Source of the DNA: Rhodovulum kholense
GTDB taxonomy: Bacteria; Pseudomonadota; Alphaproteobacteria; Rhodobacterales; Rhodobacteraceae
Direction: 5' to 3'
DNA length: 64,000 nt
Assembly (NCBI RefSeq): GCF_003053725.1
Contig: NZ_QAYC01000001.1
Coordinates: forward strand, 186,001 to 250,000
The translations under genes were made by a program, and so were the position numbers. The notes under the pieces are model-generated. The model made no database searches, was not told where the DNA came from, and saw only the letters and a program-made list of their open reading frames with translations. Numbering within the stretch: position 1 is the stretch's first letter; each line of letters opens with the position of its first letter. Shown here one piece after another: positions 1 through 64,000 of the stretch.

Positions 1-174
1 CCCTTCGAGACCTGGGACGAGGAAGGCGCGCGCGACACGGCCACGCTGGCGGCCGACCGGGTCACCCGGCTTCTGGCGCGCTACGAGGCGCCGCCGCTCG
101 ATCCGGCGCGGCGCGAGGCGGTCGAGGATTACGTGGCCCGGCGCAAGGCGGACATGCCAGACGCGTTCGTCTGA
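1..174 (+). CDS. MttB-family (trimethylamine:corrinoid-type) methyltransferase, C-terminal end only
   Basis: The window opens inside a gene; 57 residues remain, beginning PFETWDEEGARDTATLAA and ending in KADMPDAFV before a TGA. This tail is typical of the non-pyrrolysine MttB superfamily (COG5598) common in Rhodobacteraceae. These enzymes move a methyl group from a quaternary or tertiary amine to a corrinoid protein. The substrate cannot be told because the catalytic barrel lies outside the window. Family assignment is by recognition of the C-terminus only. Confidence 0.7.
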   Translation, partial: PFETWDEEGARDTATLAADRVTRLLARYEAPPLDPARREAVEDYVARRKADMPDAFV

Positions 175-225
175 CCGGAGACCGGCCCCCGAGGGGCGCG
201 GCTCGGCCCTGGCCGGGCCCGCTCC

Positions 226-528
226 TCATTCCGCCGCGTGGGTGCTTTCGAAATCGCAGATCAGCCGGGCTTCGGCCATCAGCGCGATCAGCAGCTCGAT
301 ATGCCGCGCGGTCGAGTACCCGGCGTCCCCGGACTGCCGGATGGTTTCCATTCGTTGTTCCTGATCGATCAGCCAGGACAGTGCGGTCTGGGCACTGTCC
401 GGCAGCCGCCCCTGCATGAGCCGGGCGAGGTCGCGTTCGCGGCGATAATCGCCAAGGCCGAACCTCGCTGCACGCACCAGCAGGCGAGGGCGGCGCAGCG
501 TGGCGAGCGTGGCGGGAAGCATGTTCAT
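226..528 (-). CDS. DUF6477 family protein
   Basis: A 100-residue protein starting MNMLPATLATLRRPRLLVRAA. It is rich in Arg and Leu, contains a helical DYRRERDLARL segment and ends in an acidic stretch DFESTHAAE. It resembles the small DUF6477 proteins of Rhodobacterales, whose function is unknown. The ATG at 528 is chosen because a GGAG sequence lies about 8 bases upstream; an in-frame start further upstream lacks this support. It is convergent with the MttB-family gene and divergent from the DUF6456 regulator. Confidence 0.75.
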   Translation of the reverse strand: MNMLPATLATLRRPRLLVRAARFGLGDYRRERDLARLMQGRLPDSAQTALSWLIDQEQRMETIRQSGDAGYSTARHIELLIALMAEARLICDFESTHAAE

Positions 529-608
529 GGCGCGATCTCCGATTGATGACAGGAGGCATCCTCGCACAACCGGAACGGGTGTTGCGCATCCGGCGATTTG
601 AGCGCGCG

Positions 609-617
609 TTATCCACA
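609..617 (+). promoter_or_regulatory. Consensus DnaA box
   Basis: TTATCCACA, a perfect match to the DnaA 9-mer, lies in an AT-rich stretch (about 600-700) between two divergent genes. Only this one box was seen, so it is read as a possible DnaA-regulated promoter element and not as an origin. Confidence 0.5.
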
Positions 618-663
618 GGAATTTTTATGGTTTGGAAACAAGAATGAACACGTGGAGCAATTC

Positions 664-680
664 TTAACTAAACGGTAACC
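664..680 (+). promoter_or_regulatory. CtrA-box-like site
   Basis: TTAA, seven bases, then GTAACC. This matches the alphaproteobacterial CtrA consensus TTAA-N7-TTAA at 7 of 8 positions. It sits about 80 bases upstream of the DUF6456 gene. The site before ctrA (30912-30928) has the same half-sites in the opposite orientation. Confidence 0.45.
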
Positions 681-760
681 AAAACAACCTTGGATTGTAT
701 TGTGCGGTCGCCTGGTGTTCCACGGGGCCGCCTCTCCAGAAAGCTCAAGAGAGGTTTGTT

Positions 761-1855
761 GTGGGAACGCAGTGCCCAAATCAGTCCGTTCCGGCCTGGC
801 TGCCGCAGGCGGCGCGGCTTTATCTGGCTCATACCGAGGCAGGCGTTTCGTTGCGTGAACTTGCCCGGATCGAGGGGTGTCATCCCTCGACGGTCATGCG
901 TCAGGTGCGCCGGGTCGAAACCCGGCGGGACGATCCCTTAATCGACGATGCGCTGACCCGGCTCGGTGGCCGGGCCGGTGCCTCCGCCCCCAAGAAGGAG
1001 AGCCCCCAAATGTCTCCGACAACGCGCCCGTTGCCCCCCGCAGCGGACGAGCCCGCAATCGACCGCGAGGCCCTGCGCCTGCTGCGGCGCCTGAACGAAC
1101 CCGGAGCCTTCATGGCGGTCGCCCGCGACATGGAGAAGGCGGCCATCCTGCGCGAAAGCGCCGATGGCCAGACGACCCGGACCGCCGTGGTGGACCGCTC
1201 GGTCGCCGAGGCCTTCGCCCTGAAGGACTGGATCGCCTGCCGCACCCGCGGCCGGGTAACCATCTACGACATCAGCAGCGCCGGGCGCGCCGCGTTCAAG
1301 CGGCTGCAGGCCGAAGAGGCCGAACGGCGCGACGGCTTTGCGGAGGCCCAGTCGCCCTTTGCCGCGCAGCATCGCGACTGGGAGGTGCAGAAGAACGCCC
1401 GCGCCGAGCGGATCCGCTTCAACCGCGCCGAGTCGCCGCTGGCCATTCTGGCGCGGCGAAAGGAGAAGGACGGCCACCCGTTCCTGAGCCACGATCTGGT
1501 GGCGGCGGGCGAACGGCTGCGCGAGGATTTCGAGGTGGCGCAGCTGGGGCCGCGGGTGGCCCAGAACTGGGACCGGTTCCTCACCGGCGGCGATCGTGGG
1601 TCGTTCTTCGGTGCGGACGGGGCGTCCGGGGGCTCGGCGGCAGCGCGGGATCGTGTGGCCGCAGCTCTGCGCGAACTGGGTCCGGGGCTTGGCGACGTGG
1701 CGTTGCGCTGCTGTTGTTTCCTCGAAGGGCTGGAGCAGGCCGAACAGCGCATGGGCTGGTCGGCGCGTTCGGGCAAGATCGTGCTCCGGATTGCGTTGCA
1801 GCGCCTGAAACGGCACTACGAGACGTTGGGCGACCGGTCGGGGCTGATCGGCTAG
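761..1855 (+). CDS. Helix-turn-helix DUF6456 domain protein (putative regulator)
   Basis: A 364-residue protein with an N-terminal helix-turn-helix (about residues 18-50, with AGVSLRELARIEGCHPSTVMRQVRRVE) and a C-terminal DUF6456 domain (about residues 215-364), whose end has the conserved RSGKIVLRIALQRLKRHY helix. The middle (about 65-210) carries a second winged-helix-like region. It is probably a DNA-binding regulator; its targets are unknown. The GTG at 761 is chosen because AAGAGAGG lies 6 bases upstream; an earlier in-frame ATG at 695 has no ribosome binding site. The promoter region holds a DnaA box and a CtrA-like box, which suggests cell-cycle control (inference). Confidence 0.85.
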   Translation: MGTQCPNQSVPAWLPQAARLYLAHTEAGVSLRELARIEGCHPSTVMRQVRRVETRRDDPLIDDALTRLGGRAGASAPKKESPQMSPTTRPLPPAADEPAIDREALRLLRRLNEPGAFMAVARDMEKAAILRESADGQTTRTAVVDRSVAEAFALKDWIACRTRGRVTIYDISSAGRAAFKRLQAEEAERRDGFAEAQSPFAAQHRDWEVQKNARAERIRFNRAESPLAILARRKEKDGHPFLSHDLVAAGERLREDFEVAQLGPRVAQNWDRFLTGGDRGSFFGADGASGGSAAARDRVAAALRELGPGLGDVALRCCCFLEGLEQAEQRMGWSARSGKIVLRIALQRLKRHYETLGDRSGLIG

Positions 1856-1996
1856 ACGGCAGTCGGCGCGGGGGGCCGGGTCACCCGAAGTCGGACCGGC
1901 CCCTGCGGCGGCGGCACACCATCCGGACGCGGCGGGCCGCCGGGGATCCGACGGCCCGACTGCGGCCCTGCCTTTCCGACAGCTCGGGTCCCGTGC

Positions 1997-2857
1997 TCAG
2001 GGCATCAGCCGCCGGACATAGCCCGGCAGCGCGAAGGCCGCCCTGTGGATCTCGGGCGTGTAATAGTCGGTCTGGATGGCCGCCGCCGCGAACCGCGCCT
2101 CGAGCTCGTCCAGCGCCACCGTGCGCCCCGGCCCGTCGGTGCCCCAGCCGAAGGCCATCGGTCCGCCGGCATAGGTGGGCACCGTCGCCATGTAGCAGCC
2201 CCAGTCGGCAAAGAGCGCCTTGAAGGCGCGCATCGAATTGGTCAGTTCCTCTCCCTGCACGAAGGGCACGCCGTTCTGGGTCACCAGAATGCCGTCTTGC
2301 GTCAGTGCGCGTTTGGCATGGCCATAGAAGGTGTCCGTGAACAGCACCTCGCCCGGGCCGATCGGGTCGGTGGAATCGACGACGATCACATCGAATTTCT
2401 GATCGGTGTTGCGCATGAAGGCGGCCCCGTCGTCGATCACGAGGTTCAGCCGCGGGTCGTCGAAGGCGCCCTGGCTGATGCCGGGCAGGTAGGTCTTGCA
2501 GAACTCGACAACGCCCGCGTCGATCTCGACCATGGTCACGCTCTCGACCGAAGGATGCCGCAGCGCCTCGCGCGCCATGCCGCCATCGCCGCCGCCGATG
2601 ATCAGCACCCGTTTCGCGGCGCCATGGGCGAGGATCGGCACATGGGTCAGCATCTCGTGATAGATGAAGTTGTCGGCCTCGGTCACCTGCACCACGCCGT
2701 CGAGCGTCATCACCCGGCCGAAGCGCGGGTTTTCGAAGACCCTCAGCCGCTGGTGGTCGGTCTGGCTGTCATAGAGAACCTCGGTTTCCTCCAGCGCCTG
2801 GCCATAGCCCTTGTGCAGGCGTTCGAGGGTCCAGCCCGGGATCGGGGTGTCGGTCAT
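1997..2857 (-). CDS. speE: Spermidine synthase (polyamine aminopropyltransferase)
   Basis: A 286-residue cytosolic enzyme that transfers an aminopropyl group from decarboxylated S-adenosylmethionine to putrescine. The Rossmann-type motif GGGDGG is at residues 88-93, the acidic VEID ribose-binding segment at 110-113, and the catalytic-loop motif DSTDPIGPGE at 161-170. Length is normal for bacterial SpeE. AAGGAG lies 8 bases before the ATG. The gene supplying its co-substrate, speD, is 1 kb upstream on the same strand, but an ArsR-like gene and an opposite-strand DUF1127 gene separate them. Confidence 0.96.
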   Translation of the reverse strand: MTDTPIPGWTLERLHKGYGQALEETEVLYDSQTDHQRLRVFENPRFGRVMTLDGVVQVTEADNFIYHEMLTHVPILAHGAAKRVLIIGGGDGGMAREALRHPSVESVTMVEIDAGVVEFCKTYLPGISQGAFDDPRLNLVIDDGAAFMRNTDQKFDVIVVDSTDPIGPGEVLFTDTFYGHAKRALTQDGILVTQNGVPFVQGEELTNSMRAFKALFADWGCYMATVPTYAGGPMAFGWGTDGPGRTVALDELEARFAAAAIQTDYYTPEIHRAAFALPGYVRRLMP

Positions 2858-2902
2858 CGCGTCGCTCCTTGAGATCTGTCGGATGGGGACCCGGTGCCCG
2901 GG

Positions 2903-3583
2903 TCAGGTCGGAAAGGCCTCGGCCAGGGCCTGCGCGCCCGCCGGGGTCAGATGCAGATGCCGCCCCCGGGCCAGACGGCGCTGTCCGCCGGCCTCGGGCC
3001 CGCGGGCCAGCAGGGCCGCGCCCAGCGCGCCCGCCAGATGCGAGCGCCGCTCGCTCCTGTCGAGACAGGCACGCCAGAGCGGACGCGGCCCGGGTCCGGT
3101 TCGGGGCAGGGGGCTGCCGAGCCCGGCGAAGACGGCCGCGCCCCGGGCGGTCGGGGCCACGTCCCCGCGCGCGACGGTCAGAAACCCGCGCGCGGCGAGA
3201 CTTTCGAAGATCGCGCCCGCGCGGGCGCGCGCGATATGGTCGTGGCAGGTCCGGACCTTACGCAGCGCGGCATCGCGCGGGCCGGGACGGCTGCGCGGAT
3301 GACCCTTGGCGCCCGCAAGCGCGCTCAGCGTCTCGAACGGGCCCGCGATCTCGTCTCCGGCCAGCGCGAAATAGCGGTGACGGTCCTGCTTGCGCGGCCG
3401 GATCGGCCCGGCCTCAGCCCGCTGCGCCAGACGCCCCGAGGGGGTGGCTGCGCTGGATCCGGCCTCGCAGGCCGGTTCGCCCGCGCTCAGCGCCCGGCCC
3501 GACAAAAGCGCCGTCGGGATCGACGCGCGGGTCGGGGCGCCGATCAGCGCGGCGATGCGGGAAATGTCGGGACCGTCTTTCAT
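2903..3583 (-). CDS. ArsR-type winged-helix regulator, divergent in its DNA-binding helices
   Basis: A 226-residue protein. The layout follows the alphaproteobacterial ArsR/YdfF type: an N-terminal winged helix (about 1-80, ending RHRYFALAGDEIAG) and a C-terminal domain with RPLWRACLDRSERRSHLAGALGAALLAR. In the recognition region, residues that are normally Leu, Ala or Val are replaced, including several helix-breaking prolines (IPTALL, ATPSGRLAQ, AGPIRPRK). No stop or frameshift is seen, so it is annotated as a gene, but the DNA-binding part may be impaired. The ATG at 3583 starts the conserved N-terminus MKDGPDISRIAALIG. It lies 45 bases upstream of speE on the same strand. Confidence 0.75.
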   Translation of the reverse strand: MKDGPDISRIAALIGAPTRASIPTALLSGRALSAGEPACEAGSSAATPSGRLAQRAEAGPIRPRKQDRHRYFALAGDEIAGPFETLSALAGAKGHPRSRPGPRDAALRKVRTCHDHIARARAGAIFESLAARGFLTVARGDVAPTARGAAVFAGLGSPLPRTGPGPRPLWRACLDRSERRSHLAGALGAALLARGPEAGGQRRLARGRHLHLTPAGAQALAEAFPT

Positions 3584-3703
3584 GGAGCCAGCCTTCCGGG
3601 CCTCGCCATCGGGGTCAAGTCGAAAGCCTTCGGTCGGGGCCGAAACACCGGGGCGCGCGCTGCGGGCCGGATGGACCCCGCTGCACATCCGAAGGAGACC
3701 GCC

Positions 3704-3901
3704 ATGACCGTCCGCCAAACCGTCCTGTCCCCGAACCGCAGGGCCAGCGCCGGGCCGCTTGCGCGGCCTTTCGCGCGCTGGCTCAGAAACCGTCGCACCC
3801 GGGCGGATCTGGCCCGGCTGGCGCCGCATCTGGTGCAGGATATCGGCATCGACGCCAAGGCGGCGCGCCGCGAGGCGGCGCGACCGTTCTGGTGGGGCTG
3901 A
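3704..3901 (+). CDS. DUF1127 (YjiS-like) small protein
   Basis: A 65-residue basic protein whose C-terminal half carries the DUF1127 pattern: RTRADLARLAPHLVQDIGIDAKAARREAARPFW. Members are small, Arg-rich and often stress- or phosphate-responsive; in some alphaproteobacteria they affect RNA metabolism. AAGGAG lies 7 bases before the ATG. It diverges from the ArsR-like gene across 120 bases, an arrangement that often means the regulator controls both (inference). It is convergent with speD. Confidence 0.85.
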   Translation: MTVRQTVLSPNRRASAGPLARPFARWLRNRRTRADLARLAPHLVQDIGIDAKAARREAARPFWWG

Positions 3902-3918
3902 GTGGCGATGCGTCCGTG

Positions 3919-4425
3919 TCAGGCCGCGACGCGCGCGGCCACCACGTCCTCGCCGCGCAGCAGTTCCTTGACCCGGATATCGCCCGCGTCGAAGGCCGCA
4001 CGCAGCACCTCGACCGCTCGCCAGGGCTCGGCGTCGCCGCACATGAAGACGTCGAAGGCACCATAGCCGATCTCGGGCCAGGTGTGCACCGAGATATGGC
4101 TTTCGGCCAGCACCGCCACGCCGCTCACGCCCTGGGGGCTGAACTTGTGGGTGTGGATGTGCAGAAGCGTCGCGCCGCATTCGTCGACGCAGTCGCGGAA
4201 CGCCTTCTGGATCCGGGCCTCGTCGTCGAGCCCTTCGCCGTCGACCACCTCGATGATCAGATGTGTGCCGGCAAAGATCCGGCCGTCACGGCGAATGAAA
4301 TGGTCGTCACGCGAGTCGTCGAAGACGTCACGGGTGGCGTTGGCGGCCGCATGGCCGCGGTGATCTTCCGCATGGGCGCCTGTCTCCAGACCGATCCCCA
4401 GTCGGAAGAGGTTGGCGTCAGTCAT
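3919..4425 (-). CDS. speD: S-adenosylmethionine decarboxylase proenzyme
   Basis: A 168-residue pyruvoyl enzyme that makes decarboxylated SAM, the aminopropyl donor for SpeE. The autocleavage site is Glu108-Ser109 in AESHISVHTWPE; Ser109 becomes the pyruvoyl group. His114 and Cys83 match the catalytic His and Cys of prokaryotic class 1b enzymes. An N-terminal extension of about 40 residues is typical of alphaproteobacterial versions. Confidence 0.96.
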   Translation of the reverse strand: MTDANLFRLGIGLETGAHAEDHRGHAAANATRDVFDDSRDDHFIRRDGRIFAGTHLIIEVVDGEGLDDEARIQKAFRDCVDECGATLLHIHTHKFSPQGVSGVAVLAESHISVHTWPEIGYGAFDVFMCGDAEPWRAVEVLRAAFDAGDIRVKELLRGEDVVAARVAA

Positions 4426-4776
4426 GGCGCGCCCCTTCTTACCAGCAGATTGAATCCAGCCGGCCCCTTAGCGCCCCCCCGGGAAGATCCGAAGTTGGGA
4501 TCGGGTCCGATCGTTGGGCTCACCTAGGGAAGGTTTTGGATTCGATCAATAGCAAACTCGCGAAAAGGCCCCGAAAGTGCCCCATGTCGCACCAAAACCT
4601 GCCGCGTTGCGGCGCGCCGCGTTCGGTGACGCCGCGTGATCGTTCTCTTTTCGGGGGGGCCGGAACGCGGCCCTTGTTGCCGCAAGCTGGAACGAGTAAA
4701 ATATTAGCATTGGGTGCCGCACCGGTGGGGGCCGAGGCGGGTGTCCTTGTACGAGTTCTTTTGGGGAATACTTGAA
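4426..4776. other. Intergenic region without a gene, speD to choice-of-anchor A gene
   Basis: A divergent 351-base spacer. Much of it is less GC-rich than its surroundings (for example around 4530-4560 and 4690-4705). It must hold the promoters of speD and of the exported protein gene. No convincing small gene, RNA or riboswitch was seen in it. Confidence 0.6.
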
Positions 4777-5811
4777 ATGAAAATGGAATTCCTGCTTGGG
4801 ACCGCGATGGCGGTCTCTCTGGGGGTGGCCGCGCCCGCAGCGACCCTTTCTGCCTCCGAGATCCTGTCGCAGTTCTCGATCGTCACCGCCGGCAATCTCG
4901 ACACCAACCAGGACAATTACGGCCGGGCCTATGTGGGCGGCGATCTGGTTGCCTCGGCCGGCAAGGCCGATTTCGCCAATCGCCCGCTTCCGGCCTCGGA
5001 CTATGCCGACGTGATGGTCGAAGGCAATGTCACCGGACCGGGCGGCGTGCGCGTCGGGGCCTATGGCACCACCCTGGCGGTGCGGGGCAATGTCTCGACC
5101 AACGTCATCGAATTCGGCGTTGAAAAGACCGGCGAGGTGCAGGTCGGGGGCACGCTGTCGTCCGGAACGCGGATCAACAACAAGGAAACGCCCAGCTTCG
5201 ACGGGGTTCGGGTCGAAGACGGGCTGGCGGGCACTGCCGCGTTCGAGGCGCTGTTTCCGACCGATGTCGTCGCCACGCTGAACCAGGCGTCCGAGGATCT
5301 GTCGAAACTGGCGGCCACCGGAACGGCGACGGTCAGCGGTGGCGGCAACACGCTGAACATCGCGGCGACCGGCGGCGGCATCAGCGTCTACAACTTCGAC
5401 ATCTCCGATTTCGGCGGCTCGATCGGTCAGATCGACTTCAGCCTTGGCGCGACCGACACGCTGATCCTGAACGTCGCGGGGTCGTCGATCCTGATCGAGG
5501 ACAACATGCTGGGCCTGCAGGCCAGCGACGGCCAGCGCATTATCTGGAACTTCTACGAGGCGACCTCGGTCACGCTCGGTCGGCAGATGTACGGCTCGAT
5601 CCTGGCCGGGAACGCGGCGCTGACCAACTCGACCGCCATCGAGGGCAATATCTTCGCGGGCTCGGCCGTTCTGCGCGGGCAGGTGCATGCGCAGGCCTTC
5701 TTGGGCGATCTGCCCCATGACGACCCGGCGCCGGTGCCGCTGCCGGCGACGCTGCCGCTGCTGGCGGCGGCGGTGGGGGCGGTGGCCCTGATGCGCCGCC
5801 GCCGCGCCTGA
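4777..5811 (+). CDS. Choice-of-anchor A family exported protein with VPLPA-CTERM sorting signal
   Basis: A 344-residue secreted protein. It has an N-terminal signal peptide (about residues 1-22, ending near APAAT), then a choice-of-anchor A domain beginning QFSIVTAGNLDTNQDNYGRAYVGGDL. The C-terminal tripartite sorting signal is VPLPATLPLL, then a hydrophobic AAAVGAVALM helix, then an Arg cluster MRRRRA. The VPLPA signal is known from Rhodobacterales proteins processed by an exosortase, so the mature protein is probably a surface or extracellular-matrix component (inference). The ATG at 4777 is chosen as it gives the signal peptide and follows GGGG by about 10 bases. Confidence 0.88.
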   Translation: MKMEFLLGTAMAVSLGVAAPAATLSASEILSQFSIVTAGNLDTNQDNYGRAYVGGDLVASAGKADFANRPLPASDYADVMVEGNVTGPGGVRVGAYGTTLAVRGNVSTNVIEFGVEKTGEVQVGGTLSSGTRINNKETPSFDGVRVEDGLAGTAAFEALFPTDVVATLNQASEDLSKLAATGTATVSGGGNTLNIAATGGGISVYNFDISDFGGSIGQIDFSLGATDTLILNVAGSSILIEDNMLGLQASDGQRIIWNFYEATSVTLGRQMYGSILAGNAALTNSTAIEGNIFAGSAVLRGQVHAQAFLGDLPHDDPAPVPLPATLPLLAAAVGAVALMRRRRA

Positions 5812-5836
5812 CCGGACCCGTCCGAATGCCTTCGAC

Positions 5837-5868
5837 GCCGGCCGGAAACGGCCGGCCTTCCGCATTTT
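5837..5868 (+). terminator. Probable rho-independent terminator after the choice-of-anchor A gene
   Basis: A perfect 8-bp GC stem, GCCGGCCG at 5837-5844 paired with 5849-5856, closed by a stable GAAA tetraloop. It starts 26 bases after the stop codon. A short T-rich stretch (ATTTTC) follows some 8 bases downstream, so termination efficiency is uncertain. Confidence 0.6.
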
Positions 5869-5903
5869 CGCGCCCGATCACGGCCGATCGCGCCAGAAAT
5901 TTG

Positions 5904-5919
5904 AGGTATCCTGATACCT
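5904..5919. promoter_or_regulatory. Perfect inverted repeat, possible operator
   Basis: AGGTATC-CT-GATACCT, two perfect 7-base arms with a 2-base centre. The centre is too short for an RNA hairpin, so a dimeric regulator site is more likely. It lies about 50 bases upstream of the -35-like element of rplM. Confidence 0.4.
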
Positions 5920-5966
5920 ATTTTGCAAGACTTTGAATTGATGTGATAAATCGGCGCTCAAGGTCC

Positions 5967-5994
5967 TTGACCTGTGCCGGGAAATGCTTAGAAA
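5967..5994 (+). promoter_or_regulatory. Candidate rplM-rpsI promoter
   Basis: TTGACC (5967-5972), a 16-base spacer, then TAGAAA (5989-5994). This would be a sigma-70-type promoter about 70 bases upstream of the rplM start. It was read from sequence only. Confidence 0.4.
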
Positions 5995-6065
5995 ACGCCC
6001 ATCCGAGTTTCGGGGCGGACGCGCCGTTCCCGGGCCGATCTTTCAGCCGATACAGGGCAGAGCCA

Positions 6066-6530
6066 ATGAAAACCTTTACCGCTACCCCGGCGGATATCGA
6101 GAAGAAATGGATCTTGATCGACGCCGAAGGCGTCGTTCTCGGCCGTCTCGCCTCGATCGTCGCCATGCGTCTGCGCGGCAAGCACAAGCCGTCCTTCACG
6201 CCTCACATGGACATGGGCGACAACGTCATCATCATCAACGCCGACAAGGTGCAGATGACGGGCAAGAAGCGCACCGACAAGAAATACTACTGGCATACCG
6301 GCCATCCGGGCGGGATCAAGCACCGCACCGCCGAGCAGATCCTCGAAGGCGCCCATCCCGAGCGCGTCGTGGTCGCTGCGGTCAAGCGCATGCTGCCGGG
6401 CAACCGCCTCAGCCGCCAGCAGATGACCAATCTGCGCGTCTATGCCGGGGCAGAGCATCCCCATGAGGCCCAGAACCCCGAAGTGCTGGACGTCAAGTCC
6501 ATGAACTCGAAGAACACCCGGAGCGCGTGA
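6066..6530 (+). CDS. rplM: 50S ribosomal protein L13
   Basis: A 154-residue ribosomal protein that helps assemble the 50S subunit. It shows the L13 landmarks: [18 protein letters not shown] near the N-terminus, the central [18 protein letters not shown], and HTGHPGGIK with [11 protein letters not shown]. The ATG at 6066 gives the standard [15 protein letters not shown] start. It forms the usual two-gene operon with rpsI; its stop codon overlaps the rpsI start by one base (TGATG), implying coupled translation. Confidence 0.98.
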
Positions 6531-7021
6531 TGGCCGAAGAAATCAAATCTCTCGACGAGCTGCAGTCGGTCGTGTCCGGCAAGCCCGCCGCCTCGGCGGA
6601 CGATGACGCGCCCCGCGAACCCGTCCGCGACTCGCTGGGCCGGTCCTATGCCACCGGCAAGCGGAAGGACGCGGTCGCCCGTGTCTGGATCAAGCCGGGC
6701 TCGGGCAAGGTCTCGGTCAACGGCAAGGACATCAAGGTCTACTTCGCCCGTCCGGTGCTGCAGATGATCCTGCGCCAGCCCTTTACCGTGGCCGGCGTCG
6801 AGGACCAGTTCGACGTGATGGCGACGGTTGCCGGCGGCGGTCTTTCGGGCCAGGCCGGTGCGGTCAAGCACGGCATCTCGAAGGCGCTGCAGCTTTACGA
6901 TCCCTCGCTGCGCGGGGCGCTGAAGGCCGCGGGCTTCCTGACCCGCGACAGCCGTGTCGTCGAACGGAAGAAATACGGCCGCCGCAAGGCCCGCCGGAGC
7001 TTCCAGTTCTCGAAACGCTGA
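6530..7021 (+). CDS. rpsI: 30S ribosomal protein S9
   Basis: A 163-residue small-subunit protein. The S9 core begins at [23 protein letters not shown] and ends with the invariant basic tail [16 protein letters not shown], which reaches the decoding centre near P-site tRNA. The N-terminal acidic extension of about 35 residues is usual in alphaproteobacteria. The ATG at 6530 overlaps the rplM stop; a GTG three bases earlier is possible but not needed. A strong hairpin follows the stop. Confidence 0.98.
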
Positions 7022-7044
7022 TCGGCGTTTCATCGGGTTTCGAA

Positions 7045-7071
7045 GGGCCGTGCCGCAAGGCGCGGCCCTTT
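7045..7071 (+). terminator. Terminator of rplM-rpsI
   Basis: GGGCCG (7045-7050) pairs with CGGCCC (7063-7068), followed inward by a T-G pair and GCC/GGC around a GCAA tetraloop. The stem is followed directly by TTT. It starts 24 bases after the rpsI stop. Confidence 0.75.
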
Positions 7072-7144
7072 CGCATGCGGGGGGCGGGTTCTTCGGGGAA
7101 AGGACGCCGTGCCGGAGGCGTGCCGGGGCAGCGGGCGCGCGGGC

Positions 7145-7774
7145 TCAGGCCGGTGCCCGCTCGGTCCGGTCGGCCATCGCGGCCCGGTCCCGTTCCAGCA
7201 CGCCGGTCAGCGCCGGACGGTCGAGACAACGGTCCACCCAGGCCCGGATCGCCGGATCTTCGGGGATCAGGTCGCGGAACCAGCCATAGGTCGAGGCGAT
7301 CAGCAGGTCGGCGGCCGAGAACATGTCGTCGACCAGATAGGGATGCTGTGCCAGTGCGGCCCCCAGCGTCGCCGCGGCCTCGTCGGTCCCGCGCCAGGTT
7401 CTGGCGATCGCGGGATCGCTGAGGCCCAAGCGCTCGGCCAGATAGACCGGCTCCATCACGTTGCCATACCAGAAAAGCCAGGACAGGTAGCTGCCGCGCC
7501 CCGGATGCCCGACCGGCCGGCCAAGCGGCGTCTCGGGGTAGAGATCCGTCAGATACAGCAGGATCGCGTTGGTTTCGCGGATGCCGACCGAGCCGTGGAC
7601 CAGGAACGGGACCTTGCCCTCGGGATGCGGGTTGGCGGGATCGCGCGCGCCGCTGCCGTCGATACGGGCAATGTCGGTCAGGCGGATCTCGACGCTGTTC
7701 TCGATCCGCATCTCGGCGACCAGCTGCACCACCCGCGTCGAGCGCGACAGCGGGGCGTGATAAAGCGTGAGCAT
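7145..7774 (-). CDS. Glutathione S-transferase family protein
   Basis: A 209-residue protein with a thioredoxin-like N-terminal half (MLTLYHAPLSRSTRVVQLVAE; the cis-Pro/VPFL and RETNAI positions of the G-site around 55-70) and an all-helical C-terminal half (about 85-205). It probably conjugates or reduces small substrates with glutathione; the substrate is unknown. The ATG at 7774 is supported by GAGGAGG 7 bases upstream. It lies downstream of the peptide-ABC operon on the same strand, 55 bases from the ATPase gene, so it may be read through with it. Confidence 0.87.
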   Translation of the reverse strand: MLTLYHAPLSRSTRVVQLVAEMRIENSVEIRLTDIARIDGSGARDPANPHPEGKVPFLVHGSVGIRETNAILLYLTDLYPETPLGRPVGHPGRGSYLSWLFWYGNVMEPVYLAERLGLSDPAIARTWRGTDEAAATLGAALAQHPYLVDDMFSAADLLIASTYGWFRDLIPEDPAIRAWVDRCLDRPALTGVLERDRAAMADRTERAPA

Positions 7775-7829
7775 GGGCCTCCTCCTCGGTTGCCCCGAGC
7801 CTAGCATGGGTCCGGTCGTCTCGCGCGGG

Positions 7830-9899
7830 TCATTCGGCGGCGAGGCGGAAGACCGGCTCCATTTCGCCGAGCGCCTCGGCCGAGAGATGGCAGAGGATCC
7901 GGTGGCCGGAGCCAAGCTCGACCATCGGCGGCAACTCGCGCGCGCAGAGCCCGTTCGGCACCCGGTCCTTCCAGTGGCAGCGGGTCTGGAACGGGCAGCC
8001 CGGCGGCGGGTCGATGGCCGAGGGGACGTCGCCCTCCAGCACGATCCGGGTCTTCTCGACGCGGGTATCGGGGATCGGCACCGCCGACAGCAGGGCCTCG
8101 GTATAGGGGTGATAGGGCGGCGCGAAGACCTGGGCGGTGCTGCCGATCTCGACCACATGGCCGAGATACATCACCATCACCCGGTCGGCGAGATAGCGCA
8201 CGATGGACAGGTCGTGCGAGATGAAGATCAGCGTGGTGCGGCGGGTCCGCTGGATGTCCATCAGCAGATCGGCCACCGCCGCCTGGACGCTGACATCAAG
8301 CGCCGAGACGGGCTCGTCCGCCACGACGATCCGCGCGCCGCCCGCGAAGGCGCGGGCGATGCCCACCCGCTGCTTCTGCCCGCCCGAGAGTTGGCGCGGC
8401 ATGCGATCCGCGAAATCGCGCGGCAGCCGGACCAGATCGAGCAGCTCGAACATCCGCTCGCGCCGCGCCCGGCGGGTCGCGCCGACGCCGAAGACCTCGA
8501 GTGCGCGCAGGATCTGGCCGCCGACCCGCTTGGAGGGGTTCAGCGTGTCGAACGGGTTCTGGAACACCATCTGCAGATCGGCGACGGCGCGCGGCCCGCG
8601 CTTCTGGATCGGGGTTTCCTGCACCTCGCGGTCGTCCAGAAGCACCTGTCCGGCGGTCGCGGTCTCGAGCCCCAGCAGAACCTTGGCCAGCGTGGACTTG
8701 CCGCAACCGGATTCCCCCACGATGGCAAGGGTCTCGGATTGCCGGGCCTCGAAGCTGAGCGTTTCGTTGGCGCGCACCAGCTTGCGGCGGCGGCGCCCGA
8801 AGAGCCCGCCCGAGGAAACCTCGTAATACTTCCTCAGCCCCGAGACGGTCAGGACCGGCGCGCCCACCTCGCCGGGGGCTGTGGCCTCGGGGGCCGGTGG
8901 GCGGCTCTGCCAGTCGATCTCTTCGAACCGCAGACACCGCGCCTGATGGTCGTCGGCGCCGGGGACCGGCCGCATCGCAATGGCGGCGGCATCGCAAAGC
9001 CCCGCCTTGAAATGGGTGCAGCGCGGGCCGAAATTGCAGCCCCGGGGGCGATCCTGCGGCATCAGGAAACTGCCTGGAATGGTTTCCAGCGGGCGCGTGG
9101 TCTTGTCGGCCCCGGGCAGCGGGATCGACCGGAAAAGCGCCTGGGTATAGGGATGGCGCATCCGGTCGAAGACGTGGCGGACCGGGCCCTGTTCGACGGC
9201 CTCGCCGGAATACATCACGCAGATCCGGTCGCAGGCCTCGAGCACCAGACCCAGATTGTGCGAGATGAACAGCAGCGCGGTGCCGTATTTGCGGCCGAGC
9301 CCCTTCACCAGATCAACGATGGCGGCCTCTACGGTCACGTCGAGCGCGGTTGTGGGTTCGTCGAGGATCAGCAGGGCCGGGCGCGACATCAGCGCCATGG
9401 CGATCACGATCCGCTGCTGCTGGCCGCCGGACAACTGGTGCGGGTAGGCGTTCAGGATGCGGTCGGGGTCGGGCAGGCCGACATCGGCGACCATCTCGCG
9501 CGCCAGGTCCCGCGCCTCGGCGCGCGAGGCGCCGCGGTGCAGCCGGGGCACTTCCATCAGCTGGCGGCCGATGCGCAGCGCCGGATTGAGGCTGGCCATT
9601 GGCTCCTGATAGACCATCGCGATGTCGTTGCCGCGGATCCGGCGCAGCTCGGGCTCGGAGAGCGTGCCGAGATCGCGGCCGCGAAAGCGGATCGTGCCGC
9701 CGGTGATGCGGCCGGTGCGGCCGAGATCGCGCATGACGCCCAGTGCCACCGTGGATTTGCCGCAGCCGGATTCGCCCACCAGTCCCACCGCTTCGCCGGT
9801 GGCGACGGAGAGAGAGAAATCGGCGACGGCCGGGATGTCGCCCCGGCGGGTGGTGAAGGCAATCGAAAGCCGGTCGATCTCCAGAAGCGGCGCGGTCAT
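7830..9899 (-). CDS. Fused two-domain ATPase of an oligopeptide-type ABC importer (DppD-DppF-like)
   Basis: A 689-residue protein with two complete nucleotide-binding domains. The first (about 1-330) has Walker A GESGCGKST near 38-46, signature LSGGQQQR and Walker B LLILDEPTTALD. The second (about 350-680) has Walker A GESGCGKST, signature LSGGQKQR and IVVADEPVSALD. Each domain ends with the Cys-rich peptide-transporter tail (CNFGPRCTHF; CPFQTRCHW). It powers peptide or related solute import together with the two permeases and binding protein encoded directly upstream on the same strand. Fusion of the two ATPases is less common than separate genes. Confidence 0.93.
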   Translation of the reverse strand: MTAPLLEIDRLSIAFTTRRGDIPAVADFSLSVATGEAVGLVGESGCGKSTVALGVMRDLGRTGRITGGTIRFRGRDLGTLSEPELRRIRGNDIAMVYQEPMASLNPALRIGRQLMEVPRLHRGASRAEARDLAREMVADVGLPDPDRILNAYPHQLSGGQQQRIVIAMALMSRPALLILDEPTTALDVTVEAAIVDLVKGLGRKYGTALLFISHNLGLVLEACDRICVMYSGEAVEQGPVRHVFDRMRHPYTQALFRSIPLPGADKTTRPLETIPGSFLMPQDRPRGCNFGPRCTHFKAGLCDAAAIAMRPVPGADDHQARCLRFEEIDWQSRPPAPEATAPGEVGAPVLTVSGLRKYYEVSSGGLFGRRRRKLVRANETLSFEARQSETLAIVGESGCGKSTLAKVLLGLETATAGQVLLDDREVQETPIQKRGPRAVADLQMVFQNPFDTLNPSKRVGGQILRALEVFGVGATRRARRERMFELLDLVRLPRDFADRMPRQLSGGQKQRVGIARAFAGGARIVVADEPVSALDVSVQAAVADLLMDIQRTRRTTLIFISHDLSIVRYLADRVMVMYLGHVVEIGSTAQVFAPPYHPYTEALLSAVPIPDTRVEKTRIVLEGDVPSAIDPPPGCPFQTRCHWKDRVPNGLCARELPPMVELGSGHRILCHLSAEALGEMEPVFRLAAE

Positions 9900-9924
9900 C
9901 TGGCGGTTCCTTCGGCGCGGGGCG

Positions 9925-9945
9925 CGAATTTTCTGCGAAAATTCG
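9925..9945. repeat. Perfect stem-loop between permease and ATPase genes
   Basis: CGAATTTTC at 9925-9933 pairs perfectly with GAAAATTCG at 9937-9945 around a TGC loop. It lies in the short gap between two genes of one operon and is much more AT-rich than its surroundings. It may modulate mRNA stability or be a copy of a dispersed intergenic palindrome; no second copy was seen in this window. Confidence 0.55.
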
Positions 9946-9953
9946 TCATCGCG

Positions 9954-11369
9954 TCATTCCTTGAGGCTTTCCTCGCGGAGGCCATCCGCCAGCAAATTCA
10001 GCCCCAGCACGAGGCTCATGATCGCGACGGCCGGTACCAGTGGCGGAAACGGCACGAATTGCAGAAGCCCCCGCCCGGCATTGATCGAGGTGCCCCAGTC
10101 GGGGCTTTCGGGCGCAAGACCCAGGCCGAAGAACCCGAGCGTTCCCAGCAGGATGGTCGTATAGCCGATGCGCAGGCAGAAATCCACCAGAAGCGGCCCG
10201 CGCGCATTGGGCAGAATTTCCCACAGCATGATATACCAGGGGCCTTCGCCGCGGGTCTGGGCTGCGGCCACGTAATCGCGGGTGCGGATGTCGAGCGTCA
10301 GCCCGCGCACGATCCGGAAGACCGACGGGGCGTTGACGAAAACGACCGAGACGAAAACGATCAGCACGCCCGCAGGCATCGACACGATCCCCAAGGGATC
10401 GGCGTTCCAGGCAAGCCCGGCATAAAGCCAGCCGCCAAGCCCAAGCGTCGCCCCGATCAGGGCCGCGCGCAGGGGCGGCCGGGTGCGAAAGCGCGAATTC
10501 CACAGGATCGTGAGGAAGATCAGCGGGAAGAGGAAAAGCGCCCCGGCCATGTATGTGGGCACGCCCATCGCCACGATCTCGGGCGTCACCAGCAGGAAGA
10601 ACAGCAGGATCACCGGAAAGGCCAGCACGAGGTTGGCCAGAAACGACAGCAGGATGTCGAGCCGTCCGCCCAGATAGCCCGCGGGCAGCCCGAGCGTGAT
10701 CCCCACCATGAAGGCGAAGACGGTTGCGGCGGGCGCAATGGCCAGAACGACCCGCGCCCCGGCGACCGCTCGCGAAAAGACGTCGCGCGCAAGCGCGTCG
10801 CCGCCGAGAAGATAATAGCCATAGGCCGCGTCGCCTGGGGGGGGCAGGGGCGTGCCGGGGGGCTTGTTCTTCATCCCCGCAATGACGTCCGTGACCGGAT
10901 CGAAGGGTGCGATCTGGTCGGCGAAGAGCGCGGCAAAGACCCAGAACATCACCAGCGCAAGTCCCACGGCGCCAGCCGGGTTGCCAAGCAGGTGACCGAC
11001 CAGCCCCAGCCGCCGGCGGAAAAGAGCGACAAGCGCGAAGCTCGCCCCCAGCGACAGCCAGACCGGCCAGAGCCGGGTCGCGATCCGCCCGAGAATGCCC
11101 TTCGCGTCGGGCTGCACCAGCAATCCGCCGATCAGGAACGCCACGATCACCGCCGCCAGCGCCCAGAGCGACAGGCGCAGGAGCCCGCCCGTCAGCCGTG
11201 CGGCCCTGCCGGGGCCGGACCGCGACGCCTCGGGGCCCGGGCCCATGCGGTATCCGGCCAGCAGCGCCAGCGGATGGGCGAGCGCGGCCAGCGCCAGGGC
11301 GATCAGCGCGGCCTCGAGCGTGGGGACCAGCCAGGGGCCGAGCGCGCCGGTCCAGCTCAGAGGCTCCAT
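9954..11369 (-). CDS. Oligopeptide-type ABC transporter permease (DppC/OppC-like, long form)
   Basis: A 471-residue inner-membrane protein. The C-terminal part has the BPD_transp_1 fold with about six membrane segments and an EAA-like loop (YVAAAQTRGEGPWYIMLWEILPNA) that contacts the ATPase. The N-terminal 130 residues add extra hydrophobic segments (ALIALALAALAHPLALLAGY; LLRLSLWALAAVIVAFLIGG), making it longer than the usual 300-residue DppC. A soluble loop between about 165 and 205 (DPVTDVIAGMKNKPPGT) matches the DppC periplasmic stretch. The start lies 10 bases after the stop of the partner permease gene. Confidence 0.9.
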   Translation of the reverse strand: MEPLSWTGALGPWLVPTLEAALIALALAALAHPLALLAGYRMGPGPEASRSGPGRAARLTGGLLRLSLWALAAVIVAFLIGGLLVQPDAKGILGRIATRLWPVWLSLGASFALVALFRRRLGLVGHLLGNPAGAVGLALVMFWVFAALFADQIAPFDPVTDVIAGMKNKPPGTPLPPPGDAAYGYYLLGGDALARDVFSRAVAGARVVLAIAPAATVFAFMVGITLGLPAGYLGGRLDILLSFLANLVLAFPVILLFFLLVTPEIVAMGVPTYMAGALFLFPLIFLTILWNSRFRTRPPLRAALIGATLGLGGWLYAGLAWNADPLGIVSMPAGVLIVFVSVVFVNAPSVFRIVRGLTLDIRTRDYVAAAQTRGEGPWYIMLWEILPNARGPLLVDFCLRIGYTTILLGTLGFFGLGLAPESPDWGTSINAGRGLLQFVPFPPLVPAVAIMSLVLGLNLLADGLREESLKE

Positions 11370-11379
11370 CCCCGTCCCC

Positions 11380-12435
11380 TCATGCCACGCGGATCCGCGG
11401 GTTCAGAGCCGCATAGCCGATGTCGGACAGCAGTTGCGTCGCCAGCACGACGATCACCGCGACCACTGAAACCGCCAGCAGCAGGTCGATGTCGTTGTTC
11501 TGTGCGCCCTGCACCAGCGCGTCGCCGAAGCCCGGATAGACGAACAGCGACTCGACGATCACCACCCCGGTCAGGAGCCAGGGGAATTGCAGCATGATCA
11601 CCGTGAAGGGCGCGATCAGCGCGTTCCGCAGCGCATGGCGCAGCACCACGGCCCGAAAGCTCAGCCCCTTCAGCCGGGCGGTGCGGATGTATTGCGCGGT
11701 CATCACCTCGGCCATCGAGGCCCGCGTCATCCGCGCGATATAGCCCATGCCGTAAAGCGCCACGGTCGCGACCGGCAGGGTGAAGTTCTGGAAGGTCGCG
11801 CCCTCGACCGCCGATTTCGCCGAACCCGTGAACCATTTCAGCCCGACCATCGACGAGGCGAAGATCGCGACGAAGATCACGCCCGAGACATATTCCGGCG
11901 TCGAGGTCGTCGCGATCGAGAGCGTCGAGAGCCCGCGGTCGAGCGCCGAGCCCTCGCGCATCCCGGCCAGTACGCCCACGATCAGCGCCAGCGGCACCAT
12001 CGTCGCGAAGGCCCAGGCCATCAAGAGCCCCGTGCGCTGCAACCGCTCGGCGATCACCTCGGTCACGGGGCGGCGGAACTTGGTCGAATAGCCCCAGTCG
12101 CCTTGCAGTACGCCGCAAAAGCGCGGCACCTCTTCTGCGGCAAGCCCGGGATGGCCGCGCAGGCAGCGCCCTCCGATCGCCCGCCCATCCGCGTCGGTGG
12201 TCAGGGGCGCGGGCAGCACCCCCAGCCATTCGCCATAGCGCGTCAGCATCGGCGCGCCATAGCCGTTCCGGTCGATCCAGCTGGCGACCTCGGCATCGGT
12301 GATCCGCGCACCCGCCTGGGTCTTGGCCAGCTTTTCGAGGTTCGGTTGCAGGTTGGTCAGCAGGAAGACGATGAATGTCATGCTCAGCGCCGTCAGCGCC
12401 ATGACCCCGAGCCGCCTGATGATGAACCCGGCCAT
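11380..12435 (-). CDS. Oligopeptide-type ABC transporter permease (DppB/OppB-like)
   Basis: A 351-residue inner-membrane permease. It starts with the family-typical FIIRRLGVMALTALSMTFIVFLLTNL helix, has a large periplasmic loop (about 35-125), then five membrane segments and the EAA loop (YIRTARLKGLSFRAVVLRHALRNALIAPF). It pairs with the DppC-like permease 10 bases downstream. Start codon is the first ATG of the conserved N-terminus. Confidence 0.94.
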   Translation of the reverse strand: MAGFIIRRLGVMALTALSMTFIVFLLTNLQPNLEKLAKTQAGARITDAEVASWIDRNGYGAPMLTRYGEWLGVLPAPLTTDADGRAIGGRCLRGHPGLAAEEVPRFCGVLQGDWGYSTKFRRPVTEVIAERLQRTGLLMAWAFATMVPLALIVGVLAGMREGSALDRGLSTLSIATTSTPEYVSGVIFVAIFASSMVGLKWFTGSAKSAVEGATFQNFTLPVATVALYGMGYIARMTRASMAEVMTAQYIRTARLKGLSFRAVVLRHALRNALIAPFTVIMLQFPWLLTGVVIVESLFVYPGFGDALVQGAQNNDIDLLLAVSVVAVIVVLATQLLSDIGYAALNPRIRVA

Positions 12436-12483
12436 GCCGTCCCCCGTCCGTCGCCTGCCGCCCTGTCCGGCCCACGGCCCGGA

Positions 12484-14148
12484 TCAGGCCCAGCCCAGAT
12501 GGTGGACGTTGATTTCGTATTTCGGATGCATCTCTATGTTCAGCACGCCCGGTTTGGCATGGCGGTACAGCGCGCGGAAATAGGGGATGATGGCGACGCC
12601 CTCGTCGACCATGATCCGTTCGAGCTTGGCCATCACCGCGCGCCGCTCGGTATCGTCGGCAATGGCGGTCGCCTGATCCAGGAGCGCGTCGAACTCGGCA
12701 TTGCGAAAGCCGCATTCGTTCCAGGCGGCGGTCGAGCGATAGGCGAGGTTCAGCAGCTGGATGCCGGTTTCGCGATGCGCCCAGTTGGTCGAGGAGAACG
12801 GGTATTTGGTCCAGTCGTTCCAGAAGGTGGACCCCGGCAGAACCGTCCGGCGCACCTTGAAGCCCGCGTCGCGCAGCTGGGCCGCCACCGCGTCGGTGGT
12901 GTTCTTGCGATAATCGTCGTCGATCGACACCAGCTCGTGCTCGAAGTCCATCATCCCGGCCTCTTCCATCAGCCGGAGCGCCTCGGGGATGTCCTGCCGA
13001 TGCGCCTCGATCTCGGCATAGTCGGGGTGCACGTCCGGCGCGACGTGGAAGTTGTTGCGCGATTCCCGGCCGCGGCCCGAAATGCCCAGCTCCAGCGGCA
13101 CCGAATTGTCGATGGCCAGCGCCAGCGCCCGGCGCACGCGCACGTCGGCATAGGGGCGCAGGCCGTCGACCTCGGCCTCCTGGTTGGGGCGGATCACCAC
13201 GGTCGAAGACGTACCGACCGAGCTTTCGACCCAGCCGAGCGCGGAAAAGATGTCGATGAAATCCGACACCGTCTCGTGGGTCACGTCGAACTCGTCGGCA
13301 TCGGCCCCGGCCAGCCAGGCCGAGGGATCGGTGCCGTAGTCGAGAAACTCGATCCGGTCGAGCCAGGCGCCGTCGCCCCAATAGCTGTGCTCGGGATTGC
13401 GGACCAGCACGATGCGCTCGCCGACCTTGAACTCCTCGAACATGTAGGCGCCGGTGCCGATGCCGTGATCGGCGACCGAGGTGCCGATCTTGTCGCGATG
13501 CATCACCGCCGCCGGATAGTCGGCCATGCCGAACATCAGCGTGCCGTCGGGCCGCAAGAGGTGCAGCCGGACGGTCAGGTCGTCGACGATCTCGATGGCG
13601 CCTTCGGCCGCCTTGCCATCCTCGACCATCGCGGCCATCCGGGAGGGCATGGAATTGCCCTCGACCGAGGTGTCGCACCAGCCGTCGAGGTTCGCGGCAA
13701 CATCCTTCGCGGTGAAGGGCTCGCCGGTGTTCCAGGTCACGCCGGGGCGGACGTGCAGGGTGTATTCGGTCGCGTCCTCATTGGCCTGCCAGCGTTCCAG
13801 CAGCATCGGGCGCAGCGTCCCGTCGCGCTTGAGTTCGGCCAGGTATTCGATGATGCCACGGGTTTCATTGGCCTTTTCCGACCAGTCATAGGTGCGCGGG
13901 TCGGCCAGTTCGCGGCAATCCATCTGGATCCTCAGCGTGCCGCCCCGCTGGGGCACGGTCTGGGCGCGGGCGGGTTCGGGCTGGCCGATCAGCGCATAGG
14001 CGGCGGCCGATGTCAGGCCCAGAGCCGTCGCCCGGCCCAGAAACTCGCGCCGGTCCATCAGACCCGCCCGATGCTCGCGGGCATACATCCGCGCGGCCGG
14101 GTGGGTCCGGTCGGACCGGGCGTCGGCGCGGCTGGAAGGCGTGGTCAT
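12484..14148 (-). CDS. Peptide/solute-binding protein of the ABC importer, Tat-exported
   Basis: A 554-residue SBP family 5 periplasmic binding protein. A twin-arginine signal is visible: DRREFLGRATALGLTSAAAYALI at about residues 32-54, with cleavage near PARAQ. The mature part shows SBP_bac_5 features (GTLRIQM, YTLHVRPGVTWNTGEPFTAKDV, VRRALALAID). The ATG at 14148 follows AGGGAG by 8 bases, but it leaves about 30 residues before the Tat motif, so a later ATG at the MDRREF position (about 14055) is a real alternative. It is the first gene of the transporter operon, 187 bases after the AraC-type gene. Substrate unknown. Confidence 0.92.
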   Translation of the reverse strand: MTTPSSRADARSDRTHPAARMYAREHRAGLMDRREFLGRATALGLTSAAAYALIGQPEPARAQTVPQRGGTLRIQMDCRELADPRTYDWSEKANETRGIIEYLAELKRDGTLRPMLLERWQANEDATEYTLHVRPGVTWNTGEPFTAKDVAANLDGWCDTSVEGNSMPSRMAAMVEDGKAAEGAIEIVDDLTVRLHLLRPDGTLMFGMADYPAAVMHRDKIGTSVADHGIGTGAYMFEEFKVGERIVLVRNPEHSYWGDGAWLDRIEFLDYGTDPSAWLAGADADEFDVTHETVSDFIDIFSALGWVESSVGTSSTVVIRPNQEAEVDGLRPYADVRVRRALALAIDNSVPLELGISGRGRESRNNFHVAPDVHPDYAEIEAHRQDIPEALRLMEEAGMMDFEHELVSIDDDYRKNTTDAVAAQLRDAGFKVRRTVLPGSTFWNDWTKYPFSSTNWAHRETGIQLLNLAYRSTAAWNECGFRNAEFDALLDQATAIADDTERRAVMAKLERIMVDEGVAIIPYFRALYRHAKPGVLNIEMHPKYEINVHHLGWA

Positions 14149-14335
14149 GGCTCGGATCTCCCTGTCAGTGGCTTCAGGCCGGTCGTGCGGCGCCGGTCCC
14201 GGCTTTTCCTGCGTCCTGCCGGGGCCTGTCCCGGCGGGGTGTGTCGCGATCGCTTCTTTCAGGAAAGACGACATCCCTTCGCGATGCAACCCTTGGCCCG
14301 GTCGCCGTATGGGCCGACGGAGCCGCCGCCCTCGC

Positions 14336-15124
14336 CTAGTGGCCCTTCCGGAAGGTGGTGGGCGAGGCACCGGCGCGGGCCTGGAAGGCGCGGGTGAAAT
14401 AGGCGGGCGAGGCATAGCCCAGGGCCGAGGCGATTTCCTTGATCGGGGCGCGGGTATCGGCCAGGAGCCGCTGCGCCTCGCTGATCTTGCGTTCGGCCAG
14501 CAGGTCCGAGGCGGTGCGCCCGCAGGTGCGGTTGCAGACCCGGGTCAGGTGGGTCGGCGTGACCCCCAGCTCGGCCGCGTAATCCGATACCGACTTGGCC
14601 GAGCGGAAGTCCTTTTCGACCAGCGCGGCAAAGCCCGAGGCCAGGCGGCGGGCCGAATCCGGACGGCGGGGCCCGTCTTCCTCGAGCAGGATCTGGCGGT
14701 CGAGCCAGACCGAGACCAGCCCGGCCAGATGGCGGATCGCGCGCTTGGATTCGGGGCGTCGGCCGTCAAGCTCGCGCTGCAGGCTTTCGACCAGGATCGT
14801 CAGCTCGGCCTGCACCGCCCCGTCGCGGATGCGCAGGTGATGCGGCCCGTCGGGCAGCTCCATGTCGGGCATGCCGGAAAAAACGATGGCGGTACCATAG
14901 ACCTGGCTGGTCATCTCGAAGCCGTGCATGGTGTGCGCCGGGATGAAGACGGCGTTATGCGCGCCATAGCCGCGCGTCACGCCCCCCACGGTGATCCGGC
15001 CCTGGCCCTTGGTGATCCACAAGAGCTGCGGGGCGGAATAGCTGCGCATCGCTTCCACCCGCCACCGGCTTCCATTGGTCAGACGCGAAAACGGGATCAG
15101 GCGAAGTTCGGCAAAAAGCGACAT
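14336..15124 (-). CDS. AraC family transcriptional regulator
   Basis: A 262-residue regulator. The N-terminal cupin-like sensor domain (about 1-130) has the GQGRITVGGVTRGYGAHNAVFIPAHTMH pattern. The C-terminal domain (about 165-262) has two helix-turn-helix units, SVSDYAAELGVTPTHLTRVCNRTCG and IKEIASALGYASPAYFTRAFQARAG. It is encoded directly upstream of the peptide-type ABC operon in the same direction, so it is the likely local regulator; the inducer is unknown. Confidence 0.92.
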   Translation of the reverse strand: MSLFAELRLIPFSRLTNGSRWRVEAMRSYSAPQLLWITKGQGRITVGGVTRGYGAHNAVFIPAHTMHGFEMTSQVYGTAIVFSGMPDMELPDGPHHLRIRDGAVQAELTILVESLQRELDGRRPESKRAIRHLAGLVSVWLDRQILLEEDGPRRPDSARRLASGFAALVEKDFRSAKSVSDYAAELGVTPTHLTRVCNRTCGRTASDLLAERKISEAQRLLADTRAPIKEIASALGYASPAYFTRAFQARAGASPTTFRKGH

Positions 15125-15283
15125 TCAGGGAAATCCCGGGCAGCGTCGGGTCACGGCGGTTCGAACGGGGCAAGTCTGGTGCGATTCGGACCCTCGGTAA
15201 AGTGTCGCTGCGGTTGCAAAAGGGATGCCTGCCGCCCTGTGGCGCGGTTGCCGCGCGACGTGGCCCTCGACGCGATCTGCGGC

Positions 15284-16207
15284 TCAGCCCGCAGGCCAGC
15301 GCGGCCAGTGCCCCAGCCGCGACCGGAACCAGGTGCGCTGGCGCTTGGCATATTGGCGCGAGGCGATCTTGGCCGCTGCCACCGCCTCGGCCAGCGGCAT
15401 CTCGCCCCGCAGATGCGCCACCAGATCGGGCGCGCCGATGGCCTTGGCCGACAGGAGGCCCGCATCCCAGCGGGGCAGGTTGGCCCGCACCTCGTCCAGC
15501 GCGCCTTCCGCGATCATCCGCTCGAAGCGCGCGTCGATCCGGGCGTTCAGCCAGTCGCGCCCGGCCTCGATCACCAGAGGCTGCGCGGCACTTAGCGGCA
15601 GCAGCGGGGGCGGGGTCTCGTCCTGCCAGGCGGCAAGTCCGCGGCCGGTTGCGCGCTGCACCTCCCAGGCGCGCTGGACACGGGCGGGATTGCGCCGGTC
15701 GATCCGGTCGAGCGTGGCGGGATCGAGCCCGGCCAGCAGCGCCTCGACCCCTTCGGCGGCCAGACGCCGGTCGGCCTCGGCGCGGATCTCGGGCGGGGTC
15801 GCCGGGATCTCGGCCAGACCCTCGGTCAGCGCGGTGAAGTAAAGCCCGGTGCCGCCGACGATGATGGGCCGGTCGGGGCCCTCCAGCAGCGGCGCCAGGT
15901 CGCGCAGCCAGTGGCCGACGGAATAGTCGGCATCGAAGGGAACATGGCCGTAAAGCGCATGCGGCACGCGGGCCTCTTCATCGGGCGTGGGGCGGGCGGT
16001 CAGTACCCGCCAGCCCTCGAAGACCTGCAACGCATCGGCATTGACGATGACGCCGCCCCGGGCCTCGGCGATGGCCAGCGCCAGCGCCGACTTGCCGCTG
16101 GCGGTCGGCCCCGCGATCAGAACCGGCCGGTCGGGGTCCAGATCGGGCAGCCCCGCTGCCCCGGTTCCGGTCCGATGGGCGTTGAACCCGTCCCGCTTTT
16201 CCGACAT
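15284..16207 (-). CDS. miaA: tRNA dimethylallyltransferase
   Basis: A 307-residue enzyme that adds a dimethylallyl group to A37 of tRNAs reading UNN codons. The P-loop GPTASGKS is at residues 33-40, followed by the substrate-binding [11 protein letters not shown] and [15 protein letters not shown] motifs, and the C-terminal [11 protein letters not shown] and [11 protein letters not shown] segments. The ATG at 16207 gives [11 protein letters not shown]; the frame stays open further upstream but that region belongs to pyrH on the other strand. It diverges from pyrH across only 42 bases. Confidence 0.96.
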
Positions 16208-16249
16208 GGTGCCGCCCGACTGACATTCCTGAAAACAGAGGCAGACCAT

Positions 16250-16987
16250 ATGAGCGACGGCAGCGCCGATCAACCGAAGCCGGCCTATAACCGCGTGCTT
16301 CTGAAAATCTCGGGCGAAGCGCTGATGGGCGATCAGGGCTTCGGCCTGCACCCGCCGACGGTCGAGCGGATCGCCCGCGAGGTCAAGGCGGTGCGCGATC
16401 TGGGCGTCGAGATCTGCATGGTGATCGGCGGCGGCAACATCTTCCGCGGGCTGCAGGGCTCGGCCCAGGGGATGGAGCGCACGACCGCCGACTATATGGG
16501 CATGCTGGCGACCGTGATGAACGCGCTGGCGATGCAATCGGCGCTGGAGGGTCTCGGCGTCTTCTGCCGGGTCATTACCGCGATCCGCATGGACGAGGTG
16601 GCCGAGCCCTATATCCGCCGCCGCGCCGTGCGGCACCTGGAAAAGAAGCGCGTCATCATCTTCGCGGCTGGCACCGGGAACCCCTATTTCACGACCGATA
16701 CCGCCGCCACGCTGCGCGCCAACGAAATGGCCTGCGAGGCGATCTTCAAGGGCACCAAGGTCGACGGGGTCTATGACAAGGACCCGGTCAAGCATGACGA
16801 TGCCGTGCGCTATGACGAGATCACCTATGACGACTGTCTTGTGAAGAATCTCAAGGTGATGGACGCCTCGGCGATTGCGCTCGCCCGTGACAACGACCTG
16901 CCGATCATCGTCTTCAGTCTGGACGAGCCGGGCGGCTTCCGCGGCATCCTTGCCGGGCAAGGCACCTATACAATCGTGCACGGATAG
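16250..16987 (+). CDS. pyrH: UMP kinase
   Basis: A 245-residue amino-acid-kinase-fold enzyme that phosphorylates UMP to UDP. Motifs: [14 protein letters not shown] (nucleotide-binding lysine), GGGNIFRG, and the uridylate site near [16 protein letters not shown]. The ATG at 16250 is preceded by a GAGG at 16238. It begins the run pyrH-frr-uppS-cdsA-dxr-rseP-bamA-skp-fabZ-lpxA-lpxI-lpxB, the classic arrangement. Confidence 0.98.
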
Positions 16988-17038
16988 CGGTATAGCAACC
17001 AAAACACGCGACTTCACGAGGCAACGGGAAGAAAGACC

Positions 17039-17605
17039 ATGGCGGAAGACGAGCTGGACATCGACCTTGACGACCTGACCCGCCGGATGGACGGCGCGAT
17101 GGCGTCGCTCAAGCACGAGTTTTCCTCGCTCCGGACGGGGCGCGCCTCGGCCAGCATGCTGGACCCGGTCATGGTCGAGGCATATGGCGCGCCGACGCCG
17201 ATCAACCAGGTGGGCACCGTCAACGTGCCCGAGCCGCGCATGGTCACCATCAATGTCTGGGACAAGGCGATGGTGAACAAGGTCGAGAAGGCGATCATGG
17301 AATCGGGCCTCGGGATCAACCCGCAGACCAACGGCACCATCATCATGCTGCCGATCCCCGAGCTGAACGAAGAGCGCCGCCGCGAGTTGACCAAGGTCGC
17401 CGCCCAATATGCCGAACAGGCCCGCGTGGCCGTGCGCAACGTGCGCCGCGACGGCATGGAGCAGCTCAAGAAGGCCAAGGCCGCCGGCATGAGCGAGGAT
17501 GACAACAAGATCTGGCATGATGAGATCCAGACCCTGACCGACAAGTACATCGCCCAGGTCGACAAGGCGCTCGAGACCAAGCAGCAGGAGATCATGCAGG
17601 TCTGA
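17039..17605 (+). CDS. frr: Ribosome recycling factor
   Basis: A 188-residue factor that splits post-termination ribosomes with EF-G. The RRF pattern is clear: [22 protein letters not shown] near the N-terminus, [11 protein letters not shown] in domain II, and the C-terminal helix [17 protein letters not shown]. Length is normal (about 185). It lies 51 bases after pyrH. Confidence 0.98.
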
Positions 17606-17641
17606 CCCCGGTCGGACCCGCAGGATCGGAAAGGGGGCGGC

Positions 17642-18367
17642 GTGGCCGCGAAGGACAACAACCAGAGCGGACCCGCCCATGTCGCCGTCATCATGGACGG
17701 CAATGGCCGCTGGGCGCAGATGCGCGGGCGGCCGCGCCTTTTCGGCCATCAGGCCGGGGCGCGGCGCGTGCGCGAGATCGTCGAGGCCTGTCCCGATCTC
17801 GGCATCCGCTATCTGACGATCTTCGCCTTCTCGACCGAGAACTGGCGTCGGACCCAGGTCGAGGTGACCGGGCTGATGACGCTGTTTCGCCGCTACATCC
17901 AGAAAGAGGCCACGGCGCTTCTGGAGAAGGGCGTGCGGGTGCGGTTCATCGGCGACCGCGACCGGCTTGATCCCAAGCTTGTCGGCATGATGCACGCGCT
18001 GGAAGAGATCACCGCTGGCAACGAGCTGGTGAACCTGACGGTCGCCATCAACTATGGCGGCCGCGACGAGGTGGCGCGCGCCACCAAGCGGCTGGCGCGC
18101 GAGGTGGCGGCCGGGCGGCTCGACCCTGAGGACGTGGATGCGGAAACGCTGGCGCATTTCCTCGATACCTGCCTGCTGCCCGACCCCGATCTGGTGATCC
18201 GCACCTCCGGCGAGGCGCGGATCTCGAACTTTCTGCTGTGGCAGTCGGCCTATGCGGAATACGAATTCACGCCCGTGCTCTGGCCCGATTTCACGGCGGC
18301 GCATTTCGCCGAGATCGTCGGGAATTACAGCGCGCGCGAGCGGCGCTATGGAGCGGTTCTGAGCTGA
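17642..18367 (+). CDS. uppS: Undecaprenyl (isoprenyl) diphosphate synthase
   Basis: A 241-residue cis-prenyltransferase making the C55 lipid carrier for peptidoglycan and O-antigen. Motifs: [27 protein letters not shown] (catalytic Asp and pyrophosphate loop), [10 protein letters not shown], and [20 protein letters not shown](Y)EF. Translation starts at GTG 17642 after a purine-rich AAAGGGGG. Its stop overlaps the cdsA start by one base. Confidence 0.97.
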
Positions 18368-19161
18368 TGTCTGCGGGTGGGTCCTGGGAAGACCTGCTGC
18401 CCCGGCTGGGGTCGGCAGTGGTAATGGCGGCCGTCGGGATTCTGGCGGTCTGGCTGGGCGGGGTCTGGTTCACCGGGCTCGCCGCGCTGGTCTCGGGCAC
18501 GATGGTCTGGGAACTGACGCGGATGATGGTGCCGGGCGCGGCCGGGCGGCTGCCGATCCAGATGGCGCTGGTCTCGGGGGCGGCGGTTTTCGTTGCCTGG
18601 CTCCTGCCGCCCTATGCGGCCTTCCCGCTGCTGGCCATTCCCTGCGTGATCGGCGCCTGGCAACTGCCGCGCGACCGAGGGCTTTATCTGGCCTTTGCCA
18701 TGGCGATGCTGGTCACCGGCTACGGGCTGGCGACATTCCGCGCCGATCACGGTGTCGTCTGGCTCGTGTGGCTGATCCTCGTGGTGATCGCGACCGATGT
18801 TGCGGGCTATTTCGCGGGCCGCTTCATCGGCGGGCCCAAGTTCTGGCCGAAGGTCAGCCCCAAGAAGACCTGGTCCGGCATCCTGGGCGGCTGGTTCGCG
18901 GCGATGCTGATCGGTCTGATCTTCCTGACCTTCACCAATGCGGGGCCCGATCTGCCCTGGATCTCGATGCTTCTGTCTTTCGCCAGCCAGATGGGCGATG
19001 CCGCCGAAAGCGCGCTAAAACGCCGCGTCGGCGTGAAAGACAGCTCGTCGCTCTTGCCCGGCCATGGCGGATTGTTCGACAGGTTCGACGGTCTGCTGGG
19101 CGCCTCCCTGTTCATGCTTCTGGTGGCTCAGCTCGTCTACGTCCCTGAAGTGAGGTTCTGA
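18367..19161 (+). CDS. cdsA: Phosphatidate cytidylyltransferase
   Basis: A 264-residue integral membrane enzyme that makes CDP-diacylglycerol, the branch point of phospholipid synthesis. It has several hydrophobic segments, and the C-terminal CDP-DAG synthase signature is visible: [38 protein letters not shown]. Translation is coupled to uppS (TGATG overlap). Confidence 0.97.
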
Positions 19162-19166
19162 ACGGC

Positions 19167-20351
19167 ATGCAACGACGGCGGATCACCGTATTCGGTGCGA
19201 CCGGGTCTATCGGCGAGAACACCATCGACCTTCTGACCCGGCAGGGCGGGGCCGACAGCTATGACGTGGTGGCGCTGAGCGGCGGGCGAAACGTCAAGCG
19301 TCTGGCCGAGCAGGCCATCGCGCTGAAGGCCGACCTGGCCGTGACCGCCTTCGACGACTGTCTGGACGATCTGAGGGCCGCGCTGGCCGGATCGGGGGTT
19401 GAGGCGGCGGCGGGGCAGGCCGCTCTGATCGAGGCCGCGGCCCGGCCCGCCGACTGGATCATGTCGGCCATCGTGGGCTTTGCCGGGCTCGCGCCGGGGC
19501 TGAAGGCGCTGGAGCATGGCACGACGCTGGCGCTGGCGAACAAGGAAAGCCTGGTCGCCGCCGGGCCGCTGCTGCTGGGCGCCGCCGCGAAACACGGCGC
19601 GCGGGTCTTGCCGGTCGACAGCGAACATTCGGCTGTCTTTCAGGCGCTGGTGGGCGAGGATATGGCGGCGGTCGAGCGGGTGATCATCACCGCCTCGGGC
19701 GGCGCCTTCCGCGACTGGCCGATCGAGGATCTGGCCAAGGCGACGCCCGAACAGGCCTCGTCGCATCCGAACTGGGCGATGGGCCAGCGCATCACCATCG
19801 ATTCCGCCTCGATGTTCAACAAGGGCATGGAGCTGATCGAGACCAAGGAATATTTCGGGATCGCGCCTTCCAAGATCGAGGCTCTGGTCCATCCGGAATC
19901 CCTGATCCACGCCATGGTGGGCTATCGCGACGGCGCGATCATGGCCCATGTCGGCCCGCATGACATGCGCCATGCCATCGGCTATGCGCTGAACTGGCCC
20001 GAGCGCGCGGCGCTGCCGGTCGAGCGGCTGGACCTCGCGAAGATCGGCCAGATGACCTTCCGCCCGGCCTGCGAGACGCGCTGGCCCGCGCTCAGGATCG
20101 CGCGCGAGGTGATGGAGGCGGGCGGCTATGCCGGGGCGGCCTTCAACGCGGGCAAGGAAGCCGCGCTTGATGCGTTTCTGGCGCGCGAGATCGGATTCAC
20201 GCAAATGTCCGACGTGGTTGCGGCCGTGCTCGACCGGCTTTCGGCCGATGCCGGGCTGATGAAATCGGACCTCAGCCTTGAGAAAGTGCTGCATGTGGAC
20301 CATCTCGCACGGGAAGAGGCCGCGCGGATCGTCCGGTCCCTGCAGCACTGA
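19167..20351 (+). CDS. dxr: 1-deoxy-D-xylulose 5-phosphate reductoisomerase
   Basis: A 394-residue NADPH enzyme that makes 2-C-methylerythritol 4-phosphate, the committed step of the MEP isoprenoid route. That route feeds undecaprenyl phosphate here and carotenoid and phytol tails in phototrophs. The NADPH motif is GATGSIGENTIDLL near residue 10; the active-site segments are LANKESLVAAG and PVDSEHSA, then SASMFNKGMELIE. The ATG lies 5 bases after the cdsA stop. Confidence 0.98.
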   Translation: MQRRRITVFGATGSIGENTIDLLTRQGGADSYDVVALSGGRNVKRLAEQAIALKADLAVTAFDDCLDDLRAALAGSGVEAAAGQAALIEAAARPADWIMSAIVGFAGLAPGLKALEHGTTLALANKESLVAAGPLLLGAAAKHGARVLPVDSEHSAVFQALVGEDMAAVERVIITASGGAFRDWPIEDLAKATPEQASSHPNWAMGQRITIDSASMFNKGMELIETKEYFGIAPSKIEALVHPESLIHAMVGYRDGAIMAHVGPHDMRHAIGYALNWPERAALPVERLDLAKIGQMTFRPACETRWPALRIAREVMEAGGYAGAAFNAGKEAALDAFLAREIGFTQMSDVVAAVLDRLSADAGLMKSDLSLEKVLHVDHLAREEAARIVRSLQH

Positions 20352-20371
20352 ACAGAAATAGGCTGGACGTC

Positions 20372-21709
20372 TTGGATATTGCTTCGCTGATTCCCTCTTT
20401 CGGGAATGCCGCCTTTACCGTCGTTGCCTTCGTGGTGGCGCTGTCGGTCATCGTCACCGTCCATGAATACGGGCATTACATCGTCGGCCGCTGGACCGGG
20501 ATCCGGGCCGAGGTGTTCTCGCTCGGCTTCGGGCCGGTTCTGGTCTCGCGGGTCGACCGGAGGGGCACCCGATGGCAGATCGCGGCGCTGCCGCTGGGCG
20601 GCTATGTGCGGTTCCTTGGCGATTCCGACGGTGCCAGCGGCAAGGACGCCGCCGCCATCGCGGGAATGGAAGCGGACGAAAGGCGCCACACCATGCACGG
20701 CGCGCCGCTCTGGGCGCGGGTGCTGACGGTGGCGGCGGGGCCGGTTTTCAACTTCGTGCTGTCGATTGCGGTCTTCGCGATGCTGGCGGTGGTCAGCGGG
20801 GTCGCGATCGAGCCGCCGACCGTCGGCAAGCTGCAGCCCTTGCCCGCGGCGCAATCGGCGCTGCGCGAGGGCGATACGATCCTCGCGATCGATGGCCGCG
20901 CGACGCCCGATTACACCGCCTTCTACGATGCCGTGGCGGCTCTGCCGGTCGACGGCGAAACCGCCTATCTGGTGCGCCGCGACGGGGTCGAGCAGGAGGT
21001 CGCCGGGCCCTATCCCTTCCCGCCGGTGGTTTCGGCGATCCAGCCGAAATCGGCGGCGATGGAGGTCGGGCTGAAGGAAGGCGACGTGATCACCGCCATC
21101 GACGGCCAGCCGATCCGCGCCTTCCGCCAGTTGCAGGACGTGGTGACCGCCTCGGAAGGCGCGCCCATCGCCCTGACCGTCTGGCGCGACGGCGAGACCT
21201 TGAGCTTTTCGCTGACGCCCAAACGGATGGACATGCCCGATCCCGAGGGCGGGTTCGAGACGCGCTGGCTGATCGGCATGACCGGCGGGCTGGCCTTTGA
21301 GCCCGCGACCCGGATGGCCGGGCCGCTGGAGGCCGTTTCCTACGGTGCGGACCAGCTGGGCTTCATCGTGACATCGAGCCTGTCGGGCCTGTATCACATG
21401 ATCGCGGGCAAGATCAGTTCCTGCAACCTGTCGGGGCCGCTCGGCATCGCCGAATCCTCGGGCGCGGCCGCCAGCCAGGGGCTGGAAAGCTTCGTCTGGT
21501 TCATCGCCATGCTCTCGACCGCGGTCGGGCTTCTGAACCTCTTTCCGATCCCGGTGCTCGATGGCGGGCATCTGGTCTTCTACGCCTATGAGGCCGTGGT
21601 GGGGCGCCCGCCCAGCGACAAGGCCCTGAGGCTGCTGATGGCCGCCGGCTTCGCCCTGCTGATCGGGCTGATGGTCTTCGCGCTTACGAACGACATCTTC
21701 TGTCCCTGA
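20372..21709 (+). CDS. rseP: RIP zinc metalloprotease RseP
   Basis: A 445-residue site-2 protease that cleaves membrane-embedded anti-sigma factors during envelope stress. The zinc motif HEYGH is at residues 31-35 in the first membrane helix. Two PDZ regions lie in the middle (around 120-200 and 205-280), and the second active-site motif LFPIPVLDGGHL is near the C-terminus. The likely start is TTG at 20372, giving MDIASLIPSFGNAAF; no in-frame ATG exists before the zinc motif, so the exact start is uncertain. Confidence 0.95.
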   Translation: MDIASLIPSFGNAAFTVVAFVVALSVIVTVHEYGHYIVGRWTGIRAEVFSLGFGPVLVSRVDRRGTRWQIAALPLGGYVRFLGDSDGASGKDAAAIAGMEADERRHTMHGAPLWARVLTVAAGPVFNFVLSIAVFAMLAVVSGVAIEPPTVGKLQPLPAAQSALREGDTILAIDGRATPDYTAFYDAVAALPVDGETAYLVRRDGVEQEVAGPYPFPPVVSAIQPKSAAMEVGLKEGDVITAIDGQPIRAFRQLQDVVTASEGAPIALTVWRDGETLSFSLTPKRMDMPDPEGGFETRWLIGMTGGLAFEPATRMAGPLEAVSYGADQLGFIVTSSLSGLYHMIAGKISSCNLSGPLGIAESSGAAASQGLESFVWFIAMLSTAVGLLNLFPIPVLDGGHLVFYAYEAVVGRPPSDKALRLLMAAGFALLIGLMVFALTNDIFCP

Positions 21710-21842
21710 GCCCGGCAGGGAGCCGCCTGCGCCCGCCGCGGGGCCGTGCCCGGGGCGCGCGAGCTGTGCCCCGCCGCCAAATTGATGCCCCATTCCCCGT
21801 CTAGCCTCCGGCCCAACGGTCGAATGCAAAGGCAGGACGGAC

Positions 21843-21995
21843 ATGACACAGGCAACGGGTCTGAACGGAATGGGCGAGGGGCACGGCACGCTGGTGCTGC
21901 TGTTCGATCTGAACTGGGATCGGTTGATCTTTCCCGCCGGGATCGCGCTGGCACTGATCGCGGGCAGCTATCTGGCCAGTTTCGCCCCGCTCTGA
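21843..21995 (+). CDS. Small single-pass membrane protein, unknown
   Basis: A 50-residue reading frame with AGGACGG placed just before its ATG. The N-terminal half is polar (MTQATGLNGMGEGHGTLV) and the C-terminal half has a hydrophobic stretch LIFPAGIALALIAGSYLASF that could span the membrane. It sits between rseP and bamA, where many relatives have no gene. I do not recognise it; coding status rests on the ribosome binding site and the membrane segment. Confidence 0.5.
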   Translation: MTQATGLNGMGEGHGTLVLLFDLNWDRLIFPAGIALALIAGSYLASFAPL

Positions 21996-22271
21996 ACCGT
22001 CTTCGGGGGCGGTCCGTGCCCCGTGCCCCGCAACGCTGTCAGCCTGCCCGCAGGGAGCGCTCTTCGGCGGCGGGGGATGCGGCCTCCGGGGCCGCGGTTG
22101 TCTGCGGCGCCGGGGCTGCGCCAGGCTCTGGCAGGACCGGCTGCCTTTCCCCGACAAGATCCTGTGAGGAAGCGCGGCAACGATCGGCCATTTTCCTGTC
22201 CTCGGCCTTTTGACAAAGCCCGGCCCGCAAGCTAGCAAGGCGGAAAGAAAACGTCACCTTGGGACGGGCAC

Positions 22272-24596
22272 ATGACCAAATCTTCGCAGGGATTTCTCGG
22301 CACCCGGCCGGGGGCGCGCAACCTCACCTTGTCGGCCGTCGCGGTCGCCGTGGGGCTTGGCGCGGGGGTGCCGCAGCTGGCCATGGCGCAAAGCTACAGC
22401 TTTTCCAATGTGCGCGTCGAAGGTAACGAGCGGGTCGATGCCTCGACCGTGGCGAGCTATGCCAACATCTCGCGGGGCGAAACGATCTCGGCGGCCCGTC
22501 TGAACGATGCCTACCAGGCCGTTGTCGACAGCGGCCTTTTCGAATCCGTCGAACTGGTGCCGCAGGGCGGGACGCTGGTCATCAAGGTCACCGAATATCC
22601 GACCGTCAACCGCATCAGCTTCGAGGGCAATGCCCGGATCAAGGACGAGGATCTGCAGAAGATCGTCCAGACCCAGTCGCGGCGGGTCTATTCGCCGTCC
22701 ACCGCCGAAGCCGACGCCTCGGCCATCGCCGCCGCCTATGAACAGTCCGGCCGCATTGCCGCCACCGTTACGCCCCGCATCATCGAACGCTCCGACAACC
22801 GCGTCGATCTGGTCTTCGAGATCGCCGAAGGCGCCGTGGTCGAGATCGAGCGGATTTCGTTTGTCGGCAACCGCGCCTATTCCGAAGGCCGCCTGCGCCG
22901 GGCGCTGGGGACCAAGCAGGCGGGCCTGCTGCGCCGTCTGATCCGTTCGGATACCTTCGTCGCCGACCGGATCGAGTTCGACAAGCAGGTGCTGAAGGAC
23001 TTCTATACCTCGCGCGGCTATGTCGATTTCCAGGTGCTGTCGGTCACGCCCGAACTGACCCGCAACCGCGACGCCTATCTGCTGACCTTCAATATCCGCG
23101 AGGGGCAGAAGTTCAATTTCGGCAAGATCACCACCTCGTCGGACCTGACCGAGGTCGATCCCGACGAGTTCCAGGCGGCGGCCCGGGTCAAGGAAGGCGA
23201 TACCTACACGCCCTCGGCCATCGAGACGACGGTCGCCCGGATGGAACGGCTGGCGGTGCAGAAGGGGCTGAACTTCATCCGCATCACCCCGCGTGTCACC
23301 CGCAACGATCGCGACCTGACGCTGGATGTCGACTTCGTGGTCGAGCGCGGTCCGCGGCTTTTCGTCGAGCGCATCGACATCGAGGGCAACGCCACCACGC
23401 TGGACCGCGTGGTGCGGCGGCAGTTCAACACCGTCGAGGGCGACCCCTTCAACCCGCGCGAGATCCGGCAGACCGCCGACCGCATCCGCGCGCTCGGCTT
23501 TTTCTCGACCGCCGATGTCTCGGCGCGCGAGGGCACCAGCCCCGACCAGATGATCATCGACGTCAATGTCGAGGAACAGCCGACCGGGACGCTGTCCTTC
23601 GGCCTGAGCTATTCGCAGACCGACGGGGCGGGCGCCGCGCTTTCGTTCAGCGAAAACAACTTCCTCGGCCGCGGCCAGTACCTGAGCGCCCGGATCGACA
23701 CCGGCACCGACAACGCGACCTCGCGGTTTGTCTTCATCGAGCCGGCTTTCCTAGGACGCGACGTGCGCTTCCGCTTCGGGGCCACCTATGCCCAGACCGA
23801 TACCGGTAAATACGACAGCGAATACGAGACCCAGAAGATCGAGATCTCGCCCTCGCTGGAATTCCCGATCTCGGAAAACGGGCGGTTCGAGCTGCGCTAT
23901 GCCATCGGCGAAAACACCTTCAAGAATTATGAGGGCGATTCCGACGTGCTGGCCCGCGAGGCCGACGATCCCGGCCAGACCTTCTCGAAGGTCGGCTACG
24001 GGTTTACCTACGACACCCGCCGCACCGGGCTCGACCCCAATTCGGGGATCGTGCTGAAGTTCAACCAGGACTATGCCGGGCTTGGCGGCGATCTTGAATT
24101 CATCGAGACCACGGCTCTGGCGGGCGTCCAGCGCATGGTCTGGAACGAAGAGGTCACGCTGCGCGCCGAGCTTGAGGGCGGGGCGCTGACCATGCTGGGC
24201 GATTCCGAAAGCCGGGTGACCGAACGCTACTTCCTGAACGGCAAGATGCGCGGTTTCGACGGCAACGGTCTTGGGCCCCGCGAAGGCGACGAGGCGTTGG
24301 GCGGCAACATGTATGCCGTCGCCCGGTTCGAGGCGGAATTCCCGCTGGGCCTGCCCGCGGAATATGGCATCACCGGCGGCCTCTTTGCCGATTTCGGCAC
24401 GGTCTGGGGGCTGGACAATACCAGCACCTCCTCGGGTCCCGTCGATGACGACTTCCACCTGCGCTCGGCGGTGGGGGTGTCGCTCTTCTGGAAGACCCCG
24501 CTCGGCCCGCTGCGCTTCAACTTCTCGAAGGCGGTCATGAAAGAGGACTACGACGAAGAGCAGAACTTCGACTTCACGATCTCGACGAGGTTCTGA
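22272..24596 (+). CDS. bamA: Outer membrane protein assembly factor BamA
   Basis: A 774-residue essential outer-membrane protein that inserts beta-barrel proteins. A signal peptide ends near AMAQ (residue 40). Five POTRA repeats follow (about 41-440), for example YSFSNVRVEGNERVDASTV and LFVERIDIEGNATTLDRVV. The C-terminal barrel (about 445-774) carries the lid-loop YFLNGKMRGFDGNGLGPR (the VRGF-type motif) and ends in a terminal Phe, as barrel substrates do. It lies upstream of skp, which supplies its chaperone partner. Confidence 0.98.
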   Translation: MTKSSQGFLGTRPGARNLTLSAVAVAVGLGAGVPQLAMAQSYSFSNVRVEGNERVDASTVASYANISRGETISAARLNDAYQAVVDSGLFESVELVPQGGTLVIKVTEYPTVNRISFEGNARIKDEDLQKIVQTQSRRVYSPSTAEADASAIAAAYEQSGRIAATVTPRIIERSDNRVDLVFEIAEGAVVEIERISFVGNRAYSEGRLRRALGTKQAGLLRRLIRSDTFVADRIEFDKQVLKDFYTSRGYVDFQVLSVTPELTRNRDAYLLTFNIREGQKFNFGKITTSSDLTEVDPDEFQAAARVKEGDTYTPSAIETTVARMERLAVQKGLNFIRITPRVTRNDRDLTLDVDFVVERGPRLFVERIDIEGNATTLDRVVRRQFNTVEGDPFNPREIRQTADRIRALGFFSTADVSAREGTSPDQMIIDVNVEEQPTGTLSFGLSYSQTDGAGAALSFSENNFLGRGQYLSARIDTGTDNATSRFVFIEPAFLGRDVRFRFGATYAQTDTGKYDSEYETQKIEISPSLEFPISENGRFELRYAIGENTFKNYEGDSDVLAREADDPGQTFSKVGYGFTYDTRRTGLDPNSGIVLKFNQDYAGLGGDLEFIETTALAGVQRMVWNEEVTLRAELEGGALTMLGDSESRVTERYFLNGKMRGFDGNGLGPREGDEALGGNMYAVARFEAEFPLGLPAEYGITGGLFADFGTVWGLDNTSTSSGPVDDDFHLRSAVGVSLFWKTPLGPLRFNFSKAVMKEDYDEEQNFDFTISTRF

Positions 24597-24600
24597 GCCG

Positions 24601-25290
24601 ATGCGCCGGGCGGGTCGCGGATGGGCGCTGGCCGCCGCGGCGGCGCTTGGCCTTGCCGGTCCGGCGCTGGCGCAGGACGGGCGTCCGGTCTTTCTCAGCC
24701 CGATCCTGACGCTCGATCAGGACCGTCTGTTCCAGGACAGCGAGGCCGGTCAGGCGATCGAGCAGGCGCTTGAGGCCGAAGCCGCCGCCCTGGCCGCCGA
24801 GAACCGGCGGATCGAGAGCGAGCTTGTGGCCGAGGAACGCGCGCTGACCGAACAGCGCGCCACCGTGCCGCCTGACCAGTTCCGGCCGCTGGCCGAGGCC
24901 TTCGACACCAAGGTCGAAACGATCCGCGCCGCGCAGGAGCGCAAGGCGCGCGAGCTGACCCAGCGCCGCGAGGAGGAACGTCAGGACTTCTTCCGCAAGG
25001 CGCTGCCGGTTCTCGCCGAGATCGTGCGCGAGCGGGGGGCCGTCGCGGTTCTGGCCCGCGAGGCGGTGATCCTGTCGGCCGGTCAGGTCGACATCACCAC
25101 GGACGCCATCGCGCTTCTGGACGAGCGGGTCGTGATCGGCCCCGATGGCGCACAATCGGAAGCGCCTGACGCCGCCGAAGATGCCCCCGCTACCCCGCCC
25201 GGGCCCGCGTCGCCGGGGGCGGCCGCGCCGTCCGAGCCTCCGTCGCCGGGGTCCGCCTCGCCGGACGAGCCGGCCGGACGCGGCGACTAG
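24601..25290 (+). CDS. skp: OmpH/Skp-family periplasmic chaperone
   Basis: A 229-residue exported protein. Its signal peptide ends near ALAQ (residue 25). A long charged coiled-coil region (about 45-150, [23 protein letters not shown] onward) forms the tentacles that hold unfolded outer-membrane proteins. The last 45 residues are a Pro/Ala/Ser-rich low-complexity tail that is not part of the Skp fold. It starts 4 bases after bamA, so the two are co-expressed. Confidence 0.9.
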
Positions 25291-25379
25291 GCGTCGCTTG
25301 TCTCGGATCGGACGAGTTGATACTGCGCTCCGTACCGCGTGAAGAGAGCATATTCGCAATGTGCAAGGAGACAGGCTCG

Positions 25380-25850
25380 ATGTCCGACAGTCAGGTCCTT
25401 GAGGCCGATATCGACGAAATCCAGAAGATTTTGCCGCACCGCTATCCGTTTCTGATGATCGACCGGGTGACGGACATCGTCCCGGGCCAGAGCGCCGTCG
25501 GGATCAAGAACGTTTCGATCAACGAGCCGCATTTCCAGGGACATTTCCCGTCGAAGCCGATCATGCCCGGGGTCCTGATCGTCGAAGCCATGGGCCAGAC
25601 CGGCGGGGTTCTCGTCGGCAAGTCGGTGGACCTGTCCGAAGACGACCTGCTGGTCTATTTCATGGCGATGGACAAATGCAAGTTCCGCCGGATGGTCGTC
25701 CCGGGCGACAGGCTGGAACTGCATGTGACGGTCAAGCGCGGCGGGTCGAAGAAGGTCAAGATCTGGAAATTCGAAGGTGTCGCCAAGGTCGGCGACGAGA
25801 TCGCGGCCGAAGCCGAATTCACCGCGATGATGGACATCAACCCGGAGTAA
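25380..25850 (+). CDS. fabZ: 3-hydroxyacyl-[acyl-carrier-protein] dehydratase
   Basis: A 156-residue hot-dog-fold enzyme that dehydrates 3-hydroxyacyl-ACP in fatty acid elongation. Its substrate 3-hydroxymyristoyl-ACP is shared with LpxA, which explains the neighbourhood. The active-site His is in [13 protein letters not shown] and the catalytic Glu in [17 protein letters not shown]. The ATG at 25380 is chosen because AAGGAG lies 9 bases upstream; an earlier in-frame ATG at 25359 overlaps that site. Confidence 0.97.
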
Positions 25851-25856
25851 GCCCCC

Positions 25857-26657
25857 ATGGCGATCGACCCCAGCGCCACGATCCACCCCTCGGCCCTTGT
25901 CGAGGACGGTGCCGAGATCGGCCCCGGGGCCACGGTCGGCCCGTTCTCGGTGATCGGGCCGAAGGTCCGGCTTGGCCCGGGCGTGGTGGTCAAAAGCCAC
26001 GCGGTGGTGACCGGGCTGACCGAGATCGGCGAGGGGACGGTGATCTTTCCCTTCGCCAATATCGGCGACATCCCGCAGGACCTGAAATACCGTGGCGAGG
26101 AAACCCGGCTGATCGTGGGCAAGCGCAACCGCATCCGCGAGGCGGTGACCATGAACACCGGCACCGAGGGCGGCGGCGGCATCACCCGGGTCGGCGACGA
26201 TTGCCTGTTCATGACCGGCAGCCATGTCGGACATGACGTGCAGGTCGGCAATGGCGTGATCGTGGCCAATCACGCGGCCTTTGCCGGGCATTGCATCATC
26301 GGCGACAATGTCGTCATCGGCGGGCTCGCGGGTATCCATCAATGGGTGCGGATCGGGCAGGGTGCGATCATCGGCGCGCTGACCATGGTCACCAATGACG
26401 TGATCCCCTTCGGTCTGGTGCAGGGGCCGCGCGGCGTGCTGGACGGGCTGAACCTTGTCGGGCTCAAGCGCCGCGGCGTCGCGCGCGAGGACATCGCGGC
26501 GCTTCGGGCGGCCTTCCAGCATCTGGCAGAGGGCGAGGGCACCTTCCATGAACGCGCGCGCCACCTGGCCGAGACCGCCGACAGTGCCTATGTGCGCCAG
26601 ATGGTCGAATTCGTGCTGGCCGATACCGACCGGTCCTTCCTGACGCCGAAACCCTGA
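25857..26657 (+). CDS. lpxA: UDP-N-acetylglucosamine acyltransferase
   Basis: A 266-residue left-handed beta-helix enzyme, first step of lipid A synthesis. Hexapeptide repeats run from about residue 5 to 185 (IHPSALVEDGAEIGPGATVGPF and onward). The catalytic His lies in GSHVGHDVQVG and the nucleotide site near NAGLAGHC-type repeats (NHAAFAGHCIIGDN). The C-terminal helical part starts at NLVGLKRRGVAREDI. It follows fabZ by 6 bases. Confidence 0.98.
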   Translation: MAIDPSATIHPSALVEDGAEIGPGATVGPFSVIGPKVRLGPGVVVKSHAVVTGLTEIGEGTVIFPFANIGDIPQDLKYRGEETRLIVGKRNRIREAVTMNTGTEGGGGITRVGDDCLFMTGSHVGHDVQVGNGVIVANHAAFAGHCIIGDNVVIGGLAGIHQWVRIGQGAIIGALTMVTNDVIPFGLVQGPRGVLDGLNLVGLKRRGVAREDIAALRAAFQHLAEGEGTFHERARHLAETADSAYVRQMVEFVLADTDRSFLTPKP

Positions 26658-26700
26658 CGACGCGCCTGGAAAGGCCCAGACCGGAGCGAGGAGCGACCCG

Positions 26701-27558
26701 ATGCCCGAGACTTCCCCCGAGACCGTTCCCGGAACCACGGCCCTGATCGCCGGGGGCGGCGCGCTGCCCGCGCATCTTGCCCGCGCCATGGAGGCCGCGG
26801 GAATCCCCTTCCTGATCGCCCAGATCGAGGGCTTCGCGATGGACGAGGCCGACCGCTGGCCCGTCGAAACCTTCGCGCTGGAACGTCTGGCGGTGCTGTT
26901 CGATCTGCTGCACGGTCGTGGCGTGACCCGGGTGGTGCTGGCCGGCACGATCCGGCGGCCCCGGCTCGACCCCGAGCGGATCGACCCGCGCACCGCCCAG
27001 CTTCTGCCGCGCATCCTGCCCTATCTGGCGCAGGGCGATGACGGTCTCTTGCGCGCGGTGATCGCGCTGTTCGAGGACGACGGGTTTGCCGTCGTCGGCG
27101 CCGATGCGGTCGCGCCCGATCTGCTGCCCGCGCCGGGCGTTCTGACCGGGGTCGCGCCCTCGAAAGCCGACGAGAAGGATGCGGCCCGCGCCGCCGCCAT
27201 CGTCGAGGGTCTCGGCGCGGTCGATGTCGGGCAGGGCGCGGTGGTGGCGCAGGGGCTGTGCCTCGCGGTCGAGACGCTGCCCGGAACCGATGCGATGCTG
27301 GCCTTTGTCGCCGAGGCTGCGGCGGGCTGCCGACCCGACCCCAAGGGCGCGCGGGGCGTCGTCTACAAGGCGCCGAAGCCCCGGCAGGACCGCCGGGTCG
27401 ATCTGCCCGCCATCGGGCCCGCGACGATCGAGGCCGCCCATCGCGCGGGGCTGGCCGGGATCGTGCTGGAGGCGGGCGGCGTGATGGTTCTGGATCGTCC
27501 AGAAACCGTTGCGCGGGCCGAGGCGCTGGGGGTCTTCCTCTGGGTCCGGGAGCCGTGA
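26701..27558 (+). CDS. lpxI: UDP-2,3-diacylglucosamine pyrophosphatase LpxI
   Basis: A 285-residue enzyme that hydrolyses UDP-2,3-diacylglucosamine to lipid X. It is the alphaproteobacterial replacement of LpxH. The N-terminal half has the GGGALPAHLARAMEAAG segment; the C-terminal catalytic half has KADEKDAARAAAIVEGLGAVDVGQGAVV and LEAGGVMVLDRPETVARAEALGVFL. It sits between lpxA and lpxB as usual in this class. Its stop overlaps the GTG start of lpxB. Confidence 0.95.
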   Translation: MPETSPETVPGTTALIAGGGALPAHLARAMEAAGIPFLIAQIEGFAMDEADRWPVETFALERLAVLFDLLHGRGVTRVVLAGTIRRPRLDPERIDPRTAQLLPRILPYLAQGDDGLLRAVIALFEDDGFAVVGADAVAPDLLPAPGVLTGVAPSKADEKDAARAAAIVEGLGAVDVGQGAVVAQGLCLAVETLPGTDAMLAFVAEAAAGCRPDPKGARGVVYKAPKPRQDRRVDLPAIGPATIEAAHRAGLAGIVLEAGGVMVLDRPETVARAEALGVFLWVREP

Positions 27559-28736
27559 CGCGGCTTTTCTTCATCGCGGGCGAGCCTTCGGGCGATGCGC
27601 TCGGGGCGGCGCTGATCGCCGGGCTGAAAGAGCTTGATCCGGGGCTCGAAATCCACGGGGTGGGCGGGCCGCTGATGCAGGCCGAGGGGCTGGAGAGCCT
27701 CTTTCCGATGGACGAGCTGTCGGTGATGGGCATCGCCGAGGTGCTGCCGCGCTATGCGGCACTGATGCGGCGGATCAAGGAATGCGCGGCCGAGGTCGTG
27801 CGTCTGTCGCCCGACGCGCTGGTGACCATCGACAGCCCGGATTTCTGCCTGCGGGTGGCGCGCCGGGTCAAGGCGCAAAGCCATGTGCGCACGGTCCATT
27901 ACGTGGCGCCGACGGTCTGGGCCTGGCGGCCGGGGCGGGCGGCGCGGATGGCCGAGGCGGTCGATCAGGTGCTGGCGCTGTTCCCGTTCGAGCCGCCCTA
28001 TATGGAAGCCGCCGGGATGCGTTGCGATTTCGTCGGGCATCCGGTGGTGGCCCAGCCCCGCGCCTCGGACCAGGAGGCCCGCGCCTTCCGCGATCGGCAC
28101 GGCATCGCGGCCGACGCGCCGCTCTGCCTCGTGCTGCCGGGGTCGCGCGCGGGCGAGGTCGACCGTCTGGCGCCGGTCTTCGGCACGGCCCTGCAGACGG
28201 TCGCGGCCCAGCATCCGGGGCTGCGCGTCGTGGTGCCGACGACGGCGGGCGTGGCCGAGCGGGTCGCGGGCCTGACCGCCGCCTGGCCCGGCGCGCCGGT
28301 GCTGATCGACCCGCGCGCCGACGGCAGTGCCGCGGCTGCCGCCAAGCGCGCCGCCTTCGCCGCGGCCGATCTGGCGCTGGCCGCCTCGGGTACCGTGTCG
28401 CTGGAACTGGCCGCGTCGGAAACGCCCATGGTCATCGCCTATGACATGAACTGGCTCAGCCGGCAGATCATCTGGCGGATGGTGCGGCTCGATACCGTGA
28501 CGCTAGTCAATATCGTCAGCGAGACCCGCGCGGTTCCCGAATTTCTGGGCGAGGCCTGCCAGCCCGGCCCGATTGCCGCGGCGCTGTGCCTGCTGCTGGA
28601 GGACCCGGCCTACCGCGCGCCCCAGATCGAGGCGATGCGCGTCACGATGGAGCGGCTCGGCCAAGGCGGCGAGGCGCCGGGGCGGCGTGCCGCGCGCGCG
28701 GTGCTGGACGGTCTGGCGACAGCGCGGCGGGGCTGA
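27555..28736 (+). CDS. lpxB: Lipid A disaccharide synthase
   Basis: A 393-residue GT-B glycosyltransferase that joins UDP-diacylglucosamine and lipid X, the product of LpxI. Motifs: FFIAGEPSGDALGAALI at the N-terminus, HGVGGPLMQAEGLESLF, and the C-terminal AASGTVSLELAASETPMVIAYDMN. The GTG at 27555 overlaps the lpxI stop by four bases, which indicates translational coupling. It ends the envelope run. Confidence 0.97.
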   Translation: MTRLFFIAGEPSGDALGAALIAGLKELDPGLEIHGVGGPLMQAEGLESLFPMDELSVMGIAEVLPRYAALMRRIKECAAEVVRLSPDALVTIDSPDFCLRVARRVKAQSHVRTVHYVAPTVWAWRPGRAARMAEAVDQVLALFPFEPPYMEAAGMRCDFVGHPVVAQPRASDQEARAFRDRHGIAADAPLCLVLPGSRAGEVDRLAPVFGTALQTVAAQHPGLRVVVPTTAGVAERVAGLTAAWPGAPVLIDPRADGSAAAAAKRAAFAAADLALAASGTVSLELAASETPMVIAYDMNWLSRQIIWRMVRLDTVTLVNIVSETRAVPEFLGEACQPGPIAAALCLLLEDPAYRAPQIEAMRVTMERLGQGGEAPGRRAARAVLDGLATARRG

Positions 28737-28742
28737 CCCGGC

Positions 28743-29219
28743 TCAGGGCGCCTCGACGATCCCCTGCATCCGCGTCAGCACCTCTGGCATCGTGCTTTGC
28801 ACCAGCTCGATGATCTGCGGCTGCTGCGCGTTCAGCACCTTGGGCAGCTTCTGCATGACCGACCGGCCCTCGGGCGTGGCGTAGAAATCGCGCAGCGCCT
28901 CGATTTCGTCCAGCGTCATCAGATCGGCCATCAGCTCGTCCTGCGACAGCATCAGCGCGCGCAGCCGGTCGGTATAGATCTCGGCATAAAGCGCCTCGAT
29001 CCGCGACAGTTGCGACGGGGTCAGGCGGGTGCCGCCAGCCTCGATGCTGGACACCGCCGGGCGCCACATCGAGCGCACGATTTCCTCGAGATCCATGTCG
29101 GCCACGGCGCGCTGGACATAGTCATGGGCCGCCTCCAGCCGGTCTTGGCGGGTTTCGTCTGCCCAAAGCGGCGCGGCGAGGACAAGCCCGGCAAGGGCAA
29201 TGACAAGGGCAGGGCGCAT
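28743..29219 (-). CDS. DUF2059 domain exported protein
   Basis: A 158-residue protein with a signal peptide (MRPALVIALAGLVLAAPLWA) followed by an all-helical DUF2059-type domain: LTLDEIEALRDFYATPEGRSVMQKLPKV is the characteristic segment. Function unknown; it is probably periplasmic. The ATG at 29219 gives the signal peptide. It is convergent with lpxB. Confidence 0.85.
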   Translation of the reverse strand: MRPALVIALAGLVLAAPLWADETRQDRLEAAHDYVQRAVADMDLEEIVRSMWRPAVSSIEAGGTRLTPSQLSRIEALYAEIYTDRLRALMLSQDELMADLMTLDEIEALRDFYATPEGRSVMQKLPKVLNAQQPQIIELVQSTMPEVLTRMQGIVEAP

Positions 29220-29277
29220 CCGCTGGGTCTCCGTTCGATCCGCTTCGCGCTCAGGATGCAGGGCGGGCGCGGGGGGC

Positions 29278-30435
29278 TCAACCCCGATTCGCGCCGCGCC
29301 AGATCCAGCCGCCTCCCAGAACCCGGCTGCCCCCGGTTTCATAAAGCACGCAGGCCTGCCCGGGGCTCACACCCTCTTCGGGGGTCAGCAGCTCGACCTC
29401 GGCCTCGGTCTCGGACAGCGGTCGCAGGATCGCCGCGCGCGGCGGCCGGGTCGAGCGCACCTTGACCGAGACCTCCCATTCGGGCCGCGAGGTCAGGGGG
29501 GCATCGCCCAGCCAGTTGATTTCGCGGACCGGAACGATGCGGGTCGACAGCATTTCCTTTGGGCCGACCACGACCTGCCGCGCATCGACATCGAGCCGTA
29601 CCACATAAAGCGGTTCGTCGAGCCCGCCGATCCCCAGCCCGCGGCGCTGGCCGATGGTGTAATGGATCACGCCCTTGTGGGTGCCCAGCACCCGGCCATC
29701 GGCATGGACGATCTCGCCCGGTTCGGCGGCACCCGGGCGCAGCTTTTCGATCACCGAGGCATAGTTGCCCTCGGGCACGAAGCAGATGTCCTGGCTGTCG
29801 GGCTTGTCCGCGACCGGCAGCCCGTATTTCGCGGCCAGCGCCCGGGTCGCGTCCTTGTTGGGCAGGTGCCCCAGCGGGAATCGCAGATAATCAAGCTGGT
29901 CGGGCGTGGTCGAGAACAGGAAATAGGACTGGTCGCGCGCCGGATCGGCCGCGCAATGCAACTCGGCCCCGTTCGGCCCCAGCTTGCGCTGGATGTAATG
30001 ACCGGTCGCCATGCAGTCGGCGTCCAGATCCTTGGCCGTCGCCAGCAGGTCGCGAAACTTGACCCGCTCGTTGCAGCGGATGCAGGGCACCGGGGTCGCG
30101 CCCGCCAGGTAGCTGTCGGCGAATTCCTCGATCACCGCATCGCGGAAGACGTTTTCATAATCGAGCACATAGTGCGGAAAGCCCACGCTTTCGGCCACCC
30201 GGCGGGCATCGTGGATGTCGCGCCCCGCGCAGCAGGCCCCCTTCTTGGCCAGGGCCGCGCCATGGTCGTAAAGCTGCAAGGTGATTCCCACCACGTCATA
30301 GCCTTCCTCGGCCAGCATCGCGGCCACAACCGAACTGTCCACGCCGCCGGACATCGCGACCAGCACGCGGGTTTCGGAAACGGGCTTTGCAAAGCCCAGC
30401 GAGTTCAGAGCGCGCGGGGCGCCGTCGCGTGGCAT
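29278..30435 (-). CDS. mnmA: tRNA-specific 2-thiouridylase MnmA
   Basis: A 385-residue enzyme that adds sulfur to U34 of Lys, Glu and Gln tRNAs. The PP-loop is [16 protein letters not shown] near residue 28; the catalytic cysteines are in [12 protein letters not shown] and in the later [11 protein letters not shown] and [10 protein letters not shown] regions. The ATG at 30435 is chosen with a TGGAG 8 bases upstream; a TTG seven codons earlier is an alternative. It diverges from sciP. Confidence 0.96.
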
Positions 30436-30563
30436 CGTGGGAACTCCAGGGAACAAGTCTCGGGCAATATAGGAAAATGCGAGATACTCTCAAGACCCGC
30501 CTTCACCCACCTTTAAGCAGGAAAACGCCACCCTCGCGCCGGATTTGCAAGGGATAAGTAGCC

Positions 30564-30848
30564 ATGTTCCTGAAACGTATCGACGGGCCCCGCACCGTCT
30601 CCTTGCCTGATGGCACCACCATGAGCCGCGCCGACCTTCCCCCGGTCGACACCCGACGCTGGGTGGCCAGCCGCAAGGCGGCCGTGGTCAAGGCGGTCGC
30701 CGCGGGCCTGATCTCCGAGGAGGAGGCGCTTGATCGCTACACCCTGTCCGCCGAGGAATTTTCCAGCTGGAAGAAAGCCGTACGCGAGTTCGGGATCGCC
30801 GGGCTCAAGGTCACGTCGCTCAAATCCACCCGCCGGACAGAGCTTTGA
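30564..30848 (+). CDS. sciP: SciP-type CtrA inhibitor (DUF1153)
   Basis: A 94-residue protein of the DUF1153/SciP family. The conserved block is RWVASRKAAVVKAVAAGLISEEEALDRYTLSAEEFSSW, a helix-turn-helix-like DNA- and CtrA-binding region. In Caulobacter, SciP binds CtrA and blocks its activation of target promoters. Here it lies 132 bases upstream of ctrA in the same direction, so antagonist and target are neighbours. Function in this organism is inferred from the family. Confidence 0.92.
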   Translation: MFLKRIDGPRTVSLPDGTTMSRADLPPVDTRRWVASRKAAVVKAVAAGLISEEEALDRYTLSAEEFSSWKKAVREFGIAGLKVTSLKSTRRTEL

Positions 30849-30856
30849 GGACGGTC

Positions 30857-30861
30857 GAGTC
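30857..30861. promoter_or_regulatory. GANTC (CcrM methylation-type) site upstream of ctrA
   Basis: GAGTC lies 120 bases upstream of the ctrA start. In Caulobacter a GANTC site in the ctrA promoter makes it sensitive to CcrM methylation state. A single 5-base match can arise by chance. Confidence 0.3.
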
Positions 30862-30911
30862 GAATTGCTTCTAGACAACCTCAAATTGTAAATGCTAGGG
30901 TAAATGTTAAG

Positions 30912-30928
30912 GTAACGTGCAATTAACC
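30912..30928 (+). promoter_or_regulatory. CtrA-box-like site in the ctrA promoter
   Basis: GTAA, seven bases, then TTAACC (continuing as TTAACCAT). This is 7 of 8 for the CtrA consensus TTAA-N7-TTAA and lies 53 bases before the ctrA ATG, in an AT-rich stretch. It suggests autoregulation. Confidence 0.6.
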
Positions 30929-30980
30929 ATTGTTCGTCAGGGTGCGACAAAGTTCGACGGTACTTAGCGGAGACCTAGCC

Positions 30981-31697
30981 ATGCGCGTTCTGTTGGTGGA
31001 AGACGATCCGACCACAGCGAAGAGCATCGAGCTTATGCTGACCCATGCCAACCTCAACGTCTATACCACAGACCTTGGGGAAGAGGGCATAGACCTTGCA
31101 AAGCTCTATGACTACGATTTGATTCTCCTTGACCTCAATCTGCCCGACATGAACGGGCATGAGGTCCTGCGTCAGCTGCGTCTGGCACGCATCGACACGC
31201 CGATCCTGATCCTGTCCGGTGCCGCCGATACCGAGAACAAGATCAAGGGCTTCGGCTTCGGTGCTGATGATTACATGACCAAGCCGTTCCACCGCGAGGA
31301 ACTGGTGGCGCGCATCCACGCCATCATCCGCCGGTCCAAGGGCCATTCGCAGTCGGTGATTCGCACCGGCAAGATCGAGGTCAACCTCGATGCGAAAACG
31401 GTCGAGGTCGAGAGCAAGCCGGTGCATCTGACCGGCAAGGAATATCAGATGCTCGAGCTTCTGTCGCTTCGGAAGGGGACGACCCTGACCAAGGAGATGT
31501 TCCTGAACCATCTCTACGGCGGCATGGACGAGCCCGAGCTGAAGATCATCGACGTCTTCATCTGCAAGTTGCGCAAGAAGCTTGCCCAGGCCACGGGCGG
31601 CGAAACCTATATCGAAACGGTCTGGGGCCGGGGCTATGTCCTGCGCGACCCCGAGCCGGATCAGGCGATGCCGGGGTCCTTCGCGCTCGGCGCCTGA
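30981..31697 (+). CDS. ctrA: Cell-cycle response regulator CtrA
   Basis: A 238-residue OmpR-family regulator. The receiver domain (1-120) has the phospho-acceptor Asp51 in [12 protein letters not shown] and Lys100 in YMTKPF. The C-terminal winged helix includes [52 protein letters not shown], close to identical to CtrA throughout alphaproteobacteria. In Rhodobacterales it controls motility and gene-transfer-agent production more than viability (family knowledge). The ATG at 30981 is chosen as the start of the conserved MRVLLVEDD; an open frame runs 51 bases further upstream through the promoter. Confidence 0.98.
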
Positions 31698-35980
<4,283 letters not shown>

Positions 35981-36086
35981 GCCCTTGCCGGACGGCCCCC
36001 TGTTAAATGTTCCTAAAAAGTTCTTTACAGGCGGGGCTGGAAATGAGAACAAAGTGGCAACACTGATCGAAACCGGAGCCCGACCC

Positions 36087-36209
36087 ATGCTGACCGAGCT
36101 GAGATCCGTCCTGACCCGCTGCCGCGCCACCCTTTGGCAGGATGCCGCCGGCGCCGCCGCGCTGATGGTGCTGCTGATTGCGGGGCTCCATCTTCCGGGG
36201 CTTGTCTGA
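36087..36209 (+). CDS. Small single-pass membrane protein
   Basis: A 40-residue protein, MLTELRSVLTRCRATLWQD followed by a hydrophobic AAGAAALMVLLIAGLHLPGLV segment that would cross the membrane. GGAG lies 9 bases before the ATG, and a clear terminator follows the gene. It looks like one of the short conserved membrane proteins of Rhodobacteraceae, with no known function. Confidence 0.65.
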   Translation: MLTELRSVLTRCRATLWQDAAGAAALMVLLIAGLHLPGLV

Positions 36210-36297
36210 GCCCCATCCGCTGCCTGCTGTCCAGTGCCGGACCCGTCCCCGGGTCGTCGCGAAGCCTGCCTCTTCCGCCGCGCCGGACCGCTTCCTG

Positions 36298-36334
36298 ACC
36301 GCCGCCTCCTCCCTGGGAGTGCGGCGGTTTTTTT
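36298..36334 (+). terminator. Strong rho-independent terminator
   Basis: ACCGCCGC (36298-36305) pairs with GCGGCGGT (36321-36328), extended inward by CTCC/GGAG, and is followed by a run of seven T (36328-36334). It ends the transcript of the small membrane protein gene. Confidence 0.9.
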
Positions 36335-36358
36335 GTGCACGGGGCAGGGCCCAAAGCA

Positions 36359-36391
36359 AAACGCCCCGCCGGGCAAGCCGGGCGGGGCGTC
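36359..36391 (-). terminator. Terminator of fpr (minus strand)
   Basis: ACGCCCCGCC (36361-36370) pairs with GGCGGGGCGT (36381-36390) around a short GC-rich loop. On the minus strand the stem is followed by TTTTGC. It lies 22 bases after the fpr stop. Confidence 0.8.
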
Positions 36392-36412
36392 TGAAACGCG
36401 TGCGAAGGGATG

Positions 36413-37228
36413 TCAGCCGACGAAGGCTTTCTCGACCACGTATTCTGCGGGTTCGGAATTGGCGCCCTCATTCAGGCCCCAGCCTTCCATGATCGCCATC
36501 ACGTCCTTGTTGAAGTCGAGCGACCCGCAGACCATGGCGCGGTCGATGGCGGGGTCCATCTGCGTGCCGTCGAGCCCCAGATCGGCGAAGACCTTGCCCG
36601 AGGCCAGGTTGTCGGTCACCCGGCCCATCCATTTCGACGGCTCGCGGGTGGTGGTGGGGTAGTATTTCAGCTTGTCGCCGACGAATTCCCCGATCAGCGG
36701 GTCTTCGGGCAGGCTTTCGATCAGCTGGCGGCCGAATTCCAGTTCCGCCACCTCGCGGCAGGTATGCATCATGATGACCTCGTCATACCGCTCGTAGGTA
36801 TCGGGGTCGCGCATCAGGCTGGCGAAGGGGGCGATGCCGGTGCCGGTCGCCAGGAACCACAGCCGCTTGCCGGGCAGCAGAGCGTCCAGAACCAGCGTGC
36901 CGACGGGTTTCGGGCGCAGGATGATCTGGTCGCCGGGCTGGATATGCTGAAGCCGCGAGGTCAGCGGGCCGTCCTGCACCTTGATCGAGTAGAAATCGAG
37001 CCCTTCGTCCCAGGAGGGCGAGGCGATCGAATAGGCGCGCATGATCGGCTTGCCGTCGTCGCCCGGCAGCCCGATCATCACGAACTCGCCCGAGCGGAAG
37101 CGCAGCGATTGCGGACGCGAGGTGCGGAAATAGAACAGCCGGTCGGTATAGTGGCGAACCTCGGTCACGGTCTGCGCATCGGGCAGGGTCTTCTTGGCGG
37201 GCTCTGTCACGGCAGTCTGCTGGTTCAT
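36413..37228 (-). CDS. fpr: Ferredoxin/flavodoxin--NADP reductase
   Basis: A 271-residue bacterial-type FAD reductase that exchanges electrons between NADPH and ferredoxin or flavodoxin, used in oxidative stress and reductant supply to nitrogenase-type systems. The FAD motif is MRAYSIASP; the NADP motif is LATGTGIAPFASLMRD; the C-terminal YVVEKAFVG tail is typical of the Rhodobacter-type enzyme. The ATG at 37228 gives MNQQTAVTEPAKK; the frame is open upstream but lacks an alternative start with support. Confidence 0.95.
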   Translation of the reverse strand: MNQQTAVTEPAKKTLPDAQTVTEVRHYTDRLFYFRTSRPQSLRFRSGEFVMIGLPGDDGKPIMRAYSIASPSWDEGLDFYSIKVQDGPLTSRLQHIQPGDQIILRPKPVGTLVLDALLPGKRLWFLATGTGIAPFASLMRDPDTYERYDEVIMMHTCREVAELEFGRQLIESLPEDPLIGEFVGDKLKYYPTTTREPSKWMGRVTDNLASGKVFADLGLDGTQMDPAIDRAMVCGSLDFNKDVMAIMEGWGLNEGANSEPAEYVVEKAFVG

Positions 37229-37616
37229 GAATGTCACGCGACGGGGCGAGCGCCCCGTTCCTCCTTCTAGGTGTCCTTCTCGGGCGGGAAAACCCCCATC
37301 GCGCCCCTCAGCAGGTCGCAATTCCGTTACCACCCGGCGGGCCGGGTTTTCGACGATTGCGGTAACGGCGACCATGACTCAGATCAAGCGCAAATGCCGC
37401 GGTGCTGTCGTACGCTATGCCGCAGCACCCGGGGTTGACGGTGGCGCGGCCGGGCGGCAGACCCGATGGCCGACACGCAACGCCATGGAGTTTCGGAGCA
37501 TTGGCTTGTCCGCCGGTTTCGATTTGCAAATGCAAAAACCTGTTACGCTGCGTTGCTCCCTGGAAAATGTCGTCCTCGATGCAATTGCCTCCGGGCTGTC
37601 TGGTATTTGACAATTT
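37229..37616. other. Intergenic region between fpr and the Crp/Fnr gene
   Basis: A divergent 388-base spacer. At 37374-37387 it holds ATGAC-TCAG-ATCAA, which matches the Fnr consensus TTGAT-N4-ATCAA completely in one half and partly (3 of 5) in the other. AT-rich stretches at 37525-37550 and 37600-37616 are probably promoter sequence. No coding frame in it looks real. Confidence 0.45.
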
Positions 37617-38333
37617 ATGAAAATCGAGCACGCGAAACTCCGAATCCGTCAAGTCGGCTGGTTGCGGTCTCTTCCGGCGCATTTTGTCGATCTGCTGCTT
37701 GCCGGTGCCCGGTTGCGCAGCTTTCGCCGGGGCGAGGCGCTGTTTCACATGGCCGATCCGTCGCCGGACATGCTTGGAATCGTTGACGGAGTGGTTGACG
37801 TGGTGCTTGAGCCCGGAGTCGACGGCCCGCGTCTGGGCTTTGTCGCCAAGGCCGGAAACTGGCTTGGCGCCGTCGGCATGCCGGGCATGACGCCGCGGCG
37901 CATCTCGGCGATCGCGCGGCGCGATGCCTCCGTGCTGTCGGTCTCGGCGCATCATATCGAGACGGTCGCAATGTCCGATCCCGACACATGGCGCCACATT
38001 GCGGCGAACATTGTCAGCCATTTGGACAATTTCGGCCAGTTGCTGCATGCCAATGTGCATCGCGACAATTCGGTTCGCATCCTCATTACCCTGCGCCGCC
38101 TGCACGATTTCAACGATGGCGCCACCGAGTTTCCGCTGACCCAGGCCGATCTTGCCGAGATGGCCGGGCTGTCGCGCAATTCCGCCAACCGGGTGATGCG
38201 GCGCCTGGCCGAAGAGGGGCTGATCGAGACCGGCTATGGTTGGGTGCGGATTGTCGATCAGCCGCGGATCATGAGCATCCTGAACCGGTCGCATCTGTCA
38301 TCCTGGACCGGTTACGAACGGCTGGAGGCCTGA
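37617..38333 (+). CDS. Crp/Fnr family transcriptional regulator without cysteines
   Basis: A 238-residue regulator with an N-terminal cyclic-nucleotide-like sensor barrel (about 20-135) and a C-terminal HTH_Crp winged helix (about 165-225: LTQADLAEMAGLSRNSANRVMRRLAEEGLIE). There is no cysteine in the protein, so it cannot bind the Fe-S cluster of Fnr; the effector is unknown. The frame is closed by TGA at 37608, so ATG 37617 is the earliest start, yet no ribosome binding site is visible. It lies upstream of dctP in the same direction and between fpr and dctPQM. Confidence 0.88.
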   Translation: MKIEHAKLRIRQVGWLRSLPAHFVDLLLAGARLRSFRRGEALFHMADPSPDMLGIVDGVVDVVLEPGVDGPRLGFVAKAGNWLGAVGMPGMTPRRISAIARRDASVLSVSAHHIETVAMSDPDTWRHIAANIVSHLDNFGQLLHANVHRDNSVRILITLRRLHDFNDGATEFPLTQADLAEMAGLSRNSANRVMRRLAEEGLIETGYGWVRIVDQPRIMSILNRSHLSSWTGYERLEA

Positions 38334-38477
38334 CCCTGCCTGCCGCGCGCGGGGCGACCATTGCGCGCAGTCCCCATGGGGAAGCGTTTGGTTTTCCTTG
38401 AGACATGAGGGATCATCGGCGATAAACCGAGGCTACGTCCCCGAAGGGGGGGGACGCTCAGATCTTGGGAGGATCGC

Positions 38478-39476
38478 ATGAAAGCTCTGACTACTACCGC
38501 CACGGCCGTGGCCCTGACCCTGTCCGCCGGAGCCGCCTTCGCGGCCTGCGATCCGGGCGAAACCGTGATCAAGTTCAGCCATGTCACCAGCGCGACCAGC
38601 CCCAAGGGCCTTGCCGCCGACCTGCTGGCCGCCCGCGTCAATGACGAGATGGACGGCAAGGTCTGCATGGAAGTCTATCCCAACACCACGCTTTACGACG
38701 ACGACAAGGTGCTGGAGGCGATGTTGAATGGCGATGTGCAGATGGCCGCGCCGTCGCTGTCGAAATTCGAGAAATACACCAAGAAGCTGCGGATCTTCGA
38801 TCTGCCCTTCATGTTCAAGAACATGGACGCCATCGACGCGTTCCAGAATTCCGAGACCGGCCAGGCGATGAAGCAGTCGATGATGCGCCGGGGCCTTCTG
38901 GGGCTGGAATTCTGGCATAACGGGCTCAAGCAGTTCTCGGCCGACAAGCCGCTGGTGCTGCCCGAGGATGCCAAGGGGCTGAAATTCCGGGTGCAACCCT
39001 CGGACGTTCTGGTGGCGCAGATGGAAGCGCTCGATGCCAGCCCGCAGCCGATGGCCTTTTCCGAGGTTTATGGCGCGCTGCAGACCGGCGTCGTCGACGG
39101 GCAGGAAAACACCTGGTCGAACATCTACACCCAGAAGTTCTTCGAGGTGCAGGACGGCATCACCGAGACCAATCATGGCGTGATCGACTACATGGTCGTG
39201 ACCTCGGTCGAATGGTGGGAGGGGCTCGACCCCGAGATCCGCGACCAGCTGGCGACGATCCTGCATGAGGTGACGGTCCAGCGGAACACCGAGTCGACCA
39301 ATGTCAACGAGCAGGCCAAGCAGGCGATCATCGACGCGGGCACCACGGTGCGCGAGCTGACGCCCGAGCAGCGTCAGGCCTGGGTCGATGCGATGAAGCC
39401 GGTCTGGGCCCAGTTCGAGGGTGACGTCGGTGCCGACGCCATTGCGGCGGCGCAGGAAATAAACGACCAGTACTGA
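38478..39476 (+). CDS. dctP: TRAP transporter C4-dicarboxylate-binding protein DctP
   Basis: A 332-residue periplasmic binding protein with a signal peptide ending at AFAA (about residue 23). It carries DctP-family features: VIKFSHVTSATSPKG, LGLEFWHNGLKQFSADKP, GLKFRVQPSDVL with the ligand-binding Arg, and GQENTWSNIYTQKFFEVQ. It delivers malate, succinate or fumarate to DctQM. GGGAGGATCGC precedes the ATG. Confidence 0.95.
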   Translation: MKALTTTATAVALTLSAGAAFAACDPGETVIKFSHVTSATSPKGLAADLLAARVNDEMDGKVCMEVYPNTTLYDDDKVLEAMLNGDVQMAAPSLSKFEKYTKKLRIFDLPFMFKNMDAIDAFQNSETGQAMKQSMMRRGLLGLEFWHNGLKQFSADKPLVLPEDAKGLKFRVQPSDVLVAQMEALDASPQPMAFSEVYGALQTGVVDGQENTWSNIYTQKFFEVQDGITETNHGVIDYMVVTSVEWWEGLDPEIRDQLATILHEVTVQRNTESTNVNEQAKQAIIDAGTTVRELTPEQRQAWVDAMKPVWAQFEGDVGADAIAAAQEINDQY

Positions 39477-39495
39477 GACGCCGTACCGGCGCCGG

Positions 39496-39524
39496 GCGGC
39501 GGTGGCCCTGACGGGCACCGCCGC
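39496..39524 (+). other. Intercistronic stem-loop between dctP and dctQ
   Basis: GCGGCGGT (39496-39503) pairs with ACCGCCGC (39517-39524), and GCCC/GGGC extend it to a TGAC loop, with one bulged G. No T-run follows. Such structures after binding-protein genes protect the upstream message or partly terminate, giving more DctP than DctQM. Confidence 0.65.
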
Positions 39525-39565
39525 TTCTGGCACCTGTTCGCCATGCCAGAGGGAGGCTTGGGGCG

Positions 39566-40261
39566 ATGAGTGGAGCCTATCGGCCAAGGACGGCGCTGGG
39601 GCGCGCGGTCCATGCCGTCGAAGAGACGGTGATCGCGCTTCTGCTGGGGCTGATGGTGCTGGTCACCTTCGTCAACGTGGTGCTGCGCTATGTCTTCAAC
39701 GCAAGCCTCGTCTGGAGCCTCGAGCTGACGCTGATCCTGTTCGCCTGGCTGGTGCTGTTCGGCATCGCCTACGGGTTCAAGATCACCATGCATTTGGGGG
39801 TGGACGCGATCCTGAACTTGCTATCGTCGCGGGCCCAGCGGATGCTGTCGCTGGTCGCGGTGGCGATCTGTCTGGTCTATGCGGCGCTGATGATGAAAGG
39901 GGCCTGGGATTACTGGGCGCCCTTCGCCAACCTGGCGCCGACGACCGGGCACTGGTTCCCGACGGGCTTCGAAGAGATGAAGCCCTGGGATTATCGCGGC
40001 TATGTGCCGACCGAGCGGATCCCTCTGCCCGAGTTCCTGCGCGTGCCGCTGGAATACCTGTTCCTGCCCGAGGGCGAGGACCCCTACGAAAAGCTGCCCA
40101 TCGTCGTGCCCTATGCGATCATCCCCTTCGGGGTGGCGATGATGCTGTTCCGGCTGGTCGAGGCCGCGTTCCGTATCATCACCGGCCGCCAGCAGGGGCT
40201 GATCGTCAGCCACGAGGCCGAGGACGCGGTCGAGGATGCCGCCCGCGAGAAGGACGCCTGA
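39566..40261 (+). CDS. dctQ: TRAP transporter small permease DctQ
   Basis: A 231-residue inner-membrane protein with four membrane segments, the first beginning VIALLLGLMVLVTFVNVVLRYVF and the second holding the family-typical WSLELTLILFAWLVLFGIAYGFK. A long soluble loop (about 115-175) separates segments 3 and 4, and the C-terminus is acidic. It works with DctM in Na+-driven dicarboxylate uptake. Confidence 0.93.
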   Translation: MSGAYRPRTALGRAVHAVEETVIALLLGLMVLVTFVNVVLRYVFNASLVWSLELTLILFAWLVLFGIAYGFKITMHLGVDAILNLLSSRAQRMLSLVAVAICLVYAALMMKGAWDYWAPFANLAPTTGHWFPTGFEEMKPWDYRGYVPTERIPLPEFLRVPLEYLFLPEGEDPYEKLPIVVPYAIIPFGVAMMLFRLVEAAFRIITGRQQGLIVSHEAEDAVEDAAREKDA

Positions 40262-40264
40262 GCC

Positions 40265-41659
40265 ATGCATGTGGTGCTTCTGTTTGTCATGGTGGTGGGC
40301 TTCCTGCTGATCGGCGTGCCGATCGCGGTGTCGCTGGGCATGGCCTCGATCATCTTCCTGCTGCTCTTCTCCGACACCTCGCTGGCGGCGGTGGCGCAGT
40401 CGCTTTATCAGGCGATGGCGGGGCATTACACGCTGCTGGCGATCCCGTTCTTCATCCTGGCCTCGAGCTTCATGTCGACGGGCGGCGTCGCGCGGCGGAT
40501 CATCCGGTTCGCCATTGCCTGCGTCGGGCATCTGCGGGGCGGGCTGGCCATTGCGGGCGTCTTTGCCTGCATGCTGTTCGCGGCCCTTTCGGGCTCGTCC
40601 CCCGCGACCGTGGTGGCCATCGGGTCGATCGTGATCGCGGCGATGCGGAAGGTGGGCTATACCCGCGACTTCGCGGCGGGCGTCATCTGCAACGCGGGCA
40701 CGCTGGGCATCCTCATCCCGCCCTCCATCGTGATGGTGGTCTATGCCTCGGCGACCGACGTCTCGGTCGGCCGGATGTTCCTGGCGGGCGTCATCCCCGG
40801 CACCGTCGCCGGGCTGATGCTGATGACCGCGATTTATGTCATGGCCCATGTGAAGGGCATGCCCAAGGGCGACTGGCTGGGCTGGGGCGAAGTCTGGGCC
40901 AGCTTCCGCGAGGCCTTCTGGGGGCTGATGCTGATCGCCATCATCATGGGCGGGATCTACGGCATTCCGGGCGTCGCCTCGGCGGTCTTCACGCCGACCG
41001 AAGCCGCCGCCGTGGCCTCGGTCTATGCCTTCCTGATCGCGATCTTCGTCTATCGCGACATGGGCCCCCTGAAGGCGCGGGACGGGCGCGGGCCGGTGGC
41101 GCTGTGGCAGAGGCCGCAGGCGCTGCTGACCGGGTTCATCCACCGCGACACCCGGCGCACTTTGCTGGATGCGGCCAAGCTCACCATCATGCTGATGTTC
41201 ATCATCGCCAATGCGCTGATCCTCAAGCATGTGCTGACCGACGAACAGATCCCCCAGAAGATCGCCGGCGCGATGCTCGAGGCGGGCTTCGGCAAGATCG
41301 TGTTCCTGATCGTGGTCAACGTGATCCTGCTGATCGGCGGGCAATTCATGGAGCCCTCGGGGCTGATCGTGATCGTGGCGCCGCTGGTCTTTCCCATCGC
41401 CATCGAGCTGGGGGTCGATCCGATCCATCTGGGCATCATCATGGTGGTGAACATGGAAATCGGGATGATCACACCACCGGTCGGGCTGAACCTCTTCGTG
41501 ACCTCGGGCGTGGCGGGCATGTCGATGATGCGGGTGGTGCGCGCGGCGCTGCCGTTCCTGGCGGTACTGTTCGTCTTCCTGATCCTGGTGACCTATGTGC
41601 CCTGGCTCTCGACCTGGTTGCCGACATCGTTGATGGGCCCCGAACTGATCACCAACTGA
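40265..41659 (+). CDS. dctM: TRAP transporter large permease DctM
   Basis: A 464-residue polytopic transporter with 12-13 membrane segments, which forms the transport channel. Family blocks include HYTLLAIPFFILASSFMSTGG, FAALSGSSPATVVAIGSIV, GTLGILIPPSIVMVVYA and IGMITPPVGLNLFV. It lies 3 bases after dctQ. Two strong hairpins follow the stop. Confidence 0.96.
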   Translation: MHVVLLFVMVVGFLLIGVPIAVSLGMASIIFLLLFSDTSLAAVAQSLYQAMAGHYTLLAIPFFILASSFMSTGGVARRIIRFAIACVGHLRGGLAIAGVFACMLFAALSGSSPATVVAIGSIVIAAMRKVGYTRDFAAGVICNAGTLGILIPPSIVMVVYASATDVSVGRMFLAGVIPGTVAGLMLMTAIYVMAHVKGMPKGDWLGWGEVWASFREAFWGLMLIAIIMGGIYGIPGVASAVFTPTEAAAVASVYAFLIAIFVYRDMGPLKARDGRGPVALWQRPQALLTGFIHRDTRRTLLDAAKLTIMLMFIIANALILKHVLTDEQIPQKIAGAMLEAGFGKIVFLIVVNVILLIGGQFMEPSGLIVIVAPLVFPIAIELGVDPIHLGIIMVVNMEIGMITPPVGLNLFVTSGVAGMSMMRVVRAALPFLAVLFVFLILVTYVPWLSTWLPTSLMGPELITN

Positions 41660-41668
41660 TCCGGCGGA

Positions 41669-41698
41669 GCGCCGGGACCATGTCCCGGCGCACGTTTT
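41669..41698 (+). terminator. Terminator of dctPQM
   Basis: A perfect 10-bp stem: GCGCCGGGAC at 41669-41678 pairs with 41682-41691 around a CAT loop, followed by ACGTTTTC. Confidence 0.8.
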
Positions 41699-41733
41699 CA
41701 CGTGTTGCGCCGCGCCAGGGGCGCGTCGCCAGA

Positions 41734-41758
41734 CCGGTTCGGGCGATGCCCGAACCGG
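41734..41758. other. Second perfect hairpin between dctM and the Fe-S scaffold gene
   Basis: CCGGTTCGGGC at 41734-41744 pairs perfectly (11 bp) with 41748-41758 around a GAT loop. No T-run follows on either strand. It may back up dctM termination or stop the convergent gene. Confidence 0.55.
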
Positions 41759-41793
41759 AGGCCGCGGTCCGTGTTTGAGGTGGAGTCCGCGGC

Positions 41794-42246
41794 TCAGGCG
41801 CAGGCGGCGGCCTCGGCGGCGTCGAAGGCGTCGAGCGTGGCTTCGAGCGACAGCATGATCGAGGCGTGGCGGTTCCTGTAATCGCGCGCGGGCAGCAGCA
41901 CTTCGAGCCCTTCGAAGGGCGCCGACGGCGCCGGGCCCTCGTCCTTCAGCATCGCCCGAAGCTGATCGCGCGCGGTCTCGACCTCGGCGCGGGTCCGCCC
42001 GAGGATCGCCGTGCCCACGACAGAGGCCGCGGCCTGACCGAGCGCGCAGGCCTTCACGTCCTGCCCGAAGCGCACGATCCGCCCGTCCGCGACATCGAGA
42101 TCGACCGTCACCGTCGAGCCGCAAAGCGGCGAGCGCTTGCGCGCGGTGCCCATCGGCGCCTCGAGCCGGTCGAGATGCGGGATCTCGGCGGCGAGTGCCA
42201 GGATCTTCTGCGAATAGAGCTTGATCAGATCGTTCTGGGCATTCAT
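41794..42246 (-). CDS. Iron-sulfur cluster assembly scaffold protein (NifU/SufU-like)
   Basis: A 150-residue IscU-fold protein. Cluster-ligand cysteines are seen in SPLCGSTVTVDLDV and DVKACALGQAAASV. The third Cys of classical IscU is not present; the corresponding segment reads ARDYRNRHASIMLSLEATLDA, as is usual in this alphaproteobacterial subgroup. It probably builds or carries Fe-S clusters. It diverges from hisI across 67 bases. Confidence 0.85.
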   Translation of the reverse strand: MNAQNDLIKLYSQKILALAAEIPHLDRLEAPMGTARKRSPLCGSTVTVDLDVADGRIVRFGQDVKACALGQAAASVVGTAILGRTRAEVETARDQLRAMLKDEGPAPSAPFEGLEVLLPARDYRNRHASIMLSLEATLDAFDAAEAAACA

Positions 42247-42313
42247 GGCGTTTCCTTCCGCGCTCGCCTGTCCTAGATAACGCGCGCGCGTCCGAATTCA
42301 AAGGAGTTCCCGA

Positions 42314-42673
42314 ATGGCCTTCGACCCCGCCAGCCTTCGCTACAACGAGGCCGGGCTGATCCCCGCCATCGCCCAGGACGCGGCCGGAACGGTGCTGATG
42401 ATGGCCTGGATGACGGCCGAGGCGGTGGCGCGCACGCTGGAAACAGGCCGGGTGACCTACTGGTCGCGCTCGCGCCAGGCGTTCTGGGTCAAGGGCGAGA
42501 CCAGCGGCCATGTCCAGCGGCTGATCGAGATGCGGGTCGATTGCGACCGCGACTGCCTGCTGGTGCTGGTCGAGCAGGAAGGCCCTGCCTGCCACACCAA
42601 CCGCCGCAGCTGTTTCTATACCGCGATCCGCGATGGCGCCGAGGTCGAGATCCTGTCGCCGATGGCGGATTAA
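42314..42673 (+). CDS. hisI: Phosphoribosyl-AMP cyclohydrolase
   Basis: A 119-residue zinc enzyme of histidine synthesis that opens the purine ring of phosphoribosyl-AMP. Zinc ligands are in [14 protein letters not shown] and [38 protein letters not shown] is the family signature. It is the stand-alone form without HisE. Its stop overlaps the end of the convergent gluQ by three bases. Confidence 0.97.
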
Positions 42674-43500
42674 AACCCCACCATGCGGCGGATGTCGGCA
42701 GGCGTTGCCCCCTCGGCGCGATAGGCGGCGATGGCGCGGGCGTCGTCGCGCTTGGCCAGCCGCTTGCCCGCGTCGTCGAGGATCAGCCGGTGGTGGTGAT
42801 AGGCGGGGGTCGGCAGGCCCAGCAGCGCCTGCAACAACACATGGATCGGGGTCGCCTCGAAAAGATCCTCGCCGCGCGTGACCTCTTCGATCCGCTGGAA
42901 GGCGTCATCGACCACCACGGCCAGATGGTAGGAGGTACCCAGATCGCGCCGGGCGAGCACCACATCGCCCACGGTTTCGATCAGGGCGCGGACGTCAAGC
43001 CGATGCGGGCCGGGGTGCATGGGGCCGGTCTCGGTGAAGCCGGGCAGGGCCGGGCCGAGCCGGTCGAGCGCGCGCGCCATGTCCAGCCGGATCGCGTCCT
43101 CGGGTCTGGCCTCGGTCAGTGCCCGACCCCGGCAGGTGCCGGGATAGACGAGCCCGTCGGGCCCGATGACCGGCGCCCCCGCCTGCGGCGCGGACAGGGC
43201 CGCGCGGATATCGGCGCGGCGGCAGCGGCAGGGATAGGTCAGCCCCATCGCGCCCAGCCGGTCGAGCGCGGCGCGATAGGCCGCGAGCCGCTCGGACTGG
43301 CGCAGCACCGGGCGCGGCCAGTCGAGCCCGAGCCAGGCCAGGTCATCGTAGATCTGCGCCTCCCATTCGGGGCGCGACCGGGCGGTGTCGATATCCTCGA
43401 TCCTCAGCAGCATCTCGCCACGCTCGAAGGCGGTCAGCGCCGCGAAGGCATGGCCCAGATGCAGCGGGCCGGTGGGGGAAGGTGCAAAGCGGGTGCGCAT
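42670..43500 (-). CDS. gluQ: Glutamyl-Q tRNA(Asp) synthetase
   Basis: A 276-residue paralog of the glutamyl-tRNA synthetase catalytic domain that attaches glutamate to queuosine in tRNA-Asp. HIGH-type motif: [18 protein letters not shown]; glutamate site [11 protein letters not shown]; Zn-binding Cys pair CRCRRAD with a later CRG; KMSKS-type RLAKRDDA near the C-terminus. It lacks the anticodon-binding half, so length is right for GluQRS. Confidence 0.95.
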
Positions 43501-43541
43501 GGGCCTTGGCTAGCGCGGTCCGGGGGCGAGGGCCAGAGTGC

Positions 43542-43736
43542 CTAAAGCCCCGCCCGGCGGTCTGCCCCGCGCTGAAAGATCAGGATCCAGGCCAGGATGA
43601 TGAACATCGGATGGGTCAGCCCGCCCGAGAAGATGATCGCCGGGATCCAGATCACCAGCGTCACCAGCGCGACGAACCAGCGCCCGATCAGCAGGATCGA
43701 GAGCGGCGGCAGGAACAGGGCGAGAACGTAGAGCAT
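43542..43736 (-). CDS. YqaE/Pmp3 family small membrane protein
   Basis: A 64-residue protein with two hydrophobic segments (YVLALFLPPLSILLIG; ALVTLVIWIPAIIFSGG) and a third weaker one (MFIILAWILIF). This matches the YqaE/Pmp3 group, linked in other organisms to membrane potential and ion stress. It is 41 bases from gluQ on the same strand. Confidence 0.8.
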   Translation of the reverse strand: MLYVLALFLPPLSILLIGRWFVALVTLVIWIPAIIFSGGLTHPMFIILAWILIFQRGADRRAGL

Positions 43737-43800
43737 CGGGCCTCGGCGGATCGGGAGCGGTCGCGTCCTATATGGGGCGCGCGGCGCGAATGTGAAGCGT

Positions 43801-45144
43801 TCAGCCCGCGGCGCCCAGCCAGCCGGTCCAGTCGGCCTTGGCGCGGTCGGTATAGCCCTTGTAGCGGTCGCGCCGCCCGCGCCGTCCGCCCTTCAGCCCC
43901 TCGACCGGCGGGAAGAGCCCGAAATTGACGTTCATCGGCTGGAAGGTCTTCGCCTCGGCCCCGCCGGTGATATGGGTCACGAGCGCGCCGGTCGCGGTCG
44001 TGGCGGGCACGGGCGGCAGGCTGTGCCCCTTTATCGCCGCCGCGGCCAGCCGTCCGGCCAGAAGCCCCATGGCCGAGGATTCGACATAGCCCTCGACGCC
44101 CGTCACCTGCCCGGCAAAGCGGATATGCGGTCTCGATTTCAGCCGCAATTCGGCGTCAAGCAGCGTCGGCGAATTCAGGAAGGTGTTGCGGTGGATGCCG
44201 CCCAGCCGCGCGAAACGGGCAGCCTCCAGCCCCGGAATCATCCGGAAAACATCGGCTTGCGCGCCATACTTCATCTTGGTCTGGAAGCCCACGATATTGT
44301 AGAGCGTCCCCAGCGCGTTGTCGCGGCGCAGCTGGACGATGGCATGGGCCTTGATGTGGGGCGCGTGCGGATTGGTCAGCCCCACGGGCTTCATCGGACC
44401 ATGGCGCAGGGTTTCGCGGCCGCGCTCGGCCATCACCTCGATGGGCAGGCAACCGTCGAAATAGCCCGCCGTCTCACCCTCGTGAAAGGCCGTCTTCTCG
44501 GCCGTCAGCAGCGCGTCGATGAAGGCCTCGTACTGGTCGCGGTCCATCGGGCAGTTCAGGTAGGCGGTGCGCTCTTCCTCGGTCTCGCCCTTGTCATAGC
44601 GCGACTGGAACCAGGCTTTCGACAGGTCGATGCTGTCGAAATGCACGATGGGCGCGATGGCGTCGAAGAAGGCCAGCGCCTCGGCCCCGGTCTCGGCCCG
44701 GATCGCCTGCCCCAGCGCGTCCGAGGTCAGCGGGCCGGTCGCAAAGATCCAATGGCCGTCTGCGGGAAGGGACGTGATTTCAGTATCTTCGCGGCGAATT
44801 CTCGGGTGTCGCATCAGCCTTTCGGTGACGCCTTGCGAAAACGCTTCGCGGTCGACGGCCAGGGCGCCGCCCGCGGGCAGGCGGTGAGTGTCAGCCATTT
44901 CCATGATCAGGCTGCCCGCCGCGCGCATCTCCCAGTGGAGAAGCCCAACCGCGTTCTGTTCGTCATCGTCCGAGCGGAACGAGTTCGAACAGACCATTTC
45001 GGCCAGATCGCCGGTCTTGTGCGCGAAGGTGCCGGTTTTGGGGCGCATCTCATGGATCACCACGTCGATCCCGGCCGAGGCGGCCTGCCAGGCGGCCTCG
45101 GAACCGGCCATGCCGCCGCCGACGATATGAAGCGTATCTGTCAT
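43801..45144 (-). CDS. trmFO: Methylenetetrahydrofolate--tRNA (m5U54) methyltransferase TrmFO
   Basis: A 447-residue folate/FAD enzyme that makes m5U54 in tRNA T-loops, the non-SAM route found in alphaproteobacteria and Firmicutes. The FAD motif is [54 protein letters not shown]-type and [21 protein letters not shown] are family blocks. The gene faces the same way as gyrA and gluQ. Confidence 0.96.
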
Positions 45145-45192
45145 GGCGCCCGATCTAGCGGGCGGGCAGGGCGAAGGAAAGGGGGGTGCCGT

Positions 45193-45684
45193 TCAGCCCG
45201 ACTGCGCCCGCCCCATTCCGGCGGCGTCCAGCCCGCGTTCATCGGCCACGATTTCGTCAAGCGCGGTCTGATAGGCCGCCCGCTCGGCCGGTCCGGGCCC
45301 GTCGGCGGCGCGCCCGGGCCGGGGCTCGGCGCCCAGAGCGACGGCCAGCAGCCCGGCGGCCAGCGCCAGATCGAGCGACAGGCGGTCGGGATCGGGCGGC
45401 AGGGCGGCGATGCCGAAGCGGATCGCGACCGCCGTCGTCAGCAGGTAGAAAGCCAGCAGCAGCGCGGCAGGACGTGCCCCGACGCCGGACAGCAGCCCGG
45501 CGGCGCAAAGCCAGATGATCGTGGCCCCGGCCCAGTCCAGAACGCTGCGCGGATCGGGCGGTAGCACCGGGAGGTGCGGCGCACCGGACCGGAACGCTGC
45601 GATCACGCAAAGCGCCAGGGTCACGCGCAACAGCGCATGCAAACGTTTGGGGGAAACCCCCATGAGATTTTGATGCCCAAACAT
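45193..45684 (-). CDS. Hypothetical membrane protein
   Basis: A 163-residue protein with about four hydrophobic segments (LLRVTLALCVIAAF; IIWLCAAGLLSGV; ALLLAFYLLTTAVAI; LDLALAAGLLAVALG) and a hydrophilic C-terminal helix (about 125-163). The arrangement recalls DoxX-type small membrane proteins, but I cannot assign it. ATG 45684 is preferred since GAGGGG lies 9 bases upstream; ATGs at 45702 and 45663 are alternatives. It is downstream of gyrA on the same strand. Confidence 0.6.
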   Translation of the reverse strand: MFGHQNLMGVSPKRLHALLRVTLALCVIAAFRSGAPHLPVLPPDPRSVLDWAGATIIWLCAAGLLSGVGARPAALLLAFYLLTTAVAIRFGIAALPPDPDRLSLDLALAAGLLAVALGAEPRPGRAADGPGPAERAAYQTALDEIVADERGLDAAGMGRAQSG

Positions 45685-45811
45685 CGCGGCGAGGCCCCTC
45701 ATTCCTCGTTCGAGATACGGCGTCTTTCCGAAATGACGTCAAAGTCTGACCGGTGCACGCCTCAATTGCGGCAGCACCAAGGAAGATGTTTCGGATTTTT
45801 GCCGTCTTGTC

Positions 45812-45836
45812 GGGACCCCGGTCCGCGCGGGGTCCC
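45812..45836 (-). terminator. Hairpin downstream of gyrA
   Basis: GGGACCCCG at 45812-45820 pairs perfectly with 45828-45836 (9 bp, 7-base loop), starting about 20 bases after the gyrA stop. It lacks an adjacent T-run, so it may be a weak terminator or a 3'-end-stabilising structure. Confidence 0.5.
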
Positions 45837-45855
45837 TGACCGAGGGGGGCGAGCC

Positions 45856-48609
<2,754 letters not shown>

Positions 48610-48804
48610 CTTGGGACCCGGCCTTTCGGCGCCATTCTAGATATTGTTGAGCGAACTTTATCAGAACCTTCATATGGGGTGCAACCGCAGACCGGCCCGG
48701 GATCTGGCAGCCCCCGGGAAAGAGTGCCAACATCCTGTTTTCATTGAAAATCAATCGGGCTTTGGCATGCTTTCCAGACATCCACGCGACAGGAGAGACC
48801 AGAC

Positions 48805-49074
48805 GTGCAGCAGTCCGAGACCGAGTTGATGCTCAGGGGCTACGGCCTCACCACCGCCGAGCTCTATTACCGCATGCCCGATTTCAGAAGCGTTCTCAAC
48901 AGCTTCATATGGCAGGACTACGATCTTGCCCCGGATCACCCCCGGCTCTTCAAGTTCATCGAGTTCTGGCAGGACTCGATCGAGGGGCCGCTGCATTCGG
49001 TCCGCTTCACCCATCGCAAGCTGATCGCGCCCGGCGAATGGCGCAATGTCGTGGGGGAATTCCGCGTGAACTGA
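48805..49074 (+). CDS. usg: Usg family protein
   Basis: An 89-residue protein matching the alphaproteobacterial Usg family: ELMLRGYGLTTAELYYRMPDFRSVLNSFIWQDYDLAPDHPRLFKFIEFW then SVRFTHRKLIAPGEWRN. The name comes from genes upstream of trpF in other bacteria; its role is unproven. Here it is not near trp genes but next to gyrA and dsbB. It starts at GTG 48805, about 10 bases after AGGAGAG. Confidence 0.9.
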   Translation: MQQSETELMLRGYGLTTAELYYRMPDFRSVLNSFIWQDYDLAPDHPRLFKFIEFWQDSIEGPLHSVRFTHRKLIAPGEWRNVVGEFRVN

Positions 49075-49096
49075 GGCCTTGTTGCGCCCGCAGCCG

Positions 49097-49570
49097 TCAG
49101 CGGCGGCCGCGGGTCAGCGCCATCGCCCAGATCACGACGAGCCCGGCCGACAGCAGCACGTTGTAATTGGCCATGGTCAGGCCGAACAGCTGCCAGGCGA
49201 TGCGGTCGCACAGCACGATCGGCTCGACGAGGCTCGGGTTCAGCATCTGCTCGGGCGTCATCTGCGACAGGCTCGGACCGTCGCCGGTGCAGGAGGACGG
49301 CCCCGCCCACCAGTGCCGTTCGACCCCCGAATGATAGATCGCAAGCGCGGTCGAGGCGGCCATCACGGTCAGCCCGCTCAGGGTCAGGATGAATCCGCCC
49401 ACGGCCACCGCCAGCAGGCCCAGCACCGCCGCGACCGCGTGCGGCCAGCGCTGCCAGATGCACAGCTTGCAAGGCGCGAGATCGCCCAGATACTGAAACC
49501 CGAAGGCCGCCAGCAGGATGGCCGCGGACCCCGCCGCGGCCAGAAGGATCAGCCGGTTGCGTGCAGTCAT
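49097..49570 (-). CDS. dsbB: Disulfide bond formation protein B
   Basis: A 157-residue inner-membrane quinone reductase that reoxidises DsbA. It has four hydrophobic segments; the first redox pair is CKLC (Cys34, Cys37) after helix 1, and the second is Cys94 (PSSCTGDG) and Cys121 (IVLCDRIAW) in the periplasmic loop. Its ATG overlaps the yqaA stop, so the two are translated together. Confidence 0.92.
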   Translation of the reverse strand: MTARNRLILLAAAGSAAILLAAFGFQYLGDLAPCKLCIWQRWPHAVAAVLGLLAVAVGGFILTLSGLTVMAASTALAIYHSGVERHWWAGPSSCTGDGPSLSQMTPEQMLNPSLVEPIVLCDRIAWQLFGLTMANYNVLLSAGLVVIWAMALTRGRR

Positions 49571-50148
49571 CACAGGAACCTCAAAGCGTAGAAGCCGCCA
49601 ATCAGCAGCAGGACGAACAGCGTGAAGAGAAGCCCCAGATACTTCTCGATGAAGCGGCGCACCGGGGCGCCGAATTTCCACAGAAGCGCCGCCACCAGGA
49701 AGAAGCGGATGCCCCGGGCGATGACGCTGGCTGCCATGAAGACCCACAGGTCGAGCCCGGTCGAGCCCGACAGGATGGTGATGACCTTGTAGGGGAAGGG
49801 CGTCACCCCGGCGATCAGCACCGCCCAGGCGCCATAGTCGTTATAGCGCGCGCCGAATTCGTCGAAATAGGCCTGCTTGCCGTAGAATTCGAGCACCGGG
49901 CGACCGATCTGTTCGAAGAAGGCCCAGCCGATACCGTAGCCCGCAAGCCCGCCCAGCACCGACCCCGCCAGCGCGACCGCGGCGATGGCAAAGGCGCGGG
50001 ATGGCCGTGCCAGGATCATCGGCACCATCAGCACGTCGGGCGGGATCGGGAAGATCGAGCTTTCGACGAAGGCGACGATGAAAAGCGCCCACATGGCATT
50101 CCGGCTGTCGGCCAGCGACAGTGTCCAGTCGTAAAGGCGTCGGATCAT
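49570..50148 (-). CDS. yqaA: YqaA/DedA-like membrane protein
   Basis: A 192-residue membrane protein of the YqaA (DedA/SNARE-associated) group. Key blocks are FVESSIFPIPPDVLMVPMILARP near the N-terminus, GSVLGGLAGYGIGWAFFEQIG, and the amphipathic loop VLIAGVTPFPYKVITILSGSTGL. DedA-like proteins are linked to lipid flipping and membrane homeostasis. ATG 50148 gives MIRRLYDWTLSLADSRNA; an ATG 12 codons earlier has less support. Confidence 0.88.
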   Translation of the reverse strand: MIRRLYDWTLSLADSRNAMWALFIVAFVESSIFPIPPDVLMVPMILARPSRAFAIAAVALAGSVLGGLAGYGIGWAFFEQIGRPVLEFYGKQAYFDEFGARYNDYGAWAVLIAGVTPFPYKVITILSGSTGLDLWVFMAASVIARGIRFFLVAALLWKFGAPVRRFIEKYLGLLFTLFVLLLIGGFYALRFL

Positions 50149-50460
50149 GCGGCCCCCCGGCAACGTCTGCCGCCTAGAAGCCATGCGGGGGCGCCTGCGT
50201 CAAGCAGGGCCGCGGACGGTGACGGACGATTGACCGGCCGCGGCGGTCGGGGTAGAGGAACGCAAAGGGCCAACGGGCGGGCCGAGAGGCGCCTCCGCGC
50301 GTCGCGAAGGTTGCGCCCGAAACGCGAATCGTTCCCAAGGCCTTGTGCTTGGCGATCCGCCCGCGGGCCCGGAAGGACCGCGCCTTCCCGGACCGGGCCC
50401 GGCGGGAGGGCGGAACGATCAGGGCCCCGGCCTCCGCAGCTACCGGCGGGGGTGCGCGAT
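50149..50460. other. Intergenic region upstream of tRNA-Leu
   Basis: A 312-base GC-rich spacer between yqaA and the tRNA gene. It presumably holds both promoters. I see no gene, RNA or repeat in it. Confidence 0.5.
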
Positions 50461-50544
50461 GCGGGTGTGGCGGAATGGTAGACGCGAGGGTCTCAAACAC
50501 CCTTTCCGCAAGGAGTGTCGGTTCGAGTCCGACCACCCGCACCA
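50461..50544 (+). tRNA. tRNA-Leu (anticodon CAA)
   Basis: Acceptor stem GCGGGTG pairs with CACCCGC. The D-arm follows, then the anticodon arm AGGGT-CTCAAAC-ACCCT with anticodon CAA, a long variable arm (class II, as expected for Leu), the T-arm GTCGG-TTCGAGT-CCGAC, and an encoded ACCA end. It reads UUG codons. Its 3' end is the apparent insertion point of the element that follows. Confidence 0.97.
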
Positions 50545-50664
50545 AGCCAGCGTTTCAGAGTATTGCAGGTAGCGATATGAATAAGGCGTAACTACCGGGG
50601 GTGAGGGACCGGACTGTTCCAGCGAGACCCACAGGATTTCCGGGGAGCACAGCTGCTAGCTGGT

Positions 50665-51254
50665 ATGCTGACGGTCAGGGAAATCAAGGCAGCGCCTGCC
50701 GGGCGCCACGGGGGGCGCCACGGGGACGCGGGTGGTTTGTCCCTCATCAAGACGAGCCAAGACTCGGGGAAATGGAACATCCGCTATTCGTTCTTGGGGA
50801 CCTGGCGCAACATGGGGCTCGGCTCATGGCCGGAGGTCGGCCTAGCGTAAGCGCGCCGGAAGAGAGACCGCTGGGCGGCCGTGCTGCGAGCCGGGCGAGA
50901 CCCGATCACCGAGCGGAATGAAGAGCGGGTCGCCACGAAGGCCCAACGCTACAAGACAGATCCTACATTTGCAGAGATGGCCTCGATCATCTTTGAGGCG
51001 CGAAAGGCCACTCTGCGCGGCGGCTGCGAGCGCGGACGGTGGTTTTCCCCCTTCAGCGGCATGTTGTCCTGCACATCGGGAAGATGCGCGTCTCCGGAAT
51101 CACCCCTCAGGACATCAAGGGGGCCCTGGCCCCGATCTGGCGGACGAAATTCCCGACCGCCGAGAAGGCGTTGCAACGCACCAGGACCGTGCTGCATGAG
51201 GGGCGGCTGATGGGATTCGGCTGCGACCCGTTCTCGGCCGAGGCGGCGCAGCGG
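50665..51254 (+). pseudogene. Tyrosine-recombinase integrase, broken and truncated
   Basis: An integrase with the DUF4102-type N-terminus (MLTVREIKAA, then GGLSLIKTSQDSGKWNIRYS and the LGSWPEVGLA motif) and part of the core-binding domain (HIGKMRVSGITPQDIKGALAPIW, TAEKALQRTRTVLHEGRLMG). It is broken by an in-frame TAA at 50848 where relatives have a Glu codon, and by a frameshift near 51047, where a run of five C replaces the six needed to stay in frame. A 12-base tandem duplication lies near its start. The catalytic domain is missing; the remnant joins the next pseudogene at about 51254. Confidence 0.85.
50701..50724 (+). repeat. 12-base tandem duplication inside the integrase remnant
   Basis: GGGCGCCACGGG occurs twice in direct succession (50701-50712 and 50713-50724). 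It adds an extra GRHG unit to a segment that is normally GRHGDGGGL. Confidence 0.8.
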
Positions 51255-51935
51255 ATGACCATCACCGCCGACACCATCGAAGAGGCGATGGTTTACGCGA
51301 CAGACGACCTCCGCGCAGTCCTCGATGCGCTTGAACGGTTCGACAAGCGATGAACTGAAGAACAGTCCACCGACCTGGCCGGCACCGTCTTCGGGGCGCT
51401 GTCGGGCCCGCTGCTGAAGGCGGCCGTCGCGGCCTTCGCGCCCCCCGCGGGCTGGCAGCCCTACGACAGGACCGCCCCGGGCGACAGCGCGACCGGCGTC
51501 TTCTACGACTTCGACGTCAATGGCCTGACCCAGCTGGTCGAGACGCCGACCTTCGAGGCGGGCTACGACTACATGACCCGGCTCGACGGGCTCCTGCCGC
51601 TGAACGGCGGCAGCCTGCGCGGCCAGTTCTGGGTGCCCGAGCCGGGGGTCTGGACCAACGGCTTCGACCTGACCTCGGCGCTTGCGCCCCGGGTGCCCAT
51701 CGGCGGCCGGATCCGGATCCCCGACCCGCTGCGCCCGCGGCCCATCGGCCTTGCCAGCACCGACTATATCTACGACCAGACCGGGTCGGTAGGGCTCAGC
51801 GCGACCGTCGCGCTGGGGGCGGCGGCGCGCCGGACCACGCGGTTCCGCCTGGCCTGGCTTGCCAACGGCAATGTCGGCACCTTCGGCGGCGGGCGGGCGG
51901 CCCTCTACCGCCGCCGCGAATATATCGCGGACTGA
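51255..51935 (+). pseudogene. Phage late (probable virion or tail) protein, one stop codon
   Basis: Reading in one frame from ATG 51255 gives MTITADTIEEAMVYATDDL up to TGA at 51351, and the same frame then runs on open for 194 codons to 51935 (TEEQSTDLAGTVFGALSG onward, ending ALYRRREYIAD). The simplest reading is one 226-residue gene with a single nonsense mutation. I do not recognise the family; its place right before a lysozyme gene (ATG 4 bases after its stop) suggests a phage structural protein. Alternatively the two parts came from different genes. Confidence 0.6.
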
Positions 51936-51938
51936 GCC

Positions 51939-52342
51939 ATGATCGAGGCCACCGACCACGCGATCCGCACCGACGGCATGGCGCTGATCGCGCGCATGGG
52001 CATCGTCCTGGCCTCGGGCGCCACACGCGCACCGCGCGGCCGGGCATGGTCCTGGCGGATGCGGAATGCGAGGCCCTGCTGCGGCCCGAGGTCCGCGACT
52101 ATCGTGCCCGGTTGCTGACCTTCTTCTCGGCCGAGACGCGCGCCCGGCGCCTGTCGCCGCTCTGGGATGCGGTCTTCACCAGCCTTGCCATCAACGTCGG
52201 CGTGGCCGGCGCAGGCCGATCCACCGCGACCCGGCGCCTGAACGCGGGCGACGTGCCGGGCGCCTGCGAGGGCCTGACCTGGTGGAACAAGGCGGGTGAA
52301 GAGGTCGTCAAGCGGGTCGGGCAACTCGTTCCATTACCGTAA
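51939..52342 (+). pseudogene. Phage lysozyme (GH24-like) with deleted active-site segment
   Basis: The N-terminal part reads in one frame (ATDHAIRTDGMALIARMGIVLAS) and the rest in another (RHTRTARPGMVLADAECEALL, then LTFFSAETRARRLSPLWDAVFTSLAINVGVAG and GACEGLTWWNKAG). This matches the C-terminal domain of phage GH24-type lysozymes. Around 52018 the segment that should carry the catalytic Glu and the Y-x-G-(Y/V)-GHT stretch is lost, shifting the frame. The C-terminus is also altered after WWNKAG. No activity is expected. Confidence 0.75.
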
Positions 52343-52720
52343 CTCGTCCAGCTCTATCGCGCGCGAGACATCACGGGTCGGCACAAAACGCGGCGGTGCG
52401 GCACGAAGGGCTGCGGCATCTTCGCTCGTGGCCTCGTCGTTGCCGAGATCCTCCATCATGTCAGAGCGCAGATCGATCGCCGCGGATATTCCCTTCTCAT
52501 CCAAACACGGCATCGGATTTGGAATGAAATATGAACCTTTCAGGATGAAATCCGCATGCGGTTGCGCATCCAGATTCGCTTGGGACATGCCCTCCGGCAA
52601 GCCGTCGAAAAGTCCGTCCGGAGGCGGAAAATTACCGTTCTCGAACGGAAGTCTCTCCAAATGGCCGGGTTCGAATTTCCTCCCGTCCTCCATCAACGAC
52701 TTCCAATCAGCCGTCAGCAT
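52334..52720 (-). CDS. Small acidic protein of unknown function, downstream of the immunity gene
   Basis: A 128-residue protein, MLTADWKSLMEDGRKFEPGHLERL to RDVSRAIELDELR, clearly acidic, with no signal peptide or membrane segment. It has a good ribosome binding site (GAGGGGAG 4 bases before ATG) and no internal defect, unlike its neighbours. It lies 9 bases after the PoNi-like gene on the same strand, so it was probably the third gene of a toxin-immunity operon. It could be a second immunity protein; I do not recognise the family. Confidence 0.7.
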   Translation of the reverse strand: MLTADWKSLMEDGRKFEPGHLERLPFENGNFPPPDGLFDGLPEGMSQANLDAQPHADFILKGSYFIPNPMPCLDEKGISAAIDLRSDMMEDLGNDEATSEDAAALRAAPPRFVPTRDVSRAIELDELR

Positions 52721-52729
52721 GTGCTCCCC

Positions 52730-53513
52730 TCAAGCGACGGGTCGGCAGCTGCGCGCCCAATCGGCCCATTCGGCCGGGTAATGCGGGTGGCCGCGCAAAT
52801 CGGTATTGTCGATCCCGAAAGCAACCGAGGCCGCGGCCGCCTCCAGGCACCAGCAGCCGACATAGGTACTGTTCTCGCCAAGATCCTCCGCCCGCGTGGT
52901 CTGGGCCGCAAGCTCGGTTGCCATCTCATCATACCAACCCTTCAGGAATCTCCCCAAATGATGCGGACGTGCGAAATCGGGTTCTTCGGGGTCTATGGCG
53001 AGCCACAGGTTCTGATAGGCACTGGGCCAATGAACCGGACTTTGCGGGGGATATCGTCAAGACCAAGCTGACGTCGGAAGGCTGACCAGATCCGGTCGTA
53101 GCCGCCATAATCGCGCTTGGTCAGATCGAACTGATCGAGGGCATCGAAGAAGGCCTTCGCCTCGGCCTGCCCGGCGCAGCACAGGACGAGCATAGAGATA
53201 AATCGGAGGAAGGTGTCTTAACCGAAACGAGCGATGTCATCGGGCATCTCGGTCCCGAAGCGGGCAACCATTTCCGGGCAAAGATGCCCAACCGCACGCA
53301 GTCCTGGCACGATAACCTCAGGCATGGGCGCGCCAGCGGAATAGAGGCAAAGCGAGGTTTTGAACAACGCATGAAGAAGCGGATTTCCTTTCCCTCCCTG
53401 TTTCAGGGGCCCGGTGGTGGTTGACGGTAGCTTTTCTCGTATGCCTCAAGATCCTCGTATTGGCACGCCAAGGCCTGCTTCCAGAATTCCGGGGGTGCCA
53501 GTTTGTCTCTCAT
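52730..53513 (-). pseudogene. PoNi-like immunity protein (DUF1910/DUF1911), decayed
   Basis: Reading across frames from ATG 53513 (with GGAGAAAG just upstream) gives a nearly full-length protein of about 260 residues: MRDKLAPPEFWKQALACQYE, FKTSLCLYSAGAPMPEVIVPGLR, KAFFDALDQFDLTKRDYGGYDR, and a C-terminus with YVGCWCLEAAAASVAFGIDNTDLRGHPHYP. The last segment is the hallmark of DUF1911, and the whole resembles PoNi immunity proteins. Defects: a frameshift near 53405, an in-frame TAA near 53220 and a one-base loss near 53010. PoNi proteins neutralise PoNe DNases; the gene upstream is PoNe-like. Confidence 0.75.
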
Positions 53514-54059
53514 CGCTTTCTCCGGGTTGGGGTAGGAATGGGCAAACCGTCTTCATCAAGCCAGACTTCTGTTACCTTTCCGGTTTTATCGACTGTTCAA
53601 GAGAACAGCATCATAACCGTCATTCATTGCCCGGCGAGCCTGTCGGCTCAGGTTTGCGTTTCCCAAACGAGCTTCGATCCAACGTTGCGACATCTGCAGG
53701 ACTCCCTTGGAGGTCATACTCTGCCTGGAACCCAGCGCCTTCGCATCGGACAGGATGTGGCGCGGGGGCGGACCGGGATCGACATATACCGCGTCGATCT
53801 TGTTCGGCCCGGTGATGGGGCCATCCATCGTCATCGCCGGATCGCCGGCCTTTTCCCAGCCCTCGTCAACCGCGTAGCGATCAGCCACGGTCTTGCCCCA
53901 GCGGCCCTTCAGGTAGTTGTTGTTTGTCGGCCGCCCCGTGACCCGGGTCGCCGCAAGGTAGTGATCGAGACCGCTCTGCGTCAGGGCGGCATCGATCTGC
54001 TGCAGGATTTCCTTGCGGAACGCCGGGTCGGTCGCCAGCAGATAGACCGTCTCGAACAA
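53510..54059 (-). pseudogene. PoNe-like DNase toxin C-terminal domain, decayed
   Basis: A 157-residue open stretch (TTG at 54059 to TAA at 53586) holds the PoNe toxin pattern: NKIDAVYVDPGPPPRHIL with Asp89, the D-x-K core at Asp105-Lys107 (relatives usually have Glu-x-Lys), and KGVLQMSQRWIEARLG. After a frameshift near 53595 the end continues as VDKTGKVTEVWLDEDGLP and stops at TGA 53510, overlapping the PoNi ATG. PoNe is a PD-(D/E)XK-type DNase domain at the C-terminus of secreted effectors. No delivery domain precedes it; the frame runs back into the response regulator stop. Confidence 0.7.
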
Positions 54060-54149
54060 GGCGACCGCCGATGGCAGGGCCGTGCGACGGCCGCCCGGGT
54101 GCGGAAAGGAGGGCGCGGAAGGGCAGGGGGGACGGAGCGACCCGGCGGG

Positions 54150-54539
54150 TCAGGAATTGACCAGCGTGTCGAGCCGGGCGATTTCGGCTTCATCGATCGG
54201 CTTTCGCAGAAAGCTGCGGACGGCCGGAAAGCTTTCGGCGCGTTCGACATCGGTCTCGCTTTCCGAGCTGGTCAGGATCACCACGACCGAATCCTTCAGG
54301 TGGTCCGGCCAGTTTTCGGCGATTTCCTCGAGAAATTCGAAACCGTTCATGCGCGGCATGTTTATGTCGATGATGAGCGCGTCGATCTTGGGGCAGTCCG
54401 GCGTTCGCAGGAAATGAATGGCGTCTTCGGCCATGCCGAATTCAAGCATCGTGTCGACGAGGCCGGTCTTATGAATAAGCCGCTTCACCATCTTCCGTTC
54501 GAACCGGCAATCGTCGATCATCATGAGTGTGTTGATCAC
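54150..54539 (-). CDS. Single-domain response regulator (Rcp1-like)
   Basis: A 129-residue receiver domain with no output domain. The acidic pair is in MIDDCRF, the phospho-acceptor Asp in ALIIDINMPRMNGFEFLEEI, the Thr/Ser switch in VVILTSS, and the Lys in FLRKPIDEAE. The GTG at 54539 is chosen because AAGGAG lies 8 bases upstream. The gene overlaps the 3' end of the sensor kinase gene by 71 bases in another frame, so they are a cognate pair. Output is probably by protein contact. Confidence 0.93.
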   Translation of the reverse strand: MINTLMMIDDCRFERKMVKRLIHKTGLVDTMLEFGMAEDAIHFLRTPDCPKIDALIIDINMPRMNGFEFLEEIAENWPDHLKDSVVVILTSSESETDVERAESFPAVRSFLRKPIDEAEIARLDTLVNS

Positions 54540-57255
54540 CGTTCTTCTCCTTCAGGAAAATCGTGAAACGGCTGCCGTTCTCGGGTGCGGACTGAATCGC
54601 AATACGTCCCCCATGATTGAGGCTTACTCTTTGGCAGATGGCAAGTCCAAGTCCGCTGCCGGGATACAATTCGGTGTCATTGAGCCGGGTGAAAACCTGG
54701 AAAATCCGGCGATGGAATTTCGGATCGATCCCTATCCCCCGATCGGACACGGAAAACGCGACCATTCCGTGCGGTGCTGCGACCGGCTCTATGTCGATCT
54801 GCGGCGCATCTCCGGGGCGGTGGAACTTGATCGCGTTGCCGATGAGGTTTTGCAACAATTGATGCAGCTGACGCGGATTGCCAATAAGGCTTGGCAGGTC
54901 CCCGACTCGGATCTCGGCGCCGCTCGCGGCGATATCGGCGGTCAGGTCCTGAAGCACGTCGGCGGCGACCTTGCTCAGATCGACGGGTTCGACTGCGACT
55001 TCGCCGCCGACCGCGCGGGTGTAGTCCAGAACGTCGCTGATCATCCGGCCCATGCGTTCGAGAATTTCCTTCATGTCTGCAACCAGTTGCACATCATCGT
55101 CGGGCAGCTTTCCGGCGACGGAGTCGGTCAGCGCGTTGGCGATCAGCCTCAGCGTGCTGATCGGCGACTTGAGATCGTGCGAGGTCGCATAGGCGAAGTC
55201 GCGCAGTTCCGAATTGGTCCGCTCGACAATGGAGATCTGGTCGCGCAGCTCGGCGTTCAGCGTCTCGATCTCGGCCAGGTGCCTGCGTTCGCGGGTGACG
55301 TTCAGCACCATGACCAGGATCGACCCGCCGGTCAGGGCAAAGCTCGACCAGCGGAAGCTTTGCCCGGTCGTGGTCCGGAACTCGTAGGAATAGCCGTCGG
55401 TCAGGGCGGGCCCCGACAGGCCCGCAGCCAGCGCGGCGGGGGATTTGGTGCCCCAATGGGCGGCGTCGGCCGCGATCAGCGCGTTGATCGCGTCGCGGTA
55501 GACGGCGCCTTCGCGGATCAGCTCCGGACCCGAGGGGCTGACCGCGCGGGCGGCGGCATTGGCGAACTCGATCCGGCCGTTCGGCGCGACCATCAGAAGC
55601 CCCAGCGGAATCCGCTCGATCATGTTTGCGGTGAAGCGCAGGCGCTCTTGCCGGATGCGGTGGCGCTGAAACGGGATATAGCTCAGCGCGAGGACTGCCA
55701 CGGTGACGATCGCGGCCAAAAGCGACAGCACGCGGCCTTCGGTCCAGAACCCCCGGGGCTCGAGCCAGGCGGCGCGCAGGTCCTGATAGCGCTGCGAGGC
55801 CAGATAGCCGGGCATCACCAGGTTCAGGGCCTCGCGGACCGAGGGCAGGCCCCGCCGCAGCGCCGGCGCCAGATAGATCGTTTCCAGCGGATAGTCGACC
55901 TGAACGACCCTGTCCTCGCGATGCATCTCGGACAGGGTGCGGCGGAGCGCGCTGCTTTCGGCCAGGATCGTGTCGATCCGGCCCTCCAGCAGCGCCGTCA
56001 CCAGTTCGGCATAGGTTTCGAAACGCTGGACGTCGCTGGAATGGCGGCGGGCGACCGCGACCGAGACCCCGGCCCCCCAGGCGCCGACCCGCGCCTTGGC
56101 CAGCCCGTCGAATAGGTCCAGGCTGTCGCTGCGCACGAAAACGCCGATGTCGATGGCCTGAATCGGCAGCGCGAAATCCATCCTCTCCCTGCGGTCCGGG
56201 GTGATGCCGACCAGGGGCAGCACGTCGATGCCGCCCTGCGGGCCCTTGGCCCAGACCTCGGGCGGCACGGGCACGAATTGCAACTGAAGCCCCAGCAGCT
56301 TGCCCAGATCGCGGATCACCTCGACCGCAAAGCCGGTGGTCGATCCGTCGTCATTGACCTGCATGAAGGGCGGCAGGTTCACGACGCCCACGGTCAACAC
56401 CTCTGGCCGGGGCGGCGGCCGATCGACGAACCACTGCCGCCGCAAAGCGGCGAGCGTTCCGTTGGCTTCGAGCGTGTCGATGGCGGCGTTGATCGGACCA
56501 AGCAGATCGGCGCGGCTTTTATGGATGGCGATGACCCGCTCGATCGGCCTGACGGGCGGTCCGACGGCGGCAATCCGGTTGTCCAGCCGGACGCCATGGG
56601 CCAGCCCGACCATCCAGTCCTCGGCCAGCAGGGCGCCGTCGATCTCGCCCGACAGAAGCCGGATCAGCAGGGCATCGGCGTTCTCGAAGACCACGGGCCG
56701 GTTGCGGTCCAGCACCTCGGACGACCCCGAGCCCGCATATTGCCGGACCGTGCCGATGCGCTTGTTCACCGGGGTCACGAAGTCCGGGTTCCGCTCGTTC
56801 TCGATGCGGATGAAAAGCCGGACCTCGGTCCGCCCGACCGGTTTCGAGAAGAGGTTGGACGCTTGCAGCGCGGGAAGGCGCGCGATGGCGGTCATCAGCG
56901 TGGTTTCGCCGTCGATCTGGGCCTGGATCCGCGGTTGAAGACCGTCGAAGCGCCGAAGCTCGATGGGCACGCCCATGGTCTCGGACAGGGCCCGGACCAC
57001 GTCCGCCGAGAACCCGGTCGCTTCGCCATCGTCGCCGATCTGGCCGAAGGGGGCATTCTCGAGCCATCCCGCGACGATCGGCGCCGACGCGGCGTCGGGG
57101 GCGGTCTGCTGGGCCGTCTGGGCCGTCTGGGCGGACAGGGGGGACGGAAGACAGGCTGCGAGGCAAAGAAGCCCCGCAACAAGTGCCCACGCGCCTCGCC
57201 AGATTGCCGAACCTGAACTCCGACGTTCCAATTTGGTCTCCGACCTTCGCCCCAT
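54469..57255 (-). CDS. Sensor histidine kinase with two periplasmic solute-binding domains
   Basis: A 928-residue membrane kinase. A signal sequence (about 1-43) is followed by two SBP_bac_3 domains (about 58-275 and 285-505), which would bind a small ligand in the periplasm. One membrane helix lies at about 507-527 (VLSLLAAIVTVAVLALSYI). The cytoplasmic part has a PAS-like region (RIPLGLLMVAPNGRIEFANAAA), a coiled linker, HisKA with the phospho-His near 692 (YATSHDLKSPISTLRL), and HATPase_c (LLQNLIGNAIKFH, DRGIGIDPKFHRRIF, GSGLGLAICQR). The ligand is unknown. It probably phosphorylates the overlapping receiver protein. Confidence 0.94.
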   Translation of the reverse strand: MGRRSETKLERRSSGSAIWRGAWALVAGLLCLAACLPSPLSAQTAQTAQQTAPDAASAPIVAGWLENAPFGQIGDDGEATGFSADVVRALSETMGVPIELRRFDGLQPRIQAQIDGETTLMTAIARLPALQASNLFSKPVGRTEVRLFIRIENERNPDFVTPVNKRIGTVRQYAGSGSSEVLDRNRPVVFENADALLIRLLSGEIDGALLAEDWMVGLAHGVRLDNRIAAVGPPVRPIERVIAIHKSRADLLGPINAAIDTLEANGTLAALRRQWFVDRPPPRPEVLTVGVVNLPPFMQVNDDGSTTGFAVEVIRDLGKLLGLQLQFVPVPPEVWAKGPQGGIDVLPLVGITPDRRERMDFALPIQAIDIGVFVRSDSLDLFDGLAKARVGAWGAGVSVAVARRHSSDVQRFETYAELVTALLEGRIDTILAESSALRRTLSEMHREDRVVQVDYPLETIYLAPALRRGLPSVREALNLVMPGYLASQRYQDLRAAWLEPRGFWTEGRVLSLLAAIVTVAVLALSYIPFQRHRIRQERLRFTANMIERIPLGLLMVAPNGRIEFANAAARAVSPSGPELIREGAVYRDAINALIAADAAHWGTKSPAALAAGLSGPALTDGYSYEFRTTTGQSFRWSSFALTGGSILVMVLNVTRERRHLAEIETLNAELRDQISIVERTNSELRDFAYATSHDLKSPISTLRLIANALTDSVAGKLPDDDVQLVADMKEILERMGRMISDVLDYTRAVGGEVAVEPVDLSKVAADVLQDLTADIAASGAEIRVGDLPSLIGNPRQLHQLLQNLIGNAIKFHRPGDAPQIDIEPVAAPHGMVAFSVSDRGIGIDPKFHRRIFQVFTRLNDTELYPGSGLGLAICQRVSLNHGGRIAIQSAPENGSRFTIFLKEKNGDQHTHDDRRLPVRTEDGEAAYS

Positions 57256-57476
57256 CCGCCAGAATTAGGCAACACATCTTGACGTTAGGTTAATCTGGCA
57301 TGGTAGCAGAGAGTTTTCGCATTCCAAAGTGGGGGATTCACGATCTCTCCGGGCCGGAATTCGGGCGGGCAATATGGCTGCGGCTTGCGGCCCGGCCTGT
57401 GTGATCAATCCGACAAGTCGTGTTCGGTCCCCGACCGATCGGAAGAAAAATACTTGAAAAACAGTTTCGTATAACT

Positions 57477-57492
57477 TGGCACACGGTGTGCT
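57477..57492 (+). promoter_or_regulatory. Sigma-54-type promoter upstream of modD
   Basis: TGGCACACGGTGTGCT matches the RpoN consensus TGGCAC-N5-TTGC(A/T) with the invariant GG and GC exactly 12 bases apart; one T is replaced by G. It lies about 105 bases before modD. The same stretch contains a perfect palindrome (GCACAC-G-GTGTGC, 57479-57491), so a repressor site is an alternative reading. Confidence 0.55.
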
Positions 57493-57499
57493 ATTCTTT

Positions 57500-57524
57500 C
57501 GATATGAACTTTTAATATATAACG
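57500..57524. promoter_or_regulatory. Molybdenum-box-like (ModE/Mop-type) element
   Basis: CGATATGAA (57500-57508), seven bases, then TATATAACG (57516-57524). The right arm is a perfect Mo-box half-site (TATATAACG); the left arm matches its complement at 6 of 9 positions and the spacer is one base longer than the usual six. Confidence 0.4.
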
Positions 57525-57596
57525 CAGGGCGCGGCGCCCGGTGTCCGCCGGACAGAGCGACGCCCCGATGCCGCGCAACGGAAGGATCTGACCCAG

Positions 57597-58436
57597 ATGC
57601 TGCTGCTTGACGATACAGCCCTCGCCTGCCTCCTGAAACGGGATACGACCGCCGCGCTTTCCGTCGGCACCGGACCGGTCCGGCCGGGCCGGATGACCTC
57701 GGTCGCGATGCGGGCCCGACGCAGCGGTACGATTTGCGGCACCGAAGAGGCCGCGCGGATGTTCGCTCTGCTGGGCTGTGCCGCGGATATTGCGGCCGAA
57801 AGCGGAACGCGGGTGCGGCCCGGCGATCTGCTGATCGCGGCGCGGGGGCCGGCCGAGGCGCTGGTGGGGGCCGCGCAGGCGGTGCAGACCCTGCTGGAAT
57901 GGGCCTCGGGCGTCGCCGACAGCGCCGCGCGCATCGTGCAGGCCGTGCGCCGGGCCAATCCGGCGGTGGCGGTCGCCTGTCCGCGCAAGGCCATCCCCGG
58001 CGCGCGGCCGCTGGCGTTGAAGGCGGTGGCGGCGGGAGGCGCTGCGATCCATCCGGCGCTGCAGCCCGACGCGGCGCTGGTGCTGGCCGAATGCCGGGCG
58101 CTCGGCGGCCCCGAGACGCTGACCGACCGGATCGCGGGCCGGCGGCTGGCGGCGCCGGGCGCGCGGCTCGCGGTCGAGGTGCGCAACCGCGACGAGGCGC
58201 TGGAGGCCGCGGGCTTCGGCGCCGACATCCTTCTGTTGACCCGGATGGCGCCCGATGCTGTCGCCGCCACCTTGCGCGCGCTGGGACCGGACTGGCCGGG
58301 CGAGGTCCTGGCCGCCGGGCCGATCCCCGCCGAGGCCGCCCCGGCCTATGCCAAAAGCGGTATTCACGCGCTGGTCACCTCGGCGCCCTATCACGCGCTT
58401 CCGGCAGAGATCGAACTGGTCTACGAGGCGGGCTAG
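57597..58436 (+). CDS. modD: ModD protein (molybdenum-transport-associated, QPRTase-like)
   Basis: A 279-residue protein homologous to nicotinate-nucleotide pyrophosphorylase (QPRTase). Shared blocks include GTICGTEEAARMFALLGC, AEALVGAAQAVQTLLEWASGVA, and CPRKAIPGARPLALKAVAAGGAAIHP, where QPRTase has the catalytic TRKTxPGxR. ModD is encoded with molybdate transporters in several purple bacteria, but its reaction is not established. Here it stands without modABC in view. GGAAGG lies 11 bases before the ATG. Its stop overlaps the convergent VOC gene by four bases. Confidence 0.9.
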   Translation: MLLLDDTALACLLKRDTTAALSVGTGPVRPGRMTSVAMRARRSGTICGTEEAARMFALLGCAADIAAESGTRVRPGDLLIAARGPAEALVGAAQAVQTLLEWASGVADSAARIVQAVRRANPAVAVACPRKAIPGARPLALKAVAAGGAAIHPALQPDAALVLAECRALGGPETLTDRIAGRRLAAPGARLAVEVRNRDEALEAAGFGADILLLTRMAPDAVAATLRALGPDWPGEVLAAGPIPAEAAPAYAKSGIHALVTSAPYHALPAEIELVYEAG

Positions 58437-58810
58437 GCGGGTTCCGAGATCTCGATCAGGTTGAGGTCCGGGTCGCGCAGATAGATCGACCGGATCGGCC
58501 CGGTCGCCCCGGTGCGCGCCACCGGCCCTTCGACCGGGCGGAGGCCGCGCGCGGCCAGCGCCGCGATCACGTCGTCAAGCGGCCGGTCGGCCAGAAAGCA
58601 CAGATCGAGCGCGCCCGGCACCGGCAGATGCGCCTTGGGTTCGAACTCGTGGCCCTTGACGTGAATGTTGATCTTCTGGCGCCCGAAACACAGCGCTTTG
58701 CGCCCCGCGCCGAAGGTTTCCAGCCGAAGGCCAAGACCCTCCACATAGAAGGCCAGACAGGCCTCTTCGTCGGCGGTGGTCAGCACCAGATGATCGAGCG
58801 CGGAAATCAT
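58433..58810 (-). CDS. VOC family (glyoxalase/bleomycin-resistance fold) protein
   Basis: A 125-residue vicinal-oxygen-chelate protein with two beta-alpha-beta-beta-beta units. Likely metal ligands are His7 in ALDHLVLTTAD, a His in INIHVKGH and Glu in NLIEISEPA; the RSIYLRDPDLNLIEI end is typical. It could be a dioxygenase, glyoxalase or antibiotic-binding protein; the substrate is unknown. ATG 58810 gives the conserved MISALDHL start. Confidence 0.87.
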   Translation of the reverse strand: MISALDHLVLTTADEEACLAFYVEGLGLRLETFGAGRKALCFGRQKINIHVKGHEFEPKAHLPVPGALDLCFLADRPLDDVIAALAARGLRPVEGPVARTGATGPIRSIYLRDPDLNLIEISEPA

Positions 58811-58871
58811 TTCGGCGCCACTCTGCCATGGCCGCCCCGCCCAATGAAAGGTTGATTTTTCCGCGCGCAAG

Positions 58872-58885
58872 GGGCACTCGTGCCC
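58872..58885. repeat. Inverted repeat upstream of ilvD
   Basis: GGGCAC-TC-GTGCCC, two perfect 6-base arms with a 2-base centre, 30 bases before the ilvD start. It may be a protein-binding site between the divergent VOC and ilvD genes. Confidence 0.35.
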
Positions 58886-58914
58886 GATAGTCTGCCAGCC
58901 GGAAAGTCACGATC

Positions 58915-60753
58915 ATGCCCGCATACCGTTCCCGTACCAGCACCCATGGCCGTAACATGGCCGGCGCCCGCGGCCTCTGGCGCGCGACCGGCGTCAAGGA
59001 CGGCGATTTCGGCAAGCCGATCGTCGCCATCGTGAACTCCTTCACCCAGTTCGTGCCGGGTCACGTGCACCTCAAGGATCTGGGCCAGATGGTGGCCCGC
59101 GAGGTCGAGGCGGCGGGCGGCATCGCCAAGGAATTCGACACCATCGCCGTCGATGACGGGATCGCGATGGGCCATGACGGGATGCTGTATTCGCTGCCCT
59201 CGCGCGAACTGATCGCGGATTCGGTCGAATACATGGTCAATGCGCATTGCGCCGATGCGATGATCTGCATCTCGAATTGCGACAAGATCACCCCCGGCAT
59301 GCTGATGGCGGCGCTGCGGCTGAACATTCCCGCGATCTTCGTCTCGGGCGGGCCGATGGAGGCGGGCAAGGTCACGCTGGGCGACGGGCGCGAGGTGTCG
59401 CTCGACCTGATCGACGCCATGGTCGCGGCCGCCGACGACAAGGTGTCGGACGAGGATCTGGCCAAGATCGAGGCCGCCGCCTGTCCGACCTGCGGGTCCT
59501 GTTCGGGCATGTTCACCGCGAACTCGATGAACTGCCTGACCGAGGCGCTGGGGCTGTCGCTGCCGGGCAACGGCTCGACGCTGGCGACGCATGCCTTCCG
59601 CAAGGAGCTGTTCCTCGAGGCCGGGCGCCGCGCGGTCGAGATGTGCCGCCGCTACTATGAACAGGACGATGCCAGCGTGCTGCCGCGCTCGATCGCGACG
59701 AAGGCCGCGTTCGAGAACGCCATGGCGCTCGATATCGCGATGGGCGGGTCGACCAACACGGTGCTGCATATCCTCGCTGCCGCGCAGGAGGCCGAGGTCG
59801 ATTTCACCATGGACGACATCGACGCGCTGTCGCGCAAGGTGCCCTGCCTGTGCAAGGTCGCGCCCAACGCCGCCAATGTCCATGTCGAGGACGTGCACCG
59901 CGCGGGCGGGATCATGGCGATCCTGGGCGAGCTGGACCGGGGCGGGCTGATCGACCGCAACTGCGCCACGGTGCATGAACCGACGCTGGGCGCGGCCATC
60001 GACAAATGGGATATCGGCCGGTCGAACGATCCCGAGGCGCGCGAACTGTTCCTCGCGGCCCCCGGCGGCGTGCCCTCGCAAGAGGCGTTCAGCCAGTCCT
60101 CGACCTGGCCCTCGCTCGACACCGACCGCAAGGCCGGGGTGATCCGCTCGGTCGAGACGCCGTTCTCGAAGGATGGCGGGCTTGCGGTCCTGAAGGGCAA
60201 TATCGCGCTCGACGGCTGCATCGTGAAGACGGCGGGCGTCGACGAGTCGATCCTGGTCTTCTCGGGGCCCGCGAAGGTCTATGAAAGCCAGGACGCCGCT
60301 GTGTCGGGCATCCTGACCGGCAAGGTCGAGGCGGGCGATGTGGTGGTGATCCGTTATGAGGGGCCGAAGGGCGGGCCGGGCATGCAGGAGATGCTCTATC
60401 CGACCTCCTATCTGAAATCGAAGGGGCTCGGCAAAGCCTGCGCGCTGATCACCGACGGGCGGTTCTCGGGCGGCACCTCGGGGCTGTCGATCGGGCATGC
60501 CTCGCCCGAGGCCGCCTCGGGCGGCACCATCGGTCTGGTGCAGGATGGCGATCTGATCGAGATCGACATCCCGAACCGCACGATCAACCTCGCCGTCTCC
60601 GAGGACGAACTGGCCGCGCGCCGCGCCGCGCAGGAGGCGAAGGGCTGGAAACCGGCCGAGCCGCGCAAGCGTCACGTTTCGCAGGCGCTGAGGGCCTATG
60701 CCCATTTCGCGGCCTCGGCCGACAAGGGCGCGGTCCGGATCGTTCCGGAATAA
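58915..60753 (+). CDS. ilvD: Dihydroxy-acid dehydratase
   Basis: A 612-residue Fe-S dehydratase for the third step of valine, leucine and isoleucine synthesis. Cluster-binding cysteines lie in [12 protein letters not shown] and [16 protein letters not shown]; the C-terminal [23 protein letters not shown] is the IlvD/Edd signature. Length is typical of the long E. coli-like form. Confidence 0.98.
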
Positions 60754-60858
60754 TCGGCCGAGCACGGGTCTGACGGGCGCGACGCCGCGCCCCGTTTTCC
60801 CGGGCGGGTGCAGGGCCTTAGGCTCTGCCCCGAAGACCGCTGCCAAGGAGACAGGACC

Positions 60859-61854
60859 ATGACCGATACCACGCTGTCGCCCCGGCCCCGGCGGGTCTTT
60901 CTGCTGGGCGCGACCGGCACCATCGGCCGCTCCACCGCCCAGGCGCTGGTGGCCCGGGGGCATGAGGTGGTCTGTTTCGTGCGGCCGCGCGCCGGAGAGG
61001 ACCCGGGGCGCGGGCTGCCCGCCGGGGTGACCGTCCGCACCGGCGATGTCACCGATCCCGCCTCGCTGGCCCGCGACGGGTTCCGCGGCGAGCGGTTCGA
61101 AGCGCTGGTCTCCTGCCTTGCCTCGCGCACCGGCACGCCGCGCGATGCCTGGGCCATCGACCACAAGGCGCAGTCCGATGCGCTGACGGCGGCCCGCGCC
61201 GCCGGGGTGAGCCAGGCGGTGCTTCTGTCCGCGATCTGCGTGCAGAAGCCGACCCTTGCCTTCCAGCAGGCCAAGCTGGCCTTCGAGGCCGAGCTCAGGA
61301 CCTCGGGCCTGACATGGTCCATCGTGCGCCCCACGGCCTTCTTCAAGTCGCTCTCGGGGCAGGTCGAGCGGGTCAAGGCCGGCAAGCCCTTCCTTGTCTT
61401 CGGCGACGGGCGCCTGACCGCCTGCAAGCCGATCAGCGATGCCGATCTGGGGGGCTTCATCGCCGAGTGCCTCGACGATCCGGCCCTGCAGAACCGGGTG
61501 CTGCCCATCGGCGGCCCGGGGCCTGCGATCACGCCCCGCGATCAGGGCGAGGAGCTCTTCCGCCTGCTGGGGCGCGAGCCGAAATTCCGCGAGGTGCCGG
61601 TGGCGATGATGGACGCGATCATCGCCATTCTCTCGGCACTGGGCCGGGTCGTGCCCCGGTTCCGCGACAAGGCCGAATTCGCGCGGATCGGGCGCTATTA
61701 CGGGACCGAGTCAATGCTGGTCCTGAACCCCGAGACGGGTCTTTACGACGCCGAGGCCACGCCCGAATACGGATCGGACCGGCTTTACGACTATTACGCG
61801 CGGCTTGTGAGCGGCGAGGACCGCGCCGATCTGGGCGAACACGCGGCGTTCTGA
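60859..61854 (+). CDS. bciA: Divinyl (proto)chlorophyllide a 8-vinyl reductase, BciA type
   Basis: A 331-residue short-chain-reductase-like enzyme that reduces the C8 vinyl group during bacteriochlorophyll synthesis, using NADPH. The nucleotide motif RVFLLGATGTIGRSTAQAL is at about 10-30; family features are AVLLSAICVQKPTLAFQQAK, WSIVRPTAFFKSLSGQVERV and the C-terminal EYGSDRLYDYYARLV. AAGGAG lies 9 bases before the ATG. It sits between ilvD and trkH, apart from any photosynthesis cluster in this window. It is the best evidence that the organism is phototrophic. Confidence 0.9.
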   Translation: MTDTTLSPRPRRVFLLGATGTIGRSTAQALVARGHEVVCFVRPRAGEDPGRGLPAGVTVRTGDVTDPASLARDGFRGERFEALVSCLASRTGTPRDAWAIDHKAQSDALTAARAAGVSQAVLLSAICVQKPTLAFQQAKLAFEAELRTSGLTWSIVRPTAFFKSLSGQVERVKAGKPFLVFGDGRLTACKPISDADLGGFIAECLDDPALQNRVLPIGGPGPAITPRDQGEELFRLLGREPKFREVPVAMMDAIIAILSALGRVVPRFRDKAEFARIGRYYGTESMLVLNPETGLYDAEATPEYGSDRLYDYYARLVSGEDRADLGEHAAF

Positions 61855-61864
61855 GCCGCGCGCC

Positions 61865-63283
61865 TCAGGCCAGCGAACGCCAGAAGCGCGGCGTCAGCAG
61901 AACCAGAACGGTCAGCATCTCGAGCCGCCCCAGATACATGCCGATGGCCAGGATCGTCTTGGCCTTGTCCGACAGCGGCTGGAAGGTGCCGGCAGGCCCG
62001 ATGATGTCGCCGACGCCCGGGCCCACATTCGCCAGCGCCGTGATCGCGCCGCTCAGCGCCGTTTCGCCGTCGAGCCCGACAAGGGTCAGAAGGCTCGCGA
62101 TCACCGCAAAGCTCAGGGCGTACATGGAAAAGAAGCCGATCACGCTCGACACGATGTCCTCGTCGATCACCCGGCCCTCATAACGGATGCGATAGACCCC
62201 GTGCGGATAGCGCACCGACCGGATGCCCTCGCGCACCAGCCGGTACATGATCACCCAGCGCATCGCCTTGGCCCCGCCCGCGGTCGAGCCGGTACAGCCG
62301 CCGACCGCCGTCAGGATCACGAAGGCTGACACCGCGACCGGGCCCCATGTGGTGTAATCGGTCGTCGCATAGCCCGTGGTCGAGACCACCGAGACCACGT
62401 TGAAGGCCACCAGCCGCAGCGCCGCGAGGAAGGGCATGTCCGAGGTCAGGCCCAGCCACAGCGACAGCGGCAGGATCACCGCAGCCAGCGTCTTGAGCAT
62501 CGCGCCGACCTGCTCGCTGCGGAATTTCCCGTGATAGACGCTGCGGATGTACCACGAGAAGGGCACCGAGCCGAGCACCATGAACAGCGTGCAGGTCCAT
62601 TGCAGGAACGGGTTGGCGAAGAACCCGAAGGACGCGTCATGGGTCGAATAGCCCCCGGTCGAGAGCGTGGTCATGGCATGGGTCACGGCATCGAAGAGGC
62701 TCATCCCCCCGGCGCGGTAAAGAATGCCGCAAAGCGTCATCAGCGAGAGATAGACCAAGAGCGTCGCCGCCGCGAACTGGGTCGCGTTGCGCAGCTCTTT
62801 CTCGCTCTTGTCGGAACTTTCGGTGCGGAAAAGCTGCATGCCTCCGACCTTCAGCACCGGCAAAAGCGCGATCCCGGTGCCGATGAAGCCGACGCCCCCC
62901 AGCGCCTGCAACAGCGCGCGCCACATCAGGATGCCCTTCGGCGTGCTGTCGAGCCCGGTCATCACCGTCGAGCCGGTGGTGGTGATCCCCGACATGGCCT
63001 CGAAGAAGGCATCCGCCGCCGAAAGCTTCCACAGATAAAGCGGCACGGCCCCGCCGATGGCCGCGACCAGCCAGACCGAGGCCGTCAGCATGAAGGCATG
63101 GGGCAGGCGCAGCGCCTCGAAGGAGGATCGCGAGGCAACCGCGATCAGGGTGCCGGTCAGCCCCAGCTGAAAGGTCGCCTCGGCGAAGACGCCCCGCGTT
63201 TCGGGATACAAAAGGGCCACGGTTGCCGACATCAGAGCCAGCAGCCCAAGCACAAGCCCGTTGGCAAAGAAGACGACGTTCAA
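61865..63283 (-). CDS. trkH: TrkH family potassium uptake protein
   Basis: A 472-residue K+ transporter membrane subunit made of four M1-P-M2 units. Selectivity-filter segments are seen in order: GITTTGSTVMTGL, TLSTGGYSTHD, VSTTGYATTDY and LANVGPGVG. It works with a cytosolic TrkA not encoded here. The start is taken as TTG 63283 (MNVVFFANGLVLG) with AAGGGAA about 9 bases upstream; the first ATG lies too far inside the first helix. Confidence 0.95.
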   Translation of the reverse strand: MNVVFFANGLVLGLLALMSATVALLYPETRGVFAEATFQLGLTGTLIAVASRSSFEALRLPHAFMLTASVWLVAAIGGAVPLYLWKLSAADAFFEAMSGITTTGSTVMTGLDSTPKGILMWRALLQALGGVGFIGTGIALLPVLKVGGMQLFRTESSDKSEKELRNATQFAAATLLVYLSLMTLCGILYRAGGMSLFDAVTHAMTTLSTGGYSTHDASFGFFANPFLQWTCTLFMVLGSVPFSWYIRSVYHGKFRSEQVGAMLKTLAAVILPLSLWLGLTSDMPFLAALRLVAFNVVSVVSTTGYATTDYTTWGPVAVSAFVILTAVGGCTGSTAGGAKAMRWVIMYRLVREGIRSVRYPHGVYRIRYEGRVIDEDIVSSVIGFFSMYALSFAVIASLLTLVGLDGETALSGAITALANVGPGVGDIIGPAGTFQPLSDKAKTILAIGMYLGRLEMLTVLVLLTPRFWRSLA

Positions 63284-63694
63284 ACCGGATTCCCTTTGCG
63301 CGACATTGCCATCCCGGGCGGGGGATTTCCAGATGCCCGAAACCGGCTCTTGCGGGCCGATCCCGGAGGCGGGGCTGCGGAAATACCGGCTTCCCCAAGG
63401 GCAGGCAGCGGTGTAATCTCGTGCCCGGACTATTCAGACAATCCGTTTTCAACGTCGGCCGCGGGCGCCGGGCCAGAGGGGTTCGGGCGGTCGCTTCGGG
63501 CACACGGGACGGAAGGGTCGTCGCGGTCCGCTGTCCGGTCGCTCTTGCGGGGCGAGAGGGCAGGCGGGCGCGCACGGGAAGGCCCTTTTCGAACCGGGCC
63601 GCCAGGGGGGCGCATTTCAGCTTCGCCGGTTCCCGGGGACGCCGTCGCGGCATGCGGGCGGCCGCTTCGGCCCGGTTCTCAGGGAGAAGACATC
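63284..63694. other. Intergenic region between trkH and the cytochrome gene
   Basis: A 411-base divergent, mostly GC-rich spacer with one AT-richer patch (63410-63450) that may be promoter sequence. No gene with convincing codon use, RNA or repeat is seen. Confidence 0.5.
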
Positions 63695-64000
63695 GTGAAA
63701 GTCATACCATTGCTGCTGGCGCTTGGCGCCGGCCTTTCGGCCTCGTGTGTTCATGCGACCGGCGCGGCCGCGCCTGCGGATGCGGCGACGATCGAGCGCG
63801 GCGCCTATCTGGCGCGGATCATGGATTGCGCGGGCTGCCACATGCCGCGCGGCGCCGACGGTGTGCTGGCCTTTTCCGCCGGGCTCTCGGGCGGCACGGT
63901 CGGGTTCGAGATGCCGGGGCTTGGCATCTTCTGGCCGCCGAACCTGACCCCGGACGCGACCGGGCTTGGCGACTGGAGCGCCGATCAGATCCTGACCGCG
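63695..64000 (+). CDS. c-type cytochrome, N-terminal part (cut by window end)
   Basis: The first 102 residues of an exported cytochrome c. A signal peptide (VKVIPLLLALGAGLSASCVHA) is followed by RGAYLARIMDCAGCHMPRG, which holds the heme-binding CAGCH. FEMPGLGIFWPPNLTPDATGLGDWSADQI matches the gluconate-dehydrogenase/sulfite-type cytochrome group of electron-transfer subunits. The start is GTG 63695, with AGGGAG about 8 bases upstream. A lipoprotein-like Cys18 is also present. The partner enzyme is outside the window. Confidence 0.85.
   Translation, partial: MKVIPLLLALGAGLSASCVHATGAAAPADAATIERGAYLARIMDCAGCHMPRGADGVLAFSAGLSGGTVGFEMPGLGIFWPPNLTPDATGLGDWSADQILTA

Follow-up and report, generated by a model that had tools for sequence, protein, structure and literature searches.

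The control region of modD2, a divergent second modD paralogue in the window (the whole 64 kb stretch of Rhodovulum kholense DNA analysed), very probably joins activation by NifA and sigma-54 to repression by ModE-molybdate, which would place modD2 in the molybdenum supply regulon for nitrogenase. To judge from its anatomy, the conserved region before the gene looks built to switch it on solely during nitrogen fixation under molybdenum shortage. A promoter and a Mo-box before modD had been noticed in a sequence-only reading of this DNA, and that observation is confirmed; the strongest element, a perfect NifA enhancer, was absent from it. The elements and neighbouring genes are the following:

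57400 to 57415, forward strand: NifA enhancer (UAS), TGT-N10-ACA, TGTGATCAATCCGACA, perfect, 77 bases 5' of the sigma-54 element
57477 to 57492, forward strand: sigma-54 -24/-12 element, TGGCACACGGTGTGCT, GG-N10-GC, 9/10 consensus bases
57500 to 57524, forward strand: Mo-box dyad CGnTAT-N13-ATAnCG, CGATATGAACTTTTAATATATAACG, perfect form
57597 to 58436, forward strand: modD2, ATG at 57597, 279 aa, divergent ModD paralogue with a degenerate QPRTase-type active site
54469 to 57255, reverse strand: sensor histidine kinase with SBP_bac_3 domains (Pfam), divergent neighbour of modD2
58433 to 58870, reverse strand: convergent downstream frame (reading frame list), with a similar frame in G001 and G015

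The sigma-54-like match had been credited with correct GG/GC spacing, and this is borne out: read directly, TGGCAC-ACGGT-GTGCT at 57477-57492 has a single mismatch compared to TGGCAC-N5-TTGC. The Mo-box-like dyad described upstream of modD also stands, 57500-57524 being the top-scoring dyad of its type in 64 kb (14/16). The E. coli Mo-box consensus guided the first scan; the Mo-box counts given below use the form of the Rhodovulum boxes themselves (CGNTAT-N13-ATANCG). Counted from the GC as -13/-12, transcription of modD2 would start near 57503; consequently, the Mo-box would lie at about -3 to +22, across the start site, and the centre of the enhancer would fall near -95. In the proposed mechanism, modD2 would be transcribed from one sigma-54 promoter: NifA at 57400-57415 would, under nitrogen-fixing conditions, activate the RpoN holoenzyme at 57477-57492, and molybdate-loaded ModE at 57500-57524 would block the promoter from its position across the start site when molybdenum is plentiful. 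As a result, modD2 would be on only in nitrogen-fixing, molybdenum-short cells, an AND gate in which NifA stands for "fixing nitrogen" and the loss of ModE-molybdate for "short of molybdenum", both being needed. We infer binding, activation, repression and the start site from the sequence of this region, and AND-gate control from the promoter anatomy together with morAB of R. capsulatus. The frame downstream (58433-58870) is convergent, so that modD2 is probably monocistronic, with its own transcript. The histidine kinase on the other side, with tandem periplasmic amino-acid-type binding domains (SBP_bac_3), lies next to modD2 in four Rhodovulum genomes (frames similar to 54469-57255 stand beside modD2 in G005, G001 and G015); no evidence was found of a control region shared between modD2 and this kinase.

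By itself, the sigma-54 match does not exceed chance: the window has 60 such sites with two mismatches or fewer against 63.4 expected. A chance origin of the motif combination is ruled out by shuffles and by conservation. There are two perfect TGT-N10-ACA sites in the whole 64 kb, one of them at 57400-57415, and the window's single enhancer/sigma-54 pair is the one at modD2. When the window was shuffled 200 times with dinucleotides preserved, this pair averaged 0.035 per shuffle, and neither the sigma-54/Mo-box pair nor the trio of enhancer, sigma-54 element and Mo-box appeared (0 in 200 for each). Four other stretches of the same genome (77 kb) showed enhancer/sigma-54 pairs only before nifH and nifE. 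The genome holds 38 TGGCAC-N6-TGC sites: among the 30 that were checked, a perfect enhancer lies within 220 bases at modD2 and nifH only, and the 8 outside this check include the nifE site.

Relatives were compared for loss of the motifs, and the sigma-54 element and the Mo-box are both kept at 8/8 ModD2 promoters. ModD2 orthologues were found in 6 of the 16 Rhodovulum genomes and in 2 of the 5 genomes of a second genus, taken to be Cereibacter; the eight promoters correspond to about four independent lineages, and the closest relative (G005, same genus) has a ModD 96% identical to the ModD2 of the window. All eight have a sigma-54 score of 9/10; the Mo-box is perfect in seven (one mismatch in G005) and always lies 22-23 bases after the first base of the sigma-54 element; the NifA enhancer is perfect in six, 76-78 bases upstream of sigma-54, while the two second-genus promoters have it at 67 bases with a single mismatch. 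Between lineages, identity is 56-84% in the sigma-54 and Mo-box stretches, 22-53% in the linker and 20-42% in the 60 bases downstream; the enhancer window, compared at one fixed offset only, gives 14-68%, its low values being mostly due to shifts by a base or more. The suggested tie between modD and nitrogen or molybdenum status is supported by this conservation, and the NifA enhancer would add a nitrogen link of its own. Of the 15 Rhodovulum genomes with nifH, 9 are without ModD2, indicating an accessory role.

The same comparison bears on the palindrome GCACAC-G-GTGTGC at 57479-57491, previously put forward as a possible repressor site. The palindrome exists and is perfect in the window, but its 6+6 arms are perfect in only 2/10 related promoters (by eye), and it arises in part because the sigma-54 consensus itself reads GCAC...GTGC; it was therefore rejected as a conserved operator. 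Purely accidental motifs, with the palindrome as the repressor site and modD2 read from an unrelated sigma-70 promoter, would agree with the perfect palindrome and with the frequency of sigma-54-like matches in the window, but we consider them very improbable, as the three motifs and their spacing are conserved whereas the palindrome arms are not.

The genome encodes NifA (608.9 bits, cut-off 528.85), one RpoN over its cut-off, and ModE at two loci over the cut-off, one of them a full protein with an HTH and two Mop domains. One NifH gene exceeds the NifH cut-off; it shares a contig with modD2, roughly 44 kb away, and has the NifB and NifA genes as neighbours. The CGNTAT-N13-ATANCG form occurs at 6 sites in this genome compared to 2 for the reversed pattern (88 compared to 29 when summed across 16 genomes), and plausible molybdenum genes lie behind four of the six:

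Mo-box 1: before modD2, 57500-57524
Mo-box 2: 28 bases before modE of modE-modABC-modD, same form and length as the modD2 box
Mo-box 3: between the second modE and a TrmO-like frame
Mo-box 4: 50 bases before a TonB receptor gene, with a FecCD permease gene close by

Site C5:109822 was discounted as coding, as it is inside a 504-aa reading frame and recurs with near-identical letters in several other genomes; site C15:105, at a contig edge, was assigned to no gene.

Several other genes were seen beside Mo-boxes. Four Rhodovulum genomes have a Mo-box just before a TonB-dependent receptor gene (L095 5047, which is C4:5047 of the genome of the window; L100 5080; L102 6366; L103 323), and in three of these four, frames for a FecCD permease and an ABC ATPase lie close by (Pfam named the receptor and the permease in L095 only); these loci are candidates for molybdenum (molybdophore?) uptake across the outer membrane. 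Genes for small TrmO_N (tRNA methyltransferase O-like) proteins lie beside Mo-boxes in L096 (5294-5837, contig C5 of the genome of the window), L071 (10509-10979), L072 (5719-6249), L099 (4862-5359), L100, L103 and L104, and a TrmO_N gene is divergent from modD2 in G004 and G007; the name comes from Pfam in L071 and L099 only, and from similar letters elsewhere. A DUF2478 protein gene (L071 118-666) adjoins Mo-boxes and modE-modABC in G004. In G015 (L101 7645-10489, C1:3587645-3590489), a second NifH-type gene has upstream of it a gene for a NifA-like activator (458.8 bits, below the NifA cut-off); a perfect Mo-box precedes the activator frame by 10 bases, and the sequence looks like an anfA/alternative nitrogenase locus under molybdenum repression.

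The trio, with 19-21 bases from the sigma-54 element to the Mo-box, was also found at two orphan modD genes of the ordinary type and at two modE-modABC promoters:

G434, orphan modD of ordinary type: trio, sigma-54 8/10
G435, orphan modD of ordinary type: trio, Mo-box with one mismatch
G424, modE-modABC operon: trio, Mo-box with one mismatch (by eye)
G006 (Rhodovulum), modE-modABC operon: trio, sigma-54 TGGCCC

In the nine same-genus loci whose modD does not belong to ModD2 (L012-L014, L018-L023), no trio stands immediately upstream of modD, and the same is true of L055-L058, L107, L109, L110 and L122. The G291 modD promoter shows degraded resemblance only (sigma-54 7/10, Mo-box with 5 mismatches) and was left out of the counts. 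A whole-genome scan of 16 Rhodovulum for the sigma-54/Mo-box composite gave 7 matches (six modD2 promoters and the G006 modE promoter), and the reversed pattern used as control gave 0. Family-wide, the composite was matched in 7 of 394 genomes and the reversed pattern in 4; four of the seven carry TGGCAC and were deemed credible (three ModD2 promoters and one modE promoter), and those of G374, G189 and G084, without TGGCAC, were taken as chance.

The modE promoters also bear on the direction of the ModE effect. ModE-type regulators activate some promoters, and the position of the box alone is no proof of repression; the NifA/sigma-54 promoter might be real and ModE might activate or modulate it, giving the highest modD2 expression with molybdenum. 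This seems unlikely to us, as the Mo-box lies over the predicted start and two trio promoters belong to modE-modABC operons, where molybdenum repression is the rule in R. capsulatus (PMC6925177, available portion). Repression by ModE-molybdate is the reading retained here.

A comparable control has been described in Rhodobacter capsulatus, where morAB, a molybdenum-supply gene, needs NifA and is repressed by MopA/MopB (Demtroder 2019, PMC6925177, available portion). Like modD2 as proposed here, it combines NifA/RpoN activation with Mo-box repression by ModE-type proteins; unlike modD2, its promoter drives a ModABC-like transporter, and its control was shown by reporter and proteome, whereas that of modD2 is predicted from sequence. 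According to the same portion of that paper, the R. capsulatus mopA-modABCD operon is under NtrC, not NifA; ModD of this mod operon was detected in the wild-type only without added molybdenum, and it was still detected in a nifA double mutant (table), which counts against NifA dependence. Predicted NifA sites before modD have been reported in R. sphaeroides (RSP_2501), G. diazotrophicus and Z. mobilis (Tsoy 2016, PMC4999443), and the orphan modD of G090 (probably C. sphaeroides; ModD2 clade) is probably RSP_2501; unlike the account of modD2 given here, the available portion of that paper mentions neither a Mo-box nor active-site loss. Both predicted NifA sites upstream of modD and the joint control of morAB by NifA and a Mo-box are already known from the portions of these sources available; a NifA site and a Mo-box together on modD were not found in the open-access literature, one whole-word stem search of it being weak.

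The window's modD had also been called an orphan, not with modABC. This is correct for the copy in the window and incorrect for the genome, which has modE-modABC-modD on another contig; the gene in the window is a divergent second modD paralogue and not simply an orphan modD. The complete operon has the same type of Mo-box as modD2, 28 bases before modE, and the trio was not found in the mod operon stretch; the modE-modABC operons of G006 and G424 have the whole trio, like modD2.

ModD2 has QRPTase_N and QRPTase_C domains (Pfam) and shares sequence family and fold with ModD (TIGR01334) and NadC/QPRTase, from which it differs by a score below cut-off and by lost active-site positions. Against the NCBI ModD model TIGR01334 (cut-off 178.85), the ModD2 of the window scores 155.9 bits, and the three ModD2 proteins scanned are all below the cut-off (155.9, 163.8 and 175.4); the two ordinary ModD scanned reach 260.5 (the copy of its own mod operon) and 257.0 bits. 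A tree of 31 proteins groups the 8 ModD2 in a single clade (support 100/100, branch 0.57), which supports the clade itself, not its attachment point; on this tree the trio needs 3 changes, which may be one gain and two losses. As far as open-access literature searches show, this degenerate clade is undescribed, and the available portions of Tsoy 2016 (PMC4999443) and Demtroder 2019 (PMC6925177) do not describe a degenerate ModD clade. An ordinary ModD is also present in 7 of the 8 ModD2 genomes, and none was found in G433 (260-contig assembly). No relatives of the G090 protein were found in viral contigs.

Active-site columns were placed from a NadC row, and 8 ModD2 were compared with 16 ordinary ModD rows; 140, 201, 222 and 248-250 are the numbers used for further columns. 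For 105, 139, 161, 162, 172 and 175 the numbering is that of M. tuberculosis NadC (PMC4065032, available portion). The 16 ordinary ModD all have Lys at 105 and keep Arg139, Lys140, His161-Arg162, His175, Glu201, Glu/Asp at 222 and the GG pair, and are without Lys172. In all eight ModD2, position 105 is Gln or Pro, the acidic residue at 222 is replaced by Thr, Ala or Arg and the second loop glycine by Pro, Ser or Ala, and the His161-Arg162 pair is not intact; His175 is missing in 4/8 and Arg139 in 2/8. Single changes at 105, 139, 162, 172 or 175 abolished the activity of M. tuberculosis NadC (PMC4065032, available portion), and the loss of residues essential in that enzyme argues against ModD2 running the standard reaction. 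The AlphaFold model of ModD2 (pLDDT 87.3) has human QPRT as best match (TM 0.88), and Nei-Gojobori dN/dS is 0.16-0.37 in six ModD2 pairs (0.18-0.63 in five ModD1 pairs), indicating a gene maintained under purifying selection rather than decaying. ModD2 thus keeps the fold but has lost several active-site positions of the family; that it does not itself catalyse the family reaction has, in our judgement, roughly an even chance. We give somewhat less than an even chance to ModD2 still being a phosphoribosyltransferase-family enzyme that acts on another substrate through a rebuilt active site, which would be compatible with the regulatory explanation: Lys140, Glu201 and the PGxR arginine kept in 8/8, Arg139 in 6/8, purifying selection and the kept fold speak for it, and the positions inactivating in NadC and the residues gone in 8/8 ModD2 and kept in kind in 16/16 other ModD speak against it.

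In QPRTases, the substrate-binding residue 105' is supplied by the partner subunit. This, together with the co-occurrence of ModD2 and ModD1, makes a mixed ModD1-ModD2 dimer an attractive guess, and with Gln or Pro at 105 of ModD2 a dimer of this kind would turn the ModD site off or retune it. We regard as speculative, and rather doubtful, the idea of ModD2 as a paralogue without catalysis of its own that is produced only in cells fixing nitrogen and starved of molybdenum and that pairs with ordinary ModD. No tested reaction for ModD was found in the available portions of the literature examined. The conserved promoter, predicted to respond to nitrogen fixation and molybdenum shortage, says when a ModD phenotype should be looked for (molybdenum-limited diazotrophic growth), and a natural degenerate relative under related control opens a direct comparison of ModD1 and ModD2 for finding the job of ModD. 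If true, the mixed ModD1-ModD2 pair would be a transcription-controlled enzyme modulator in the molybdenum supply to nitrogenase.
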